Position numbers and translations under genes: made by a program. The notes beneath the pieces were generated by a model. It made no database searches. It worked only from the letters and a program-made list of their open reading frames with translations, and was not told the origin of the DNA. 40,147 bases of DNA from contig CAKSZE010000011.1 of assembly GCA_934525325.1 (NCBI GenBank), forward strand, positions 1 to 40,147. Reading direction: 5' to 3'. The number at the start of each line of letters is the position of its first letter. Position 1 is the stretch's first letter. This document shows positions 1-40,147 of the stretch, in pieces. Source of the DNA: an uncultured Faecalibacterium sp. GTDB lineage: Bacteria > Bacillota > Clostridia > Oscillospirales > Ruminococcaceae.

Positions 1-134
1 AAAATGCCGCCGCCGTATTTGGCTGCCAGATACGGGAAGCGCCAGATGTTGCCCAGACCCACCGAAGCGCCTGCGGCAGACAGCACGAACCCGATCTTAC
101 CGGAGAACGCGCTGCGTTTGTGTTGTTGTTCCAT
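1..134 (-). CDS. Neurotransmitter:sodium symporter (NSS/SNF) family transporter, N-terminal fragment
   Basis: Only the first 44 codons lie in the window; the gene runs off the left edge. After a short polar start (MEQQHKRS) the reading frame gives [20 protein letters not shown] and then [12 protein letters not shown]. This is the hallmark first transmembrane helix of bacterial NSS transporters (LeuT/MhsT/TnaT type), where the unwound GLGNIWRFP segment forms the sodium and substrate sites. NSS proteins import amino acids or related compounds by sodium symport; the substrate cannot be told from this piece. The start ATG (132-134 on the reverse strand) follows an AGAGGA ribosome site about 9 nt upstream. 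The family call is secure, the substrate unknown. Confidence 0.88.
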
Positions 135-180
135 GTTGTTGTTCCTCTTTTCCTATCCGCTATAAAAATTAAGCAGAACA

Positions 181-209
181 AGTGTACCACAACTGCGGAC
201 AACTAGCAA
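181..209 (-). promoter_or_regulatory. Probable sigma-A promoter of the NSS transporter
   Basis: On the minus strand TTGCTA (204-209) and TACACT (181-186) are separated by exactly 17 bases, about 50 nt upstream of the transporter start codon. Both boxes are imperfect, so confidence is moderate. Confidence 0.5.
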
Positions 210-219
210 GCAATAGAAC

Positions 220-261
220 AAACACCCCGGTCAGAGCCTGACGGCTCTGACCGGGGTGTTT
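220..261 (-). terminator. Rho-independent terminator after the DUF1846 gene
   Basis: A perfect 19-bp inverted repeat (arms 220-238 and 243-261) with a TGAC/GTCA loop ends about 20 bases past the DUF1846 stop codon. It separates that gene from the downstream NSS transporter promoter. Confidence 0.85.
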
Positions 262-281
262 GCACGATTATCTTTTATTTT

Positions 282-1775
282 TTACAGCTTATGGTACTTG
301 CGGTCCTCTTCCTCGTAGACGGGGTCGCAGGTCAGGTACATCCCCAGACGGTTCAGGGTGCTGCTGTCCACGCTGGAAAGCAGCACGGTGGAGTGCACAT
401 CGCAGCCCTTGAGGTTGGGCAGCTGGTGCATGGCTGCTGCGGCAAGCTCGCTGGAAGCAGCCGAGCTGGACAGGGCGATCAGGATCTCGTCGGTGTGCAG
501 ACGGGGGTTCTTGCCGCCCAGATAGTTGGTCTTGAGGGTCTGGATGGGCTCAATGGCAGTGGCGCTGACCAGATCCGTCTCCTGCGGGATGCCCGCCAGA
601 TACTTGAGCGCGTTGATCAGGGCGCTTGCGGTAGCACCCAGCAGCGGGCCGGTCTTGCCGGTGATCACGGTGCCGTCGCTCAGCTCAATGGCAGCAGCCG
701 GTGCGCCGCCGGTGGCTTCGCTGCGGGCGTGCGCCTGCTTTTCCACTTCCCGTGCGCCCATGGTCAGCCCGGCCTGATTCATCAGCAGCTCCAGCTTGTA
801 GCGCTCGCTCTCCTTGGCGGTGCCGGTGATCTTCTGCTCGCACAGGCACTTGTAGTACCGGCGCACGATCTCCTTGCGGGAGGCTTCGCAGCAGACGGCG
901 TCGTCCACGATGCAGTTGCCGGCCATGTTCACGCCCATGTCCGTGGGGGACTTATAGGGGCTCTGCCCTGCGATCAGCTCGAACATGGCGTTCACCACCG
1001 GGAAGATCTCGATGTCGCGGTTGTAGTTCACGGTGGTCACGCCGTAGGCTTCCAGATGGAAGGGGTCGATCATGTTCACATCGTTCAGGTCGGCGGTGGC
1101 GGCCTCGTAGGCCAGATTGACCGGGTGCTTCAGGGGAATGTTCCAGATGGGGAAGGTCTCGAACTTGGCGTAACCGGCCTTGACGCCGCGCTTGTATTCA
1201 TGGTACAGCTGGGACAGGCAGACTGCCATTTTTCCGCTGCCGGGGCCGGGCGCGGTGATGACCACCAGCGGGCGCTCGGTCTCAATGTACTCGTTGCGGC
1301 CGTATCCCTCGTCGCTGACGATGCGTGCCACATCGTTGGGGTAGCCGGGGATCTTGTAGTGGCGGAAGGTGCGGATGCCCAGACTGTTCAGCCGCTTTTC
1401 AAAGGCTTCCACCTCGGCGGCAGCGGTGTACTTGGTCACGCACACGCTGCCCACATACAGCCCCACCTCCTGAAAAGCATCGATGAGGCGCAGCACATCC
1501 AGATCGTAGGTGATGCCGTAGTCGCCGCGCACCTTGCTGCTGATGATGTCCTCGGCGCTGATGACGATGACGATCTCGGCCTGCTCCTTGAGCTGCAAAA
1601 GCATCTGCAGCTTGGAGTCCGGCTGAAAGCCGGGCAGCACGCGGGAAGCGTGGTAATCATCGAACAGCTTTCCGCCGAATTCCAGATACAGCTTATTGTC
1701 AAACTTCTTGATGCGCTCGCGGATATGCTCAGACTGCATGGAAAGATATTTGTCGTTGTCAAATCCTATTTTCAT
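282..1775 (-). CDS. DUF1846 domain-containing protein
   Basis: The 497-residue product matches DUF1846 proteins, a widespread Firmicute family of about 500 residues whose biochemical role is not established. The N-terminus (MKIGFDNDKYLSMQSEHI) and the stretch reading EIVIVISAEDIISSKVRGDYGITY are typical. A P-loop-like glycine-rich motif, APGPGSGKMA at residues 175-184, suggests nucleotide binding, but no full ATPase signature is visible. The start ATG at 1775 follows GAGAGGAAA about 10 nt upstream. The gene stands alone, with its own promoter (1836-1864) and a strong terminator (220-261). The family assignment is confident; no function can be given. Confidence 0.88.
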   Translation of the reverse strand: MKIGFDNDKYLSMQSEHIRERIKKFDNKLYLEFGGKLFDDYHASRVLPGFQPDSKLQMLLQLKEQAEIVIVISAEDIISSKVRGDYGITYDLDVLRLIDAFQEVGLYVGSVCVTKYTAAAEVEAFEKRLNSLGIRTFRHYKIPGYPNDVARIVSDEGYGRNEYIETERPLVVITAPGPGSGKMAVCLSQLYHEYKRGVKAGYAKFETFPIWNIPLKHPVNLAYEAATADLNDVNMIDPFHLEAYGVTTVNYNRDIEIFPVVNAMFELIAGQSPYKSPTDMGVNMAGNCIVDDAVCCEASRKEIVRRYYKCLCEQKITGTAKESERYKLELLMNQAGLTMGAREVEKQAHARSEATGGAPAAAIELSDGTVITGKTGPLLGATASALINALKYLAGIPQETDLVSATAIEPIQTLKTNYLGGKNPRLHTDEILIALSSSAASSELAAAAMHQLPNLKGCDVHSTVLLSSVDSSTLNRLGMYLTCDPVYEEEDRKYHKL

Positions 1776-1835
1776 CGTTCGTTTCCTCTCTGGTGGCCCG
1801 GCACATCATACCCGGGCTAAAAAATCACAAATATA

Positions 1836-1864
1836 AGTATACCACAGCCCGGGGTGGGGTGCAA
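1836..1864 (-). promoter_or_regulatory. Sigma-A promoter of the DUF1846 gene
   Basis: Minus-strand TTGCAC (1859-1864), a 17-base spacer and TATACT (1836-1841) predict a transcript start about 55 nt before the ATG. Confidence 0.7.
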
Positions 1865-1954
1865 TGCAAAACAAAGCGCAGAACACAATTCCGGCAGGAT
1901 AGGCCGTTTTGGGCGGTACAGAGTTCTGTTTTTTGTTGCAGATGCCGTTTTGGG

Positions 1955-3451
1955 TCAGGTCTTTTGCCGGGCGGCAAGGTCTTTTTCCACCTTCCAGAAG
2001 GCCAGCAGTAAAAGCCCCGCCGCCACATAGCTGAGCGTTTCCACCCAGATATACCCGCCTGCGATCACATGGCGCACGACGGCATTCTGGGCGGCGGTGC
2101 CCAGCGCCGTGCTGGCGCACTGGTCATAGCCGGTGCGCGCCAGCACTCCGTTGAACAGTGCGCTCATTACCGAGCCGCCCGCCACGGACAGGGAGCTGTA
2201 CACCGACATGGTAAGTCCATCCGTGCGGATGCCGCTGCGCCCCTCCACATGGTCCACCACATCGGTCACCATGGCAAGCAGCAGGCAGCAGGTAGGCGCA
2301 GAGCCGAAGCACTTGAGCGCAACACCGATGGCAACAGGGACCAATCTGCCCTGCCCCAGCCCCGCGATCACGCCGCCCGCAGCGCCCAGCAGCAGGAACC
2401 AGCCGCACACCTTGCGCTTGCCGAACCGGTCGGTCAGCGGCACCAGCAGCACCGAGGCCAGCGCCATGGGCAGCGCCCCCATCATGGTCAGCAGCGACTG
2501 GGACGCCCCCCATGCACCGGCACTGCCCAAAAAGGTATTGTCCACCACCCACTTGCAATAGTAGGTCATGGTGCTGTTTTTTAAAGCTCCGCTCCACTGG
2601 AACAGCACACACACGCCTAGGATGAGCCACCACATGGGGTCGGCAGCCACCGCCTGCAGCTGGTGGCGCAGCGAGACCCGCTGCACCGGTGCAGGCTCCG
2701 GCGGGGGTGCTTCTGCCTGCCGGGCGGCCTCAAATTCATCCTCCGGCCCGTACAGGCCTTCCAGAATGCGGCGCTCCTCGGTAACGCGCTCCCGGGTAAA
2801 GGCGAACTGCAAGTAGATGGTAAGCCCGGTGAACACCGCCACCCCCAGCATGGTGAAAAACCAGCGGTGGATATTTTCCCGGAGAAAAAAGGACACCAGC
2901 ATGGGGAACACCATGCTGCAAGTGCCCATCACGCCCAGACCCACCATGCTGTTGATGGAGGCCAGCAGCCCGCGCTGGCGGCTGTCCCGGGTAGACACCG
3001 AGAGCATGATGCTGCTGGCTGTGCTGTAAATGGGGGACGCGAAGGAGTAGTACAGGTTGTACGCCACGGCGATCCACACCATGCGCGCGATGCCATGAAA
3101 TGGCACGATGAACATGAGCACGCTGGCAGAGGAAAAGGTAAACACCGAAAGCAGCAGCCACGGCCTTGCCTTGCCCGCTGTGGCGCGGGTGCGCTCGATC
3201 AGCTGCCCTACCAGAAGGTTTGCCGCCACGATGAGCACGGTGGACACCAGCTGCAGCCGACTGAGGAACCGCAGATCCAGCCGGAGCACATCGGTGAAGT
3301 AGCTTTGCAGGATGCTGCCGAAAATACTGCCTGAGATGGAAGCACCCATAGGGCCCAGAATATAGCCGAAGAGCATCTCCGGCAGCTGGACCTTCTCGCT
3401 TTTGATCCGGGTGCGGGTGAACCGGTGGTTCCAGAAGCTTTGTCTGCGCAT
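1955..3451 (-). CDS. MFS transporter of the glycoside-pentoside-hexuronide (GPH/MelB-like) type
   Basis: The 498-residue protein has the alternating hydrophobic pattern of a 12-helix carrier. The cytoplasmic-loop motif GKARPWLLLSVFTF resembles the KxRPW motif of MelB/GPH sugar:cation symporters, which supports sugar or glycoside uptake rather than drug efflux. The central loop is long and charged (acidic and proline-rich, about residues 225-255), as expected between the two six-helix halves. The ATG at 3451 is preceded by GAAAGGAAA, a slightly distant ribosome site. It is monocistronic, between the DUF1846 gene and the fructose operon. The substrate cannot be read from the sequence. A perfect inverted repeat lies upstream (3501-3518) and could be an operator. 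Confidence 0.8.
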   Translation of the reverse strand: MRRQSFWNHRFTRTRIKSEKVQLPEMLFGYILGPMGASISGSIFGSILQSYFTDVLRLDLRFLSRLQLVSTVLIVAANLLVGQLIERTRATAGKARPWLLLSVFTFSSASVLMFIVPFHGIARMVWIAVAYNLYYSFASPIYSTASSIMLSVSTRDSRQRGLLASINSMVGLGVMGTCSMVFPMLVSFFLRENIHRWFFTMLGVAVFTGLTIYLQFAFTRERVTEERRILEGLYGPEDEFEAARQAEAPPPEPAPVQRVSLRHQLQAVAADPMWWLILGVCVLFQWSGALKNSTMTYYCKWVVDNTFLGSAGAWGASQSLLTMMGALPMALASVLLVPLTDRFGKRKVCGWFLLLGAAGGVIAGLGQGRLVPVAIGVALKCFGSAPTCCLLLAMVTDVVDHVEGRSGIRTDGLTMSVYSSLSVAGGSVMSALFNGVLARTGYDQCASTALGTAAQNAVVRHVIAGGYIWVETLSYVAAGLLLLAFWKVEKDLAARQKT

Positions 3452-3500
3452 GGAACGGATCGTTTCCTTTCTCCCCGCAAGTGCGGGGTCTTACACATTC

Positions 3501-3518
3501 TTATCATTCCTATGATAA
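3501..3518. promoter_or_regulatory. Perfect 7-bp inverted repeat upstream of the GPH transporter, candidate operator
   Basis: TTATCAT and ATGATAA are separated by TCCT, and ACACATT flanks both sides. It sits about 50 bp before the transporter start codon. No strong -35/-10 pair was found around it, so its role as a regulator site is inferred from symmetry and position only. Confidence 0.4.
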
Positions 3519-3589
3519 CACATTTTCCACCGCCGGGGAACTGTCCTGTGCAAAAAACATCTTTTTAGCGCAGACGGTTGGAAAATGCA

Positions 3590-3625
3590 AAAGGGACTGC
3601 CGCGGTGTGCGGCAGTCCCCTTTGC
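3590..3625 (-). terminator. Terminator of the fructose operon
   Basis: An 11-bp GC-rich stem (GGGACTGCCGC, 3593-3603, with 3609-3619) is followed on the minus strand by TTTTGCATTTT, about 45 bases past the fruA stop. Confidence 0.8.
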
Positions 3626-3666
3626 TTTTATGGAGAACTTATCCGTATGGAGAAGAGAATGGCTTG

Positions 3667-5595
3667 TTACTTTGCCTCGGCGGGCTGGGTCTTTTTGACA
3701 AGACTCAGGATCACTGCGCCCAGCACACTGCCCACAGCCAGCGCCACGCAGTACAGCACGGCGTGATCCACCACCGGGAACACGAAGATGCCGCCGTGAG
3801 GTGCGCGCAGTGCGCAGCCGAAGGTCATGGAGAGGGCACCGGCGACTGCAGAGCCGACAACGCAGCTGGGCAGGACGCGCAGCGGGTCGGCTGCTGCGTA
3901 GGGGATGGCACCCTCAGACACGAAGCACAGACCCATGACGTAGTTCACGATGCCGTTGCGGCGCTCCTCCGGCGTCCACTTGCGGGGGCAGAAGGTAGTG
4001 GACAGGGCGATGGCGATGGGAGGAACCATGCCGCCCACCATGACGGCAGCCATCACCTCGTAGTTGCCGGAAGCAAGGGCCGCGGTGCCAAAGACGTAGG
4101 CTGCCTTGTTGACCGGGCCACCCATATCCACGCTCATCATACCAGCCACGATAGCGCCCAGCAGCACCTTGGAGCTGCCGCCCAGTGCGTTCAGCCAGTC
4201 GGTCATGGCGGTGTTTATCATGCCCATCACCGGGTTCACGGCGCACATCATCGCACCTACGATGAGAATACCGCCCAGCGGGTAGATGAGCATGGGGCGG
4301 ATACCGTTCAGGCTGGCGGGCAGCTTTTCGGTGATCTTTTTGAGGAACTGCACGATGTAGCCCGCTGCAAAACCGGCCAGCAGCGCTGCAAGGAAGCCGC
4401 CGGAGATGCCGGTGGTGCTGCCTGCGGCAAGGTCGGTGAAGTTGGTTCCGTTCATGGCCAGTACGCCGCCGGCAAAGCCTACGGCCAAGCCCGGACGGTC
4501 GGCAATGGACATGGCGATGAAGCCTGCCAGAATGGGCAGCATATAGCCGAAGGCTGCGCCGCCCACCGTCTTGAAGAAGGCGGCGACGGGGGTGTTCATG
4601 CCGAAGTTTGCGGGGTTGATGCTGTAATCATCCAGCAGGAAGGCCAGCGCGATCATGATGCCGCCGCCCACCACGAAGGGCAGCATGTGGGAAACGCCGT
4701 TCATCAGGTTCTTGTACAGGCTGCGTCCAAAGCTGTCCTTGCCGGAAGCGTCCTCCTCGGCTGCTGCGCCGCCCTCGGCGTGGAACACGGGCACCTCGCC
4801 GTGGGCGATTTTCTTAATGAGTTCCTCCGGCTTGTGGATGCCGTCATCTACGCGGGTGAACAGCACCGGCTTGCCGTCGAAGCGGGCGGTATCCACCTTT
4901 TTCTCCGCTGCCACGATGATGCCGTCACAGGCGGCGATCTCGGCGCGGGTCAGGATGTTCTTTGCGCCGTCCGAGCCATTGGTTTCCACCTTGGTGGGCA
5001 GACCCAGCTTGTCACCGGCCTTGGTCAGTGCTTCTGCCGCCATGTAGGTATGGGCAATGCCGTTGACACAGGCGGTCACGGCCAGAATGCGGTAGCCGTC
5101 CTGCGGGATGGCCTGCTGGGTAAAGCTCTCTGCGCCGAACTGCGCTTCCTCCTGCGCGTCGATGCACTCCAAAAACTCCTTGGGGGTCTTGGCGGCTTTG
5201 AGCTTTTCCACAAAGTCCTCGTTCATCAGCATCTGCATCATGCGGGCCAGCATATCCACGTGCAGGCTACCGTTTTCCGGCGCAGCAATGGCAAACAGCA
5301 GGTCGGTGGTGCCGTCATCCTCGGCGTTGTACTGCACCGGGGTGCTCAGCCGCAGGGCAGCCAGACTGGGACGGGTGACTACATCGGTCTTGGCGTGGGG
5401 CACGGTGATGCCGTTGTCCACATAGGTAGAGCCCTCGGCCTCGCGGGCGTAGAGCGCCTTTTTGTAGGCCTCTTTATCGGTGATGTTGCCGTGGGTAGCC
5501 TGCAGTTCCACCAGACGGCTCAGGATCTGCTCCTGCGTCTGCAACGCTTCGTCCAGCGCAATGGACTGTGCGGTAAATAACTCGGTGATGCGCAT
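3667..5595 (-). CDS. fruA: Fructose-specific PTS permease, fused EIIA-EIIB-EIIC
   Basis: This is the membrane permease that imports fructose and phosphorylates it to fructose 1-phosphate. Domain order is EIIA (about residues 1-150, phosphorylated His67 in GITVPHAK), a linker, EIIB (about 168-265, phosphorylated Cys176 in TACVNGIAHTYMAAEA), then the multi-helix EIIC domain (about 290-640) with glycine-rich membrane segments. The EIIB loop reads CVNG where most fructose permeases have CPTG, a mild departure. The ATG at 5595 has an AAAGGAGG site 8 nt away. The gene is last in deoR-fruK-fruA, 30 bp after fruK, whose enzyme uses its product. Assignment is strong; HPr and EI must be encoded elsewhere. 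Confidence 0.95.
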   Translation of the reverse strand: MRITELFTAQSIALDEALQTQEQILSRLVELQATHGNITDKEAYKKALYAREAEGSTYVDNGITVPHAKTDVVTRPSLAALRLSTPVQYNAEDDGTTDLLFAIAAPENGSLHVDMLARMMQMLMNEDFVEKLKAAKTPKEFLECIDAQEEAQFGAESFTQQAIPQDGYRILAVTACVNGIAHTYMAAEALTKAGDKLGLPTKVETNGSDGAKNILTRAEIAACDGIIVAAEKKVDTARFDGKPVLFTRVDDGIHKPEELIKKIAHGEVPVFHAEGGAAAEEDASGKDSFGRSLYKNLMNGVSHMLPFVVGGGIMIALAFLLDDYSINPANFGMNTPVAAFFKTVGGAAFGYMLPILAGFIAMSIADRPGLAVGFAGGVLAMNGTNFTDLAAGSTTGISGGFLAALLAGFAAGYIVQFLKKITEKLPASLNGIRPMLIYPLGGILIVGAMMCAVNPVMGMINTAMTDWLNALGGSSKVLLGAIVAGMMSVDMGGPVNKAAYVFGTAALASGNYEVMAAVMVGGMVPPIAIALSTTFCPRKWTPEERRNGIVNYVMGLCFVSEGAIPYAAADPLRVLPSCVVGSAVAGALSMTFGCALRAPHGGIFVFPVVDHAVLYCVALAVGSVLGAVILSLVKKTQPAEAK

Positions 5596-5625
5596 AAACG
5601 TTCCTCCTTTGTTCCTTTGGTCCTA

Positions 5626-6531
5626 TCAAAGCTGCGCCAGCAGCTCGTCGATCTTTTCCTTTGTGGCAAGCCCAAGGCTGAAGGCCGTGGCGCTGCCGCA
5701 GGCGGTGCCCAGACGCAGCGCCTGCGCGTAGCTGTGGCTTTGCAGATACCCGGCCACAAAACCGGCCACCATGCTGTCGCCTGCGCCCACGCTGTTGACC
5801 ACCTTGCCCTTGGGGCAGCCGATGCGGTGTACCTGTTCCTGCTCGTCCAGCAGCAGCGCGCCGTCCCCTGCCATGCTCACCAGCACATTGCGGGCACCCT
5901 TTTCCTGCAGGGTGCGGGCAGCAGCCACGATCTCGGCGTCAGTGGTCAGCACCTTGCCCACGATCTCGCCCAGCTCATGGTTGTTGGGCTTGATGAGGAA
6001 GGGGTGGTAGGGCAGCACGTTCACCAGCAGGTCGCGGGTGGCGTCCACCACTGCGCGCACGCCCCTGCCCTGCAGCCGCGCCAGCAGCCGCTCGTAGACG
6101 CTCTGCGGCAGGCTTGCCGGGATGCTGCCCGCCAGAATGAGGATATCGCCCTCGGTCAGCTTGTCCAGCTGGGCTTCCAGCTGCTGCAAAGCGCTTTCCG
6201 GGATGGCAGGGCCTGCACCGTTCAACTCGGTCTCCTGCCCGGCCTTGATCTTGACGTTAATGCGGGTCATGCCGTTTTCCAGATGCACAAAGTCGGTCTT
6301 GAGCCCCTGTGCCGCCAGACCACGCTCCAGCCATGCGCCGGTCTCGCCGGCCACAAAGCCCAGTGCCACGCTCTCGCAGCCCAGCTGCGCCAGCACGCCG
6401 GACACGTTGATGCCCTTGCCGCCCAGCACACAGTCCTCGCCTTTGGCGCGGTTCACTGCGCCCACCTCCAGCGGTGCGTCCAAGCGCACAACATAGTCGA
6501 TGGCCGGGTTAAAGGTAACGGTATAGATCAT
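5626..6531 (-). CDS. fruK: 1-phosphofructokinase
   Basis: A 301-residue PfkB-family sugar kinase that converts fructose 1-phosphate to fructose 1,6-bisphosphate with ATP, feeding glycolysis. The N-terminus MIYTVTFNPAIDY and the glycine signature GGKGINVS (37-44) are characteristic of FruK, and the C-terminal motif NSVGAGDSMVAGF places the catalytic base at Asp252. The length is normal for the family. Its ATG overlaps the stop codon of the upstream regulator by 4 nt (ATGA), indicating translational coupling. The neighbouring fructose PTS supplies the substrate, which favours fructose 1-phosphate over tagatose 6-phosphate. Confidence 0.95.
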   Translation of the reverse strand: MIYTVTFNPAIDYVVRLDAPLEVGAVNRAKGEDCVLGGKGINVSGVLAQLGCESVALGFVAGETGAWLERGLAAQGLKTDFVHLENGMTRINVKIKAGQETELNGAGPAIPESALQQLEAQLDKLTEGDILILAGSIPASLPQSVYERLLARLQGRGVRAVVDATRDLLVNVLPYHPFLIKPNNHELGEIVGKVLTTDAEIVAAARTLQEKGARNVLVSMAGDGALLLDEQEQVHRIGCPKGKVVNSVGAGDSMVAGFVAGYLQSHSYAQALRLGTACGSATAFSLGLATKEKIDELLAQL

Positions 6532-7283
6532 ACTTCTGCCTCCTTTACAAAGGTATGCTGCTTATACTTGGGGTTCGGGCAGCGGTTGGTCAGGATGGCA
6601 CCGCCGTGCAGATCCGTGATGACCGCCGGGTAGATTTTGGCAAACTTCGCATCGTCTACGAGGAACCAGCTTTCCCTTGCGCGGCGGACGGCAGCGGCCT
6701 TTACCGCTGCTTCCTCGGGGTCCGGGGTGGTAAAGCCCGCTTCCAGCGCCACGCCGTTGGCCCCCATGAATGCTTTGGTGAAGTTATACTGCTGGATGCT
6801 GCTGACTGCCGGGGCGCCCACGATGGCTTCGGTCTGGGGGCGCAGCAGCCCGCCGGGCAGATATACCCGGCAGCCCTTTTGTGCCAGCAGCCGGGCGTGC
6901 GCCACACCGTTGGTCACATAGGTAGCCTTGAGCGCCGCACCCGTCAGCGCCCGCACCAGCTCCAGCGTGGTGGTGCCTGCATCAATGAACACAAAATCCT
7001 CGGCGGTGATGAGCGCTGCGGCGGCGGCCGCAATGCTGCGCTTTTCGGCTACTGCCAGCGTCTCCTTGGCTTCCATGGTGGGCTCGTCTGCCAGAAAACG
7101 GCTGTCCGGCAGGGTAGCCCCGCCGTGCACCTTGGTCAGCCTGCCCTGCCGGTCCAGCTCGGTCAGATCGCGCCGGATGGTGGATTCGCTGGTGTGCAGT
7201 GCCTCGCACAGCTGCTGCACCGTCACGGTGCGCTTTTCGTTCAGCTGCTCTAAGATCAGTGCAAAACGTTCCTCTGCCAGCAT
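6528..7283 (-). CDS. fruR: DeoR-family transcriptional regulator of the fructose operon
   Basis: A 251-residue regulator with the DeoR N-terminal winged helix (residues 1-57: RFALILEQLNEKRTVTVQQL, then STIRRDLTELDRQGRLTKVHGG). The C-terminal sugar-phosphate sensor domain contains DAGTTT (101-106), the phosphate-binding loop of this family. It is the first gene of the operon and overlaps fruK by 4 nt, so it very likely controls its own operon with fructose 1-phosphate as effector. That is usual for FruR of this type but not shown here. Three tandem 10-bp repeats at 7379-7408 overlap the -35 box and are its probable binding site. The ATG at 7283 follows AAGGGG. Confidence 0.88.
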   Translation of the reverse strand: MLAEERFALILEQLNEKRTVTVQQLCEALHTSESTIRRDLTELDRQGRLTKVHGGATLPDSRFLADEPTMEAKETLAVAEKRSIAAAAAALITAEDFVFIDAGTTTLELVRALTGAALKATYVTNGVAHARLLAQKGCRVYLPGGLLRPQTEAIVGAPAVSSIQQYNFTKAFMGANGVALEAGFTTPDPEEAAVKAAAVRRARESWFLVDDAKFAKIYPAVITDLHGGAILTNRCPNPKYKQHTFVKEAEV

Positions 7284-7361
7284 GGTGTCTTTCCCCTTCT
7301 TTCCTTCCCACGTCTGACCGGTTTTGCACGGTCTTGGCGTGTTTTGGTTGTCTGTAGCTTT

Positions 7362-7389
7362 ATTATAGCAAAAAACCCGTCAAAATCAA
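7362..7389 (-). promoter_or_regulatory. Promoter of the fruR-fruK-fruA operon
   Basis: Minus-strand TTGATT (7384-7389), 16 bases, then a consensus TATAAT (7362-7367). The -35 box lies inside the tandem repeats, so a protein bound there would compete with RNA polymerase. Confidence 0.75.
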
Positions 7390-7408
7390 TCAGTTTCAGT
7401 CATTTTCA
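7379..7408 (-). promoter_or_regulatory. Three tandem 10-bp repeats, candidate FruR operator
   Basis: Reading the minus strand, three consecutive decamers are TGAAAATGAC, TGAAACTGAT and TGATTTTGAC, sharing TGAnnnTGAy. One-helical-turn spacing puts them on the same DNA face, as in operators of several DeoR-family proteins. They overlap the fru -35 box. Binding is inferred. Confidence 0.55.
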
Positions 7409-7479
7409 CTCACCAAAAAATATCCTCGATTTTTGTGCACCGTTGCCAATATGTGGGATACAAGAGTGCTTTTCCACGC

Positions 7480-7518
7480 AAAAAGACCACCGCACATGTG
7501 TATGCGGTGGTCTTTTTT
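7480..7518 (-). terminator. Terminator of the C69 dipeptidase gene
   Basis: The arms AAAAAGACCACCGCA and TGCGGTGGTCTTTTT form a 15-bp stem, symmetrical enough to work on both strands. It lies about 50 bases past the dipeptidase stop. Confidence 0.8.
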
Positions 7519-7569
7519 GGCGTTTATATGACCGGTCGTGACCGTTTTTGGTGCTCAGGCTGGTTTCAA

Positions 7570-9054
7570 TCAGGCGTCCGAGCGGGAGTAGGCGTTCTTC
7601 ATCTGGCTGCTTAGCTCAAACAAAACCTTGTCCAGCGTGTCGGCGGCCTTCTCCTGCAGCATAGCAGCGATGGCGGTGTTGGCTTCCTCCCGCAGGGCGG
7701 CGCGGCGGGCAGCGTCCGGCTCGGCGGCAAGGGTTGCGTCGTACTGGTTCACCAGTGCGCGGCCGGCAGAGAGCACGGCTTCCTCGTAGCGCTCAAGGTG
7801 GAACAGGGATTTATTATAAGAAGCATCTGCCATGGCGGCAATCAGGCGGCTGGTCCAGTAGAAGTTATCGGTGGACACAGTGCCGGTGGTGTTTGCCAGA
7901 TACTCCGGGGTGCGCTCCACGTTGGCGTAGAAGGGCACCATGGTGTTGAAGGCATTAGAAGCATAGGCCACCCACTCCACTGCGCGGGATTCCTCCGGCT
8001 GGTCGGGGCGCATCTGCAAAAGCGCCATAAAGTCGTTGCGGTTGATGCCGATAGAACGGTATGCGCCCTTTGCGGACTTGTCGCCGTAGCTCAGGTAGGG
8101 GTCGTAGGGGGTGCCCTGATAGTGGCTGGACAGCATATACTTGATGTCCTCCGGGGTCACCTTGCGCTCCGGCACCATGCACCACGGCAGGTCATCGGAC
8201 ATGGGGGTGTAGTCGGCATCGGCGCCCTCCCACACCCATGTGCGGGGGTTGAGGTAGCGCAGCATATACCATGCGCGGGGGGTGTTGTAAACGTGGTCGG
8301 CGTCATCGTGGCTGCCAAAGGCGTCCCGGGGGTTCAGTGCGCCGTCCAAAGAGAGGTCGAGGTGGTTCTTGGCAATAAACTCCCGCAGATCGGCAGAGCA
8401 GAGATAGTTTTCCTGTGCGCCAAAGGCATCTTCCAGATCAAAGCTGTCGATGCCCAGCTGGTTGGGCATGACCACATACACATCGTCCGGCACGCGGCGG
8501 GCGATCCAGTGGTGACCGCCGATGGTCTCCAGCCACCAGATCTCGTTTACATCCTGAAAAGCGATGCCGTTCATCTCGTAAGTACCGTACTGCTCCAGCA
8601 GACTGCCCAGACGCAGCACGCCCTCGCGGGCAGAACGGATGTAGGGCAGCACCAGATAGACGATATCCTCCTCGCCGATGCCGCCGGGCACCTCGGGCTT
8701 TTCGCCCTTGGCGGGCTGATACTCCACCAGCGGGTCTGCGCCCAGCACGCGGGGGTTGGAGGTGATGGTCTCGGTGGCGGTCATGCCCACGTTGGCGGCG
8801 TTGACGCCGGAGGCTGCCCAGATGCCCTTACCCTCCACGGCATTGGGCATGGCGGTAAACCGCAGTGCGCCCTCCGGCAGGGGGATCTCCACATGGGAGA
8901 GGACGCTGCGGTAGGTCTTGGGCAGATCCTCCGGGTGGATCACGGTGAATTTTTTAGCGGTGAAATGGCCGGAGCCGGAGTCATCGTTGCGGGCGATCAT
9001 GGTAGAGCCATCGTACGATGCTGCCTTGCCGACCAGAATGGTAGTGCAAGCCAT
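7570..9054 (-). CDS. C69-family dipeptidase (PepD-like)
   Basis: A 494-residue Ntn-hydrolase of peptidase family C69, cytosolic dipeptidases that hydrolyse a wide range of dipeptides. The start reads MACTTILVGKAASYDGSTMI, then ARNDDSG. The family uses the N-terminal Cys (here Cys3, exposed by processing) as nucleophile, and the GKxAS-DGSTMIARNDD block is diagnostic. An upstream in-frame ATG at 9069 is not favoured, because GGAGGG sits 8 nt before the ATG at 9054 and would lie inside the coding part of the longer form. The gene is monocistronic, with its own promoter (9088-9116) and terminator. A role in using peptides as an amino-acid source fits, but substrates are not deducible. Confidence 0.92.
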   Translation of the reverse strand: MACTTILVGKAASYDGSTMIARNDDSGSGHFTAKKFTVIHPEDLPKTYRSVLSHVEIPLPEGALRFTAMPNAVEGKGIWAASGVNAANVGMTATETITSNPRVLGADPLVEYQPAKGEKPEVPGGIGEEDIVYLVLPYIRSAREGVLRLGSLLEQYGTYEMNGIAFQDVNEIWWLETIGGHHWIARRVPDDVYVVMPNQLGIDSFDLEDAFGAQENYLCSADLREFIAKNHLDLSLDGALNPRDAFGSHDDADHVYNTPRAWYMLRYLNPRTWVWEGADADYTPMSDDLPWCMVPERKVTPEDIKYMLSSHYQGTPYDPYLSYGDKSAKGAYRSIGINRNDFMALLQMRPDQPEESRAVEWVAYASNAFNTMVPFYANVERTPEYLANTTGTVSTDNFYWTSRLIAAMADASYNKSLFHLERYEEAVLSAGRALVNQYDATLAAEPDAARRAALREEANTAIAAMLQEKAADTLDKVLFELSSQMKNAYSRSDA

Positions 9055-9087
9055 AGGTTTTCCCTCCATATTCTATAATGTGCTTCT

Positions 9088-9116
9088 ATTGTAGAACTTT
9101 TGCGGCGGAATTGCAA
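9088..9116 (-). promoter_or_regulatory. Sigma-A promoter of the dipeptidase gene
   Basis: Minus-strand TTGCAA (9111-9116), 17 bases, TACAAT (9088-9093), about 35 nt upstream of the start codon. Confidence 0.7.
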
Positions 9117-9141
9117 CCGGGACGAGCTGAAATCCTTATTA

Positions 9142-9275
9142 TACCCCCTCAGTCGCTGCGCGACAGCTCCCCCAAGGGGACGCCTTTGCGCTATGCCGGA
9201 AACTTTCCCGCCACCGCTAAAAGCCGTCCCCTTGGGGAAGGTGGCTTGACGCGAAGCGGCAAGACGGAAGGGGTA
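9142..9275. repeat. Dispersed palindromic intergenic repeat, copy 1
   Basis: The element has terminal inverted repeats (TACCCCCTCAGTC at the left, the complement of TACCCCTTCCGTC at the right) and an inner inverted repeat around CCCCAAGGGGAC / GTCCCCTTGGGG. The right half, CCCCTTGGGGAAGGTGG followed by an AAGACGGAAGGGGTA end, recurs in copy 3 and in diverged form in copy 2. It carries no ORF and lies between two genes. It resembles a MITE or REP-like element; mobility is inference. Confidence 0.7.
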
Positions 9276-9289
9276 CGTCGTCTCTCAAC

Positions 9290-9327
9290 AAAAAACCGCC
9301 GCGCTGCGTACCACGGCAGAGCGGCGG
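9290..9327 (-). terminator. Terminator of the TauA-like lipoprotein gene
   Basis: The GC-rich stem CCGCCGC...GCGGCGG with an inner CTGC/GCAG pairing is followed by TTTTTT on the minus strand, about 25 bases past the stop codon. Confidence 0.75.
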
Positions 9328-9352
9328 GAGATGGAATGCTTTTTTCAGGTTG

Positions 9353-10405
9353 TTACTGGGCTGCCCAGTAGAAGTCCTCGCCGGGCAGCGTACCGCCCAC
9401 GGCGGCAGGGTCGGCATCGTAGAGCACCTGCAGGTAACCGGAGACATCGGCCTTCAGTTCCTCGCCGGTCAGGCAGACGATGTTGCAGTTGGGCAGTGCC
9501 TTTTTGGCGATGGCGGCTTTTGCCACCACGCCCTGCTCCTCGCACAGAGCGGCGGTGCCGTCCAGATCGGTGTTGGCGGCGTTCACGCTTTGGGCGTAGT
9601 CTGCCAGAAAGGCAGCTACCACGTCCGGGTGTTCCTCGGCGTAGGCCTTGCGCACCACGGTCACACCGGTGATCAGCTGGGTGTCTGCCACCTTGTCCCA
9701 CTCGGCGGTCAGGTCAAGAGCTACCCGCAGGGTGTCGTCCTTCAGCCCGGCGGCGGTCACATAGGGCTGGGGCAGCACGGCAATGGCGTCCTGCGTGCTG
9801 GCCATCTGGGCGGTCACCTCGGTAGCCTCGCTGTAATACTGGATGTCCACATCCTTGTCCGGGTCAATACCGTTGGCGGTAAGCAGATAGCGCAGCACAT
9901 ACTCCGGGGTAGTGCCCTTGCCGGTGGACAGGATGGTGCGGCCCTTGAGGTCGGTCATGCTGTGGATGGTGTCGCCCTGCTCCACCACGTACAAAACGCC
10001 CAGCGTGTTCACCGCCACGGCCTGAATGCCGCCGTTCGTTTTCTGGTACAGGGTCGCTGCCAGATTGGCCGGGATGGCGGCCATGTCCAGCTCGCCCTTG
10101 ATGAGCAGCGGCACGATCTCATCCGCAGCGCCGTAGAGCTGCAGGTCGTAGTCCATAGCGGCAGTGCCGGCCTGCTCCATCGAGAGCAGGTTGACAAGAC
10201 CCATGGTGGTGGGGCCCTTCAGGCCCGCAATACGCAACGGCTCGGTGGCAGACAGCGGCGCTGCGGTCTCTTCCTCAGAAGCAGCCGCAGAGGAAGCAGC
10301 TTCGGACACCGCTGCGCTGGAAGCAGAAGAACTTGCGCTGCCGCCGCAGGCTGCAAGGCTCAGTGCAAGGCTGAACGCCAGCAGTAAGGACAGGATCTTT
10401 TTCAT
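9353..10405 (-). CDS. ABC transporter substrate-binding lipoprotein, SsuA/TauA/NrtA-like
   Basis: A 350-residue lipoprotein. MKKILSLLLAFSLALSLAAC is a lipoprotein signal with Cys20 as the lipidated residue, followed by a Ser/Ala-rich linker to about residue 50. The mature part resembles COG0715 binding proteins of nitrate/sulfonate/taurine or thiamine-precursor transporters: a DLKGRTILSTGKGTTPEYVL block, then a WxK-type region and a C-terminal helix. The start at 10405 is chosen over longer forms because AAGGAG lies 7 nt upstream and the signal peptide begins there. No permease or ATPase gene adjoins it, so it is an orphan component and its ligand is unknown. It is divergent from a Crp/Fnr-type regulator that may control it. 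Confidence 0.82.
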   Translation of the reverse strand: MKKILSLLLAFSLALSLAACGGSASSSASSAAVSEAASSAAASEEETAAPLSATEPLRIAGLKGPTTMGLVNLLSMEQAGTAAMDYDLQLYGAADEIVPLLIKGELDMAAIPANLAATLYQKTNGGIQAVAVNTLGVLYVVEQGDTIHSMTDLKGRTILSTGKGTTPEYVLRYLLTANGIDPDKDVDIQYYSEATEVTAQMASTQDAIAVLPQPYVTAAGLKDDTLRVALDLTAEWDKVADTQLITGVTVVRKAYAEEHPDVVAAFLADYAQSVNAANTDLDGTAALCEEQGVVAKAAIAKKALPNCNIVCLTGEELKADVSGYLQVLYDADPAAVGGTLPGEDFYWAAQ

Positions 10406-10486
10406 GATATACTCCTTTTCACACCCGGCACGCCCCGGTACGGGAAGCGGAAACCGGTCTTTTTTTGAAAAATTTTGCAAAATCAT

Positions 10487-10515
10487 TTGCTTTGCGCGTT
10501 CCAGTTTACTATAAT
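10487..10515 (+). promoter_or_regulatory. Promoter of the Crp/Fnr regulator operon
   Basis: TTGCTT (10487-10492), 17 bases, consensus TATAAT (10510-10515). An inverted repeat GCAAA-ATCA-TTTGC (10477-10490) overlaps the -35 box. Confidence 0.7.
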
Positions 10516-10531
10516 AGGGGTAAAAATACCG

Positions 10532-10548
10532 TTGCGTGTGCAACGCAA
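10532..10548. promoter_or_regulatory. Dyad TTGCG-N7-CGCAA, candidate autoregulatory operator
   Basis: The dyad lies about 10-26 nt downstream of the predicted transcription start of the Crp/Fnr gene. It also contains a nested GTTGC-GTGT-GCAAC repeat, so it could act as DNA operator or RNA hairpin. The position suits autorepression. No binding data. Confidence 0.4.
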
Positions 10549-10560
10549 TTGCAGGAGGCT

Positions 10561-10583
10561 GCAGAGAACGCTATTTTCTCTGC
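10561..10583 (+). other. Leader hairpin directly before the regulator's ribosome site
   Basis: GCAGAGAA (10561-10568) and TTCTCTGC (10576-10583) form a perfect 8-bp stem with a 7-nt loop. It ends at the GGAG that serves the ATG at 10593. A better Shine-Dalgarno (AGGAGG, about 10551-10557) lies before the hairpin with no start codon at the usual distance. The stem could bring that site close to the ATG or affect initiation. Confidence 0.45.
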
Positions 10584-10592
10584 GGAGTTGCG

Positions 10593-11273
10593 ATGAATAA
10601 TTATCTGCCGCTGTTACAAACCACCACGCTGTTCGCAGGTCTTTCCGCTGCGGAGCTCAGCACGCTGCTGTCCCGGCTGGGGGCAAGTGTGCGCAGCTAC
10701 GGCAAGGGCGAAGCCCTTGTGCTGGCGGGGGAACCCAGCCGCCGGGTAGGCATCGTGCTGTCCGGCGAGCTGGAGGCCTACCGCCCGGCACCGGGCGGGG
10801 CACGCATCCCCATTGCCCGGGTAGAGCCGGGCGGGGTGTTCGGGGACGTATTGGGAGGTTCCAGCCTGTCCAGCCCGGTCACCGTGCTGGCTGCTGCCCC
10901 CTGCGAGGTGCTGTTGCTGCCCTACGAGCGGCTGCTGCTCTCGGACGGCAGCCCCGCCCACCAGCGGGTGGTTCAGAACCTTGTGCGCACCATCAGCGAT
11001 AAATATTTTTCCCTCTCCCGCCGCATCGACCTGCTGGTGATGAAGAGCCTGCGCGCCAAGGTGGCGGCGTATCTGCTCAGCGAGGCCGCCCGCGCCCACA
11101 GCCTGACCTTCAGCATCCCCTTCTCCCGCATCCAGCTGGCAGATTACCTCAACTGCGACCGCAGCGCCCTTTCCCGGGAGCTGAGCACCATGCAGAAGGA
11201 AGGTCTTATCGACACCTACCGCAGCAGCTTCAAGCTGCTGGAGCCGGATGCTTTGCAGCAGATGGTGCAGTAG
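10593..11273 (+). CDS. Crp/Fnr-family transcriptional regulator
   Basis: A 226-residue regulator with an N-terminal cyclic-nucleotide-binding-like jelly roll (about 15-125, with GGVFGDVLGG) and a C-terminal Crp-type winged helix (about 176-206, IQLADYLNCDRSALSRELST). No cluster of cysteines for an FNR iron-sulfur centre is seen, so it is a non-FNR member with unknown effector. The start MNNYLPLLQTTTLFAGLS is typical for clostridial members and follows GGAG; a GTG at 10536 in the same frame is less likely. It leads a plus-strand group with a glycosyltransferase 40 bp downstream and is divergent from the TauA-like lipoprotein, one of the likely targets. Confidence 0.88.
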   Translation: MNNYLPLLQTTTLFAGLSAAELSTLLSRLGASVRSYGKGEALVLAGEPSRRVGIVLSGELEAYRPAPGGARIPIARVEPGGVFGDVLGGSSLSSPVTVLAAAPCEVLLLPYERLLLSDGSPAHQRVVQNLVRTISDKYFSLSRRIDLLVMKSLRAKVAAYLLSEAARAHSLTFSIPFSRIQLADYLNCDRSALSRELSTMQKEGLIDTYRSSFKLLEPDALQQMVQ

Positions 11274-11313
11274 CCTTTTACCAACTATTTTATATTTAAG
11301 GAGCGATCAAGCA

Positions 11314-12294
11314 ATGTCCAAGCCTGTTCTCTGGATCGTGATCCCCTGCTACAACGAGGAGCAGGTGCTGCCCATTACAGCACCCATGTTTCTGGAAAAG
11401 ATCCACAGTCTGACCGCACAGGGGCTGGTCAGCGATAAAAGCCGGGTGCTCTTTGTCAACGATGGCTCCCGCGACAAAACGTGGGAGTTGATCCAAGGCT
11501 TTGCTGCACAGGACGAGCACTATATCGGCATTTCCCAGAGCCGCAACCGCGGCCACCAGAACGCCGTGCTGGCGGGGCTGATGGAGGCGCTGCACAGCGA
11601 CAGCTGTGATATCACCATCTCCATCGACTGCGATGGTCAGGACGACATCAACGCCATGGACGAGATGGTGAAAAAGTATCTGGACGGAGCCGAGGTGGTG
11701 TACGGCGTGCGCAGCCGCCGGGACACCGACACCTTCTTCAAGCGGTTCACCGCCGAGGGTTTTTATCATGTGATGAACGCTCTGGGCGCGGACATCGTGT
11801 TCAACCACGCAGACTACCGCCTGATCAGCACCCGCGTGCTGGAAAGCTTTGCGGATTACAAGGAGGTCAACATCTTTTTGCGGGGCATGGTGCCGCTGGT
11901 GGGCTTTGCCCACGATGTGGTCACCTACGAGCGCCACGAGCGCCTGGCCGGCGAGAGCCACTACCCCCTGAGCAAGATGCTGGCGCTGGCCTTTGACGGC
12001 ATTACCAGCCTTTCCAACAAGCCCATCCGCATCATCACCGGGGCGGGCATCGCGGTAAGCCTTGTCAGCTTTATCGGGGTCATCTGGGCCATCGTGTGCG
12101 CCGCCATGGGCAGCAGCGTGGCAGGCTGGGCGTCCACCGTGTGCATCGTCTGCTTTATGGGCGGCGTGCAGCTGGTGTGTCTGGGCGTGATCGGCGAGTA
12201 TATCGGCAAGATCTATATGGAAACCAAAGCCCGCCCGCGCTATATCATCTCGGAGCGCACATGGGCTCCCTACGAAAGGAAATATCACGGATGA
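11314..12294 (+). CDS. Membrane-anchored family 2 glycosyltransferase (GtrB/DPM1-like)
   Basis: A 326-residue GT2 enzyme. The N-terminal GT-A domain starts VLWIVIPCYNEE, has VNDGSRDKT near 49-56 and a DxD-type metal site in SIDCDGQDD (Asp105/Asp107). Two C-terminal transmembrane helices (about 240-263 and 273-296) end in GVIGEYIGKIYMETKARPRY, the typical tail of bactoprenol/polyprenyl-phosphate glucosyltransferases such as GtrB, ArnC or YkcC. It probably transfers a sugar from a nucleotide donor to undecaprenyl phosphate at the inner membrane face, for surface glycan modification. The start is set by AAGGAG 10 nt before the ATG. It overlaps the next gene by 4 nt. The exact sugar is unknown. 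Confidence 0.88.
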   Translation: MSKPVLWIVIPCYNEEQVLPITAPMFLEKIHSLTAQGLVSDKSRVLFVNDGSRDKTWELIQGFAAQDEHYIGISQSRNRGHQNAVLAGLMEALHSDSCDITISIDCDGQDDINAMDEMVKKYLDGAEVVYGVRSRRDTDTFFKRFTAEGFYHVMNALGADIVFNHADYRLISTRVLESFADYKEVNIFLRGMVPLVGFAHDVVTYERHERLAGESHYPLSKMLALAFDGITSLSNKPIRIITGAGIAVSLVSFIGVIWAIVCAAMGSSVAGWASTVCIVCFMGGVQLVCLGVIGEYIGKIYMETKARPRYIISERTWAPYERKYHG

Positions 12295-12875
12295 GCAAGC
12301 AAAGCTGGAAGGGCAGCACCCTTCTGAACCCGGAACCGCCGGTACTGGTATCCTGCGGCGGGCTGGATAAACCCAACCTTATCACCATCGGCTGGACAGG
12401 CACCATCTGCACCCAGCCCAGTATGGTATCCATCAGCGTGCGCCCGGAGCGGTACAGCCATCAGCTGCTGTGCGAGAGCGGGCAGTTCGCCATCAATCTG
12501 CCCACCGAAAAGCTGGTGCGCGCCATTGACTGGTGCGGCGTGAAGAGCGGCCGCGATGTGGACAAGTTTGCCGCCTGCGGCCTGCACGCCGCCCCCGGCA
12601 GCGTGCTGACCGACTGCCCGGTGCTGGAGGAAAGCCCGGTCAATCTGGAATGCCGCATCACCCAGCGCATCCCGCTGGGCAGCCACGACCTGTTTTTAGC
12701 CGAGGTGGTGGCCTGCGATGTGGACGAGAGCCTGCTGGACGAAAAAGGCAAGCTGTGTCTGGACAAGGCAAACCTCATCGTGTACAGCCACGGGGAGTAT
12801 CTGGCGCTTGGCAAAAAGCTGGGCACCTTTGGTTACAGCGTGCGCAAGAAAAAGCCCGCAAAACGTAAGAAATAA
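12291..12875 (+). CDS. Flavin reductase-like (FMN-binding split barrel) protein
   Basis: A 194-residue protein of the flavin reductase domain family. The start reads LLNPEPPVLVSCGG, then PNLITIGWTGTICTQPSMVS and RPERYSHQLL, the conserved FMN-binding segments of this split-barrel fold; FAINLPT and the central DKF motif also fit. Members bind FMN and act as flavin reductases or electron-transfer proteins. The ATG at 12291 overlaps the glycosyltransferase stop (ATGA), so the two are translationally coupled although their functions look unrelated. The tail is very basic (RKKKPAKRKK). The partner enzyme is not visible nearby. Confidence 0.88.
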   Translation: MSKQSWKGSTLLNPEPPVLVSCGGLDKPNLITIGWTGTICTQPSMVSISVRPERYSHQLLCESGQFAINLPTEKLVRAIDWCGVKSGRDVDKFAACGLHAAPGSVLTDCPVLEESPVNLECRITQRIPLGSHDLFLAEVVACDVDESLLDEKGKLCLDKANLIVYSHGEYLALGKKLGTFGYSVRKKKPAKRKK

Positions 12876-12911
12876 CAAAAAGGCGATGCCCTGCGGCATC
12901 GCCTTTTTGTT
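12874..12911. terminator. Bidirectional terminator between the flavin reductase gene and metA
   Basis: A 17-bp perfect stem with A-run and T-run flanks (AACAAAAAGGCGATGCC and its complement) and a CTGC loop. It lies exactly between two convergent genes and can serve both. Confidence 0.9.
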
Positions 12912-12913
12912 AT

Positions 12914-13849
12914 TTACTTCTCGTGTTTTACCCGCTGGATATCTCCCAGATCGTAGGGGGTGTTCTGGTAGACGTAGTAGTTCAGCCAGTTTTCATATAG
13001 CAGGTGGGCGTGGGCGCGCCAGCGGAACAGCGGCGGCTTTGCGGGGTCGTCGTCCGGGTAGTAGTTGGCGGGCACATGGATGGGCAAGCCCTTGGCTACG
13101 TCCCGCTTATACTCGGCATCCAGCGTATACTTATCATACTCCGGGTGACCGGTGACAAAGATCTGCCGCCCGTTCTCGGTGCTCATGAGGAAGGGCCCGG
13201 CGGCATCGCTCTCAGCCAGAATGCGCAGGGCGGCGCAGTTGTCCACATCCTCCCGGCAGATGCCGGTGTGGCGGCTGTGGGGGGCGTAGAATACCTCATC
13301 AAAGCCGCGCACCAGCGGGTTTGCAGGACGGGTGACCCGGTGCTCGAACACGCCGAACATCTTTTCCGGCAGCAGCTGCTTGCGCACGCCGTAGTGGTAG
13401 TACAGCCCGGCCTGTGCACCCCAGCAGACATGAAGGGTGGAGTAGACGTTCGTTTCACTGAAGTCCATGATCTCGCACAGCTCGTTCCAGTAATCCACCT
13501 GCTCAAAGTCCATGGTCTCCACCGGCGCACCGGTGATGATCATGCCATCGTAGCGGTTGTTCTTCACCTCGTCAAAGGTCTTGTAAAAGGCTTCAAGGTG
13601 AGCAGCCGACACATGGGTGGCAGAGTGGCTGGCAGTTTGCAGCAGGGTCATGTGCACCTGCAGCGGGGTGTTGGCCAGCAGCCGGGCGATCTGGGTCTCG
13701 GTGGCGATCTTGGTGGGCATCAGGTTCAGGATCAGAATTTCCAGCGGGCGGATATGCTGCGCCAGCGCCCGCTCCCGGTGCATGACAAAGACGTTTTCCT
13801 CATACAGGGCATCAAAGGCGGGTAAGGTCTTGGGGATGATCAGCGGCAT
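12914..13849 (-). CDS. metA: Homoserine O-acetyltransferase (MetA-type)
   Basis: A 311-residue MetA-family acyltransferase that activates homoserine for methionine synthesis. Catalytic residues fall at the family's standard numbers: Cys142 in [15 protein letters not shown], His235 and Glu237 in GHPEYD. Residue 111 is Glu (GAPVE). In this family Glu111 marks acetyl-CoA use and Gly111 succinyl-CoA use, so the product should be O-acetylhomoserine despite the common 'succinyltransferase' label. This fits the upstream metY, whose enzyme uses O-acetylhomoserine. It is last in metQ-metN-metI-metY-metA, about 97 bp after metY, with AAAGGAG before the ATG. Control is expected from the Met T-box at the head of the operon. 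Confidence 0.94.
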
Positions 13850-13878
13850 AGGATGATTGCTCCTTTGCTAGACGATTC

Positions 13879-13924
13879 AAAAATGGCTCCGCGTTCGCTT
13901 TGCCATCTTCAGAGGAATCATGAT
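13879..13924. repeat. Short imperfect stem-loop repeat, copy A
   Basis: ATGGC-TCCGCGTT...GCTTT-GCCAT followed by TCAGAGGAAT lies between metY and metA. A related sequence with a different but still paired stem occurs at 24827-24868. It may be a small dispersed stem-loop family. Confidence 0.45.
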
Positions 13925-13945
13925 TTTTGATTTCACGAGAGGGAA

Positions 13946-15220
13946 TCACACCTTATCCAGCGCCTGTGCGATATCGGCGATGAGATCCTCGGCAGACTCC
14001 AGACCGCAGCTCATGCGCACCAGCTCGGCGGGCACACCTGCGGCAGCCAGCTGCTCATCGTTCATCTGGCGGTGGGTGCTGGAGGCGGGGTTCAGGCAGC
14101 AGGTGCGGGCATCTGCCACATGGGTCTCGATGGCAGCAAGCTTCAGCTCCTTCATAAAGGTGCTGGCAGCCTGACGTCCGCCGGCCAGACCAAAGCTCAC
14201 CACGCCGCAGCTGCCGTTTGGCAGATACTTCTGCGCCAGTGCGTGGTAGGGGCTGCTTTCCAGCCCGCAGTAGTTCACATAGGCCACCTTGGGGTGGTTC
14301 TCCAGGAACTGTGCCACCGCCATGCCGTTGGCGCAGTGGCGCTGCATCCGAACGTGCAGGCTCTCCAGACCAAGGTTCAGCATATAGGCGTTCATGGGGG
14401 ACTGCATGGAGCCGAAGTCCCGCATGAGCTGCGCGGTGGCCTTGGTGATAAAAGCCCCCTCCTTGCCAAAGCGCTCGGCGTAGGTGATGCCGTGGTAGCT
14501 GTCATCCGGGGTGCACAGGCCCGGGAACTTCTCGGCGTGCGCCATCCAGTCGAACTTACCGCCGTCCACGATGGCACCGCCCAGCACTGCGCCGTGGCCG
14601 TCCATGTACTTGGTGGTGGAGTGGGTCACGATGTCCGCACCCCACTCAAAGGGGCGGCAGTTGACCGGCGTGGGGAAGGTGTTGTCTACGATCAGCGGCA
14701 CGCCGTGGGCGTGGGCGGCCTTGGCAAACTTTTCAATGTCCAGCACGGTCAGGGCGGGGTTTGCGATGGTCTCACCGAACACCACCTTGGTGTTGGGCCG
14801 GAAGGCAGCATTCAACTCCTCCTCGGTGCACAGAGGGTCTACAAAGGTAGCGGTGATGCCCATCTTTGCCATAGTGACCGAGATGAGGTTGAAGGTGCCG
14901 CCGTAGATGGTGCTGGAGGCCACGATGTGGTCCCCTGCTTCGCAGATATTGAACAGTGCAAAGAAGTTTGCAGCCTGTCCGCTGGAAGTAAGCATGGCGG
15001 CAGTACCGCCCTCCAGCTCGCAGATCTTTTTGGCTACCATATCGCAGGTGGGGTTCTGCAGACGGGAATAGAAATAGCCGTCTGCCTCCAGATCGAACAG
15101 CTTGCCCATGTCCTCGCTGGTGGCGTACTTAAAGGTGGTGGACTGGATGATGGGGATCTGACGGGGTTCGCCGTTGCCGGGGGTGTAGCCGCCCTGCACA
15201 CAGATGGTATCACGGTTCAT
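13946..15220 (-). CDS. metY: O-acetylhomoserine sulfhydrylase (aminocarboxypropyltransferase)
   Basis: A 424-residue PLP enzyme of the Cys/Met metabolism family. It condenses O-acetylhomoserine with sulfide (or methanethiol) to give homocysteine (or methionine). The start TICVQGGYTPGNGEPRQIPI, the YSRLQNPT phosphate-binding segment, SSGQAANFFAL, and Lys204 in THSTTKYMDGHG (the Schiff-base lysine) support the call. It sits between metI and metA in the Met T-box operon, which makes a methionine role clear. A hairpin (15259-15296) lies in the gap after metI. A second, distinct enzyme of the same type is encoded at 31969-33258. Confidence 0.93.
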   Translation of the reverse strand: MNRDTICVQGGYTPGNGEPRQIPIIQSTTFKYATSEDMGKLFDLEADGYFYSRLQNPTCDMVAKKICELEGGTAAMLTSSGQAANFFALFNICEAGDHIVASSTIYGGTFNLISVTMAKMGITATFVDPLCTEEELNAAFRPNTKVVFGETIANPALTVLDIEKFAKAAHAHGVPLIVDNTFPTPVNCRPFEWGADIVTHSTTKYMDGHGAVLGGAIVDGGKFDWMAHAEKFPGLCTPDDSYHGITYAERFGKEGAFITKATAQLMRDFGSMQSPMNAYMLNLGLESLHVRMQRHCANGMAVAQFLENHPKVAYVNYCGLESSPYHALAQKYLPNGSCGVVSFGLAGGRQAASTFMKELKLAAIETHVADARTCCLNPASSTHRQMNDEQLAAAGVPAELVRMSCGLESAEDLIADIAQALDKV

Positions 15221-15258
15221 ACAACATACTCCTTTGCTGGTTTTTTGTTCGGGAAGGA

Positions 15259-15296
15259 CGATTCCCCGCAGGAGAGCTGTCTCCGGCGGGGAATCG
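15259..15296 (-). other. Intercistronic hairpin between metI and metY
   Basis: CGATTCCCCGC pairs with GCGGGGAATCG, with a second inner stem GGAGA/TCTCC. No T-run follows on either strand, so it is more likely an mRNA processing or stability element, or a weak attenuator, than a true terminator. Confidence 0.55.
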
Positions 15297-15311
15297 AAAA
15301 ATCAAAGCTTC

Positions 15312-15968
15312 TTATTTCCGCAGGCGCTTATCGCTCTTGGTGGCCCACAAAGTACCCGCAGACTGGAACGCCTGCACCATCAGCACCAACAGCACCACAC
15401 AGACGATCATGATGTTGGTCTGGTAGCGGTAGTAGCCGTAGGAAAGGGCGATCTTGCCCAGACCGCCGCCGCCGATGACGCCGGACATGGCGGAGTAGCC
15501 CAGAATGGTGGTCAGTGCGGTGGTCATGCTGGAGATCAGACCGGGCAGGCACTCCGGGATCATGACCTTGGTGATGATCTGGAACGGGGTAGCGCCCATG
15601 CTCTGGGCAGCTTCCACCACGCCCTCGTCCAGTTCCCGCAGGCTGGTCTCTACAAGACGTGCCACAAAGGGGAAAGCGGCGACCACCAGCGGAACGATGG
15701 TGGCCTTGGTGCCCACCGTAGTGCCCACGATGGCGCGGGTGAGCGGGAACACGCAGATCATCAGGATCAGGAAGGGCACGCTGCGCAGGATGTTGATGAC
15801 GACATTGATCAGGTGCATCAGCCAGCCGGGCAGGGGCAGAATGCCGTCCTTGTCACCGGCTACCAGCAGCACGCCCAGCGGCAGACCCAGCACCAGCGCA
15901 AAGGCGGTGGAGAGCACCGTTACATAAAAGGTCTCCCAGATGGCAAAACCGTAATCTGCGATATTCAT
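15312..15968 (-). CDS. metI: Methionine ABC transporter permease
   Basis: A 218-residue inner-membrane permease of the MetI family, which pairs with MetN and MetQ to import D/L-methionine. Several hydrophobic helices and the EAA-loop segment (VVEAAQSMGATPFQIITKVM) that contacts the ATPase are visible. The start MNIADYGFAIWETFYVT is chosen because GGAGGTGA lies 8 nt upstream and the ATG overlaps the metN stop by 4 nt; a longer frame to 16079 overlaps metN and has no membrane or signal character. The context metQ-metN-metI is the standard transporter order. Confidence 0.94.
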   Translation of the reverse strand: MNIADYGFAIWETFYVTVLSTAFALVLGLPLGVLLVAGDKDGILPLPGWLMHLINVVINILRSVPFLILMICVFPLTRAIVGTTVGTKATIVPLVVAAFPFVARLVETSLRELDEGVVEAAQSMGATPFQIITKVMIPECLPGLISSMTTALTTILGYSAMSGVIGGGGLGKIALSYGYYRYQTNIMIVCVVLLVLMVQAFQSAGTLWATKSDKRLRK

Positions 15969-16978
15969 ATACCGGTCACCTCCTCTACCGTTACGCCGGA
16001 CTGGCTGCGCATATATTCCACTGCCTGCTGTGCGACCGCAAGTTCTGCGGGCAGTTTGAGCAGCATGGAGCCGTAGCACTGGCCGCTCAGATCACGGGTA
16101 TCTGCGCTGAGCACCGACACCAGAATGCCTTTTTCGGCAGCAAGACTTGCCACCAGCGGCTTTGCGGTGGAGGAACCGTTAAAGGTAACGCGCACCACAT
16201 GGTCATCCGGCGCAAAGCAGGAAAGATCCCGCGCTGCGCTGCCGCCGTTAGGAGCCACCAGACGCTTGGCAGCTGCCGTTTTGGGATTTGCAAAAATTTC
16301 CTGTACCGAGCCCTGTTCCACGACCACACCGCCGTCCAGAATGGCCACGCTGTCGCAGATCTCCTCCACCACGCTCATCTGGTGGGTAATGACCACCACG
16401 GTGATACCCAGCTTGCGGTTGATATCCTTGATCAGGGTCAGGATGGAGTGGGTGGTGTTGGGGTCCAGCGCACTGGTGGCCTCGTCGCACAGCAGCACCT
16501 TGGGGTTGGTAGCCAGTGCGCGGGCAATGGCGATGCGCTGCTTCTGACCGCCGGACAGCTGTGCCGGGTAGGCGTTGGCCTTATCCGGCAGCCCCACCAT
16601 CTCCAGCAGCTCCATGGCGCGCTTTTCGGCCTCGGCCTTCTTCACGCCTGCCAGCTCCATGGGGAAGCAGACATTCTTCAGGCAAGTGCGCTGCATGAGC
16701 AGGTTGAACTGCTGGAAGATCATGGTGATCTCCCGGCGGCGCTTGCGCAGCGAGGCGGGAGACAACGTCTCCATCGCCACGCCGTCGATCACCACACTGC
16801 CGCCGGTGGGGCGCTCCAACAGGTTGATGCAGCGCACCAGCGTGGATTTGCCCGCACCGGACATACCGATGATGCCGTAGATAGAGCCATCGGGAATGGT
16901 GAGGTTGATGTTCTGCAGCGCTTTCACCGCGCCATCCTTCATCTGGAAGGTCTTGGAAAGGTACTTGAGTTCGATCAC
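15965..16978 (-). CDS. metN: Methionine ABC transporter ATP-binding protein
   Basis: A 337-residue ATPase that powers methionine import. Walker A is GMSGAGKST (38-46); the signature LSGGQ and the Walker B segment VLLCDEATSALD are intact. The C-terminal quarter (about 255-337) is a NIL domain, which in MetN binds intracellular methionine and inhibits transport. Length and N-terminus (MIELKYLSKTF) match the family. It overlaps metI by 4 nt and follows metQ by 36 bp. Confidence 0.95.
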   Translation of the reverse strand: MIELKYLSKTFQMKDGAVKALQNINLTIPDGSIYGIIGMSGAGKSTLVRCINLLERPTGGSVVIDGVAMETLSPASLRKRRREITMIFQQFNLLMQRTCLKNVCFPMELAGVKKAEAEKRAMELLEMVGLPDKANAYPAQLSGGQKQRIAIARALATNPKVLLCDEATSALDPNTTHSILTLIKDINRKLGITVVVITHQMSVVEEICDSVAILDGGVVVEQGSVQEIFANPKTAAAKRLVAPNGGSAARDLSCFAPDDHVVRVTFNGSSTAKPLVASLAAEKGILVSVLSADTRDLSGQCYGSMLLKLPAELAVAQQAVEYMRSQSGVTVEEVTGI

Positions 16979-16996
16979 AGAAATTGCTCCTTTAGC

Positions 16997-17028
16997 TTAT
17001 CCCTCGATGGTAGATTATCCCTCGATGG
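16997..17028. repeat. 14-bp tandem duplication at the end of metQ
   Basis: TTATCCCTCGATGG occurs at 16997-17010 and again at 17015-17028, 4 bases apart. The copy at 17015 contains the metQ stop codon and last residues; the other lies in the metQ-metN gap. It looks like a recent slippage or duplication event. Confidence 0.8.
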
Positions 17029-17932
17029 GTGCCAGACTGTCCTGCTTGCCGCCGTAGATGCCCATGGGCTCTACGTGAATACCGGCAACAGATACCAGAT
17101 GGGTACCCTTTTCGGCGTTGAAGTTGTCCAGATACGGCTGATGCTGGAAGTAGTTGGTGTCTACCTGACCGTCCTCAACGATCTGGTTGGGGATCACATA
17201 GTCGTCGTACTCCTGGATATCCAGCGTGATGCCCTTGGCGGCAAGGATCTCCTTGCACACCTCCAGCACCTCGCAGTGGGGGGCGGGAGTAGCGGCGCAG
17301 CTGACGGTCTGACCGTTCAGAGCATCGTAGTCCACGGTAGAATCATAGCCGTCGGTGGGGTTCTCCACAACGGACACCACAGCGCCCTTGTAGGTCTCAT
17401 CCATGAAGTCCTTCACCTTCTGGCTCTGCAGGGCAGCAGCCAGAGCCTTGATCTTGGGCTCCTCCTGATTGCCGTCCTTGCAGACCAGAATGTTGACGTA
17501 AGCAGAAGAGCCGTCCTCCATGGCCAGTGCATCGGTCATGGGATCCAGACCGGCAGAGATGGCGTAGTTGGAGTTGATGACGGCGTAGTCCTCGTCCTGC
17601 AGGACGTTGGGCACCTGAGCGGCTTCCACCTCGTCCACGGTGACATTCAGGGGGTTCTCCTCAATGTCGTTCTTGGTGGCGGTCAGGCCGGCATCTGCCT
17701 TCAGCTTGAAGAAGCCGTTCTTCTCCAGCAGGGTCAGGGCGCGAGCCTCGTTGGTGGTATCATTGGGCACAGCCACCTTGATCTTGTCCAGCTTAGCAGC
17801 GGCAGAGGATGCCACGCTGCCGGATGCAGCAGAAGTGGAAGAAGCAGTGGAAGAAGAACCACCGCAGGCAGTCAGGGCAGCGGCTGCGGCTGCCACACCG
17901 GTAACTTTCAGAAAATCGCGACGAGTAATCAT
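17015..17932 (-). CDS. metQ: Methionine-binding lipoprotein
   Basis: A 305-residue substrate-binding lipoprotein (NlpA/MetQ family), the extracellular receptor of the MetNI transporter. The N-terminus MITRRDFLKVTG resembles a twin-arginine signal (TRRDFLK) and ends in a lipobox LTAC with lipidated Cys23, then a Ser/Ala/Thr linker. The mature domain has typical MetQ features (a KNDIEENPLNVTVDE region, NYAISAGLDP, then YFQHQPYLDNFN). It is the first gene of the T-box operon. Its last codons are duplicated as a 14-bp direct repeat just beyond the stop. Confidence in the family is high; export route (Sec or Tat) is undecided. Confidence 0.93.
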   Translation of the reverse strand: MITRRDFLKVTGVAAAAAALTACGGSSSTASSTSAASGSVASSAAAKLDKIKVAVPNDTTNEARALTLLEKNGFFKLKADAGLTATKNDIEENPLNVTVDEVEAAQVPNVLQDEDYAVINSNYAISAGLDPMTDALAMEDGSSAYVNILVCKDGNQEEPKIKALAAALQSQKVKDFMDETYKGAVVSVVENPTDGYDSTVDYDALNGQTVSCAATPAPHCEVLEVCKEILAAKGITLDIQEYDDYVIPNQIVEDGQVDTNYFQHQPYLDNFNAEKGTHLVSVAGIHVEPMGIYGGKQDSLAPIEG

Positions 17933-18021
17933 AGTTTTGTTCCCTCTCTATTGTTCTCTATTATGTACAGCGGCCCGCACGGCACCTTTCCGCGCGCGGC
18001 CTTGAACGGATGCATGAAAAA

Positions 18022-18325
18022 ATGCCCCCGTCCTTACAAGCCTTAGGCTCTGCAAGGACGGAGGCATGAACATACTTCCGTGGTACCACCTTGGTTCACT
18101 GCATCCTTACGGATACAGCCTCGATGCTGCGGCAGCGTATGCTGCTTACAGCCGGACGCTGTAACGGGCGCATCCCGTTGCGGGCTTAGCACTCCTGCGC
18201 CTCGTCCGCACGGCTCCGAGACCATTTTCAGCTTCCTGTTTCCTGCCCTTTTTCACCGCCCGGGCTCTCTGGTAAGGATCAATGCGAAGGCCTACTCTTC
18301 TCTTCACAGCCATTTTTGTGATATT
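18022..18325 (-). promoter_or_regulatory. T-box leader, methionine specific, of metQ-metN-metI-metY-metA
   Basis: The minus strand carries the T-box core AAGGTGGTACCACG (18079-18092), which pairs with the tRNA acceptor end in the antiterminator. It is followed by a strong terminator (arms between 18022 and 18067, then a T-run). Upstream is a long structured Stem I region. The specifier is read as ATG at 18223-18225, in the context GAAAATGG-TCTCGGAGC, which matches the usual specifier-purine-helix pattern; it corresponds to methionine, as the gene content demands. Uncharged tRNA-Met should stabilise the antiterminator and switch the operon on. The T-box call is near certain, the exact specifier placement likely. 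Confidence 0.93.
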
Positions 18326-18331
18326 GACACT

Positions 18332-18360
18332 ATAATAAACCCATCGGCGGCATTTGTCAA
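18332..18360 (-). promoter_or_regulatory. Promoter of the methionine T-box operon
   Basis: Consensus TTGACA (18355-18360) on the minus strand, 17 bases, TATTAT (18332-18337), just before the T-box leader. Confidence 0.85.
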
Positions 18361-18422
18361 CACCCCTAACGAAGTTTTTGGGTAGGGAAATGGCTTCCGG
18401 TCTTTTGTTGCACCCGTTTTGC

Positions 18423-18451
18423 TTGACAATGCGCAAAAAAAAGGCTATACT
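18423..18451 (+). promoter_or_regulatory. Strong plus-strand promoter facing the small-peptide gene
   Basis: TTGACA (18423-18428), exactly 17 bases, TATACT (18446-18451). No start codon with a ribosome site follows before the terminator at 18518-18549, so the transcript is probably non-coding. Confidence 0.8.
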
Positions 18452-18457
18452 ATAACT

Positions 18458-18549
18458 ACAAAAGGCACTGCGACAAGCGGTTAGCCCTTTAGGTTTTTGG
18501 CTTAACTTTTATCAAAGAAAAACCGTCACCTGCCGGGGTGGCGGTTTTT
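18458..18549 (+). ncRNA. Candidate small antisense RNA, convergent to the 20-residue peptide gene
   Basis: A transcript from the 18423 promoter to the shared terminator would be about 90 nt. It has an internal stem (GTTAGCC with GGCTTAAC, one bulge) and a terminal hairpin. It contains no ORF with a credible start. Its 3' end is complementary to the 3' end of the peptide mRNA, including the last codon. Read-through to the second plus-strand terminator (18722-18746) would make it antisense to the whole mRNA. Existence is predicted from signals only. Confidence 0.5.
18518..18549. terminator. Bidirectional terminator shared by the small peptide mRNA and the convergent RNA
   Basis: A 13-bp stem, AAAAACCGTCACC with GGTGGCGGTTTTT (one G-T pair), and a 6-nt loop; it has A/T runs on both sides. 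The peptide stop codon (18548-18550) is inside the stem. Confidence 0.85.
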
Positions 18550-18610
18550 ACTTTCTTACCTTGATCGTAAACGTAAATCCAAACAAGTGGAATGTCAAAG
18601 TAATAGGCAT
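18548..18610 (-). CDS. Tiny hydrophobic/basic peptide (20 residues), family not recognised
   Basis: The reading frame gives MPITLTFHLF followed by GFTFTIKVRK. Hydrophobic and polar residues alternate (I, L, F, L / F, F, I, V) on both sides of a central Gly, more like an amphipathic beta-hairpin than a helix, and the tail is basic. Although very short, it has every expression signal: a sigma-A promoter (18692-18720), an excellent Shine-Dalgarno (AAGGAGGTGAG, ending 3-4 nt before the ATG), and a terminator at its stop codon. The Shine-Dalgarno is paired in a hairpin. It stands alone, so it is not a leader peptide for a downstream gene. A type I toxin or a membrane-active peptide is the leading guess; function is unknown. 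Confidence 0.65.
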   Translation of the reverse strand: MPITLTFHLFGFTFTIKVRK

Positions 18611-18613
18611 TTT

Positions 18614-18635
18614 CTCACCTCCTTCCGGAAGTGAG
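18614..18635 (-). promoter_or_regulatory. Hairpin sequestering the Shine-Dalgarno of the small peptide
   Basis: In the mRNA, CTCACTTCC (18635-18627) pairs with GGAGGTGAG (18622-18614) around a GGAA tetraloop: nine pairs, one of them G-T. It buries the Shine-Dalgarno, so translation should be low unless the stem opens. Confidence 0.65.
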
Positions 18636-18670
18636 GACCAACCGCCTGCCGTATGTGCAGTACCTTTCGG

Positions 18671-18686
18671 TCGCTTTTCAGCGACA
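18671..18686 (-). other. 5'-terminal hairpin of the small-peptide mRNA
   Basis: GTCGCT-GAAA-AGCGAC is a perfect 6-bp stem with a GNRA loop, starting at about the predicted transcript start. Such 5' stems commonly stabilise mRNAs. Confidence 0.6.
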
Positions 18687-18691
18687 GGACG

Positions 18692-18720
18692 ATTATAACA
18701 TATTCCGGCCCTTTTCGCAA
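18692..18720 (-). promoter_or_regulatory. Promoter of the small-peptide gene
   Basis: Minus-strand TTGCGA (18715-18720), 17 bases, consensus TATAAT (18692-18697). Confidence 0.75.
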
Positions 18721-18721
18721 G

Positions 18722-18746
18722 AAAGCTCTGGTGTTTCCAGAGCTTT
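18722..18746 (+). terminator. Plus-strand terminator between the small-peptide locus and the exporter genes
   Basis: AAAGCTCTGG (18722-18731) pairs with CCAGAGCTTT (18737-18746), followed by TTATTATAT. No plus-strand gene lies upstream, so it only makes sense as the end of a transcript from the 18423 promoter. Confidence 0.75.
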
Positions 18747-18759
18747 TTATTATATGCTC

Positions 18760-18788
18760 TTGTATGCGGCTGGTGCACATGATAAAAT
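18760..18788 (+). promoter_or_regulatory. Promoter of the split exporter genes
   Basis: TTGTAT (18760-18765), 17 bases, TAAAAT (18783-18788), about 30 nt before the start codon. Confidence 0.65.
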
Positions 18789-18819
18789 AGGGTATCATCT
18801 TTTGCAAGGAGAGCAGGCA

Positions 18820-19611
18820 ATGAACAGCAGAGACCCTTTTCCCGATGAAGAGCTGCGCCGCCGCATTATGGATTTTATCATGGCCGCAGGGCAGACCCTG
18901 CTGGAAAACGGCGCGGAGGTGTTCCGGGTGGAGCAGACCATGGAGATCATGGCACGCAGCTTCCATCTGCGGGAATTTCACGTTTATGTGCTGACCAACG
19001 GCATTTTTGCCAGCGCCGGCACTGCCGAGATCAGCGAGGTGCGTAACGTGCCGGTGCGCACCACCCATCTGGGGCGGGTGGCGGCGGTGAATGAGCTTTC
19101 CCGCCAGATCGCCCAGACCGGTATGCCCCTGGACGAAGCCGAGAGCCGTCTGGTGCTGGCGCGCCGGCTGCCCTTCCCGAAAGACCATGTGCAGCTGCTG
19201 TCCGGGCTGTGCGGGGCGTTCTGCTTTGCCATGATGTTCGGCGGCAGCCTGCGCAGTGCGCTGGCAGCTGCCGGGGCAGGGCTGGCGGCCAGCTGGTACC
19301 TGCTGTGGTGCGGACGGCACGAAGTGCCCGGCGGCTTCCAGAAGATCAGCACCGCCGCGCTGATCACGCTGGTGTGCATCCTGCTGTGCGGTGCGCTGCA
19401 CACCTCTGCCAGTCACGCCATCATCGGCGCGTTGATGATCCTGACCCCGGGCATCGCCTTCACCATGGGTATCCGGGACTTTGTGCAGGGCGACTACCTT
19501 TCCGGCACCATCCGCATGATCGACGCTTTGCTCATTGCTGCCAGCATTGCCATAGGCACCGGTCTTGTGCTGCGGCTGTACACGGTACTTACGGGGGTGG
19601 TCGTGGTATGA
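18820..19611 (+). CDS. Threonine/serine exporter family protein, large subunit (YjjP/ThrE N-terminal domain)
   Basis: A 263-residue protein of the ThrE/YjjP family (PF06738 type). The soluble start (residues 1-120: MDFIMAAGQTLLENGAEVFR, VEQTM, VRTTHLGRVAAVNELSRQI) is highly characteristic. It is followed by about five transmembrane helices. The family exports small amino acids or dicarboxylates (threonine and serine in Corynebacterium ThrE, succinate in E. coli YjjPB). Here ThrE is split into two genes with this as the N-terminal half. The ATG at 18820 follows AAGGAGA; the open frame extends upstream to 18631, but that part has no ribosome site and overlaps the small-peptide locus. The substrate is uncertain. 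Confidence 0.88.
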   Translation: MNSRDPFPDEELRRRIMDFIMAAGQTLLENGAEVFRVEQTMEIMARSFHLREFHVYVLTNGIFASAGTAEISEVRNVPVRTTHLGRVAAVNELSRQIAQTGMPLDEAESRLVLARRLPFPKDHVQLLSGLCGAFCFAMMFGGSLRSALAAAGAGLAASWYLLWCGRHEVPGGFQKISTAALITLVCILLCGALHTSASHAIIGALMILTPGIAFTMGIRDFVQGDYLSGTIRMIDALLIAASIAIGTGLVLRLYTVLTGVVVV

Positions 19612-20060
19612 TGTCCCTTACAGCTGTACAGATCAGCGAGCTGACGGCGCAGTTTTTTCTGGCCGGAGTTGGCACGCTGAGCTTTGCCATTTTGTTTGCT
19701 TGCCCCCGGCGCTGCCTGCCCTACTGCGCGCTGGTGGGTGCTGTGGGCTGGCTGGGGTACGAGCTGCTGACCCTGCTGGGCGCAGACGCCGCCACGGCAT
19801 CGCTGCTGGCGGTCATTCCGCTGACCCTCCTTACCCGCGTGTTTGCCATTACCCAAAAAACGCCGGTCACGGTGTTTCTGCTGTCCGGCATCTTTCCGCT
19901 GGTGCCGGGCGCGGGCATCTACTACACGGCCTACTATTTTATCCAGAACGAAAACGCGCTGGCTCTTGCCAAGGGCATCAGTACCTTTAAGATTGCCGTG
20001 GCACTTGCCATCGGCATCAGTCTGGTGCTGTGCGTGCCGCTGCCGAAAAAGCGGAAATAA
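19608..20060 (+). CDS. Threonine/serine exporter family protein, small subunit (YjjB/ThrE C-terminal domain)
   Basis: A 150-residue, almost entirely hydrophobic protein with 4-5 helices, matching the YjjB/ThrE_2 half (PF12821 type). Diagnostic segments are LSFAILFACPRRCLPYCALV, GAVGWLGYE and PLVPGAGIYYTAYYF. Its ATG overlaps the stop of the large-subunit gene by 4 nt (a second ATG follows at 19611), so the two are made together and should form one exporter. Supply of exported amino acids is consistent with the amino-acid metabolism of the region. The substrate is not known. Confidence 0.87.
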   Translation: MMSLTAVQISELTAQFFLAGVGTLSFAILFACPRRCLPYCALVGAVGWLGYELLTLLGADAATASLLAVIPLTLLTRVFAITQKTPVTVFLLSGIFPLVPGAGIYYTAYYFIQNENALALAKGISTFKIAVALAIGISLVLCVPLPKKRK

Positions 20061-20101
20061 CCTGTTGTTTTCCAAGCTATTTATATAAAGGAGTGATCTC
20101 T

Positions 20102-20677
20102 ATGAACGCAATGGAACTTCTGACTACCCGCCGCACCTACCGCCGGTTTGCACAAAAGGCCGTGCCGCAGGACGTGGTGGACGATATCGTACAGGCCGTG
20201 CGGCTGTCCTCCTGCGGGGCAAACCGGCAGGCGGTGCGGCTGGTGCTGGTGCAAAGCCCGGAGATGGTCGCCAAGGTGCAGCCGCTGGTCAAGTGGGCCG
20301 CCTACCTGCCGCCGGAGCAGGGCACGCCCAAAGCGGACGAACTGCCCACCTTTTATGCAGCGGTGGTGCAGGATACCGCCATCCCCGGCGACCTTGCCAC
20401 CGACACCGGCATTGCGCTGGCAAACATGACCCTTGCCGCATGGAACAAAGGCGTGGGCAGCTGCATCATGGGTGCGATCAACAAGCCCGCCCTGACCGCG
20501 CTGCTGGGCATTGAGGAACCGCAGAAGCTGGCGTTCATGGTGGCTTTCGGTTACCCCACCCACAAAGCCGGCATCGTACCCATGACCGAGCAGACCGGCG
20601 TAAAGTACTATCTGGACGAAAACCGCGACTACTGCGTGCCCAAGCGCAGCGCGGAGGAGATTGCAAGAAGCGTCTGA
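20102..20677 (+). CDS. Nitroreductase family protein
   Basis: A 191-residue FMN-dependent nitroreductase-fold protein. MELLTTRRTYRRFAQKAV (the basic RR-x-YR motif contacts FMN phosphate), PQDVVDDIVQAVRLSSCGAN and the LANMTLAAWNKGVGSCIMGA block are typical of the family, and the C-terminal FGYPTHKAG also matches. Members reduce nitro groups, quinones or flavins with NAD(P)H. The start is set by AAGGAG about 9 nt before the ATG at 20102. It lies 41 bp after the exporter pair and may be cotranscribed. The physiological substrate is unknown. Confidence 0.9.
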   Translation: MNAMELLTTRRTYRRFAQKAVPQDVVDDIVQAVRLSSCGANRQAVRLVLVQSPEMVAKVQPLVKWAAYLPPEQGTPKADELPTFYAAVVQDTAIPGDLATDTGIALANMTLAAWNKGVGSCIMGAINKPALTALLGIEEPQKLAFMVAFGYPTHKAGIVPMTEQTGVKYYLDENRDYCVPKRSAEEIARSV

Positions 20678-20694
20678 TTTTCATAGTGTAAGTT

Positions 20695-20902
20695 CGCCCT
20701 CTCAGGCGCTCCCGCGCCAGATTCCCCCTTTTGTCACCTGCGGTGACATCTTCCCCCGGAGCGGGGGAAGTCTTTCCTCAAAGGGAGAGCCAAGGTCTAA
20801 GACTCGTTACTAAAGTATTAGGTATACCGAGAAAGTTTCCGGCAGTGCTCTTGCCTCTCCCTTTGGGAGAGGTGGATTTGCGAAGCAAAGACGGAGAGGG
20901 CG
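20695..20902. repeat. Dispersed palindromic intergenic repeat, copy 2
   Basis: The ends are CGCCCTCTCAGG and the complement of CGCCCTCTCCGTC. Inner stems are GTCACC-TGC-GGTGAC and CTTCCCCC-GGA-GCGGGGGAAG, shared with copy 3 in reverse orientation. The right third (CCCTTTGGGAGAGGTGG to GACGGAGAGGGCG) is the diverged version of the right half of copy 1. With no ORF, it fills half of the 449-bp gap between the nitroreductase and the next ABC operon. Confidence 0.7.
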
Positions 20903-21014
20903 CAGGACAGCAAGGACTGAGGGAGTTTATACCGCATATATTCACGCATTTTCTCCGTTATTGCATAAATGTTTGCAAAATCGTTTCAATTTCACGGATT
21001 ATTATGCACAAGTA

Positions 21015-21043
21015 TTGACTTTTTGTTTTGTACAAACTATACT
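21015..21043 (+). promoter_or_regulatory. Promoter of the amino-acid ABC operon
   Basis: TTGACT (21015-21020), 17 bases, TATACT (21038-21043), upstream of the binding-protein gene. Confidence 0.8.
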
Positions 21044-21052
21044 AAGTGCGTT

Positions 21053-21086
21053 CCCCGAAAGCGCGATGAATCGCATCCCATCGGGG
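21053..21086 (+). other. Nested leader hairpin before the ABC binding-protein gene
   Basis: An outer stem CCCCGA/TCGGGG encloses an inner GCGAT-GA-ATCGC. It starts about 3 nt after the expected transcript start and could stabilise the mRNA or form a regulatory leader; no known riboswitch is recognised. Confidence 0.45.
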
Positions 21087-21126
21087 CAAAGCAAACTATA
21101 TTGCATAGATTGAGGAGTGTTTGAAT

Positions 21127-21963
21127 ATGAAAAAGATCTCTCGCCGCAGCTTCATGGCTGCCGCTGCCGTTTCCGTTGCTGCTCTGGCTCTGACCGCCTG
21201 CGGTGGTTCCGCAAGCTCTGCTGCTTCTTCTGTGGCAAGCTCTGCCGCATCCTCCGAGGCTGCTTCTTCTGCCGCTGCTGCTGAGCTGACCACCGTAGAG
21301 GCCGGCAAGCTGACCATGGCTACCAACGCCGCCTTCCCTCCGTACGAGATGACCACCGATGCCGGCGAGTTCGAGGGCATCGACGTGGACACCGCCAAGG
21401 CCATTGCTGAGAAGCTGGGTCTGGAGCTGCAGATCGATGACATGGACTTTGACGCCGCACTGCTCAGCGTGCAGCAGGGCAAGGCCGACATCGTGATGGC
21501 AGGCGTTACCGTGACCGATGAGCGCAAGGCTGTGATGGACTTCTCCGACAGCTACGCCACCGGCATCCAGTCCATCATTGTTCCGAACGATTCCGACATT
21601 GCTTCTCCCGATGATCTGGCAGGCAAGAAGATCGGCACCCAGCGCGGCACCACCGGCTACATCTACTGCTCCGATGACTTCGGCGAGGACTCTGTTGTGG
21701 CTTACGACAACGGCCTGACCGCCGTGCAGGCACTGAACAACGGTCAGGTGGATGCAGTGGTCATCGACAACGCTCCCGCTACGGAGTTCGTTGCCGCCAA
21801 CCCCGGCCTGAAGGTGCTGGATACCAGCTACGCCGAGGAAGATTACGCCATCGGCATGGCAAAGGGCTCTGCTCTGGAGGACGCTGTCAACAAGGCTCTG
21901 GAGGAGCTGAAGGCTGACGGCACCCTGCAGGCCATCGTGGACAAGTACATCAACGCAAACTAA
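21127..21963 (+). CDS. Amino-acid ABC transporter substrate-binding lipoprotein (family 3)
   Basis: A 278-residue extracellular receptor for a polar amino-acid transporter. The signal MKKISRRSFMAAAAVSVAAL ends in the lipobox LTAC (Cys25), followed by a Ser/Ala linker. SRRSFM resembles a twin-arginine motif. The mature domain has the family-3 hallmarks: GKLTMATNAAFPPYEM, GIDVDTAKAIAEKLG, AGVTVTDERKAVMDFSDSY and the aspartate-rich ligand site. It cannot be assigned to a specific amino acid. The ATG at 21127 is preferred over an in-frame TTG. A terminator-like hairpin after the gene should make it more abundant than the permease and ATPase. Confidence 0.92.
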   Translation: MKKISRRSFMAAAAVSVAALALTACGGSASSAASSVASSAASSEAASSAAAAELTTVEAGKLTMATNAAFPPYEMTTDAGEFEGIDVDTAKAIAEKLGLELQIDDMDFDAALLSVQQGKADIVMAGVTVTDERKAVMDFSDSYATGIQSIIVPNDSDIASPDDLAGKKIGTQRGTTGYIYCSDDFGEDSVVAYDNGLTAVQALNNGQVDAVVIDNAPATEFVAANPGLKVLDTSYAEEDYAIGMAKGSALEDAVNKALEELKADGTLQAIVDKYINAN

Positions 21964-21995
21964 GCTGCGTGCCCTGTACCATTCCCGTACCCAAG

Positions 21996-22027
21996 GAGGC
22001 GCCCCGCTCCGGGGCACCTCTTTTTTT
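21996..22027 (+). terminator. Attenuating terminator between binding protein and permease
   Basis: The stem GAGGCGCCCC with GGGGCACCTC (one mismatch) is followed by TTTTTTT. Read-through would supply the downstream genes at lower level. Confidence 0.8.
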
Positions 22028-22075
22028 AGAAAAAAGTGGTTACAATTTATTGACAAACAGAAAGTGAGGATGTGA

Positions 22076-22840
22076 ATGGCTGCGCAATACGAACTGCTCA
22101 AAGAGCTGCTCAACAGCGGCACAAAGCTAAGCTTTGGACAGGATTTCTTCTTCAAGTTTTATCAGGCCTTCCTTCTGAAGGACCGCTGGATGCAGTACAT
22201 CAGCGGTGTGGGCACCACCCTGCTGGTCACCGCACTGGCGCTGGCGCTGGGCGTGGTGCTGGGCAGCGTGGTGGCGCTGGTGCGCGTGACCCACGACCAG
22301 CAGCGCCCCGGCCACAAAAACGCGGTGCTGGGCTTTTTTAACGCGGTGTGTCAGGTGTACACCACCATCATCCGCGGCACGCCCATGATGGTGCAGCTGC
22401 TGATCATGAGCATGGTCATTTTTGCCAACAGCCGCAACTTTACCATGGTGGGTGCGCTGACGTTGGGCATCAACTCCGGCGCGTATGTATCCGAGATCAT
22501 CCGCGGCGGCCTGATGGCCGTGGACCCCGGCCAGATGGAAGCCGGACGCAGCCTTGGCCTGAACTACATGACCACCATGGTGGTCATCATCATCCCGCAG
22601 GCCATCCGCGCGGTGCTGCCTGCACTGGGCAACGAGTTCATCATCCTGCTCAAGGATACTTCCCTGATCACCACCATCGGCGGCAAGGAGCTGCTGTATG
22701 CTGCACAGGGCATTATGAACCGCACCTACGAAGCCATGTTCCCCCTGCTGGGCGTTGCACTGATCTACCTGATCCTTGTTATGCTGTTTACATGGCTGCT
22801 GAGCAAGTTTGAGAGGAGGCTGGCACAAAGTGACCGATAA
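22076..22840 (+). CDS. Amino-acid ABC transporter permease (HisM/GlnP family)
   Basis: A 254-residue permease. A hydrophilic start of about 35 residues precedes the first helix. The family motif RGTPMMVQL and the EAA loop ([26 protein letters not shown]) that docks on the ATPase are clear, followed by [15 protein letters not shown]. The ATG at 22076 has GAGG about 8 nt upstream. Its 3' end overlaps the ATPase gene by 11 nt, and a homodimer is likely since only one permease gene is present. Substrate specificity follows the binding protein and is unknown. Confidence 0.92.
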
Positions 22841-23594
22841 GATTTTGGAAGTACGCGGCCTGACCAAGACCTACGGCGGCGTAAAAAAGCGCGGCGCAAA
22901 AAAGGCCGACCCCACGCTGGACGTGCTGAAGGGCATCGACCTTGATATCTACCGCGGCGACGTGGTGTGTCTGATCGGCCCTTCCGGCTGCGGCAAGTCC
23001 ACTTTTCTGCGCTGCCTGAACCGGCTGGAAACCCCTTCCTCCGGCTCTATCAAGTTTGAGGGGGTCGAGGTGGACGAAGCACACATTGACGCCGTGCGTC
23101 AGAAGATGGGTATGGTGTTCCAGCACTTCAACCTGTTCCCCCACCTGACCGTGAAAAAGAACCTTGAGCTGGCACCCAGCCTGCTGAAGCTGAAGGACAA
23201 AGAGGCCATCTCTGCCCGCGCTGACGAGCTGCTGGCCCGCGTAGGTCTGGCCGACAAGGCCAACGCCTACCCCAAGAGCCTGTCCGGTGGTCAGCAGCAG
23301 CGCATCGCCATTGCCCGTGCGCTGGCCATGGACCCGGACGTGATCCTGTTCGACGAGCCTACCAGCGCCCTTGACCCCGAGATGGTGGGCGAGGTGCTGG
23401 AGCTGATGAAGGAGCTGGCACACACCGGCATCACCATGCTGGTGGTCACCCACGAAATGGGCTTTGCCCGTGAGGTGTCCAACCGTGTCATCTTCATCGA
23501 TGACGGTCGCATTCAGGAGGACGAGCCGCCGCAGGAGCTGTTCACGAACCCCAAGCACCCCCGCCTGAAAGCCTTCCTCTCCAAGATGCTGTAA
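22830..23594 (+). CDS. Amino-acid ABC transporter ATP-binding protein (GlnQ/HisP family)
   Basis: A 254-residue ATPase. Walker A is GPSGCGKST (50-58), the Q-loop FQHFNLFPH, the signature LSGGQQQR and Walker [13 protein letters not shown] are intact. It starts at GTG 22830, 10 nt after AGGAGG and overlapping the permease end; other in-frame starts lack a ribosome site. A short basic insert (KKRGAKKAD) after the first strand is unusual for the family. It energises the importer encoded just upstream and is ended by a bidirectional terminator. Confidence 0.93.
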
Positions 23595-23609
23595 TAATAT
23601 AAAAAAATT

Positions 23610-23643
23610 CAAGCCCGGAAGATCGGTAGACCTTCCGGGCTTG
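23610..23643. terminator. Bidirectional terminator between the ABC operon and leuB
   Basis: CAAGCCCGGAAG pairs with CTTCCGGGCTTG; T-rich sequence follows on both sides, between two convergent genes. Confidence 0.85.
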
Positions 23644-23667
23644 TTTCATTAAAAATAGTGCTGCGGC

Positions 23668-24741
23668 TTAAAGCTCTGCCAGAATGGCATCGCCCATGGC
23701 GGTGCAGCCAAGGCAGGTGCAGCCGTCGCTCATGTTGTCGGCGGTGCGCAGCCCCTTGTCCAGCACACGGCTCACGGCGTTCTCAATGGCATCGGCTTCC
23801 TCTGCCATGCCAAAGGAGTACCGCAGCATCATGGCGGCAGACAGGATGCAGGCAGTGGGGTTCACGATGTCCTTGCCTGCAATGTCCGGGGCAGAGCCGT
23901 GGATGGGCTCGTACAGACCGCGGGTGCCGTCGCCAAGGCTGGAGGACGGGATCATACCGATAGAGCCGGTGATCATGGAAGCCTCGTCCGACAGGATGTC
24001 ACCGAACATATTCTCGGTGACGATCACGTCAAACTGCGCGGGGTTCTTCACGATCTGCATAGCGCAGTTGTCCACGAACATCTCGCTGTACTCCACGTCC
24101 GGGTACTCGGCCTGCAGCCGGTGCATCACGGTGCGCCACAGACGGCTGGTGTCCAGCACGTTGGCCTTGTCCACGCAGCACAGCTTTTTGCGGCGCTTGC
24201 GGGCGGTCTCGAAGCCGATGCGGCCAATGCGCTCGATCTCGTGCTCTGCATAGGGCATGGTGTCCACGGCCTGCTTTTCGCCGTTTTCCAACGTGTGGGT
24301 CTCGTGATTGCCGAAGTACACGCCGCCGATCAGCTCCCGCACGATGATAAAATCAATGCCCTGTGCCACGATCTCGGGCTTCAAGGGGCTGGCAGGCGCC
24401 AGCTGCGGCCAGATCTTCGCCGGGCGATTGTTGGCGTACAGCCCCATGCCGGCGCGCAGCCGCAGCAGACCCTTTTCCGGCCGCTGCTCTCCGGGCAGGC
24501 CCTCCCACTTGGGGCCGCCCACCGCGCCCAGCAGCACGCTGTCGGCGGCAAGGCACTTATCCAGCTCGTGCTGGGGCAGCGGGTCGCCGTATTGATCAAT
24601 GGCCTCACCGCCCATGGCGGCAGCGGTGTAGTGGAAGGTATGGCCGTACTTTTCGGCCACCTTATCCAGCACCCGGAGGGTCTGCTTTACGATCTCCGGG
24701 CTGGAGCAATCGCCCCAGATGACAGCAATATTTTTTTCCAT
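23668..24741 (-). CDS. leuB: 3-isopropylmalate dehydrogenase
   Basis: A 357-residue NAD-dependent decarboxylating dehydrogenase of leucine synthesis. Catalytic and substrate features are present: RLRAGMGLYANNRPAKIW (arginine substrate contacts), IIVRELIGGVYFG, the metal-binding Asp in VDNCAMQIV and ENMFGDILSDEASM, and the nucleotide loop EPIHGSAPDIAGKDIVNP. The N-terminal loop reads WGDCSSPEIV where most relatives have GDGIGPEIV, a noticeable change near the cofactor site. The ATG at 24741 follows AAAGGAG. It is the last gene of leuA-leuC-leuD-leuB, about 190 bp after leuD across a strong hairpin, so its level may differ. Confidence 0.95.
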   Translation of the reverse strand: MEKNIAVIWGDCSSPEIVKQTLRVLDKVAEKYGHTFHYTAAAMGGEAIDQYGDPLPQHELDKCLAADSVLLGAVGGPKWEGLPGEQRPEKGLLRLRAGMGLYANNRPAKIWPQLAPASPLKPEIVAQGIDFIIVRELIGGVYFGNHETHTLENGEKQAVDTMPYAEHEIERIGRIGFETARKRRKKLCCVDKANVLDTSRLWRTVMHRLQAEYPDVEYSEMFVDNCAMQIVKNPAQFDVIVTENMFGDILSDEASMITGSIGMIPSSSLGDGTRGLYEPIHGSAPDIAGKDIVNPTACILSAAMMLRYSFGMAEEADAIENAVSRVLDKGLRTADNMSDGCTCLGCTAMGDAILAEL

Positions 24742-24826
24742 GAGGTACTCCTTTTATGCTCAAAACGCCCCTGATAGCCCCACTCTCTCAAAGCCTTACG
24801 CCCTCTTTGGGGGATGGACGATTTAG

Positions 24827-24868
24827 AATGCGCTCCGCGTTGCTCTGCGCATAATCAGCGGAATTTTA
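24827..24868. repeat. Short imperfect stem-loop repeat, copy B
   Basis: ATGCGC-TCCGCGTTGCTCT-GCGCAT followed by AATCAGCGGAATTTT, in the leuD-leuB gap. It matches copy A (13879-13924) in the loop core TCCGCGTT and the trailing TCAGnGGAAT, while the paired bases differ but remain complementary. Confidence 0.45.
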
Positions 24869-24878
24869 TTTATATTTC

Positions 24879-24912
24879 GTGTTTATCGCGGCCTGCGGGC
24901 CGCGATAAACAC
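24879..24912 (-). other. Strong intercistronic hairpin between leuD and leuB
   Basis: A perfect 15-bp stem (GTGTTTATCGCGGCC and its complement) has a 4-nt loop. It is not followed by a T-run on the minus strand, so it may protect or process the mRNA rather than end it; partial termination is possible. Confidence 0.6.
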
Positions 24913-24934
24913 ATTTTCACGGATGGAGATGGGG

Positions 24935-25417
24935 TTATTTCTGGATGGCCTTCATCAGGCCGCCGGCAGAGATGATATTCTGGATAAAGGGCGGGAAGGG
25001 CTCGGCGTGGAACACCTTGCCGTTGGTCTCATCGGTGATGACGCCGGTATCAAAGTCCACACGGACGGTGTCCCCTGCTTCGATAGCGTCCACAGCCTCC
25101 GGGCACTCCATGATGGGCAGGCCGATGTTGATGCTGTTGCGGTAGAAGATGCGGGCAAAGCTTTTGGCAATGACCACCGCGATACCGGCAGTCTTGATGC
25201 ACAGGGGTGCGTGCTCACGGGAGGAGCCGCAGCCAAAGTTCCAGCCGCCCACCATGATATCGCCGGGCTGCACCCGGTTCACAAAGTCCTTGTCGATATC
25301 CTCCATGCAGTGGCTGGCAAGCTCCTTGGCGTCCTGCGTGTTCAGGTGGCGTGCCGGGATGATGACGTCGGTATCCACGTTATCCGGGTATTTGAAAACA
25401 GAACCTCTTGCGTTCAT
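24935..25417 (-). CDS. leuD: 3-isopropylmalate dehydratase small subunit
   Basis: A 160-residue swivel-domain subunit that with LeuC isomerises 2- to 3-isopropylmalate. [20 protein letters not shown] at the start and the [15 protein letters not shown] substrate loop are diagnostic, and length is typical of the HacB-like short form. The first ATG (25423) is only one base after AAAGGAG; the second, at 25417, is 7 bases away and is taken as the start. It is 18 bp after leuC. Assignment is secure. Confidence 0.95.
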
Positions 25418-25435
25418 GCTCATGCTCCTTTCGGG

Positions 25436-26695
25436 TCAGACCGTGCGGGGGTCGGTGATATAGCCGGTCAGGGCGCTGGCGGCGGCGGTGGCGGGAGAGG
25501 CCAGATAGACCTCGCTGTCCACATGACCCATGCGTCCCACAAAGTTGCGGTTGGTGGTGGAAACGCAGCGCTCGCCCGCTGCCAGAATGCCCATGTAGCC
25601 GCCCAGACAGGGGCCGCAGGTGGGGGTGGATACGATGCAGCCTGCATCGATAAAGGCGGTGGTCCAGCCCCGCAGGATGCACTCCTTATAGACTGCCATG
25701 GTGGCGGGGATGATGATGCCGCGCACGCCCTTGGCGATGTGCTTGCCCTTGAGGATGTTGTAGGCGGCCTCCATATCCTCCAGACGGCCGTTGGTGCAGC
25801 TGCCGATGACTACCTGATCGATCTTGATATCCTTGCCCTCGCTGGCAACATGGGTGTTCTCGGGCAGATGGGGGTAGCTGACGGTGGGTTCCAGTACGCT
25901 CAGGTCGATCTCGATGGTCTTTTCGTACACGGCATCAGGGTCGGCTTCGTAGAACACCGGCGGGCGCTGGCTGCGGCCTGCAAGATAGCCGCGGGTCACC
26001 TCATCCACCGGGAAGATGCCGTTCTTGGCACCGGCTTCAATGGCCATGTTGCAGATGCACAGGCGGTCGTCCATGGTAAGCCCTGCCACACCCGGGCCGG
26101 TGAACTCCATGGATTTATACAGTGCGCCGTCCACACCGATCATGCCGATGATGTGCAAAATCAGGTCCTTGCCGGACACCCGGGGATTGAATTTGCCGGT
26201 AAGCACGAACTTGATGGCGGAGGGCACCTTGAACCATGCCATGCCGGTGGCCATGCCTGCGGCCATATCGGTAGAGCCTACGCCGGTGGAGAAGGCCCCC
26301 AGCGCACCGTAGGTGCAGGTGTGGCTGTCCGCGCCGATCACGCAGTCACCGGCGGTGACGATGCCTTTTTCCGGCAGCAGCGCGTGCTCGATGCCCATCT
26401 GGCCAACATCGTAGAAGTTGAGGATATCGTACTTATTGGCGAATTCCCGGCACTGCTTGGACTGGGTAGCGCTCTTGATATCCTTATTGGGTACAAAGTG
26501 GTCCAGCACGATGGCGATATGCTCTTTATCGAACACGCGGTCGAAACCGGCACGCTCAAACTCGTTGATGGCCACCGGGGTGGTGATATCGTTGCCCAGC
26601 ACAATGTCCAACTTTGCGTTGATGAGCTGGCCTGCCTTGACCTCCGGCAGTCCGGCGTGTGCGGCAAGGATCTTCTGCGTCAGGGTCATTCCCAT
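25436..26695 (-). CDS. leuC: 3-isopropylmalate dehydratase large subunit
   Basis: A 419-residue aconitase-family subunit. Iron-sulfur ligands are Cys300 (VIGSCTNGR), Cys360 and Cys363 ([11 protein letters not shown]). [26 protein letters not shown] and [10 protein letters not shown] are family-specific segments, and the length is that of the short (clostridial/archaeal-type) form that pairs with a 160-residue LeuD. The start MGMTLTQKI is preferred: GGAG is 9 nt upstream and a longer form would overlap leuA. It is 16 bp after leuA. Confidence 0.95.
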
Positions 26696-26711
26696 GGTAG
26701 TTTTCTCCTTT

Positions 26712-28364
26712 TTATCGATTATTGATCGCACTGACAAGGGCACGGATACCGGCTACGATGATATCGGTGTCGGTACCGGCACCCCATGTGACCGTGTTGT
26801 CGCCCCAGACAAGCCCCACATAGGAGGCTGCGCGGGAGGTGGAACCCTCGTCCAGACTGTGCTCAGAGTAGTTTTCCAAATGGAAGTCCATGCCGGTGGC
26901 GCTCTGGATGGCGTTGGCTACGGCATCCAGACGGCCATTGCCCACCGAGGTGACCACCTTGCGCTGGCCGTTCAGTTCCAGCGTGACCGTGGCGGTAATG
27001 CCGTTCACCTGTGCAAAGTGGGCTTCTACCACGTTCAGCGGCTTTGCGCGGTTGAGGTAGGTATCCTCAAAGATATGCAGCACCTCGGCGGCGCTCAGCT
27101 CCTTGTGGCTGTGGTCGGACACGCTCTTGACCTTGTAGCCCAGCGCTTCCCGCATCTTGGGGGGCAGGTTGTAGCCGTAGTTCTGCTCCAGCACAAAGCC
27201 GATGCCGCCCTTGCCGCTCTGGCTGTTGATGCGGATGACGTCGGCGTCGTAGGTGCGGCCGATGTCGTGGGGGTCGATGGGGATGTAGGGGCAGGTCCAG
27301 CGGTGCTCGCCGTGCTCCTTGCGGTAGGCCATGCCCTTGGCGATGGCGTCCTGATGGCTGCCGGAGAAGGCGGCAAACACCAGCTGTCCGGCGTAGGGGG
27401 TGCGCTCGTAGATGTGCATCCGGGTCACCCGCTCGTAGGTGGCGCAGATGGCGGGCATATCCGAGAAGTCCAGCTTGGGGTCTACGCCGTGGCTGTACAT
27501 ATTCATGGCCAGCGTCACGGCGTCCACATTGCCGGTGCGCTCGCCGTTGCCAAACAGGCAGCACTCCACGCGCTGTGCACCCGCCAGCACTGCCAGCTCT
27601 GCGCAGGCTACGCCGGTGCCGCGGTCGTTGTGGGGGTGGGTGGAAATGATCACGCTGTCACGATACTTCAGGTGCTTGTCGCAATACTCGATCTGGTTGG
27701 CGTACACATGGGGCATACTCATCTCCACGGTCACCGGCAGGTTGATGATCATGGGGCGCTCCGGGGTGGGCTGCATGATATCCAGCACGGCGTTGCACAC
27801 CTCTACGGCGTAGTCCACCTCGGTGCCGGTAAAGCTTTCGGGGCTGTACTCAAACAGGAAGTTGCCCTCGTACTCCTCGCTGAGCTGTTTGACCAGCTTT
27901 GCGCCGTCCACGGCGATCTGCTTGATCTCCTCCTTGGACTTGTGGAACACCTGCTCCCGCTGTGCCACGGAGGTGGAGTTGTAGAAGTGGATCACCGCCC
28001 GGGGTGCGCCCTTGACCGCCTCAAAGGTGCGGCGGATGATGTGGTCGCGGCACTGGGTCAGCACCTGCACGGTGACATCGGCGGGGATCATGTCCTTTTC
28101 GATCAGGGTGCGCAGGAACTCGTACTCGGTCTCGCTGGCGGCGGGGAAGCCCACCTCGATCTCCTTGAAGCCGATCTTCACCAGCATCTGGAAGAACTCC
28201 AGCTTTTCTGCAAGGCTCATGGGCACGATCAATGCCTGATTGCCGTCCCGCAGGTCTACGCTGCACCACGCGGGTGCTTTTTCAATATGATCTTTTTTTA
28301 CCCAGCTGTCATAACCGGCGGGTACCGGGTAGTACCCCGGTGCGTACTTGGTAGCGTCCATCAT
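26712..28364 (-). CDS. leuA: 2-isopropylmalate synthase (long form)
   Basis: A 550-residue enzyme that condenses acetyl-CoA and 2-oxoisovalerate, the committed step to leucine. The TIM-barrel motif [15 protein letters not shown] (metal ligand Asp40) and the HxH metal site [11 protein letters not shown] (His243, His245) are intact. A C-terminal regulatory domain (about 430-550, [20 protein letters not shown]...) should mediate feedback by leucine. Length and sequence fit the fungal/actinobacterial-type LeuA subgroup rather than the E. coli type. The start is at the first of two ATGs, 8 nt after AGGAGG. Transcription is controlled by the Leu T-box; a palindromic repeat lies between the T-box and this start. 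Confidence 0.95.
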
Positions 28365-28400
28365 CCTGTTGTCCTCCTGATGTTGTGGTGCATAAAAATG

Positions 28401-28590
28401 CACCCCTTCCGTCTGCTCGTTTCACTCGCATCCACCTTCCCCAAGGGGACGGCTTTCCGGAATACGGTAAAGTTTGCGGCATTGCCCAAAGGTGCCCCCG
28501 AGAGGGCCGACTTCCCCCGCTCCGGGGGAAGATGTCACCGTAGGTGACAAAAAGGGGAATCTGGCATCGCGTAGCGATGCCTGAAGGGTA
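28401..28590. repeat. Dispersed palindromic intergenic repeat, copy 3
   Basis: The ends are CACCCCTTCCGTC and the complement of ATACCCTTCAGGC. Inner stems are CTTCCCCC-GCT-CCGGGGGAAG and GTCACC-GTA-GGTGAC, also CATCGC-GTA-GCGATG. One half matches copy 1 (CCACCTTCCCCAAGGGGACGGCTTT), the other matches copy 2. It sits in the transcribed leader of the leucine operon, between the T-box terminator and leuA. Confidence 0.72.
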
Positions 28591-28599
28591 TCCGCATAC

Positions 28600-28911
28600 A
28601 AAAAGGCTCCCGTCTTTCAAGGCGAAAACCTTGAGAGACGAGAGCCTGTAAATTGCTTTTACAGGGCACCCGTGGTACCACTCTCCTTGCTGTACGGTCA
28701 GGTACAGCCACTTTGCACGATCGGCCAAAACGGCGAATCGCTGCCCCTGTAACGGTGGGCGTCCGTCAGAACCTACTTGTCCGTTCAGCTCTGCCGCTCG
28801 GGGGCCAGTATCCGAAGTTCTCTGCACCCGCCTTGCACCACCCGGCGGCTCTCTGCACACAGAAGAAAGATCGTTTTATCCCCGTCAACGCATTTGCGCT
28901 TTGTTGAAAGT
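28600..28911 (-). promoter_or_regulatory. T-box leader, leucine specific, of leuA-leuC-leuD-leuB
   Basis: The minus strand has the T-box core GTGGTACCAC (28672-28681) and a strong terminator (arms 28604-28622 and 28629-28647, then TTTTTG). It has a long Stem I region beginning CAGAGAGCCGCC. The specifier reads CTG (28806-28808) in the context GGATA-CTG-G-CCCCCGAGC, which fits the usual specifier-purine-CCCCxGAGC layout and encodes leucine. Uncharged tRNA-Leu should promote antitermination and turn on the operon. The class is near certain; the specifier placement is likely. Confidence 0.93.
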
Positions 28912-28917
28912 GAGATA

Positions 28918-28946
28918 ATTTTAGCACGCCCACCAAAAAGTGTCAA
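28918..28946 (-). promoter_or_regulatory. Promoter of the leucine operon
   Basis: Minus-strand TTGACA (28941-28946), 17 bases, TAAAAT (28918-28923), directly upstream of the T-box leader. Confidence 0.85.
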
Positions 28947-29091
28947 GAAGTTTCGTTCAGGATAAAGATGAAAGCATTTCATAATGCCATAGGGTAAATC
29001 ATGTAAAATTGGGGATTCTCCCCTCTTTGTTAAGAAACTGCTAAGTTTTTGCAAAGTTGCCCTCGCTGCGCTGTTGCCGGACGGCAGGATG

Positions 29092-29100
29092 TGGTATACT
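29092..29100 (+). promoter_or_regulatory. Extended -10 promoter element of ftsH
   Basis: TGG followed by TATACT makes an extended -10. The -35 region (TGTTGC at 17-bp spacing) is weak. It lies about 50 nt before the ftsH start. Confidence 0.55.
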
Positions 29101-29151
29101 GGACGCAGCAAACGGGTGGAAGCCCACTTTATATAAAAGGAGAAATACACC

Positions 29152-31002
29152 ATGAAAGAAGTCAAGCCATCCAGAAAGCCGTTGGCCATCTACTATGCCA
29201 TTGTGCTGCTGGTGCTGCTGGTCATCAACCTTGTGGTCATGCCGTGGATGGCCGAGCGTCAGGTGCAGGAGGTAGACTACGGCACCTTTATGAGCATGAC
29301 CGAGCAGGAGAATATCGGCAAGGTGGATATCCAGTCCAACCAGATCATTTTTACGGATAAGGACAACAAGCAGCTCTACAAGACCGGCCTGATGAACGAC
29401 CCCGGCCTGACCGAACGTCTGTACGATGCGGGCGCGCAGTTCTCCAGCGAGATCGTGGAGCAGGGTTCGCCGGTACTCAGCTTTTTGCTGTGGTTCGTGC
29501 TGCCCATCCTGCTGTTCAGCTTCATCGGCAACCAGATGAACAAAAAGCTGATGGAAAAGGCAGGCGGCGGCCCGGGTGCCATGATGTTCGGCGGCGCAGG
29601 CAAGTCCAACGCAAAGGTGTATGTGCAGTCCACCCACGGCATCCGCTTTGCGGACGTTGCCGGTGAGGACGAGGCCAAGGAGAACCTGCAGGAGATCGTC
29701 AATTATTTGCACGACCCCAAGAAGTATGAAGAGATCGGCGCTTCCATGCCCAAGGGTATTCTGCTGGTAGGCCCTCCGGGCACCGGCAAGACCATGCTGG
29801 CCAAGGCCGTGGCAGGCGAGTCCAACGTGCCCTTCTTCTCCATCTCCGGTTCGGAGTTCGTGGAGATGTTCGTGGGCATGGGTGCTTCCAAGGTGCGCGA
29901 CCTGTTCAAGCAGGCCAAGGAGAAAGCCCCTTGCATCGTGTTCATTGATGAGATCGACGCCATTGGTCAGAAGCGCAACAGCGGCCAGTTCGGCGGCAAC
30001 GACGAGCGCGAGCAGACCCTGAACCAGCTGCTTACCGAGATGGACGGCTTCGAGGGCAACACCGGCGTCATCATTCTGGCAGCCACCAACCGCCCGGATT
30101 CCCTCGACCCTGCCCTGACCCGTCCCGGTCGGTTCGACCGCCGCGTGCCCGTGGAACTGCCCGACCTGAAGGGCCGCGAGGAGATCTTGAAGGTACACGC
30201 CAAAAAGGTGAAGATCGCCCCGGGTGTGGATTTCAACACCGTGGCACGCATGGCTTCCGGTGCTTCCGGCGCAGAGCTCGCCAACATTGTGAACGAAGCT
30301 GCCTTGCGTGCCGTGCGGGCAGGCCGCAAGAGCGTGACGCAGGCCGACCTTGAGGAGAGCATCGAGGTGGTCATTGCCGGTTACCAGAAGAAGAACTCCA
30401 TCCTGACCGACCACGAAAAGTGCATCGTAGCCTACCACGAGATCGGCCACGCCCTTGTGGCAGCCAAGCAGTCCAACTCTGCCCCGGTGCAGAAGATCAC
30501 CATCATCCCCCGCACCTCCGGTGCACTGGGCTACACCATGCAGGTGGACGAGGGCAACCACTACCTGATGAACAAGGCCGAGTTGGAAAACAAGATCGCC
30601 ACCCTGACCGGCGGCCGCGCCGCCGAGGAGGTGGCCTTCAACTCCATCACCACCGGCGCGTCCAATGATATCGAGCAGGCCACAAAACTTGCCCGCGCCA
30701 TGTTGACCCGCTACGGCATGAGCGATGAATTTGACATGGTGGCGCTGGAGACCGTGAACAACCAGTATCTGGGCGGCGATACCTCGCTGGCCTGCAGTGC
30801 CCAGACCCAGCGTGAGATCGATCAGAAGGTGGTAGAGCTGGTCAAGACCCAGCACGAAAAGGCCATCCGCATCCTGACCGAGAACCGCGCAAAGCTGGAC
30901 GAGCTGGCACAGTACCTGTACCAGAAAGAGACCATCACCGGCGAGGAGTTCATGGATATCCTCAACCGCGATGATGCAGAAAACAAACCGGAGAATCCCT
31001 GA
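29152..31002 (+). CDS. ftsH: ATP-dependent membrane zinc metalloprotease FtsH
   Basis: A 616-residue membrane-anchored AAA protease that degrades misfolded membrane proteins and short-lived regulators. Two transmembrane helices (about 13-33 and 107-123) flank a small extracytoplasmic domain. The AAA module has Walker A GPPGTGKT (207-214), Walker [10 protein letters not shown] and the arginine-finger region RPGRFDRR. The protease site is HEIGH (429-433, zinc ligands His429 and His433, catalytic Glu430), with Ile where HEAGH is most usual. The third-ligand segment SNDIEQAT is present. The ATG at 29152 follows AAGGAGAAA. It is monocistronic, between its own promoter and terminator. Confidence 0.96.
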
Positions 31003-31037
31003 AAATAAAAAAATTTGAATCTTTTGCAATAATCTGG

Positions 31038-31074
31038 CCGCCGTATCCGTTTATAGAGCAGATACGGCGGTTTT
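31038..31074 (+). terminator. Terminator of ftsH
   Basis: CCGCCGTATC (31038-31047) pairs with GATACGGCGG (31061-31070), followed by TTTT. Confidence 0.8.
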
Positions 31075-31175
31075 CCATTGTGGATGCGCCGCAGCTGAAC
31101 CATGGTTTAAAAAAGATTATGATGCAAAAAAACAAAGGCAGTCCCTGCGGCTGCCGTTTTCAGGAGGTATTTCCT

Positions 31176-31790
31176 ATGAAGATGCTGAACAAAAAGTTTG
31201 TCCGTACCCTGAGCTGTGCCACTGTGGCGGTGTGTGCCGCTGCCATGCTGAGCGTGGGCGCTTTTGCCGCCGAGGTGGATTCTACCTGTGTGGAGGGCTA
31301 TCTGCCCCCGCAGGAGCAGATGGTGCAGGGCGACATCGCACTGCACAGCGGTGACGTTGCCGTGGGCGAAAAAGACCCCAGCTACGGCGGTTACGGTGCC
31401 CCGGAGGGCAACCCCATTCAGGGCAATATTATGCTGATCTCCGGTGATGAGTTGGCCGACACCGCCAAGACCGAGGCGCGTTACACTGTCAAGGGTCTGC
31501 TGGGCAAGCAGCTGCTGTACACCGCCCGCCAGAAGGACGGCGTGCTGACGCTGGACGTCCCCGCTGAGGTGGCCACCTTCCGCACCACCATCGAGGATAT
31601 GCAGACTTTGCAGGCCAACGGCGTGAAAACGCTGGTGCTGGTGACCGAGAAGAACACCACCACCCTGAACCTCTCGCTGCTGTGCGAGGGACAGAAGTCC
31701 GGCACCCGCGTCACCCTGCGGCATCTGGGCAGCAATGCTACCCTCTCTGTGGGTCTGCGCTGCCGCCGCGACCTGCTGATCGGCCGCTGA
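31176..31790 (+). CDS. Secreted protein of unknown function
   Basis: A 204-residue protein I do not recognise. It begins MKMLNKKFVRTLSC and has a hydrophobic core and an AFA-type signal peptidase I site near residue 31, so it is exported. The mature N-terminal part is rich in Gly, Pro and acidic residues (PSYGGYGAPEGNPIQGN). The second half (about 95-204) alternates hydrophobic and polar residues like a beta-sandwich (LLYTARQKDGVLTLDVPAEV, VKTLVLVTEKNTTTLNLSLL). No enzyme motif, cell-wall anchor or membrane helix is visible. AGGAGG 8 nt before the ATG fixes the start. It stands alone, with a strong terminator. Confidence 0.75.
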   Translation: MKMLNKKFVRTLSCATVAVCAAAMLSVGAFAAEVDSTCVEGYLPPQEQMVQGDIALHSGDVAVGEKDPSYGGYGAPEGNPIQGNIMLISGDELADTAKTEARYTVKGLLGKQLLYTARQKDGVLTLDVPAEVATFRTTIEDMQTLQANGVKTLVLVTEKNTTTLNLSLLCEGQKSGTRVTLRHLGSNATLSVGLRCRRDLLIGR

Positions 31791-31813
31791 GCGGAAAAAT
31801 AGTTTTATAATTT

Positions 31814-31856
31814 GTGGCTCAGAAACGCCCACAGGCGTTTCTGAGCCACTTTTTTT
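31814..31856 (+). terminator. Terminator of the secreted-protein gene
   Basis: A 16-bp perfect stem (GTGGCTCAGAAACGCC and its complement) is followed by TTTTTTT. Confidence 0.92.
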
Positions 31857-31862
31857 AGCGAT

Positions 31863-31897
31863 GACAAGACCCCCGGCGGGCAGCCGGGGGTCTTGTC
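31863..31897 (-). terminator. Hairpin after the second O-acetylhomoserine sulfhydrylase gene
   Basis: GACAAGACCCCCGGC pairs with its perfect complement across 5 bases, about 70 bases past the stop. No immediate T-run on the minus strand, so termination efficiency is uncertain. Confidence 0.6.
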
Positions 31898-31968
31898 GCA
31901 CACTTATGGAGGCTTGGACAGGAATAAAAGGAAGATCACATTCCCTTTGCGGGAAAGAGAATCGCTGC

Positions 31969-33258
31969 TTACTCGCCGCGGACGGCTGCGAAACCGGCTT
32001 CCAGATCGGCAAGGATGTCATCGATGTGCTCGGTGCCGATGGACAGGCGGATGGTGTTCTGGTAGATCTGCTGCTCTGCCAGCTCTGCATCGGTCAGCTG
32101 GCTGTGGGTGGTGGAGGCCGGGTGGATGACAAGGCTCTTCACGTCCGCCACATTGGCCAGCAGAGAGAAGATCTTGAGGTTATCGATGAAGGTAAAGGCT
32201 TCCTCGCGGCCGCCCTTAATGTTAAAGGTAAAGATGGATGCACCGCCGTTGGGGAAATACTTCTGGTACAGGGCGTGATCCGGGTGATCCGGCAGCGAGG
32301 GGTGGTTCACCTTTTCCACCTGCGGGTGGTTGGCAAGGAACTCCACCACCTTTTTGGTGTTCTCCACATGACGCTCAATGCGCAGGCTCAGGGTCTCGGT
32401 GCCCTGCAGCAGCAGGAAGGCGTTGAAGGGGGAGATGGTAGCGCCGGTATCGCGCAGCAGGATAGCGCGGATGTAGGTGACAAAAGCGGCAGGGCCTGCG
32501 GCGTCCGCAAAGGAGACGCCATGGTAGCTGGGGTTGGGGGCGGCGATGTTGGGGTAACGGCCGCTGGCCTTCCAGTCGAAGTTGCCGCTGTCCACGATGA
32601 TGCCGCCCAACGTGGTGCCGTGGCCGCCGATGAACTTGGTGGCAGAGTGCACCACGATATCTGCGCCGTGCTCGATGGGACGGATGAGGTACGGGGTGCC
32701 GAAGGTGTTGTCAATGACCAGCGGCAGGCCGTGCTTGTGAGCGATGGCGGCAATGGCGTTGATATCCGGGATGTCGCTGTTGGGGTTGCCCAGCGTTTCC
32801 AGATACACAGCCTTGGTGTTGGGCTGGATGGCAGCTTCCACCTGTGCAAGGTCGTGGGCATCCACGAAGGTGGTGTTGACGCCGAACTGGGTCAGGGTGT
32901 GGGCCAGCAGGTTGTAGCTGCCGCCGTAGATGGTCTTTTGTGCCACGATGTGGTCACCGGCCTGTGCCAGTGCCTGAATGGTGTAGGTGATGGCAGCCGC
33001 ACCGGAAGCGGTAGCCAGTGCTGCCACGCCGCCCTCCAGCGCTGCAATGCGCTTTTCGAACACATCCTGCGTGGAGTTGGTCAGACGGCCGTAGATGTTG
33101 CCTGCATCGGCCAGACCGAAACGGTCTGCGGCGTGCTGGCTGTTGCGGAACACATAAGACGTGGTCTGGTAGATGGGCACCGCACGGGCATCGGTGGCGG
33201 GGTCGGCCTGCTCCTGACCGACATGAAGCTGCAGGGTCTCAAATTTATATTCAGACAT
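31969..33258 (-). CDS. O-acetylhomoserine sulfhydrylase, second copy
   Basis: A 429-residue PLP enzyme of the Cys/Met metabolism family, of the O-acetylhomoserine aminocarboxypropyltransferase type. [20 protein letters not shown] and [20 protein letters not shown] are typical of this enzyme, and Lys208 in [13 protein letters not shown] holds the cofactor. It is clearly different in sequence from the metY product at 13946-15220, so it is a paralogue or separately acquired enzyme, not a duplication. It could use sulfide or methanethiol, or serve cysteine synthesis. It lies outside the Met T-box operon and is preceded by its own promoter, a Cys/Met-rich leader ORF and a terminator, which implies separate sulfur-amino-acid control. 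Confidence 0.92.
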
Positions 33259-33303
33259 TGTTATTTACCTCTCTTTATATACAAAAAGTATTATTGTTGT
33301 GTG

Positions 33304-33340
33304 CAAAAAATCCCGATGCGTTCTCAAAGACGCACCGGGC
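33304..33340 (-). terminator. Leader terminator (candidate attenuator) upstream of the second sulfhydrylase gene
   Basis: CCCGGTGCGT pairs with ACGCATCGGG (one mismatch), followed by ATTTTTT. It lies between the leader ORF and the enzyme gene, about 45 bases before the start codon, so it must be read through for expression. Confidence 0.75.
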
Positions 33341-33366
33341 AGTGTGGTCTACCGGAGCTTCTGCTG

Positions 33367-33495
33367 TCACATTCGGGTGCACATTCGTGCAGCCGAGGGC
33401 AACATACAGTACGCATCCGATGCCGGTGCCCGGTTGGTACGCATTCGCCCACAGCGATAATTCGCGTGCAGCAGTTCTTTCCAGATCAGCTTCAT
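33367..33495 (-). CDS. Cys/Met-rich leader peptide (42 residues)
   Basis: The short ORF starts MKLIWKELLHANYRCGRMRT and ends DAYCMLPSAARMCTRM. Cys is at 15, 30 and 39; Met at 18, 31, 38 and 42, with adjacent Cys-Met (30-31) and Met-Cys (38-39) pairs near the end. GGAAGGAGGG lies about 8 nt before the ATG. It follows a perfect-consensus promoter (33600-33628) and precedes a terminator and an O-acetylhomoserine sulfhydrylase gene. This layout is that of a translation-coupled attenuator sensing cysteine and/or methionine. Segments within the ORF (GCACCGG and GATGCGT) are complementary to the two terminator arms. It could alternatively be a free small protein. Confidence 0.62.
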   Translation of the reverse strand: MKLIWKELLHANYRCGRMRTNRAPASDAYCMLPSAARMCTRM

Positions 33496-33599
33496 CTTTG
33501 TGCCCTCCTTCCGGTAAAACTTTCCCATCCCTCTATGTACCCACCCGCCGGGGAACCTCTGTTTCATTTTCCTACAAGACTGGTGGATTGGATGTTTGC

Positions 33600-33628
33600 A
33601 TTATATCCCGTTCTACCCAGTTTGTCAA
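33600..33628 (-). promoter_or_regulatory. Consensus promoter of the leader peptide and second sulfhydrylase gene
   Basis: A perfect TTGACA (33623-33628), 17 bases, perfect TATAAT (33600-33605). Such a strong promoter fits control by attenuation downstream. The rest of the 526-bp gap is accounted for by the leader ORF and two terminators. Confidence 0.9.
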
Positions 33629-33727
33629 TAGGTTAATTCCACTTTTTTCAAGGATGTGTTTTTTGCATGATAATTTTGCCCGTTCCGCCCCCGCCCGACA
33701 GCATTTTGTACAGCGGCCCCTCTGAAC

Positions 33728-33774
33728 AAAAACGAAGCCCGGAGCGTCTGCGGACGCTCCGGGCTTCGTTTTTT
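33728..33774. terminator. Terminator after the UMF1-type transporter gene
   Basis: AAAAACGAAGCCCGGAGCGTC and its perfect complement flank a TGCG loop. T-runs follow on both strands; it lies about 11 bases past the stop codon. Confidence 0.92.
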
Positions 33775-33784
33775 CATAAATTGG

Positions 33785-35041
33785 TCAGACCCGCTTTGTC
33801 TCTTCTGCCCGGGTGGAAATTCCGAACAGCACAAAGCCGACAACGAACAGGATGGCAATGGAGCCAACGCCCACGTTGGCGCTGCCGGTCAGCTGGCTGC
33901 CCACGCTGACGATCATAGTGCCAAGGAAGGATGCTCCCTTGCCGCAGATATCAAACAGGCCGAAGTATTCGCCGGATTTTTCCTGCGGGATGATCTTGGC
34001 AAAGTGGCTGCGGCTCAGCGCCTGCACACCGCCCTGGAACATTCCCACCACCACTGCCAGCACCCAGAACTGCCACTGACTCTTCAGGAAGAAAGCAAAG
34101 ACGGCAATGCCGGTATAGGCTGCGATGCACACGGGGATCAGGGTCTTGGATTCATATTTCTGGCTCAGGCGGCCGAAGATCAGCGCCGAGGGGAAAGCCA
34201 CGATCTGGGTGACCAGCAGCGCCAGCAGCAGGCCGGTGGTGTCCAGCCCCAGCGCCGTGCCGTAGGCGGTGGCCATATCAATAATGGTATACACACCGTC
34301 GATATAGCAGAAGAACGCCAGCAGGAACCAGAACACCTGCTTGTCCTGCGGCAGGTGCTTCAAAGTCTGCCCGATGCGCACAAAGCTCTGGCGGATGGCG
34401 TGCTGCTCCACCTCCACATAGTTGATCTGGCGGTACTTTTTCAGCAGCGGCAGGGTGACCACCAGCCACCACACGGCGGTAATGACCAGCGCGATGGACA
34501 AAGCGGTCATCTGGCTGAGCCCCACTGCACTGCTGCCCAGCACCAGCGCCAGACAGACCACAAAGGGCACGCAGCTGCCGATATAGCCCCATGCGTACCC
34601 GCGGGAGGACACCATGTCCATCCGCTCCGGGGTGGTCACATCACCCAGCATGGAATCGTAGAACACCAGACTGCCGGAGTAACCGATCTTGGCAATGATA
34701 AAAATGACCAGAAACGCCAGCCATGTGCCCGCCAGACCCATGGCACAGCAGCCGATGACGCCCACAAAAAGGCAGAGCATGAAGATGGGCTTTTTAAAGC
34801 CCTTGGTGTCCGCCAGCGTGCCCAGAATGGGGCCCAGAATGGCGGTGATCACCGTAACGATGGAGCTTGCGTAGCCCCAGTAGGCCAGATAGTCCACCTT
34901 GCTCACCCCACCAGCCTCGGCCAGTGCATTGAAGAAGATGGGCACCAGCGTAGCAATCATCAGCACAAAGGCCGAATTGCCCACATCGTATAAGATCCAT
35001 GCCCGCTCCAGCGGTGTCACCTTGAATTTTTCAGTTTTCAT
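33785..35041 (-). CDS. MFS transporter of the UMF1/Atg22-like group
   Basis: A 418-residue carrier with about 12 helices. The start (LERAWILYDVGNSAFVLMIA), the LADTKGFKKP loop, and GYSGSLVFYDSMLGDVTTPE with SSRGYAWGYIGSCVPF are characteristic of the UMF1 group, related to vacuolar amino-acid effluxer Atg22. VGMFQGGVQALSRSHFAKIIP in the second half also matches. The substrate in bacteria is not established; amino acids or peptides are possible by analogy. The ATG at 35041 follows AAGGGAAA. It is 45 bp after the phospholipase-like gene, so the two probably form an operon. Confidence 0.87.
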   Translation of the reverse strand: MKTEKFKVTPLERAWILYDVGNSAFVLMIATLVPIFFNALAEAGGVSKVDYLAYWGYASSIVTVITAILGPILGTLADTKGFKKPIFMLCLFVGVIGCCAMGLAGTWLAFLVIFIIAKIGYSGSLVFYDSMLGDVTTPERMDMVSSRGYAWGYIGSCVPFVVCLALVLGSSAVGLSQMTALSIALVITAVWWLVVTLPLLKKYRQINYVEVEQHAIRQSFVRIGQTLKHLPQDKQVFWFLLAFFCYIDGVYTIIDMATAYGTALGLDTTGLLLALLVTQIVAFPSALIFGRLSQKYESKTLIPVCIAAYTGIAVFAFFLKSQWQFWVLAVVVGMFQGGVQALSRSHFAKIIPQEKSGEYFGLFDICGKGASFLGTMIVSVGSQLTGSANVGVGSIAILFVVGFVLFGISTRAEETKRV

Positions 35042-35086
35042 CGTATTTTCCCTTTTCCCCTTGCACCGCCGGGGCGGCGCGGTTTT

Positions 35087-35884
35087 TTAAAATTCCCCAA
35101 AAGTGTGGTCGTAGGCGGCGTCCAGCGGCTCGTCCGTGTCCAGCTTTGCCACATACTCTAAGATCAGCCGCTCTGCCAGCGGCAAAGCCTTGGCGTACAG
35201 CGCATCCAGCTTGCGGTTGCTCTCGGTGCACTGCGGGTTCGGCTGCGGGTTTGCCACAAGGCCGTGCATCCCATCGTACTTGCCCAGCACCTTCATGCCG
35301 GTCAGCACCACCCAGCGTTTGACCGGGTTCGAAGCCTGCAGCACCTTATGCACCGTGATCATCCCCTTCAGGGCTTCCAGTGCGGTCTGCTCCGAAATAT
35401 CCTTGTAGAACGGCGCAATGACCTGGGCGTTCTCTGCGCTGGGGTGGATATGGCTGGCAGTAAAGAAGGTCAGCGGGTCGCAGCCGTCCCGGCGCAGCAG
35501 CATATTATCGAACTCGGTCTCGATCTCGCAGTGGGTCACACCGCTTTCCCGGGTAAACTGCTCCACAAAGGGGTGGCAGGTGCTGTCCAGCGCAAAATGG
35601 CACACAAAACCCAGCGCGTAGGCCAGCGCGGCTTCGCGGTCGGCTTCCTCGTGCACCACCCGCCGTGCCCGGTCAAAGAACATTCTGCCCGGCTCGTCGT
35701 GCATGGCGTTGCCCAGTGCGGCGACCGGGGTGGACTTTTCCGCATGGTAATAGAACAGCAGATCCGGCCCGTGCAGGCCGATATCGTACAGCTCCCGGTG
35801 CCCTTCCAGCTTTTCCCGCAGCGGCGCGGGCAGATGATCCAGCACATTTGCGCCAAAGCGGCGGTGTGCGTAGGTAGAGGGCAT
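35087..35884 (-). CDS. Zinc-dependent phospholipase C family protein
   Basis: A 265-residue protein of the zinc-dependent phospholipase C fold (PF00882 type). MPSTYAHRRFGANVLDHLPA, the IGLHGPDLLFYYH motif, and HFALDSTCHPFVEQF contain the His/Asp residues expected to bind metal. There is no signal peptide, unlike secreted clostridial alpha-toxin, so this is an intracellular member of the family common in gut Firmicutes and probably not a toxin. The substrate is unknown. It heads a two-gene unit with the UMF1-type transporter; an extended -10 (TGCTATACT, -10 at 35962-35967) lies about 80 bp upstream. Confidence 0.85.
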   Translation of the reverse strand: MPSTYAHRRFGANVLDHLPAPLREKLEGHRELYDIGLHGPDLLFYYHAEKSTPVAALGNAMHDEPGRMFFDRARRVVHEEADREAALAYALGFVCHFALDSTCHPFVEQFTRESGVTHCEIETEFDNMLLRRDGCDPLTFFTASHIHPSAENAQVIAPFYKDISEQTALEALKGMITVHKVLQASNPVKRWVVLTGMKVLGKYDGMHGLVANPQPNPQCTESNRKLDALYAKALPLAERLILEYVAKLDTDEPLDAAYDHTFGEF

Positions 35885-35961
35885 AGCTCATTCCTCCTTC
35901 TTGCAGTGCCAGCGCCCGCCGCCCTGTTCCGGCTGCACTGACCAAAAAATCTATCGTTTTC

Positions 35962-35970
35962 AGTATAGCA
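35962..35970 (-). promoter_or_regulatory. Extended -10 element upstream of the phospholipase-like gene
   Basis: Minus-strand TGC-TATACT without a good -35 box. Placement about 80 bp before the start codon is plausible. Confidence 0.4.
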
Positions 35971-36062
35971 GAAAGTTTGCCGACCTTCTACCCTTTTGTG
36001 TCTGTTTTCCGTAAAAAGTTTTAATAATTTTACTGCACTTCCCGCCGCTCCCCCCAAACAGA

Positions 36063-36108
36063 AAAGGGTACTCCTGAAATGCCCGCGGGCATTTCAGGAG
36101 TACCCTTT
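36063..36108. terminator. Terminator after gpsA
   Basis: A perfect 46-base palindrome (23-bp arms, AAAGGGTACTCCTGAAATGC to the mirror image), about 15 bases beyond the gpsA stop. The upstream part of the gap toward the phospholipase-like gene shows nothing else. Confidence 0.88.
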
Positions 36109-36122
36109 CTAATCATTTAACC

Positions 36123-37157
36123 TCACACGCTCTCATAGCCCTGCGGCATCTCGCTCTTGCGGTCGCGGGACATCAGGTTGCGCAGCGCATCGCTGGCGCT
36201 CATGCCCTCCTTGACGATGGCGTTCACCGTCTGGGCGATGGGCATTTCCACATGGTACTTCTCGGCCAGCTCCATGGCGGCGGGCAGGGCGTTGATGCCC
36301 TCCACCACCATGCCGACTTCCTTCACGGCCTGCTCCGGGCTTTCGCCCTTGCCGATCAGGATACCGGCGCGGTTGTTGCGGCTGTGCATACTGGTGGCGG
36401 TGACGATCAGATCGCCGATACCGGCCAGACCCGCAAAGGTCTGGACATTGCAGCCCATGGCCACGCCCAGCCGGGCGATCTCGGCAATGCCGCGGGTGAT
36501 CAGGGCGGCGCGGGCGTTATCGCCGTAGCCAAGGCCGGTGGAGATGCCAACGCCCAGCGCGATGACGTTCTTCATGGCACCGCTCAGCTCCACGCCCTTG
36601 ATATCAGAGTTGGTGTACACGCGCATACAGGTGTTGCTGAACACCTCCTGCACCACCTCGGCAGCCTCCAGATCCGGGCTGGCGGAAACGATGGTGGTGG
36701 GCAGATCCAGCGCCACCTCTTCGGCGTGGGTGGGGCCGCTGAGCGCCACCAGACGCACCGCACGGGGGCCATTCTCGTGGCTCAGCTCATCGGCAAGGAT
36801 CTCGGTCATGGTATATAAGGTATCGGGCTCAATGCCCTTTGCCACGTCCACGATGATCTGGCCGGAGCGGATATAGGGTCGTGCCTTGGCCGCCGTGGCG
36901 CGCACGAACACCGACGGCACTGCAAACAGCAGCACATCCTTGCCGGTGCACACTTCCTCTATGCTTTTGGTAAAACGCAGTTCCTGCGGGATGACCATCC
37001 CCGGCAGATTGGGGTGTACCCGGGTGGTGGAAAGGTTGTCCACCTCGGCCTCAATGGCCGACCACACCTGCACATCGTTGCCGCTGACGGTCAGCATCCG
37101 TGCCAGAGCCATGCCCCAGGTGCCAGCACCCAGAACACCAATACTAAACTTTTTCAC
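36123..37157 (-). CDS. gpsA: NAD(P)-dependent glycerol-3-phosphate dehydrogenase
   Basis: A 344-residue cytosolic enzyme that reduces dihydroxyacetone phosphate to sn-glycerol 3-phosphate for phospholipid synthesis. The Rossmann motif GVLGAGTWGMALA (7-19), LLFAVPSVFVR, SGPTHAEEVA, the catalytic Lys196 in ELSGAMKNVIALGVGI and the substrate loop TRGIAEIARLG are all present. It starts at GTG 37157: GGAGG is 8 nt upstream, while an in-frame ATG at 37187 has no ribosome site and adds residues not typical for the family. It is monocistronic, with a promoter at 37259-37287. Confidence 0.95.
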   Translation of the reverse strand: MKKFSIGVLGAGTWGMALARMLTVSGNDVQVWSAIEAEVDNLSTTRVHPNLPGMVIPQELRFTKSIEEVCTGKDVLLFAVPSVFVRATAAKARPYIRSGQIIVDVAKGIEPDTLYTMTEILADELSHENGPRAVRLVALSGPTHAEEVALDLPTTIVSASPDLEAAEVVQEVFSNTCMRVYTNSDIKGVELSGAMKNVIALGVGISTGLGYGDNARAALITRGIAEIARLGVAMGCNVQTFAGLAGIGDLIVTATSMHSRNNRAGILIGKGESPEQAVKEVGMVVEGINALPAAMELAEKYHVEMPIAQTVNAIVKEGMSASDALRNLMSRDRKSEMPQGYESV

Positions 37158-37258
37158 GTTCGTATCCTCCGTGTCTGCACCGGGCAAAGGGCAAGCCCCC
37201 TGCCGGTGGATTTGCGCCGCGCCGGGCCGTTGCCCCGCAGCTGCGCACTGTTATGTCC

Positions 37259-37287
37259 ATTGTACACGAAAGCGTCCACAGCGTCAA
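37259..37287 (-). promoter_or_regulatory. Promoter of gpsA
   Basis: Minus-strand TTGACG (37282-37287), 17 bases, TACAAT (37259-37264). Confidence 0.75.
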
Positions 37288-37363
37288 GCATCTGCCGCAT
37301 TGCACAAATATTTAACAAGTTTATGCAATTTTTCGGGCAGTTCACACGTTTTGTGCAAACCGT

Positions 37364-37392
37364 TTGCGCTGCGGGGCATTTCATGCTATTAT
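37364..37392 (+). promoter_or_regulatory. Upstream candidate promoter of the second amino-acid ABC operon
   Basis: TTGCGC (37364-37369), 17 bases, TATTAT (37387-37392). Weaker than the one at 37434. Confidence 0.45.
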
Positions 37393-37433
37393 AGTATTCT
37401 GGTAGGTTTTGTAGGGATTTGTGATTCAGTCTC

Positions 37434-37462
37434 TTGACTTAAACTCTACTTTAAGGTATATA
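37434..37462 (+). promoter_or_regulatory. Promoter of the second amino-acid ABC operon
   Basis: TTGACT (37434-37439), 17 bases, TATATA (37457-37462). A small leader hairpin (CGGCAAA-CGC-TTTGCCG, 37473-37489) follows it, then ATTTTT, and may modulate expression. No other gene is seen in this 364-bp gap. Confidence 0.7.
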
Positions 37463-37521
37463 CTGCTTTGGTCGGCAAACGCTTTGCCGGCTTGTGCATT
37501 TTTAGCTTTGAGGAAAAACCG

Positions 37522-38205
37522 ATGTTTGAAGCACTTTTATCCAACCGCACGGTCGGCGTGCTGGTGGAGGCGCTGCCCCGCATCCTGACGGCAGGCCTGA
37601 CCATGACCATTCCGCTGACCCTTCTCTCCTTCTTTTTTGCCATGATCATCGCAGTGACGGTGGCGCTGGTGCAGTACGCCAATGTGCCGGTGCTGCGGCA
37701 GATCGCCCGGTTCTACATCTGGGTCATCCGGGGCACCCCCCTGCTGGTGCAGCTGTTCATCATCTTTTACGGCCTGCCCAGCGTGGGCATCATGCTGGAC
37801 GCCTTTCCGGCGGCAGTCATCGCCTTTGCCTTCAACGAGGGTGCTTACTGTGCCGAGACCATGCGCGGTGCGCTGGAAAGCGTGCCGCAGGGGCAGCTGG
37901 AGGCCGGGTACTGCGTGGGCATGAGCTGGTGGCAGATCATGCGCCGCATCGTGCTGCCGCAGGCGCTGCGCACCGCCGTGCCTGCGCTGTCCAACTCCCT
38001 CATTGGCATGATCAAGGACACCTCGCTGGCCTCCAACATCACGGTGGCAGAGCTGTTCATGGCCGGGCAGCGGGTAGCCGCCCGCACCTACATCTTCCTG
38101 CCCATCTACTGCGAGGTGGCTGTGGTGTATCTGCTGTTCTGTACCGTCATCACCAAGCTGCAGGCGCTGCTGGAACGTCAGCTCAACGCCCGCGGCTTCC
38201 AGTAA
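37522..38205 (+). CDS. Amino-acid ABC transporter permease (HisM/YecS family)
   Basis: A 227-residue permease. Family motifs are RGTPLLVQLFIIFYGLPSVG and the EAA loop EAGYCVGMSWWQIMRRIVLP, followed by PALSNSLIGMIKDTSLASNI. The YGLP motif and PQALRTAVP are common in cystine- and polar-amino-acid-type permeases. The start MFEALLSNRTVGV follows GAGGA; a longer frame from 37468 lacks a site. It is the first gene of a three-gene operon, with the binding protein last, the reverse of the first ABC operon. The substrate is unknown. Confidence 0.92.
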   Translation: MFEALLSNRTVGVLVEALPRILTAGLTMTIPLTLLSFFFAMIIAVTVALVQYANVPVLRQIARFYIWVIRGTPLLVQLFIIFYGLPSVGIMLDAFPAAVIAFAFNEGAYCAETMRGALESVPQGQLEAGYCVGMSWWQIMRRIVLPQALRTAVPALSNSLIGMIKDTSLASNITVAELFMAGQRVAARTYIFLPIYCEVAVVYLLFCTVITKLQALLERQLNARGFQ

Positions 38206-38222
38206 AAGGGAGGTGCGCACCT

Positions 38223-39023
38223 ATGGCTATGCTTGAAATCCGCAATGTGCAAAAAACCTTCCGCACCTACGCAAAGCCCGGCCTTTTCCACCGCCCCGGT
38301 GCGCGGCAGGTCGCCAGCGAGTTGCCCGTGCTGCGCGGGGTAGACCTGACCGTGGAAAAGGGCGATGTTGTGGCCATTCTGGGGCCCTCCGGCTCCGGCA
38401 AGACCACCCTGCTGCGCTGTTTGAACTTTCTGGAAACTGCCGATGCCGGGCAGCTGGTATTTGACGGCGAAAGCTTCGACCTTGCCCATGCCAGCCGCGC
38501 CGACATTGCCCGGCTGCGCAAAAAGACCGCCTTTGTGTTCCAGAACTACAACCTGTTCCGCAACAAGACCGCCCTGCAAAACGTGACCGAGGGGCTCATT
38601 GTGGCGCGTAAGCTGCCCAAGGAGCAGGCAGAGGAAATCGGCATGAAGATGCTTGCCAAGGTAGGCCTTGCCGACCGTGCCGACTACTACCCCCGCCAGC
38701 TTTCCGGCGGGCAGCAGCAGCGGGTGGCGATTGCCCGTGCCCTTGCTGCCGACCCTGAAATTATTTACTTTGACGAGCCCACCAGTGCCCTTGACCCGGA
38801 GCTGACCGGCGAAGTGCTCAGCGTGATGCGGCAGCTGGCCGAAGAGGGCATGACCATGCTGGTGGTCACCCACGAGATGGGCTTTGCCCGCAATGTTTCC
38901 TCCAAGACCGTGTTCATGGAAAACGGCGTGGTGGTGGAGCAGGCCCCCTCTCAGCAGTTCTTTGCATCCCCCAAGGAGGAGCGCACCCGGGCTTTCCTGC
39001 GCAGGATCGCCCATACGGAATAA
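38223..39023 (+). CDS. Amino-acid ABC transporter ATP-binding protein
   Basis: A 266-residue ATPase. Walker A GPSGSGKT (54-61), FQNYNLFRNKTALQN (Q-loop), [15 protein letters not shown] and Walker [13 protein letters not shown] are intact. A basic insert between the first strand and the Walker A region (YAKPGLFHRPGARQVASE) is longer than in most homologues, and the other ABC ATPase in the window has a similar basic insert at the same place. GGGAGG lies 9 nt before the ATG at 38223. It belongs with the permease upstream and the lipoprotein downstream. Confidence 0.93.
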   Translation: MAMLEIRNVQKTFRTYAKPGLFHRPGARQVASELPVLRGVDLTVEKGDVVAILGPSGSGKTTLLRCLNFLETADAGQLVFDGESFDLAHASRADIARLRKKTAFVFQNYNLFRNKTALQNVTEGLIVARKLPKEQAEEIGMKMLAKVGLADRADYYPRQLSGGQQQRVAIARALAADPEIIYFDEPTSALDPELTGEVLSVMRQLAEEGMTMLVVTHEMGFARNVSSKTVFMENGVVVEQAPSQQFFASPKEERTRAFLRRIAHTE

Positions 39024-39072
39024 GCACTCTCCTGTTTTTATATTTTTTCACGACAGAAAGGAATTTTTACTT

Positions 39073-39900
39073 ATGAAACGCAGAACCTTTATTTCTCTGA
39101 TGGGCGTTATGGCTGCCGCCGGTGTGCTGTCCATGACCGGCTGCTCCGACAAGACCGCTGCCTCCAGCACCGCCGGTCCCGCACCGCTGAATAAGCTGGA
39201 CAGCATCCAGAAGAGCGGCAAGCTGGTGGTGGCGCTGGAGGGTGCATGGCAGCCGTGGAGCTACCACGATTCCTCCGACACGCTGGTGGGCTACGACGTG
39301 GAGGTATCCCGCGCCATTGCCGAAAAGCTGGGCGTGGAGCCGGAGTATGTGGAGAGCGACTGGGACAGCCTGTTTGCCGGTCTGGACGCAGGCCGCTACG
39401 ACATGGTGTGCAACGGCGTGGAAGTGACCGAGGAGCGCGCCAAGACCTACGATTTCACCACCCCCTACGGCTACATCCACACCGCACTGGCTGTGCGCAA
39501 GGATAACGAGGACATCCACAGCTTTGAGGACCTGAAGGGCAAGACCACCGCCAACAGTCTGGCTTCCACCTACATGGAGCTGGCCGAAAGCTACGGCGCT
39601 ACCGTGCAGGGCATCGACACGCTGGAGGAGACCATCCAGCTGCTGACCGCAGGCCGCATTGACGCCACCCTGAACGCGGACGTTTCCTTCTACGACTACC
39701 TGAACGTCCACCCGGAGGCAGATTTCAAGCTGGTGGCACAGACCGCCGAAGCCTCCCATGTGGCTATCCCGGTGCTCAAGAGCGAGGACACCGCCTATCT
39801 GGACGCGCTGAACGCCGCCATTGAAGAACTGCGTGCCGACGGCACCTTAAAGACCCTAAGCGAAAAGTACTTCGGACAGGATATTTCCTCTGAAAACTAA
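39073..39900 (+). CDS. Amino-acid ABC transporter substrate-binding lipoprotein
   Basis: A 275-residue family-3 binding protein. The signal MKRRTFISLMGVMAAAGVLS leads to the lipobox MTGC (Cys24). The mature part begins LDSIQKSGKLVVALEGAWQP with WSYHD and GYDVEVSRAIAEKLG; NGVEVTEERAKTYDFTTPY is the ligand-binding region typical of this family. The aromatic-rich start (WQPWSYHD) is reminiscent of cystine- or arginine-type receptors, but no specific ligand can be assigned. The start ATG has AAAGGA about 10 nt upstream. A terminator follows. Confidence 0.92.
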   Translation: MKRRTFISLMGVMAAAGVLSMTGCSDKTAASSTAGPAPLNKLDSIQKSGKLVVALEGAWQPWSYHDSSDTLVGYDVEVSRAIAEKLGVEPEYVESDWDSLFAGLDAGRYDMVCNGVEVTEERAKTYDFTTPYGYIHTALAVRKDNEDIHSFEDLKGKTTANSLASTYMELAESYGATVQGIDTLEETIQLLTAGRIDATLNADVSFYDYLNVHPEADFKLVAQTAEASHVAIPVLKSEDTAYLDALNAAIEELRADGTLKTLSEKYFGQDISSEN

Positions 39901-39919
39901 GCTTTATATGCAACCTTGC

Positions 39920-39952
39920 ACCGCTGTGGAAAACCCGCAGCGGTATTTTTTT
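39920..39952 (+). terminator. Terminator of the second amino-acid ABC operon
   Basis: ACCGCTGTGG with CCCGCAGCGGT (one extra base) is followed by ATTTTTTT. Confidence 0.82.
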
Positions 39953-39963
39953 GCGTTCGTCTA

Positions 39964-39992
39964 TTGACTTATGCAATATTATATGCTATATA
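39964..39992 (+). promoter_or_regulatory. Promoter of the PadR-type regulator gene
   Basis: TTGACT (39964-39969), 17 bases, TATATA (39987-39992). It overlaps the palindrome below. Confidence 0.75.
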
Positions 39993-39997
39993 ATATT
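39975..39997. promoter_or_regulatory. Perfect 10-bp inverted repeat, candidate PadR operator
   Basis: AATATTATAT-GCT-ATATAATATT covers the spacer and -10 box of the promoter. AT-rich long palindromes are usual PadR targets; autorepression is inferred from position. Confidence 0.6.
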
Positions 39998-40034
39998 ATA
40001 GAAACACATCATACCGAAAGGAGGCTGTTCCCAC

Positions 40035-40147
40035 ATGAGTTTTCCCATCAGTGCCGCGCTGCTGGATGCTATTGTGCTGTCCGTGGTGGCGCAGGAGCCG
40101 GAAGGTACCTACGGCTACAAGATCACCCAACAGGTCACCCACACGCT
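40035..40147 (+). CDS. PadR-family transcriptional regulator, N-terminal fragment
   Basis: Only the first 37 codons are in the window; the gene runs off the right edge. MSFPISAALLDAIVLSVVAQ followed by EPEGTYGYKITQQVTHT matches the first helix and the xTYGYxI motif of the PadR winged helix. These small regulators often control an adjacent membrane-protein or transporter gene. AAAGGAGG about 13 nt before the ATG and a promoter overlapped by a palindrome support it being real. Its targets are beyond the window. Confidence 0.9.
   Translation, partial: MSFPISAALLDAIVLSVVAQEPEGTYGYKITQQVTHT

What the first reader, a model, noticed from the sequence alone, without database searches (positions are those of the whole stretch)
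18423..18747. Convergent small-peptide/antisense-RNA locus resembling an undescribed type I toxin-antitoxin module
Within 325 bp there are two strong facing promoters and a 20-residue peptide gene on the minus strand. The peptide mRNA has a 5'-terminal hairpin and a Shine-Dalgarno locked in a 9-bp stem. The plus-strand RNA has no ORF, and a bidirectional terminator contains the peptide stop codon. A second plus-strand terminator at 18722-18746 has no other gene to serve, so longer antisense transcripts covering the whole mRNA are likely. These traits together are those of type I toxin-antitoxin pairs with 3' overlap (TxpA/RatA, BsrG/SR4 in Bacillus). The peptide, alternating hydrophobic and polar with a basic tail, does not resemble the helical toxins I know.
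Basis: partly seen in the sequence, partly recalled or inferred. Interest (0 to 1): 0.78.

Follow-up and report, generated by a model that had tools for sequence, protein, structure and literature searches.

The report
Bacterial peptide toxin with antisense antidote
A 330-base stretch of a gut bacterium's genome carries a tiny gene for a 20-amino-acid peptide and, facing it, a small RNA that most likely keeps the peptide from being made; the same pair recurs in many gut bacteria and some of their viruses, and it looks like a new kind of toxin-antidote module.

Summary
The locus is one copy of a large family of convergent peptide/antisense-RNA modules that I found in no family library and no paper searched. 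Over 151 peptide-bearing loci (140 distinct), a facing promoter of at least 10/12 occurs in 143 of 149 testable loci (42 of 2980 shuffles). The peptide frame is under purifying selection, the SD hairpin is kept, and the antisense RNA covaries as two hairpins. Three results favour a type I toxin-antitoxin module. (i) Decay is one-sided: 17 of 70 antisense copies lack the peptide; 1 of 36 peptides lacks the antisense RNA. (ii) The same RNA chassis also carries hydrophobic single-helix peptides of type I toxin make-up. (iii) Some copies lie among phage structural genes, and the window's site is empty in relatives. New are a predicted beta-hairpin peptide and "mirrored" RNA 5' ends: antisense and mRNA 5' arms resemble each other more within a locus than against the nearest other locus (83 vs 19). 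The plan is that of Fst/par, with different toxin and recognition sequences. Toxicity and transcription are untested.

The parts
18418..18747 (.). whole module as a presence/absence unit between a metQ-like gene's T-box leader and a ThrE-like gene
   Evidence: Alignment of the site in 9 relatives: occupied in the window, G007, G001 and G030; antisense half only in G024; absent in G004 (95% identity in the neighbouring gene), G011 and G031; G029 and G027 not alignable there
18423..18451 (+). promoter of the antisense RNA (TTGACA-17-TATACT)
   Evidence: equivalent promoter >=10/12 in 143 of 149 testable loci against 42 of 2980 shuffles
18458..18551 (+). antisense RNA (putative antitoxin), ends inferred from the -10 box and the terminator
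   Evidence: covariance model R1
18464..18486 (+). 5' hairpin of the antisense RNA (arms a/a': GGCACTGC..GCGGTTAGCC)
   Evidence: 4 of 9 pairs with double changes over 57 sequences; a:a' locus-specific, z -9.2
18518..18549 (.). shared terminator; G.U pair on the antisense strand, C.A mismatch on the mRNA strand
   Evidence: + strand only; U.G kept in 56 of 57 sequences and 6 of 13 stem pairs with double changes
18548..18610 (-). 20-aa peptide gene MPITLTFHLFGFTFTIKVRK (putative toxin, predicted beta-hairpin)
   Evidence: pN/pS 0.12 and 0.32 in its two subfamilies; beta-hairpin model of a relative
18614..18635 (-). hairpin sequestering the Shine-Dalgarno sequence (9 bp)
   Evidence: SD pairing 0.87 against 0.61 with the 5' part shuffled, own above control in 117 of 121
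18636..18664 (-). mRNA 5' arm b (18664-18657) and GCGGTT box b' (18645-18636), mirroring the antisense 5' hairpin
   Evidence: inverted repeat I1; mirror test
18670..18685 (-). 5'-terminal hairpin of the peptide mRNA
   Evidence: in long-leader loci a >=6-bp hairpin at the inferred start in 35 of 60 against 6 expected
18692..18720 (-). promoter of the peptide mRNA (TTGCGA-17-TATAAT)
   Evidence: >=10/12 in 94 of 149 loci against 23 of 2980 shuffles
18722..18746 (+). second terminator-like hairpin, inside the presence/absence unit but not conserved family-wide
   Evidence: not listed by the scan

Best explanation
The locus is a chromosomal copy of a phage- and chromosome-borne type I toxin-antitoxin-like module. 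The minus-strand mRNA encodes a basic, amphipathic peptide, probably a two-stranded beta-hairpin, that would harm the cell if made (inferred). Its SD is locked in a hairpin (sequence and conservation). The facing, on average stronger, promoter makes a ~94-nt RNA that shares the terminator with the mRNA and is fully complementary to the mRNA's 3' end (shown by sequence). I propose two contacts. The complementary terminator hairpins nucleate. The 5' ends, which carry homologous hairpins, then exchange arms: mRNA arm b pairs with antisense arm a', and antisense arm a with mRNA box b'. This would trap the leader and lead to a stable or RNase III-cleaved complex. When the module or its transcription is lost, the less stable antisense RNA disappears and the peptide is translated. 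Pairing capacity and coevolution are shown; transcription, duplex formation, repression, stability and toxicity are inferred.
For: Facing promoter >=10/12 in 143 of 149 loci, 12/12 in 97; the mRNA promoter reaches 12/12 in 8. Coding constraint: pN/pS 0.115 over 93 nucleotide variants of MRIT-type and 0.322 over 24 of MPIT-type. SD hairpin kept in 117 of 121. Antisense RNA: 91.4% cells paired, 78 double-change cells against 26 in shuffles, 0 of 500. Of 74 antisense places at E<=1.1e-8 in 394 genomes (inspected): 43 with an amphipathic peptide (39 beta-type, 4 divergent ones of G151), 10 with a helical peptide, 17 without peptide, 2 cut by contig ends, 1 degenerate, 1 not inspected. None of 16 orphans checked has an mRNA promoter >=10/12; 13 of 16 keep the antisense promoter at >=10/12. 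Of 37 peptide places, 35 have the antisense RNA, 1 lacks it, 1 is cut by a contig end. In the nearest genus 3 of 17 strong antisense places lack the peptide and 13 of 13 profile-found peptides have the RNA. Mirror test 83 vs 19, 25 ties, controls not significant; b:a' duplex z -5.9. Copies among phage structural genes. Beta-hairpin model, pLDDT 86-87 over residues 1-20; strand moment above helix moment in 92 of 92 distinct peptides.
Against: No transcript, translation or toxicity data. The peptide is not a membrane helix (best 17-residue hydropathy 1.18; 0.65-1.73 over 92 relatives), unlike most type I toxins. One intact peptide with a 10/12 mRNA promoter has no antisense RNA (L066 = L110), though that genome has other copies of the RNA. 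Of the four designed pairings, a:b' (z -0.6) and b:b' (z +1.1) are not locus-specific, nor is b:c (z -1.4), so arm exchange is only half supported; gene conversion between the inverted ends could also mirror them, and loci are not independent. Model E-values are rough, and only the best 11 candidates per genome were scored.
Confidence: 0.8

Rival explanations
1. A non-toxic small regulatory or membrane-acting peptide (stress or phage-related) that happens to be under antisense control; the pair is a regulator, not an addiction module.
For: The peptide is not a typical membrane helix and toxicity is untested; one expressed-looking peptide lacks the antisense RNA (L066).
Against: One-sided loss of the peptide with the antisense RNA kept, other copies with single-helix hydrophobic peptides of type I toxin make-up in the same chassis, multicopy and phage distribution.
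Confidence: 0.14
2. The functional product is the antisense RNA (a dual or trans-acting small RNA); the peptide gene is a decoy or accessory, and antisense-only copies are the working form.
For: 17 antisense-only places, 13 of 16 checked with a good promoter; antisense hairpins conserved.
Against: Strong purifying selection on the peptide; most copies keep a peptide (53 of 70). Antisense-only copies are cut at different points, some leaving the last peptide codons (L211, L216, L221), as in decay of a pair.
Confidence: 0.05
3. A miniature mobile element whose mirrored ends are terminal inverted repeats, with promoters and peptide as cargo.
For: Mirrored ends, several sites per genome, empty sites.
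Against: Both promoters lie outside the mirrored arms and are conserved with them; the presence/absence unit ends in T-runs at ~18418 and ~18747, not at the arms; I saw no target-site duplication there and tested for none at other sites.
Confidence: 0.03
4. Chance juxtaposition of promoters, a short frame and a terminator.
For: Each part is short; the terminator scan of the region exceeds no shuffle expectation.
Against: Conservation of the parts over many loci.
Confidence: 0.001

Closest known systems
Fst/RNA II (par of plasmid pAD1) family of type I TA systems
   Same: Convergent promoters, shared terminator, small basic-tailed peptide, SD in an intramolecular stem-loop, helix at the mRNA 5' end, short antisense RNA with potential contacts at both ends, spread on mobile elements and chromosomes (anatomy from passages of PMC7472228).
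   Different: No Fst-like peptide (no membrane helix; no PXXXG motif in the peptide), no direct repeats DRa/DRb at the initiation site; instead mirrored 5' hairpins, and a SD-sequestering hairpin not covered by the antisense RNA.
TxpA/RatA and BsrG/SR4 of Bacillus; Pfam Hol_Tox (PF16935)
   Same: 3' overlap of convergent transcripts (for the Bacillus pairs from PMC12390103, and recall). A nearest-genus relative of the chassis (L258) encodes MVTYSDLIQTGILVVGIIGLFIQILKK, which aligns along its length to Hol_Tox, below cut-off (15.9 bits against 23.3).
   Different: The window peptide matches no such family; the overlap is the terminator only, shorter than in the Bacillus pairs as I recall them.
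Type I TA modules of Clostridioides difficile (such as RCd8-RCd13 pairs)
   Same: Clostridia, convergent, many in prophages, several copies per genome, mostly cognate-specific (passages of PMC6563280; abstract start of PMC7699646).
   Different: C. difficile toxins of 34-59 aa have a membrane helix and charged tail. I did not compare sequences with them; only the family libraries and Rfam were searched.
YrzI small proteins of Bacillus
   Same: Only library match of the window peptide, E 0.15 (Pfam) and 0.098 (NCBIfam), far below cut-off.
   Different: Not significant; about twice as long. Variants of the peptide had other sub-threshold matches (MpPF26 E 0.022; phrog_4193 E 0.013).

Membership tests
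Type I toxin-antitoxin system (general) | small toxin peptide, usually under 60 aa | tested here: met
   20 aa here, 19-40 aa over 92 distinct relatives; size only
Type I toxin-antitoxin system (general) | antisense RNA from its own promoter, complementary to the toxin mRNA | tested here: met
   sequence and conservation of promoter and RNA; transcription not shown
Type I toxin-antitoxin system (general) | peptide is toxic when overproduced | not testable with these tools
   needs an experiment
Type I toxin-antitoxin system (general) | antisense RNA represses the toxin | not testable with these tools
   needs an experiment; only retention asymmetry seen
Type I toxin-antitoxin system (general) | hydrophobic transmembrane alpha-helix (usual, not universal: SymE and RalR are cytosolic) | tested here: not met
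   hydropathy 1.18, strand moment 2.06 against helix moment 0.58; beta-hairpin model of a 34-aa relative
Fst/par | convergent promoters and shared bidirectional terminator | tested here: met
   on the mRNA strand the terminator has a mismatch and is not listed by the scan
Fst/par | SD sequestered in an intramolecular stem-loop | tested here: met
Fst/par | helix sequestering the mRNA 5' end | tested here: met
   window 18670-18685; 35 of 60 long leaders; short leaders not scored
Fst/par | direct repeats DRa/DRb giving complementarity at the initiation site | tested here: not met
   no direct repeat linking the two 5' regions; an inverted repeat instead
Fst/par | Fst-type peptide | tested here: not met
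   no Pfam, NCBIfam or PHROG family at cut-off; no membrane helix
TxpA/BsrG/Hol_Tox | Hol_Tox-type peptide | tested here: not met
   only another chassis relative matches weakly
Any Rfam RNA family (release 15) | match at gathering score | tested here: not met
   none at this locus nor in 12 related loci; permissive search gave only sub-threshold hits there such as SIB_RNA at E 0.14

The most novel reading that the evidence does not exclude
A Clostridia-wide family of RNA antitoxins forms one chassis (mirrored 5' hairpins, locked SD, polarised shared terminator) into which unrelated toxins have been exchanged: membrane helices, very short hydrophobic peptides, and a beta-hairpin peptide, a toxin type that I know from no type I system. 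The coevolving mirrored arms are the code that keeps sibling modules in one cell from cross-neutralising.
Probability: 0.5. Interest if true: 0.85.

Novelty: new variant of a known kind. Interest (0 to 1): 0.75.

Why it matters
If confirmed, it adds a large and apparently undescribed toxin-antitoxin family to gut Clostridia and their phages, a group in which a review reports few homologues of known type I toxins outside C. difficile (PMC6563280), and a beta-hairpin peptide among toxins described mainly as membrane helices. Many paralogues in one genome sharing an RNA chassis make cognate specificity directly testable: swap the mirrored arms and see which toxin is neutralised. The products are mostly shorter than gene callers usually report, so the module is probably invisible in most annotations (inference; no feature was annotated under the best Vescimonas matches).

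Tried and rejected
Rejected: a Bacillus YrzI relationship (sub-threshold; the two papers consulted only list yrzI in tables of untranslated regions and Hfq-bound RNAs). SIB/ohsC/Phe-leader Rfam hits: sub-threshold, taken as chance. Leader-peptide attenuation: the frame ends at a terminator and no gene follows on that strand before it. mRNA stem b:c as the reason for conserving arm b: not locus-specific. Second terminator as sign of a longer antisense RNA: not conserved. RNAalifold did not find the antisense 5' hairpin by itself; it was supported only when the structure was named. Class-wide peptide search found 2 of 391 genomes, so the peptide looks nearly order-bound in that sample, although the named scan also returned records titled Lachnospiraceae, Blautia and Roseburia.

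Literature: ten searches listed no paper that describes this family, as far as titles, abstracts and the passages read show. Three searched peptide strings gave 0 papers; 'type I toxin-antitoxin' + 'Lachnospiraceae' + 'antisense RNA' gave 0. Searches (3,208 papers; 1,430) were too broad, with 10 listed each. The library lacks most subscription papers. Seen: section 1 part 1 of PMC12390103; passages of PMC7472228, PMC8309996, PMC10903887, PMC3871023 and PMC3574147; outline and passages of PMC6563280. Others: listing and abstract start only. Against novelty of the fold: a table legend in PMC8309996 says that beta-sheet is marked in the toxins it lists; I could not see which.

Dropped rows: 2 of 151 loci without 120 nt upstream and 2 without 170 nt downstream; 11 of 151 without a usable antisense promoter or terminator pattern; L076, lacking the GCGG box, loci with short leaders and repeated rows, leaving 127; repeated or SD-less leaders, leaving 121; only loci with an mRNA promoter >=10/12 and enough flank (86). 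The 151 loci hold 140 distinct module sequences, some from the same genome in two collections (e.g. L066/L110). Some truncated loci were printed with wrong offsets: L257 and L259 (not used) and L317 and L318 (re-read).

Full report
Setting. The window's own genome is not held; the nearest held genome, G001, shares 36% of its words. I take the genus to be Faecalibacterium from general knowledge; no call names it. The locus lies between a metQ-like gene with a T-box leader (sub-gathering T-box match at 18051-18316) and a ThrE-like gene starting near 18821 (names recalled; sequence).

Anatomy. The + promoter scores 11/12, the - promoter 10/12. The peptide is MPITLTFHLFGFTFTIKVRK. The SD lies in a 9-bp stem, the mRNA begins with a hairpin, and the stop codon touches the shared terminator. 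Both RNAs fold better than shuffles (z -3.3 each). The terminator scan lists the main terminator on the + strand only and finds fewer sites in the region than shuffles (2 against 4.6), so the case for the terminator rests on the family, not on the scan.

Family. A DNA search found the ~230-bp element in 11 of 31 genomes of the nearest genus, in five of them at two sites. The 15 full-length copies aligned first (window included) all keep the frame. Peptide profiles found relatives in 20 of 394 genomes of the order. The scan of named genomes confirmed 300 of 372 pattern stretches, 80 kept, among them Oscillibacter, Flavonifractor plautii, Agathobaculum, Pseudoflavonifractor and Lachnospiraceae. 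Viral contigs gave 2, 19 and 7 loci in three scans (the 2 recur among the 7). I printed the neighbouring proteins of three viral contigs: L160 and L151 carry capsid- and tail-type genes around the peptide, L171 a terminase-like gene (names by inspection, no library search). A Vescimonas 861-kb plasmid record matched at one place in one search and at three in another, with no feature annotated under the best match of either.

Conservation. In 151 loci (140 distinct) the antisense promoter reaches >=10/12 in 143 of 149 testable (97 with 12/12) against 42 of 2980 shuffles; the mRNA promoter does so in 94 of 149 (8 with 12/12) against 23 of 2980. The antitoxin-side promoter is thus the stronger one by this measure. 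Coding selection: pN/pS 0.115 (93 variants) and 0.322 (24 variants), with variability concentrated in third positions. SD pairing probability 0.87 against 0.61 with the leader shuffled (own higher in 117 of 121). The 83-123-nt antisense RNA has two hairpins and a variable AU-rich spacer. Over 57 sequences 91.4% of pair cells are standard (shuffles 86.2%), 78 cells show double changes (shuffles 26.2, none of 500 as high), and slid structures fall to 29-49%. One terminator pair is U.G on the antisense strand in 56 of 57, hence a C.A mismatch on the mRNA strand. In the long peptides this A is part of the stop codon, but the 20-aa forms keep it too. The terminator may therefore be polarised so that the mRNA arm AACCGCC stays available, for instance to the leader's GGCGGTT (inverted repeat I2); this is inference.

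Mirrored 5' ends. The antisense RNA and the mRNA begin with the same kind of motif (GGCACTGC..GCGGTTAGCC). Over 127 distinct loci the antisense 5' arm resembles its own locus's mRNA arm more than that of the most similar other locus (below 97% identity) in 83 cases and less in 19, with 25 ties (sign test p 1e-10; loci are related, so this is not a strict probability); with three neighbours 106 against 19. Without the 97% limit: 62 against 18, 47 ties. The 3' arms give 50/22 and 77/30. Controls: promoter region 36/33, SD region 33/20 (p 0.1). Duplex energies are locus-specific for a:a' (z -9.2) and b:a' (z -5.9), but not for a:b' (-0.6), b:b' (+1.1) or b:c (-1.4). The simplest functional reading is that mRNA arm b is kept able to pair with antisense arm a'. 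Gene conversion between the inverted ends is not excluded.

Asymmetric decay. The covariance model R1 matches 143 of 394 genomes at E<=0.01, with only the best 11 candidates per genome scored. Of its 74 places at E<=1.1e-8 I inspected 73: 43 with an amphipathic basic peptide, 10 helical peptide, 17 no complete peptide, 2 contig-end, 1 degenerate. Of the 43, 39 are beta-type; the 4 of G151 are divergent, and two of these have the higher moment as a helix (L214, L220). The orphans keep the antisense promoter (13 of 16 checked at >=10/12; L208 has lost it) and have no mRNA promoter of that score (0 of 16). Several retain just the last peptide codons. Conversely, of 36 complete peptide places 1 lacks the antisense RNA. 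In the 149 testable loci, 6 rows (5 loci) lack an antisense promoter of 10/12: L081, L103, L124 and L145, whose best mRNA-promoter scores are 5-8, and L066 = L110, with 10. In the nearest genus, 3 of 17 strong antisense places are orphans, one of them at the window's own site in G024, cut between A-runs. The window's site is empty in G004, G011 and G031.

Other toxins in the same chassis. Twelve inspected relatives (ten of the 74, plus L244 and L245 at 2.3e-8) combine the antisense hairpin and terminator with a peptide rich in a single hydrophobic stretch, e.g. MSMFFDTYESIFVFISAICDLIGLIVLIINVINTRKK and MGIKLFRVLICAILLLHILTINAK (17-residue hydropathy 2.18-2.89 over the twelve; 0.65-1.73 over 92 distinct peptides of the present family). 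Eleven of the twelve have an antisense promoter of >=11/12, the twelfth starts at a contig end; 7 of 12 have an mRNA promoter of >=10/12. In the nearest genus one weak relative (L258) aligns end to end with Pfam Hol_Tox below its cut-off. Outside the order, R1 found 20 of 290 further genomes at E<=1e-5. Of seven such places read, six (L313-L318) show a short hydrophobic frame ending at the terminator and one (L312) an antisense RNA whose peptide is reduced to its last codons; antisense promoters score 9-12. None of the 16 peptides scanned from chassis relatives matches a Pfam or NCBIfam family at cut-off.

Peptide. The strand moment exceeds the helix moment in 92 of 92 distinct peptides (window peptide 2.06 against 0.58). 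AlphaFold2 on a 34-aa relative with 23 rows gives a beta-hairpin (strands 3-9 and 12-18; pLDDT 86-87 in the first 20 residues, 61 after; pTM 0.31).

Comparison. The review passages on Fst/par (PMC7472228) describe convergent promoters, a shared terminator as first contact, a second complementary region, a SD stem-loop and a 5' helix. The present module works on the same plan as far as sequence tells, but fails two membership features, peptide type and direct repeats. It therefore works like Fst/par and is not a member of it. It matches no Rfam family.

Verdict. A new variant of a known kind, type I toxin-antitoxin, with a probable new toxin type and a probable new recognition design. Function is inferred from conservation, decay pattern and shared chassis; no experiment was possible.

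Noticed in passing
window 18051-18316 (-) and 28631-28897 (-): Two T-box leaders; the first, before the metQ-like gene, scores 82.7 bits (gathering 93), the second 102 bits.
   Followed up: no
Probably further type I modules of the same bacteria.
   Followed up: partly
   Followed up: partly
L222 (G310 C63 20400-21900) and L217 (G310 C12 7400-8600): Three and two copies in clusters with ~340-390-bp spacing, one of each cluster reduced to the antisense RNA; L053/L064 are another tandem pair about 294 bp apart.
   Followed up: partly
L237:1-801: A helical-type copy whose leader and antisense 5' end share a different motif (ATATCGG), a natural test case for the mirrored-arm idea.
   Followed up: no
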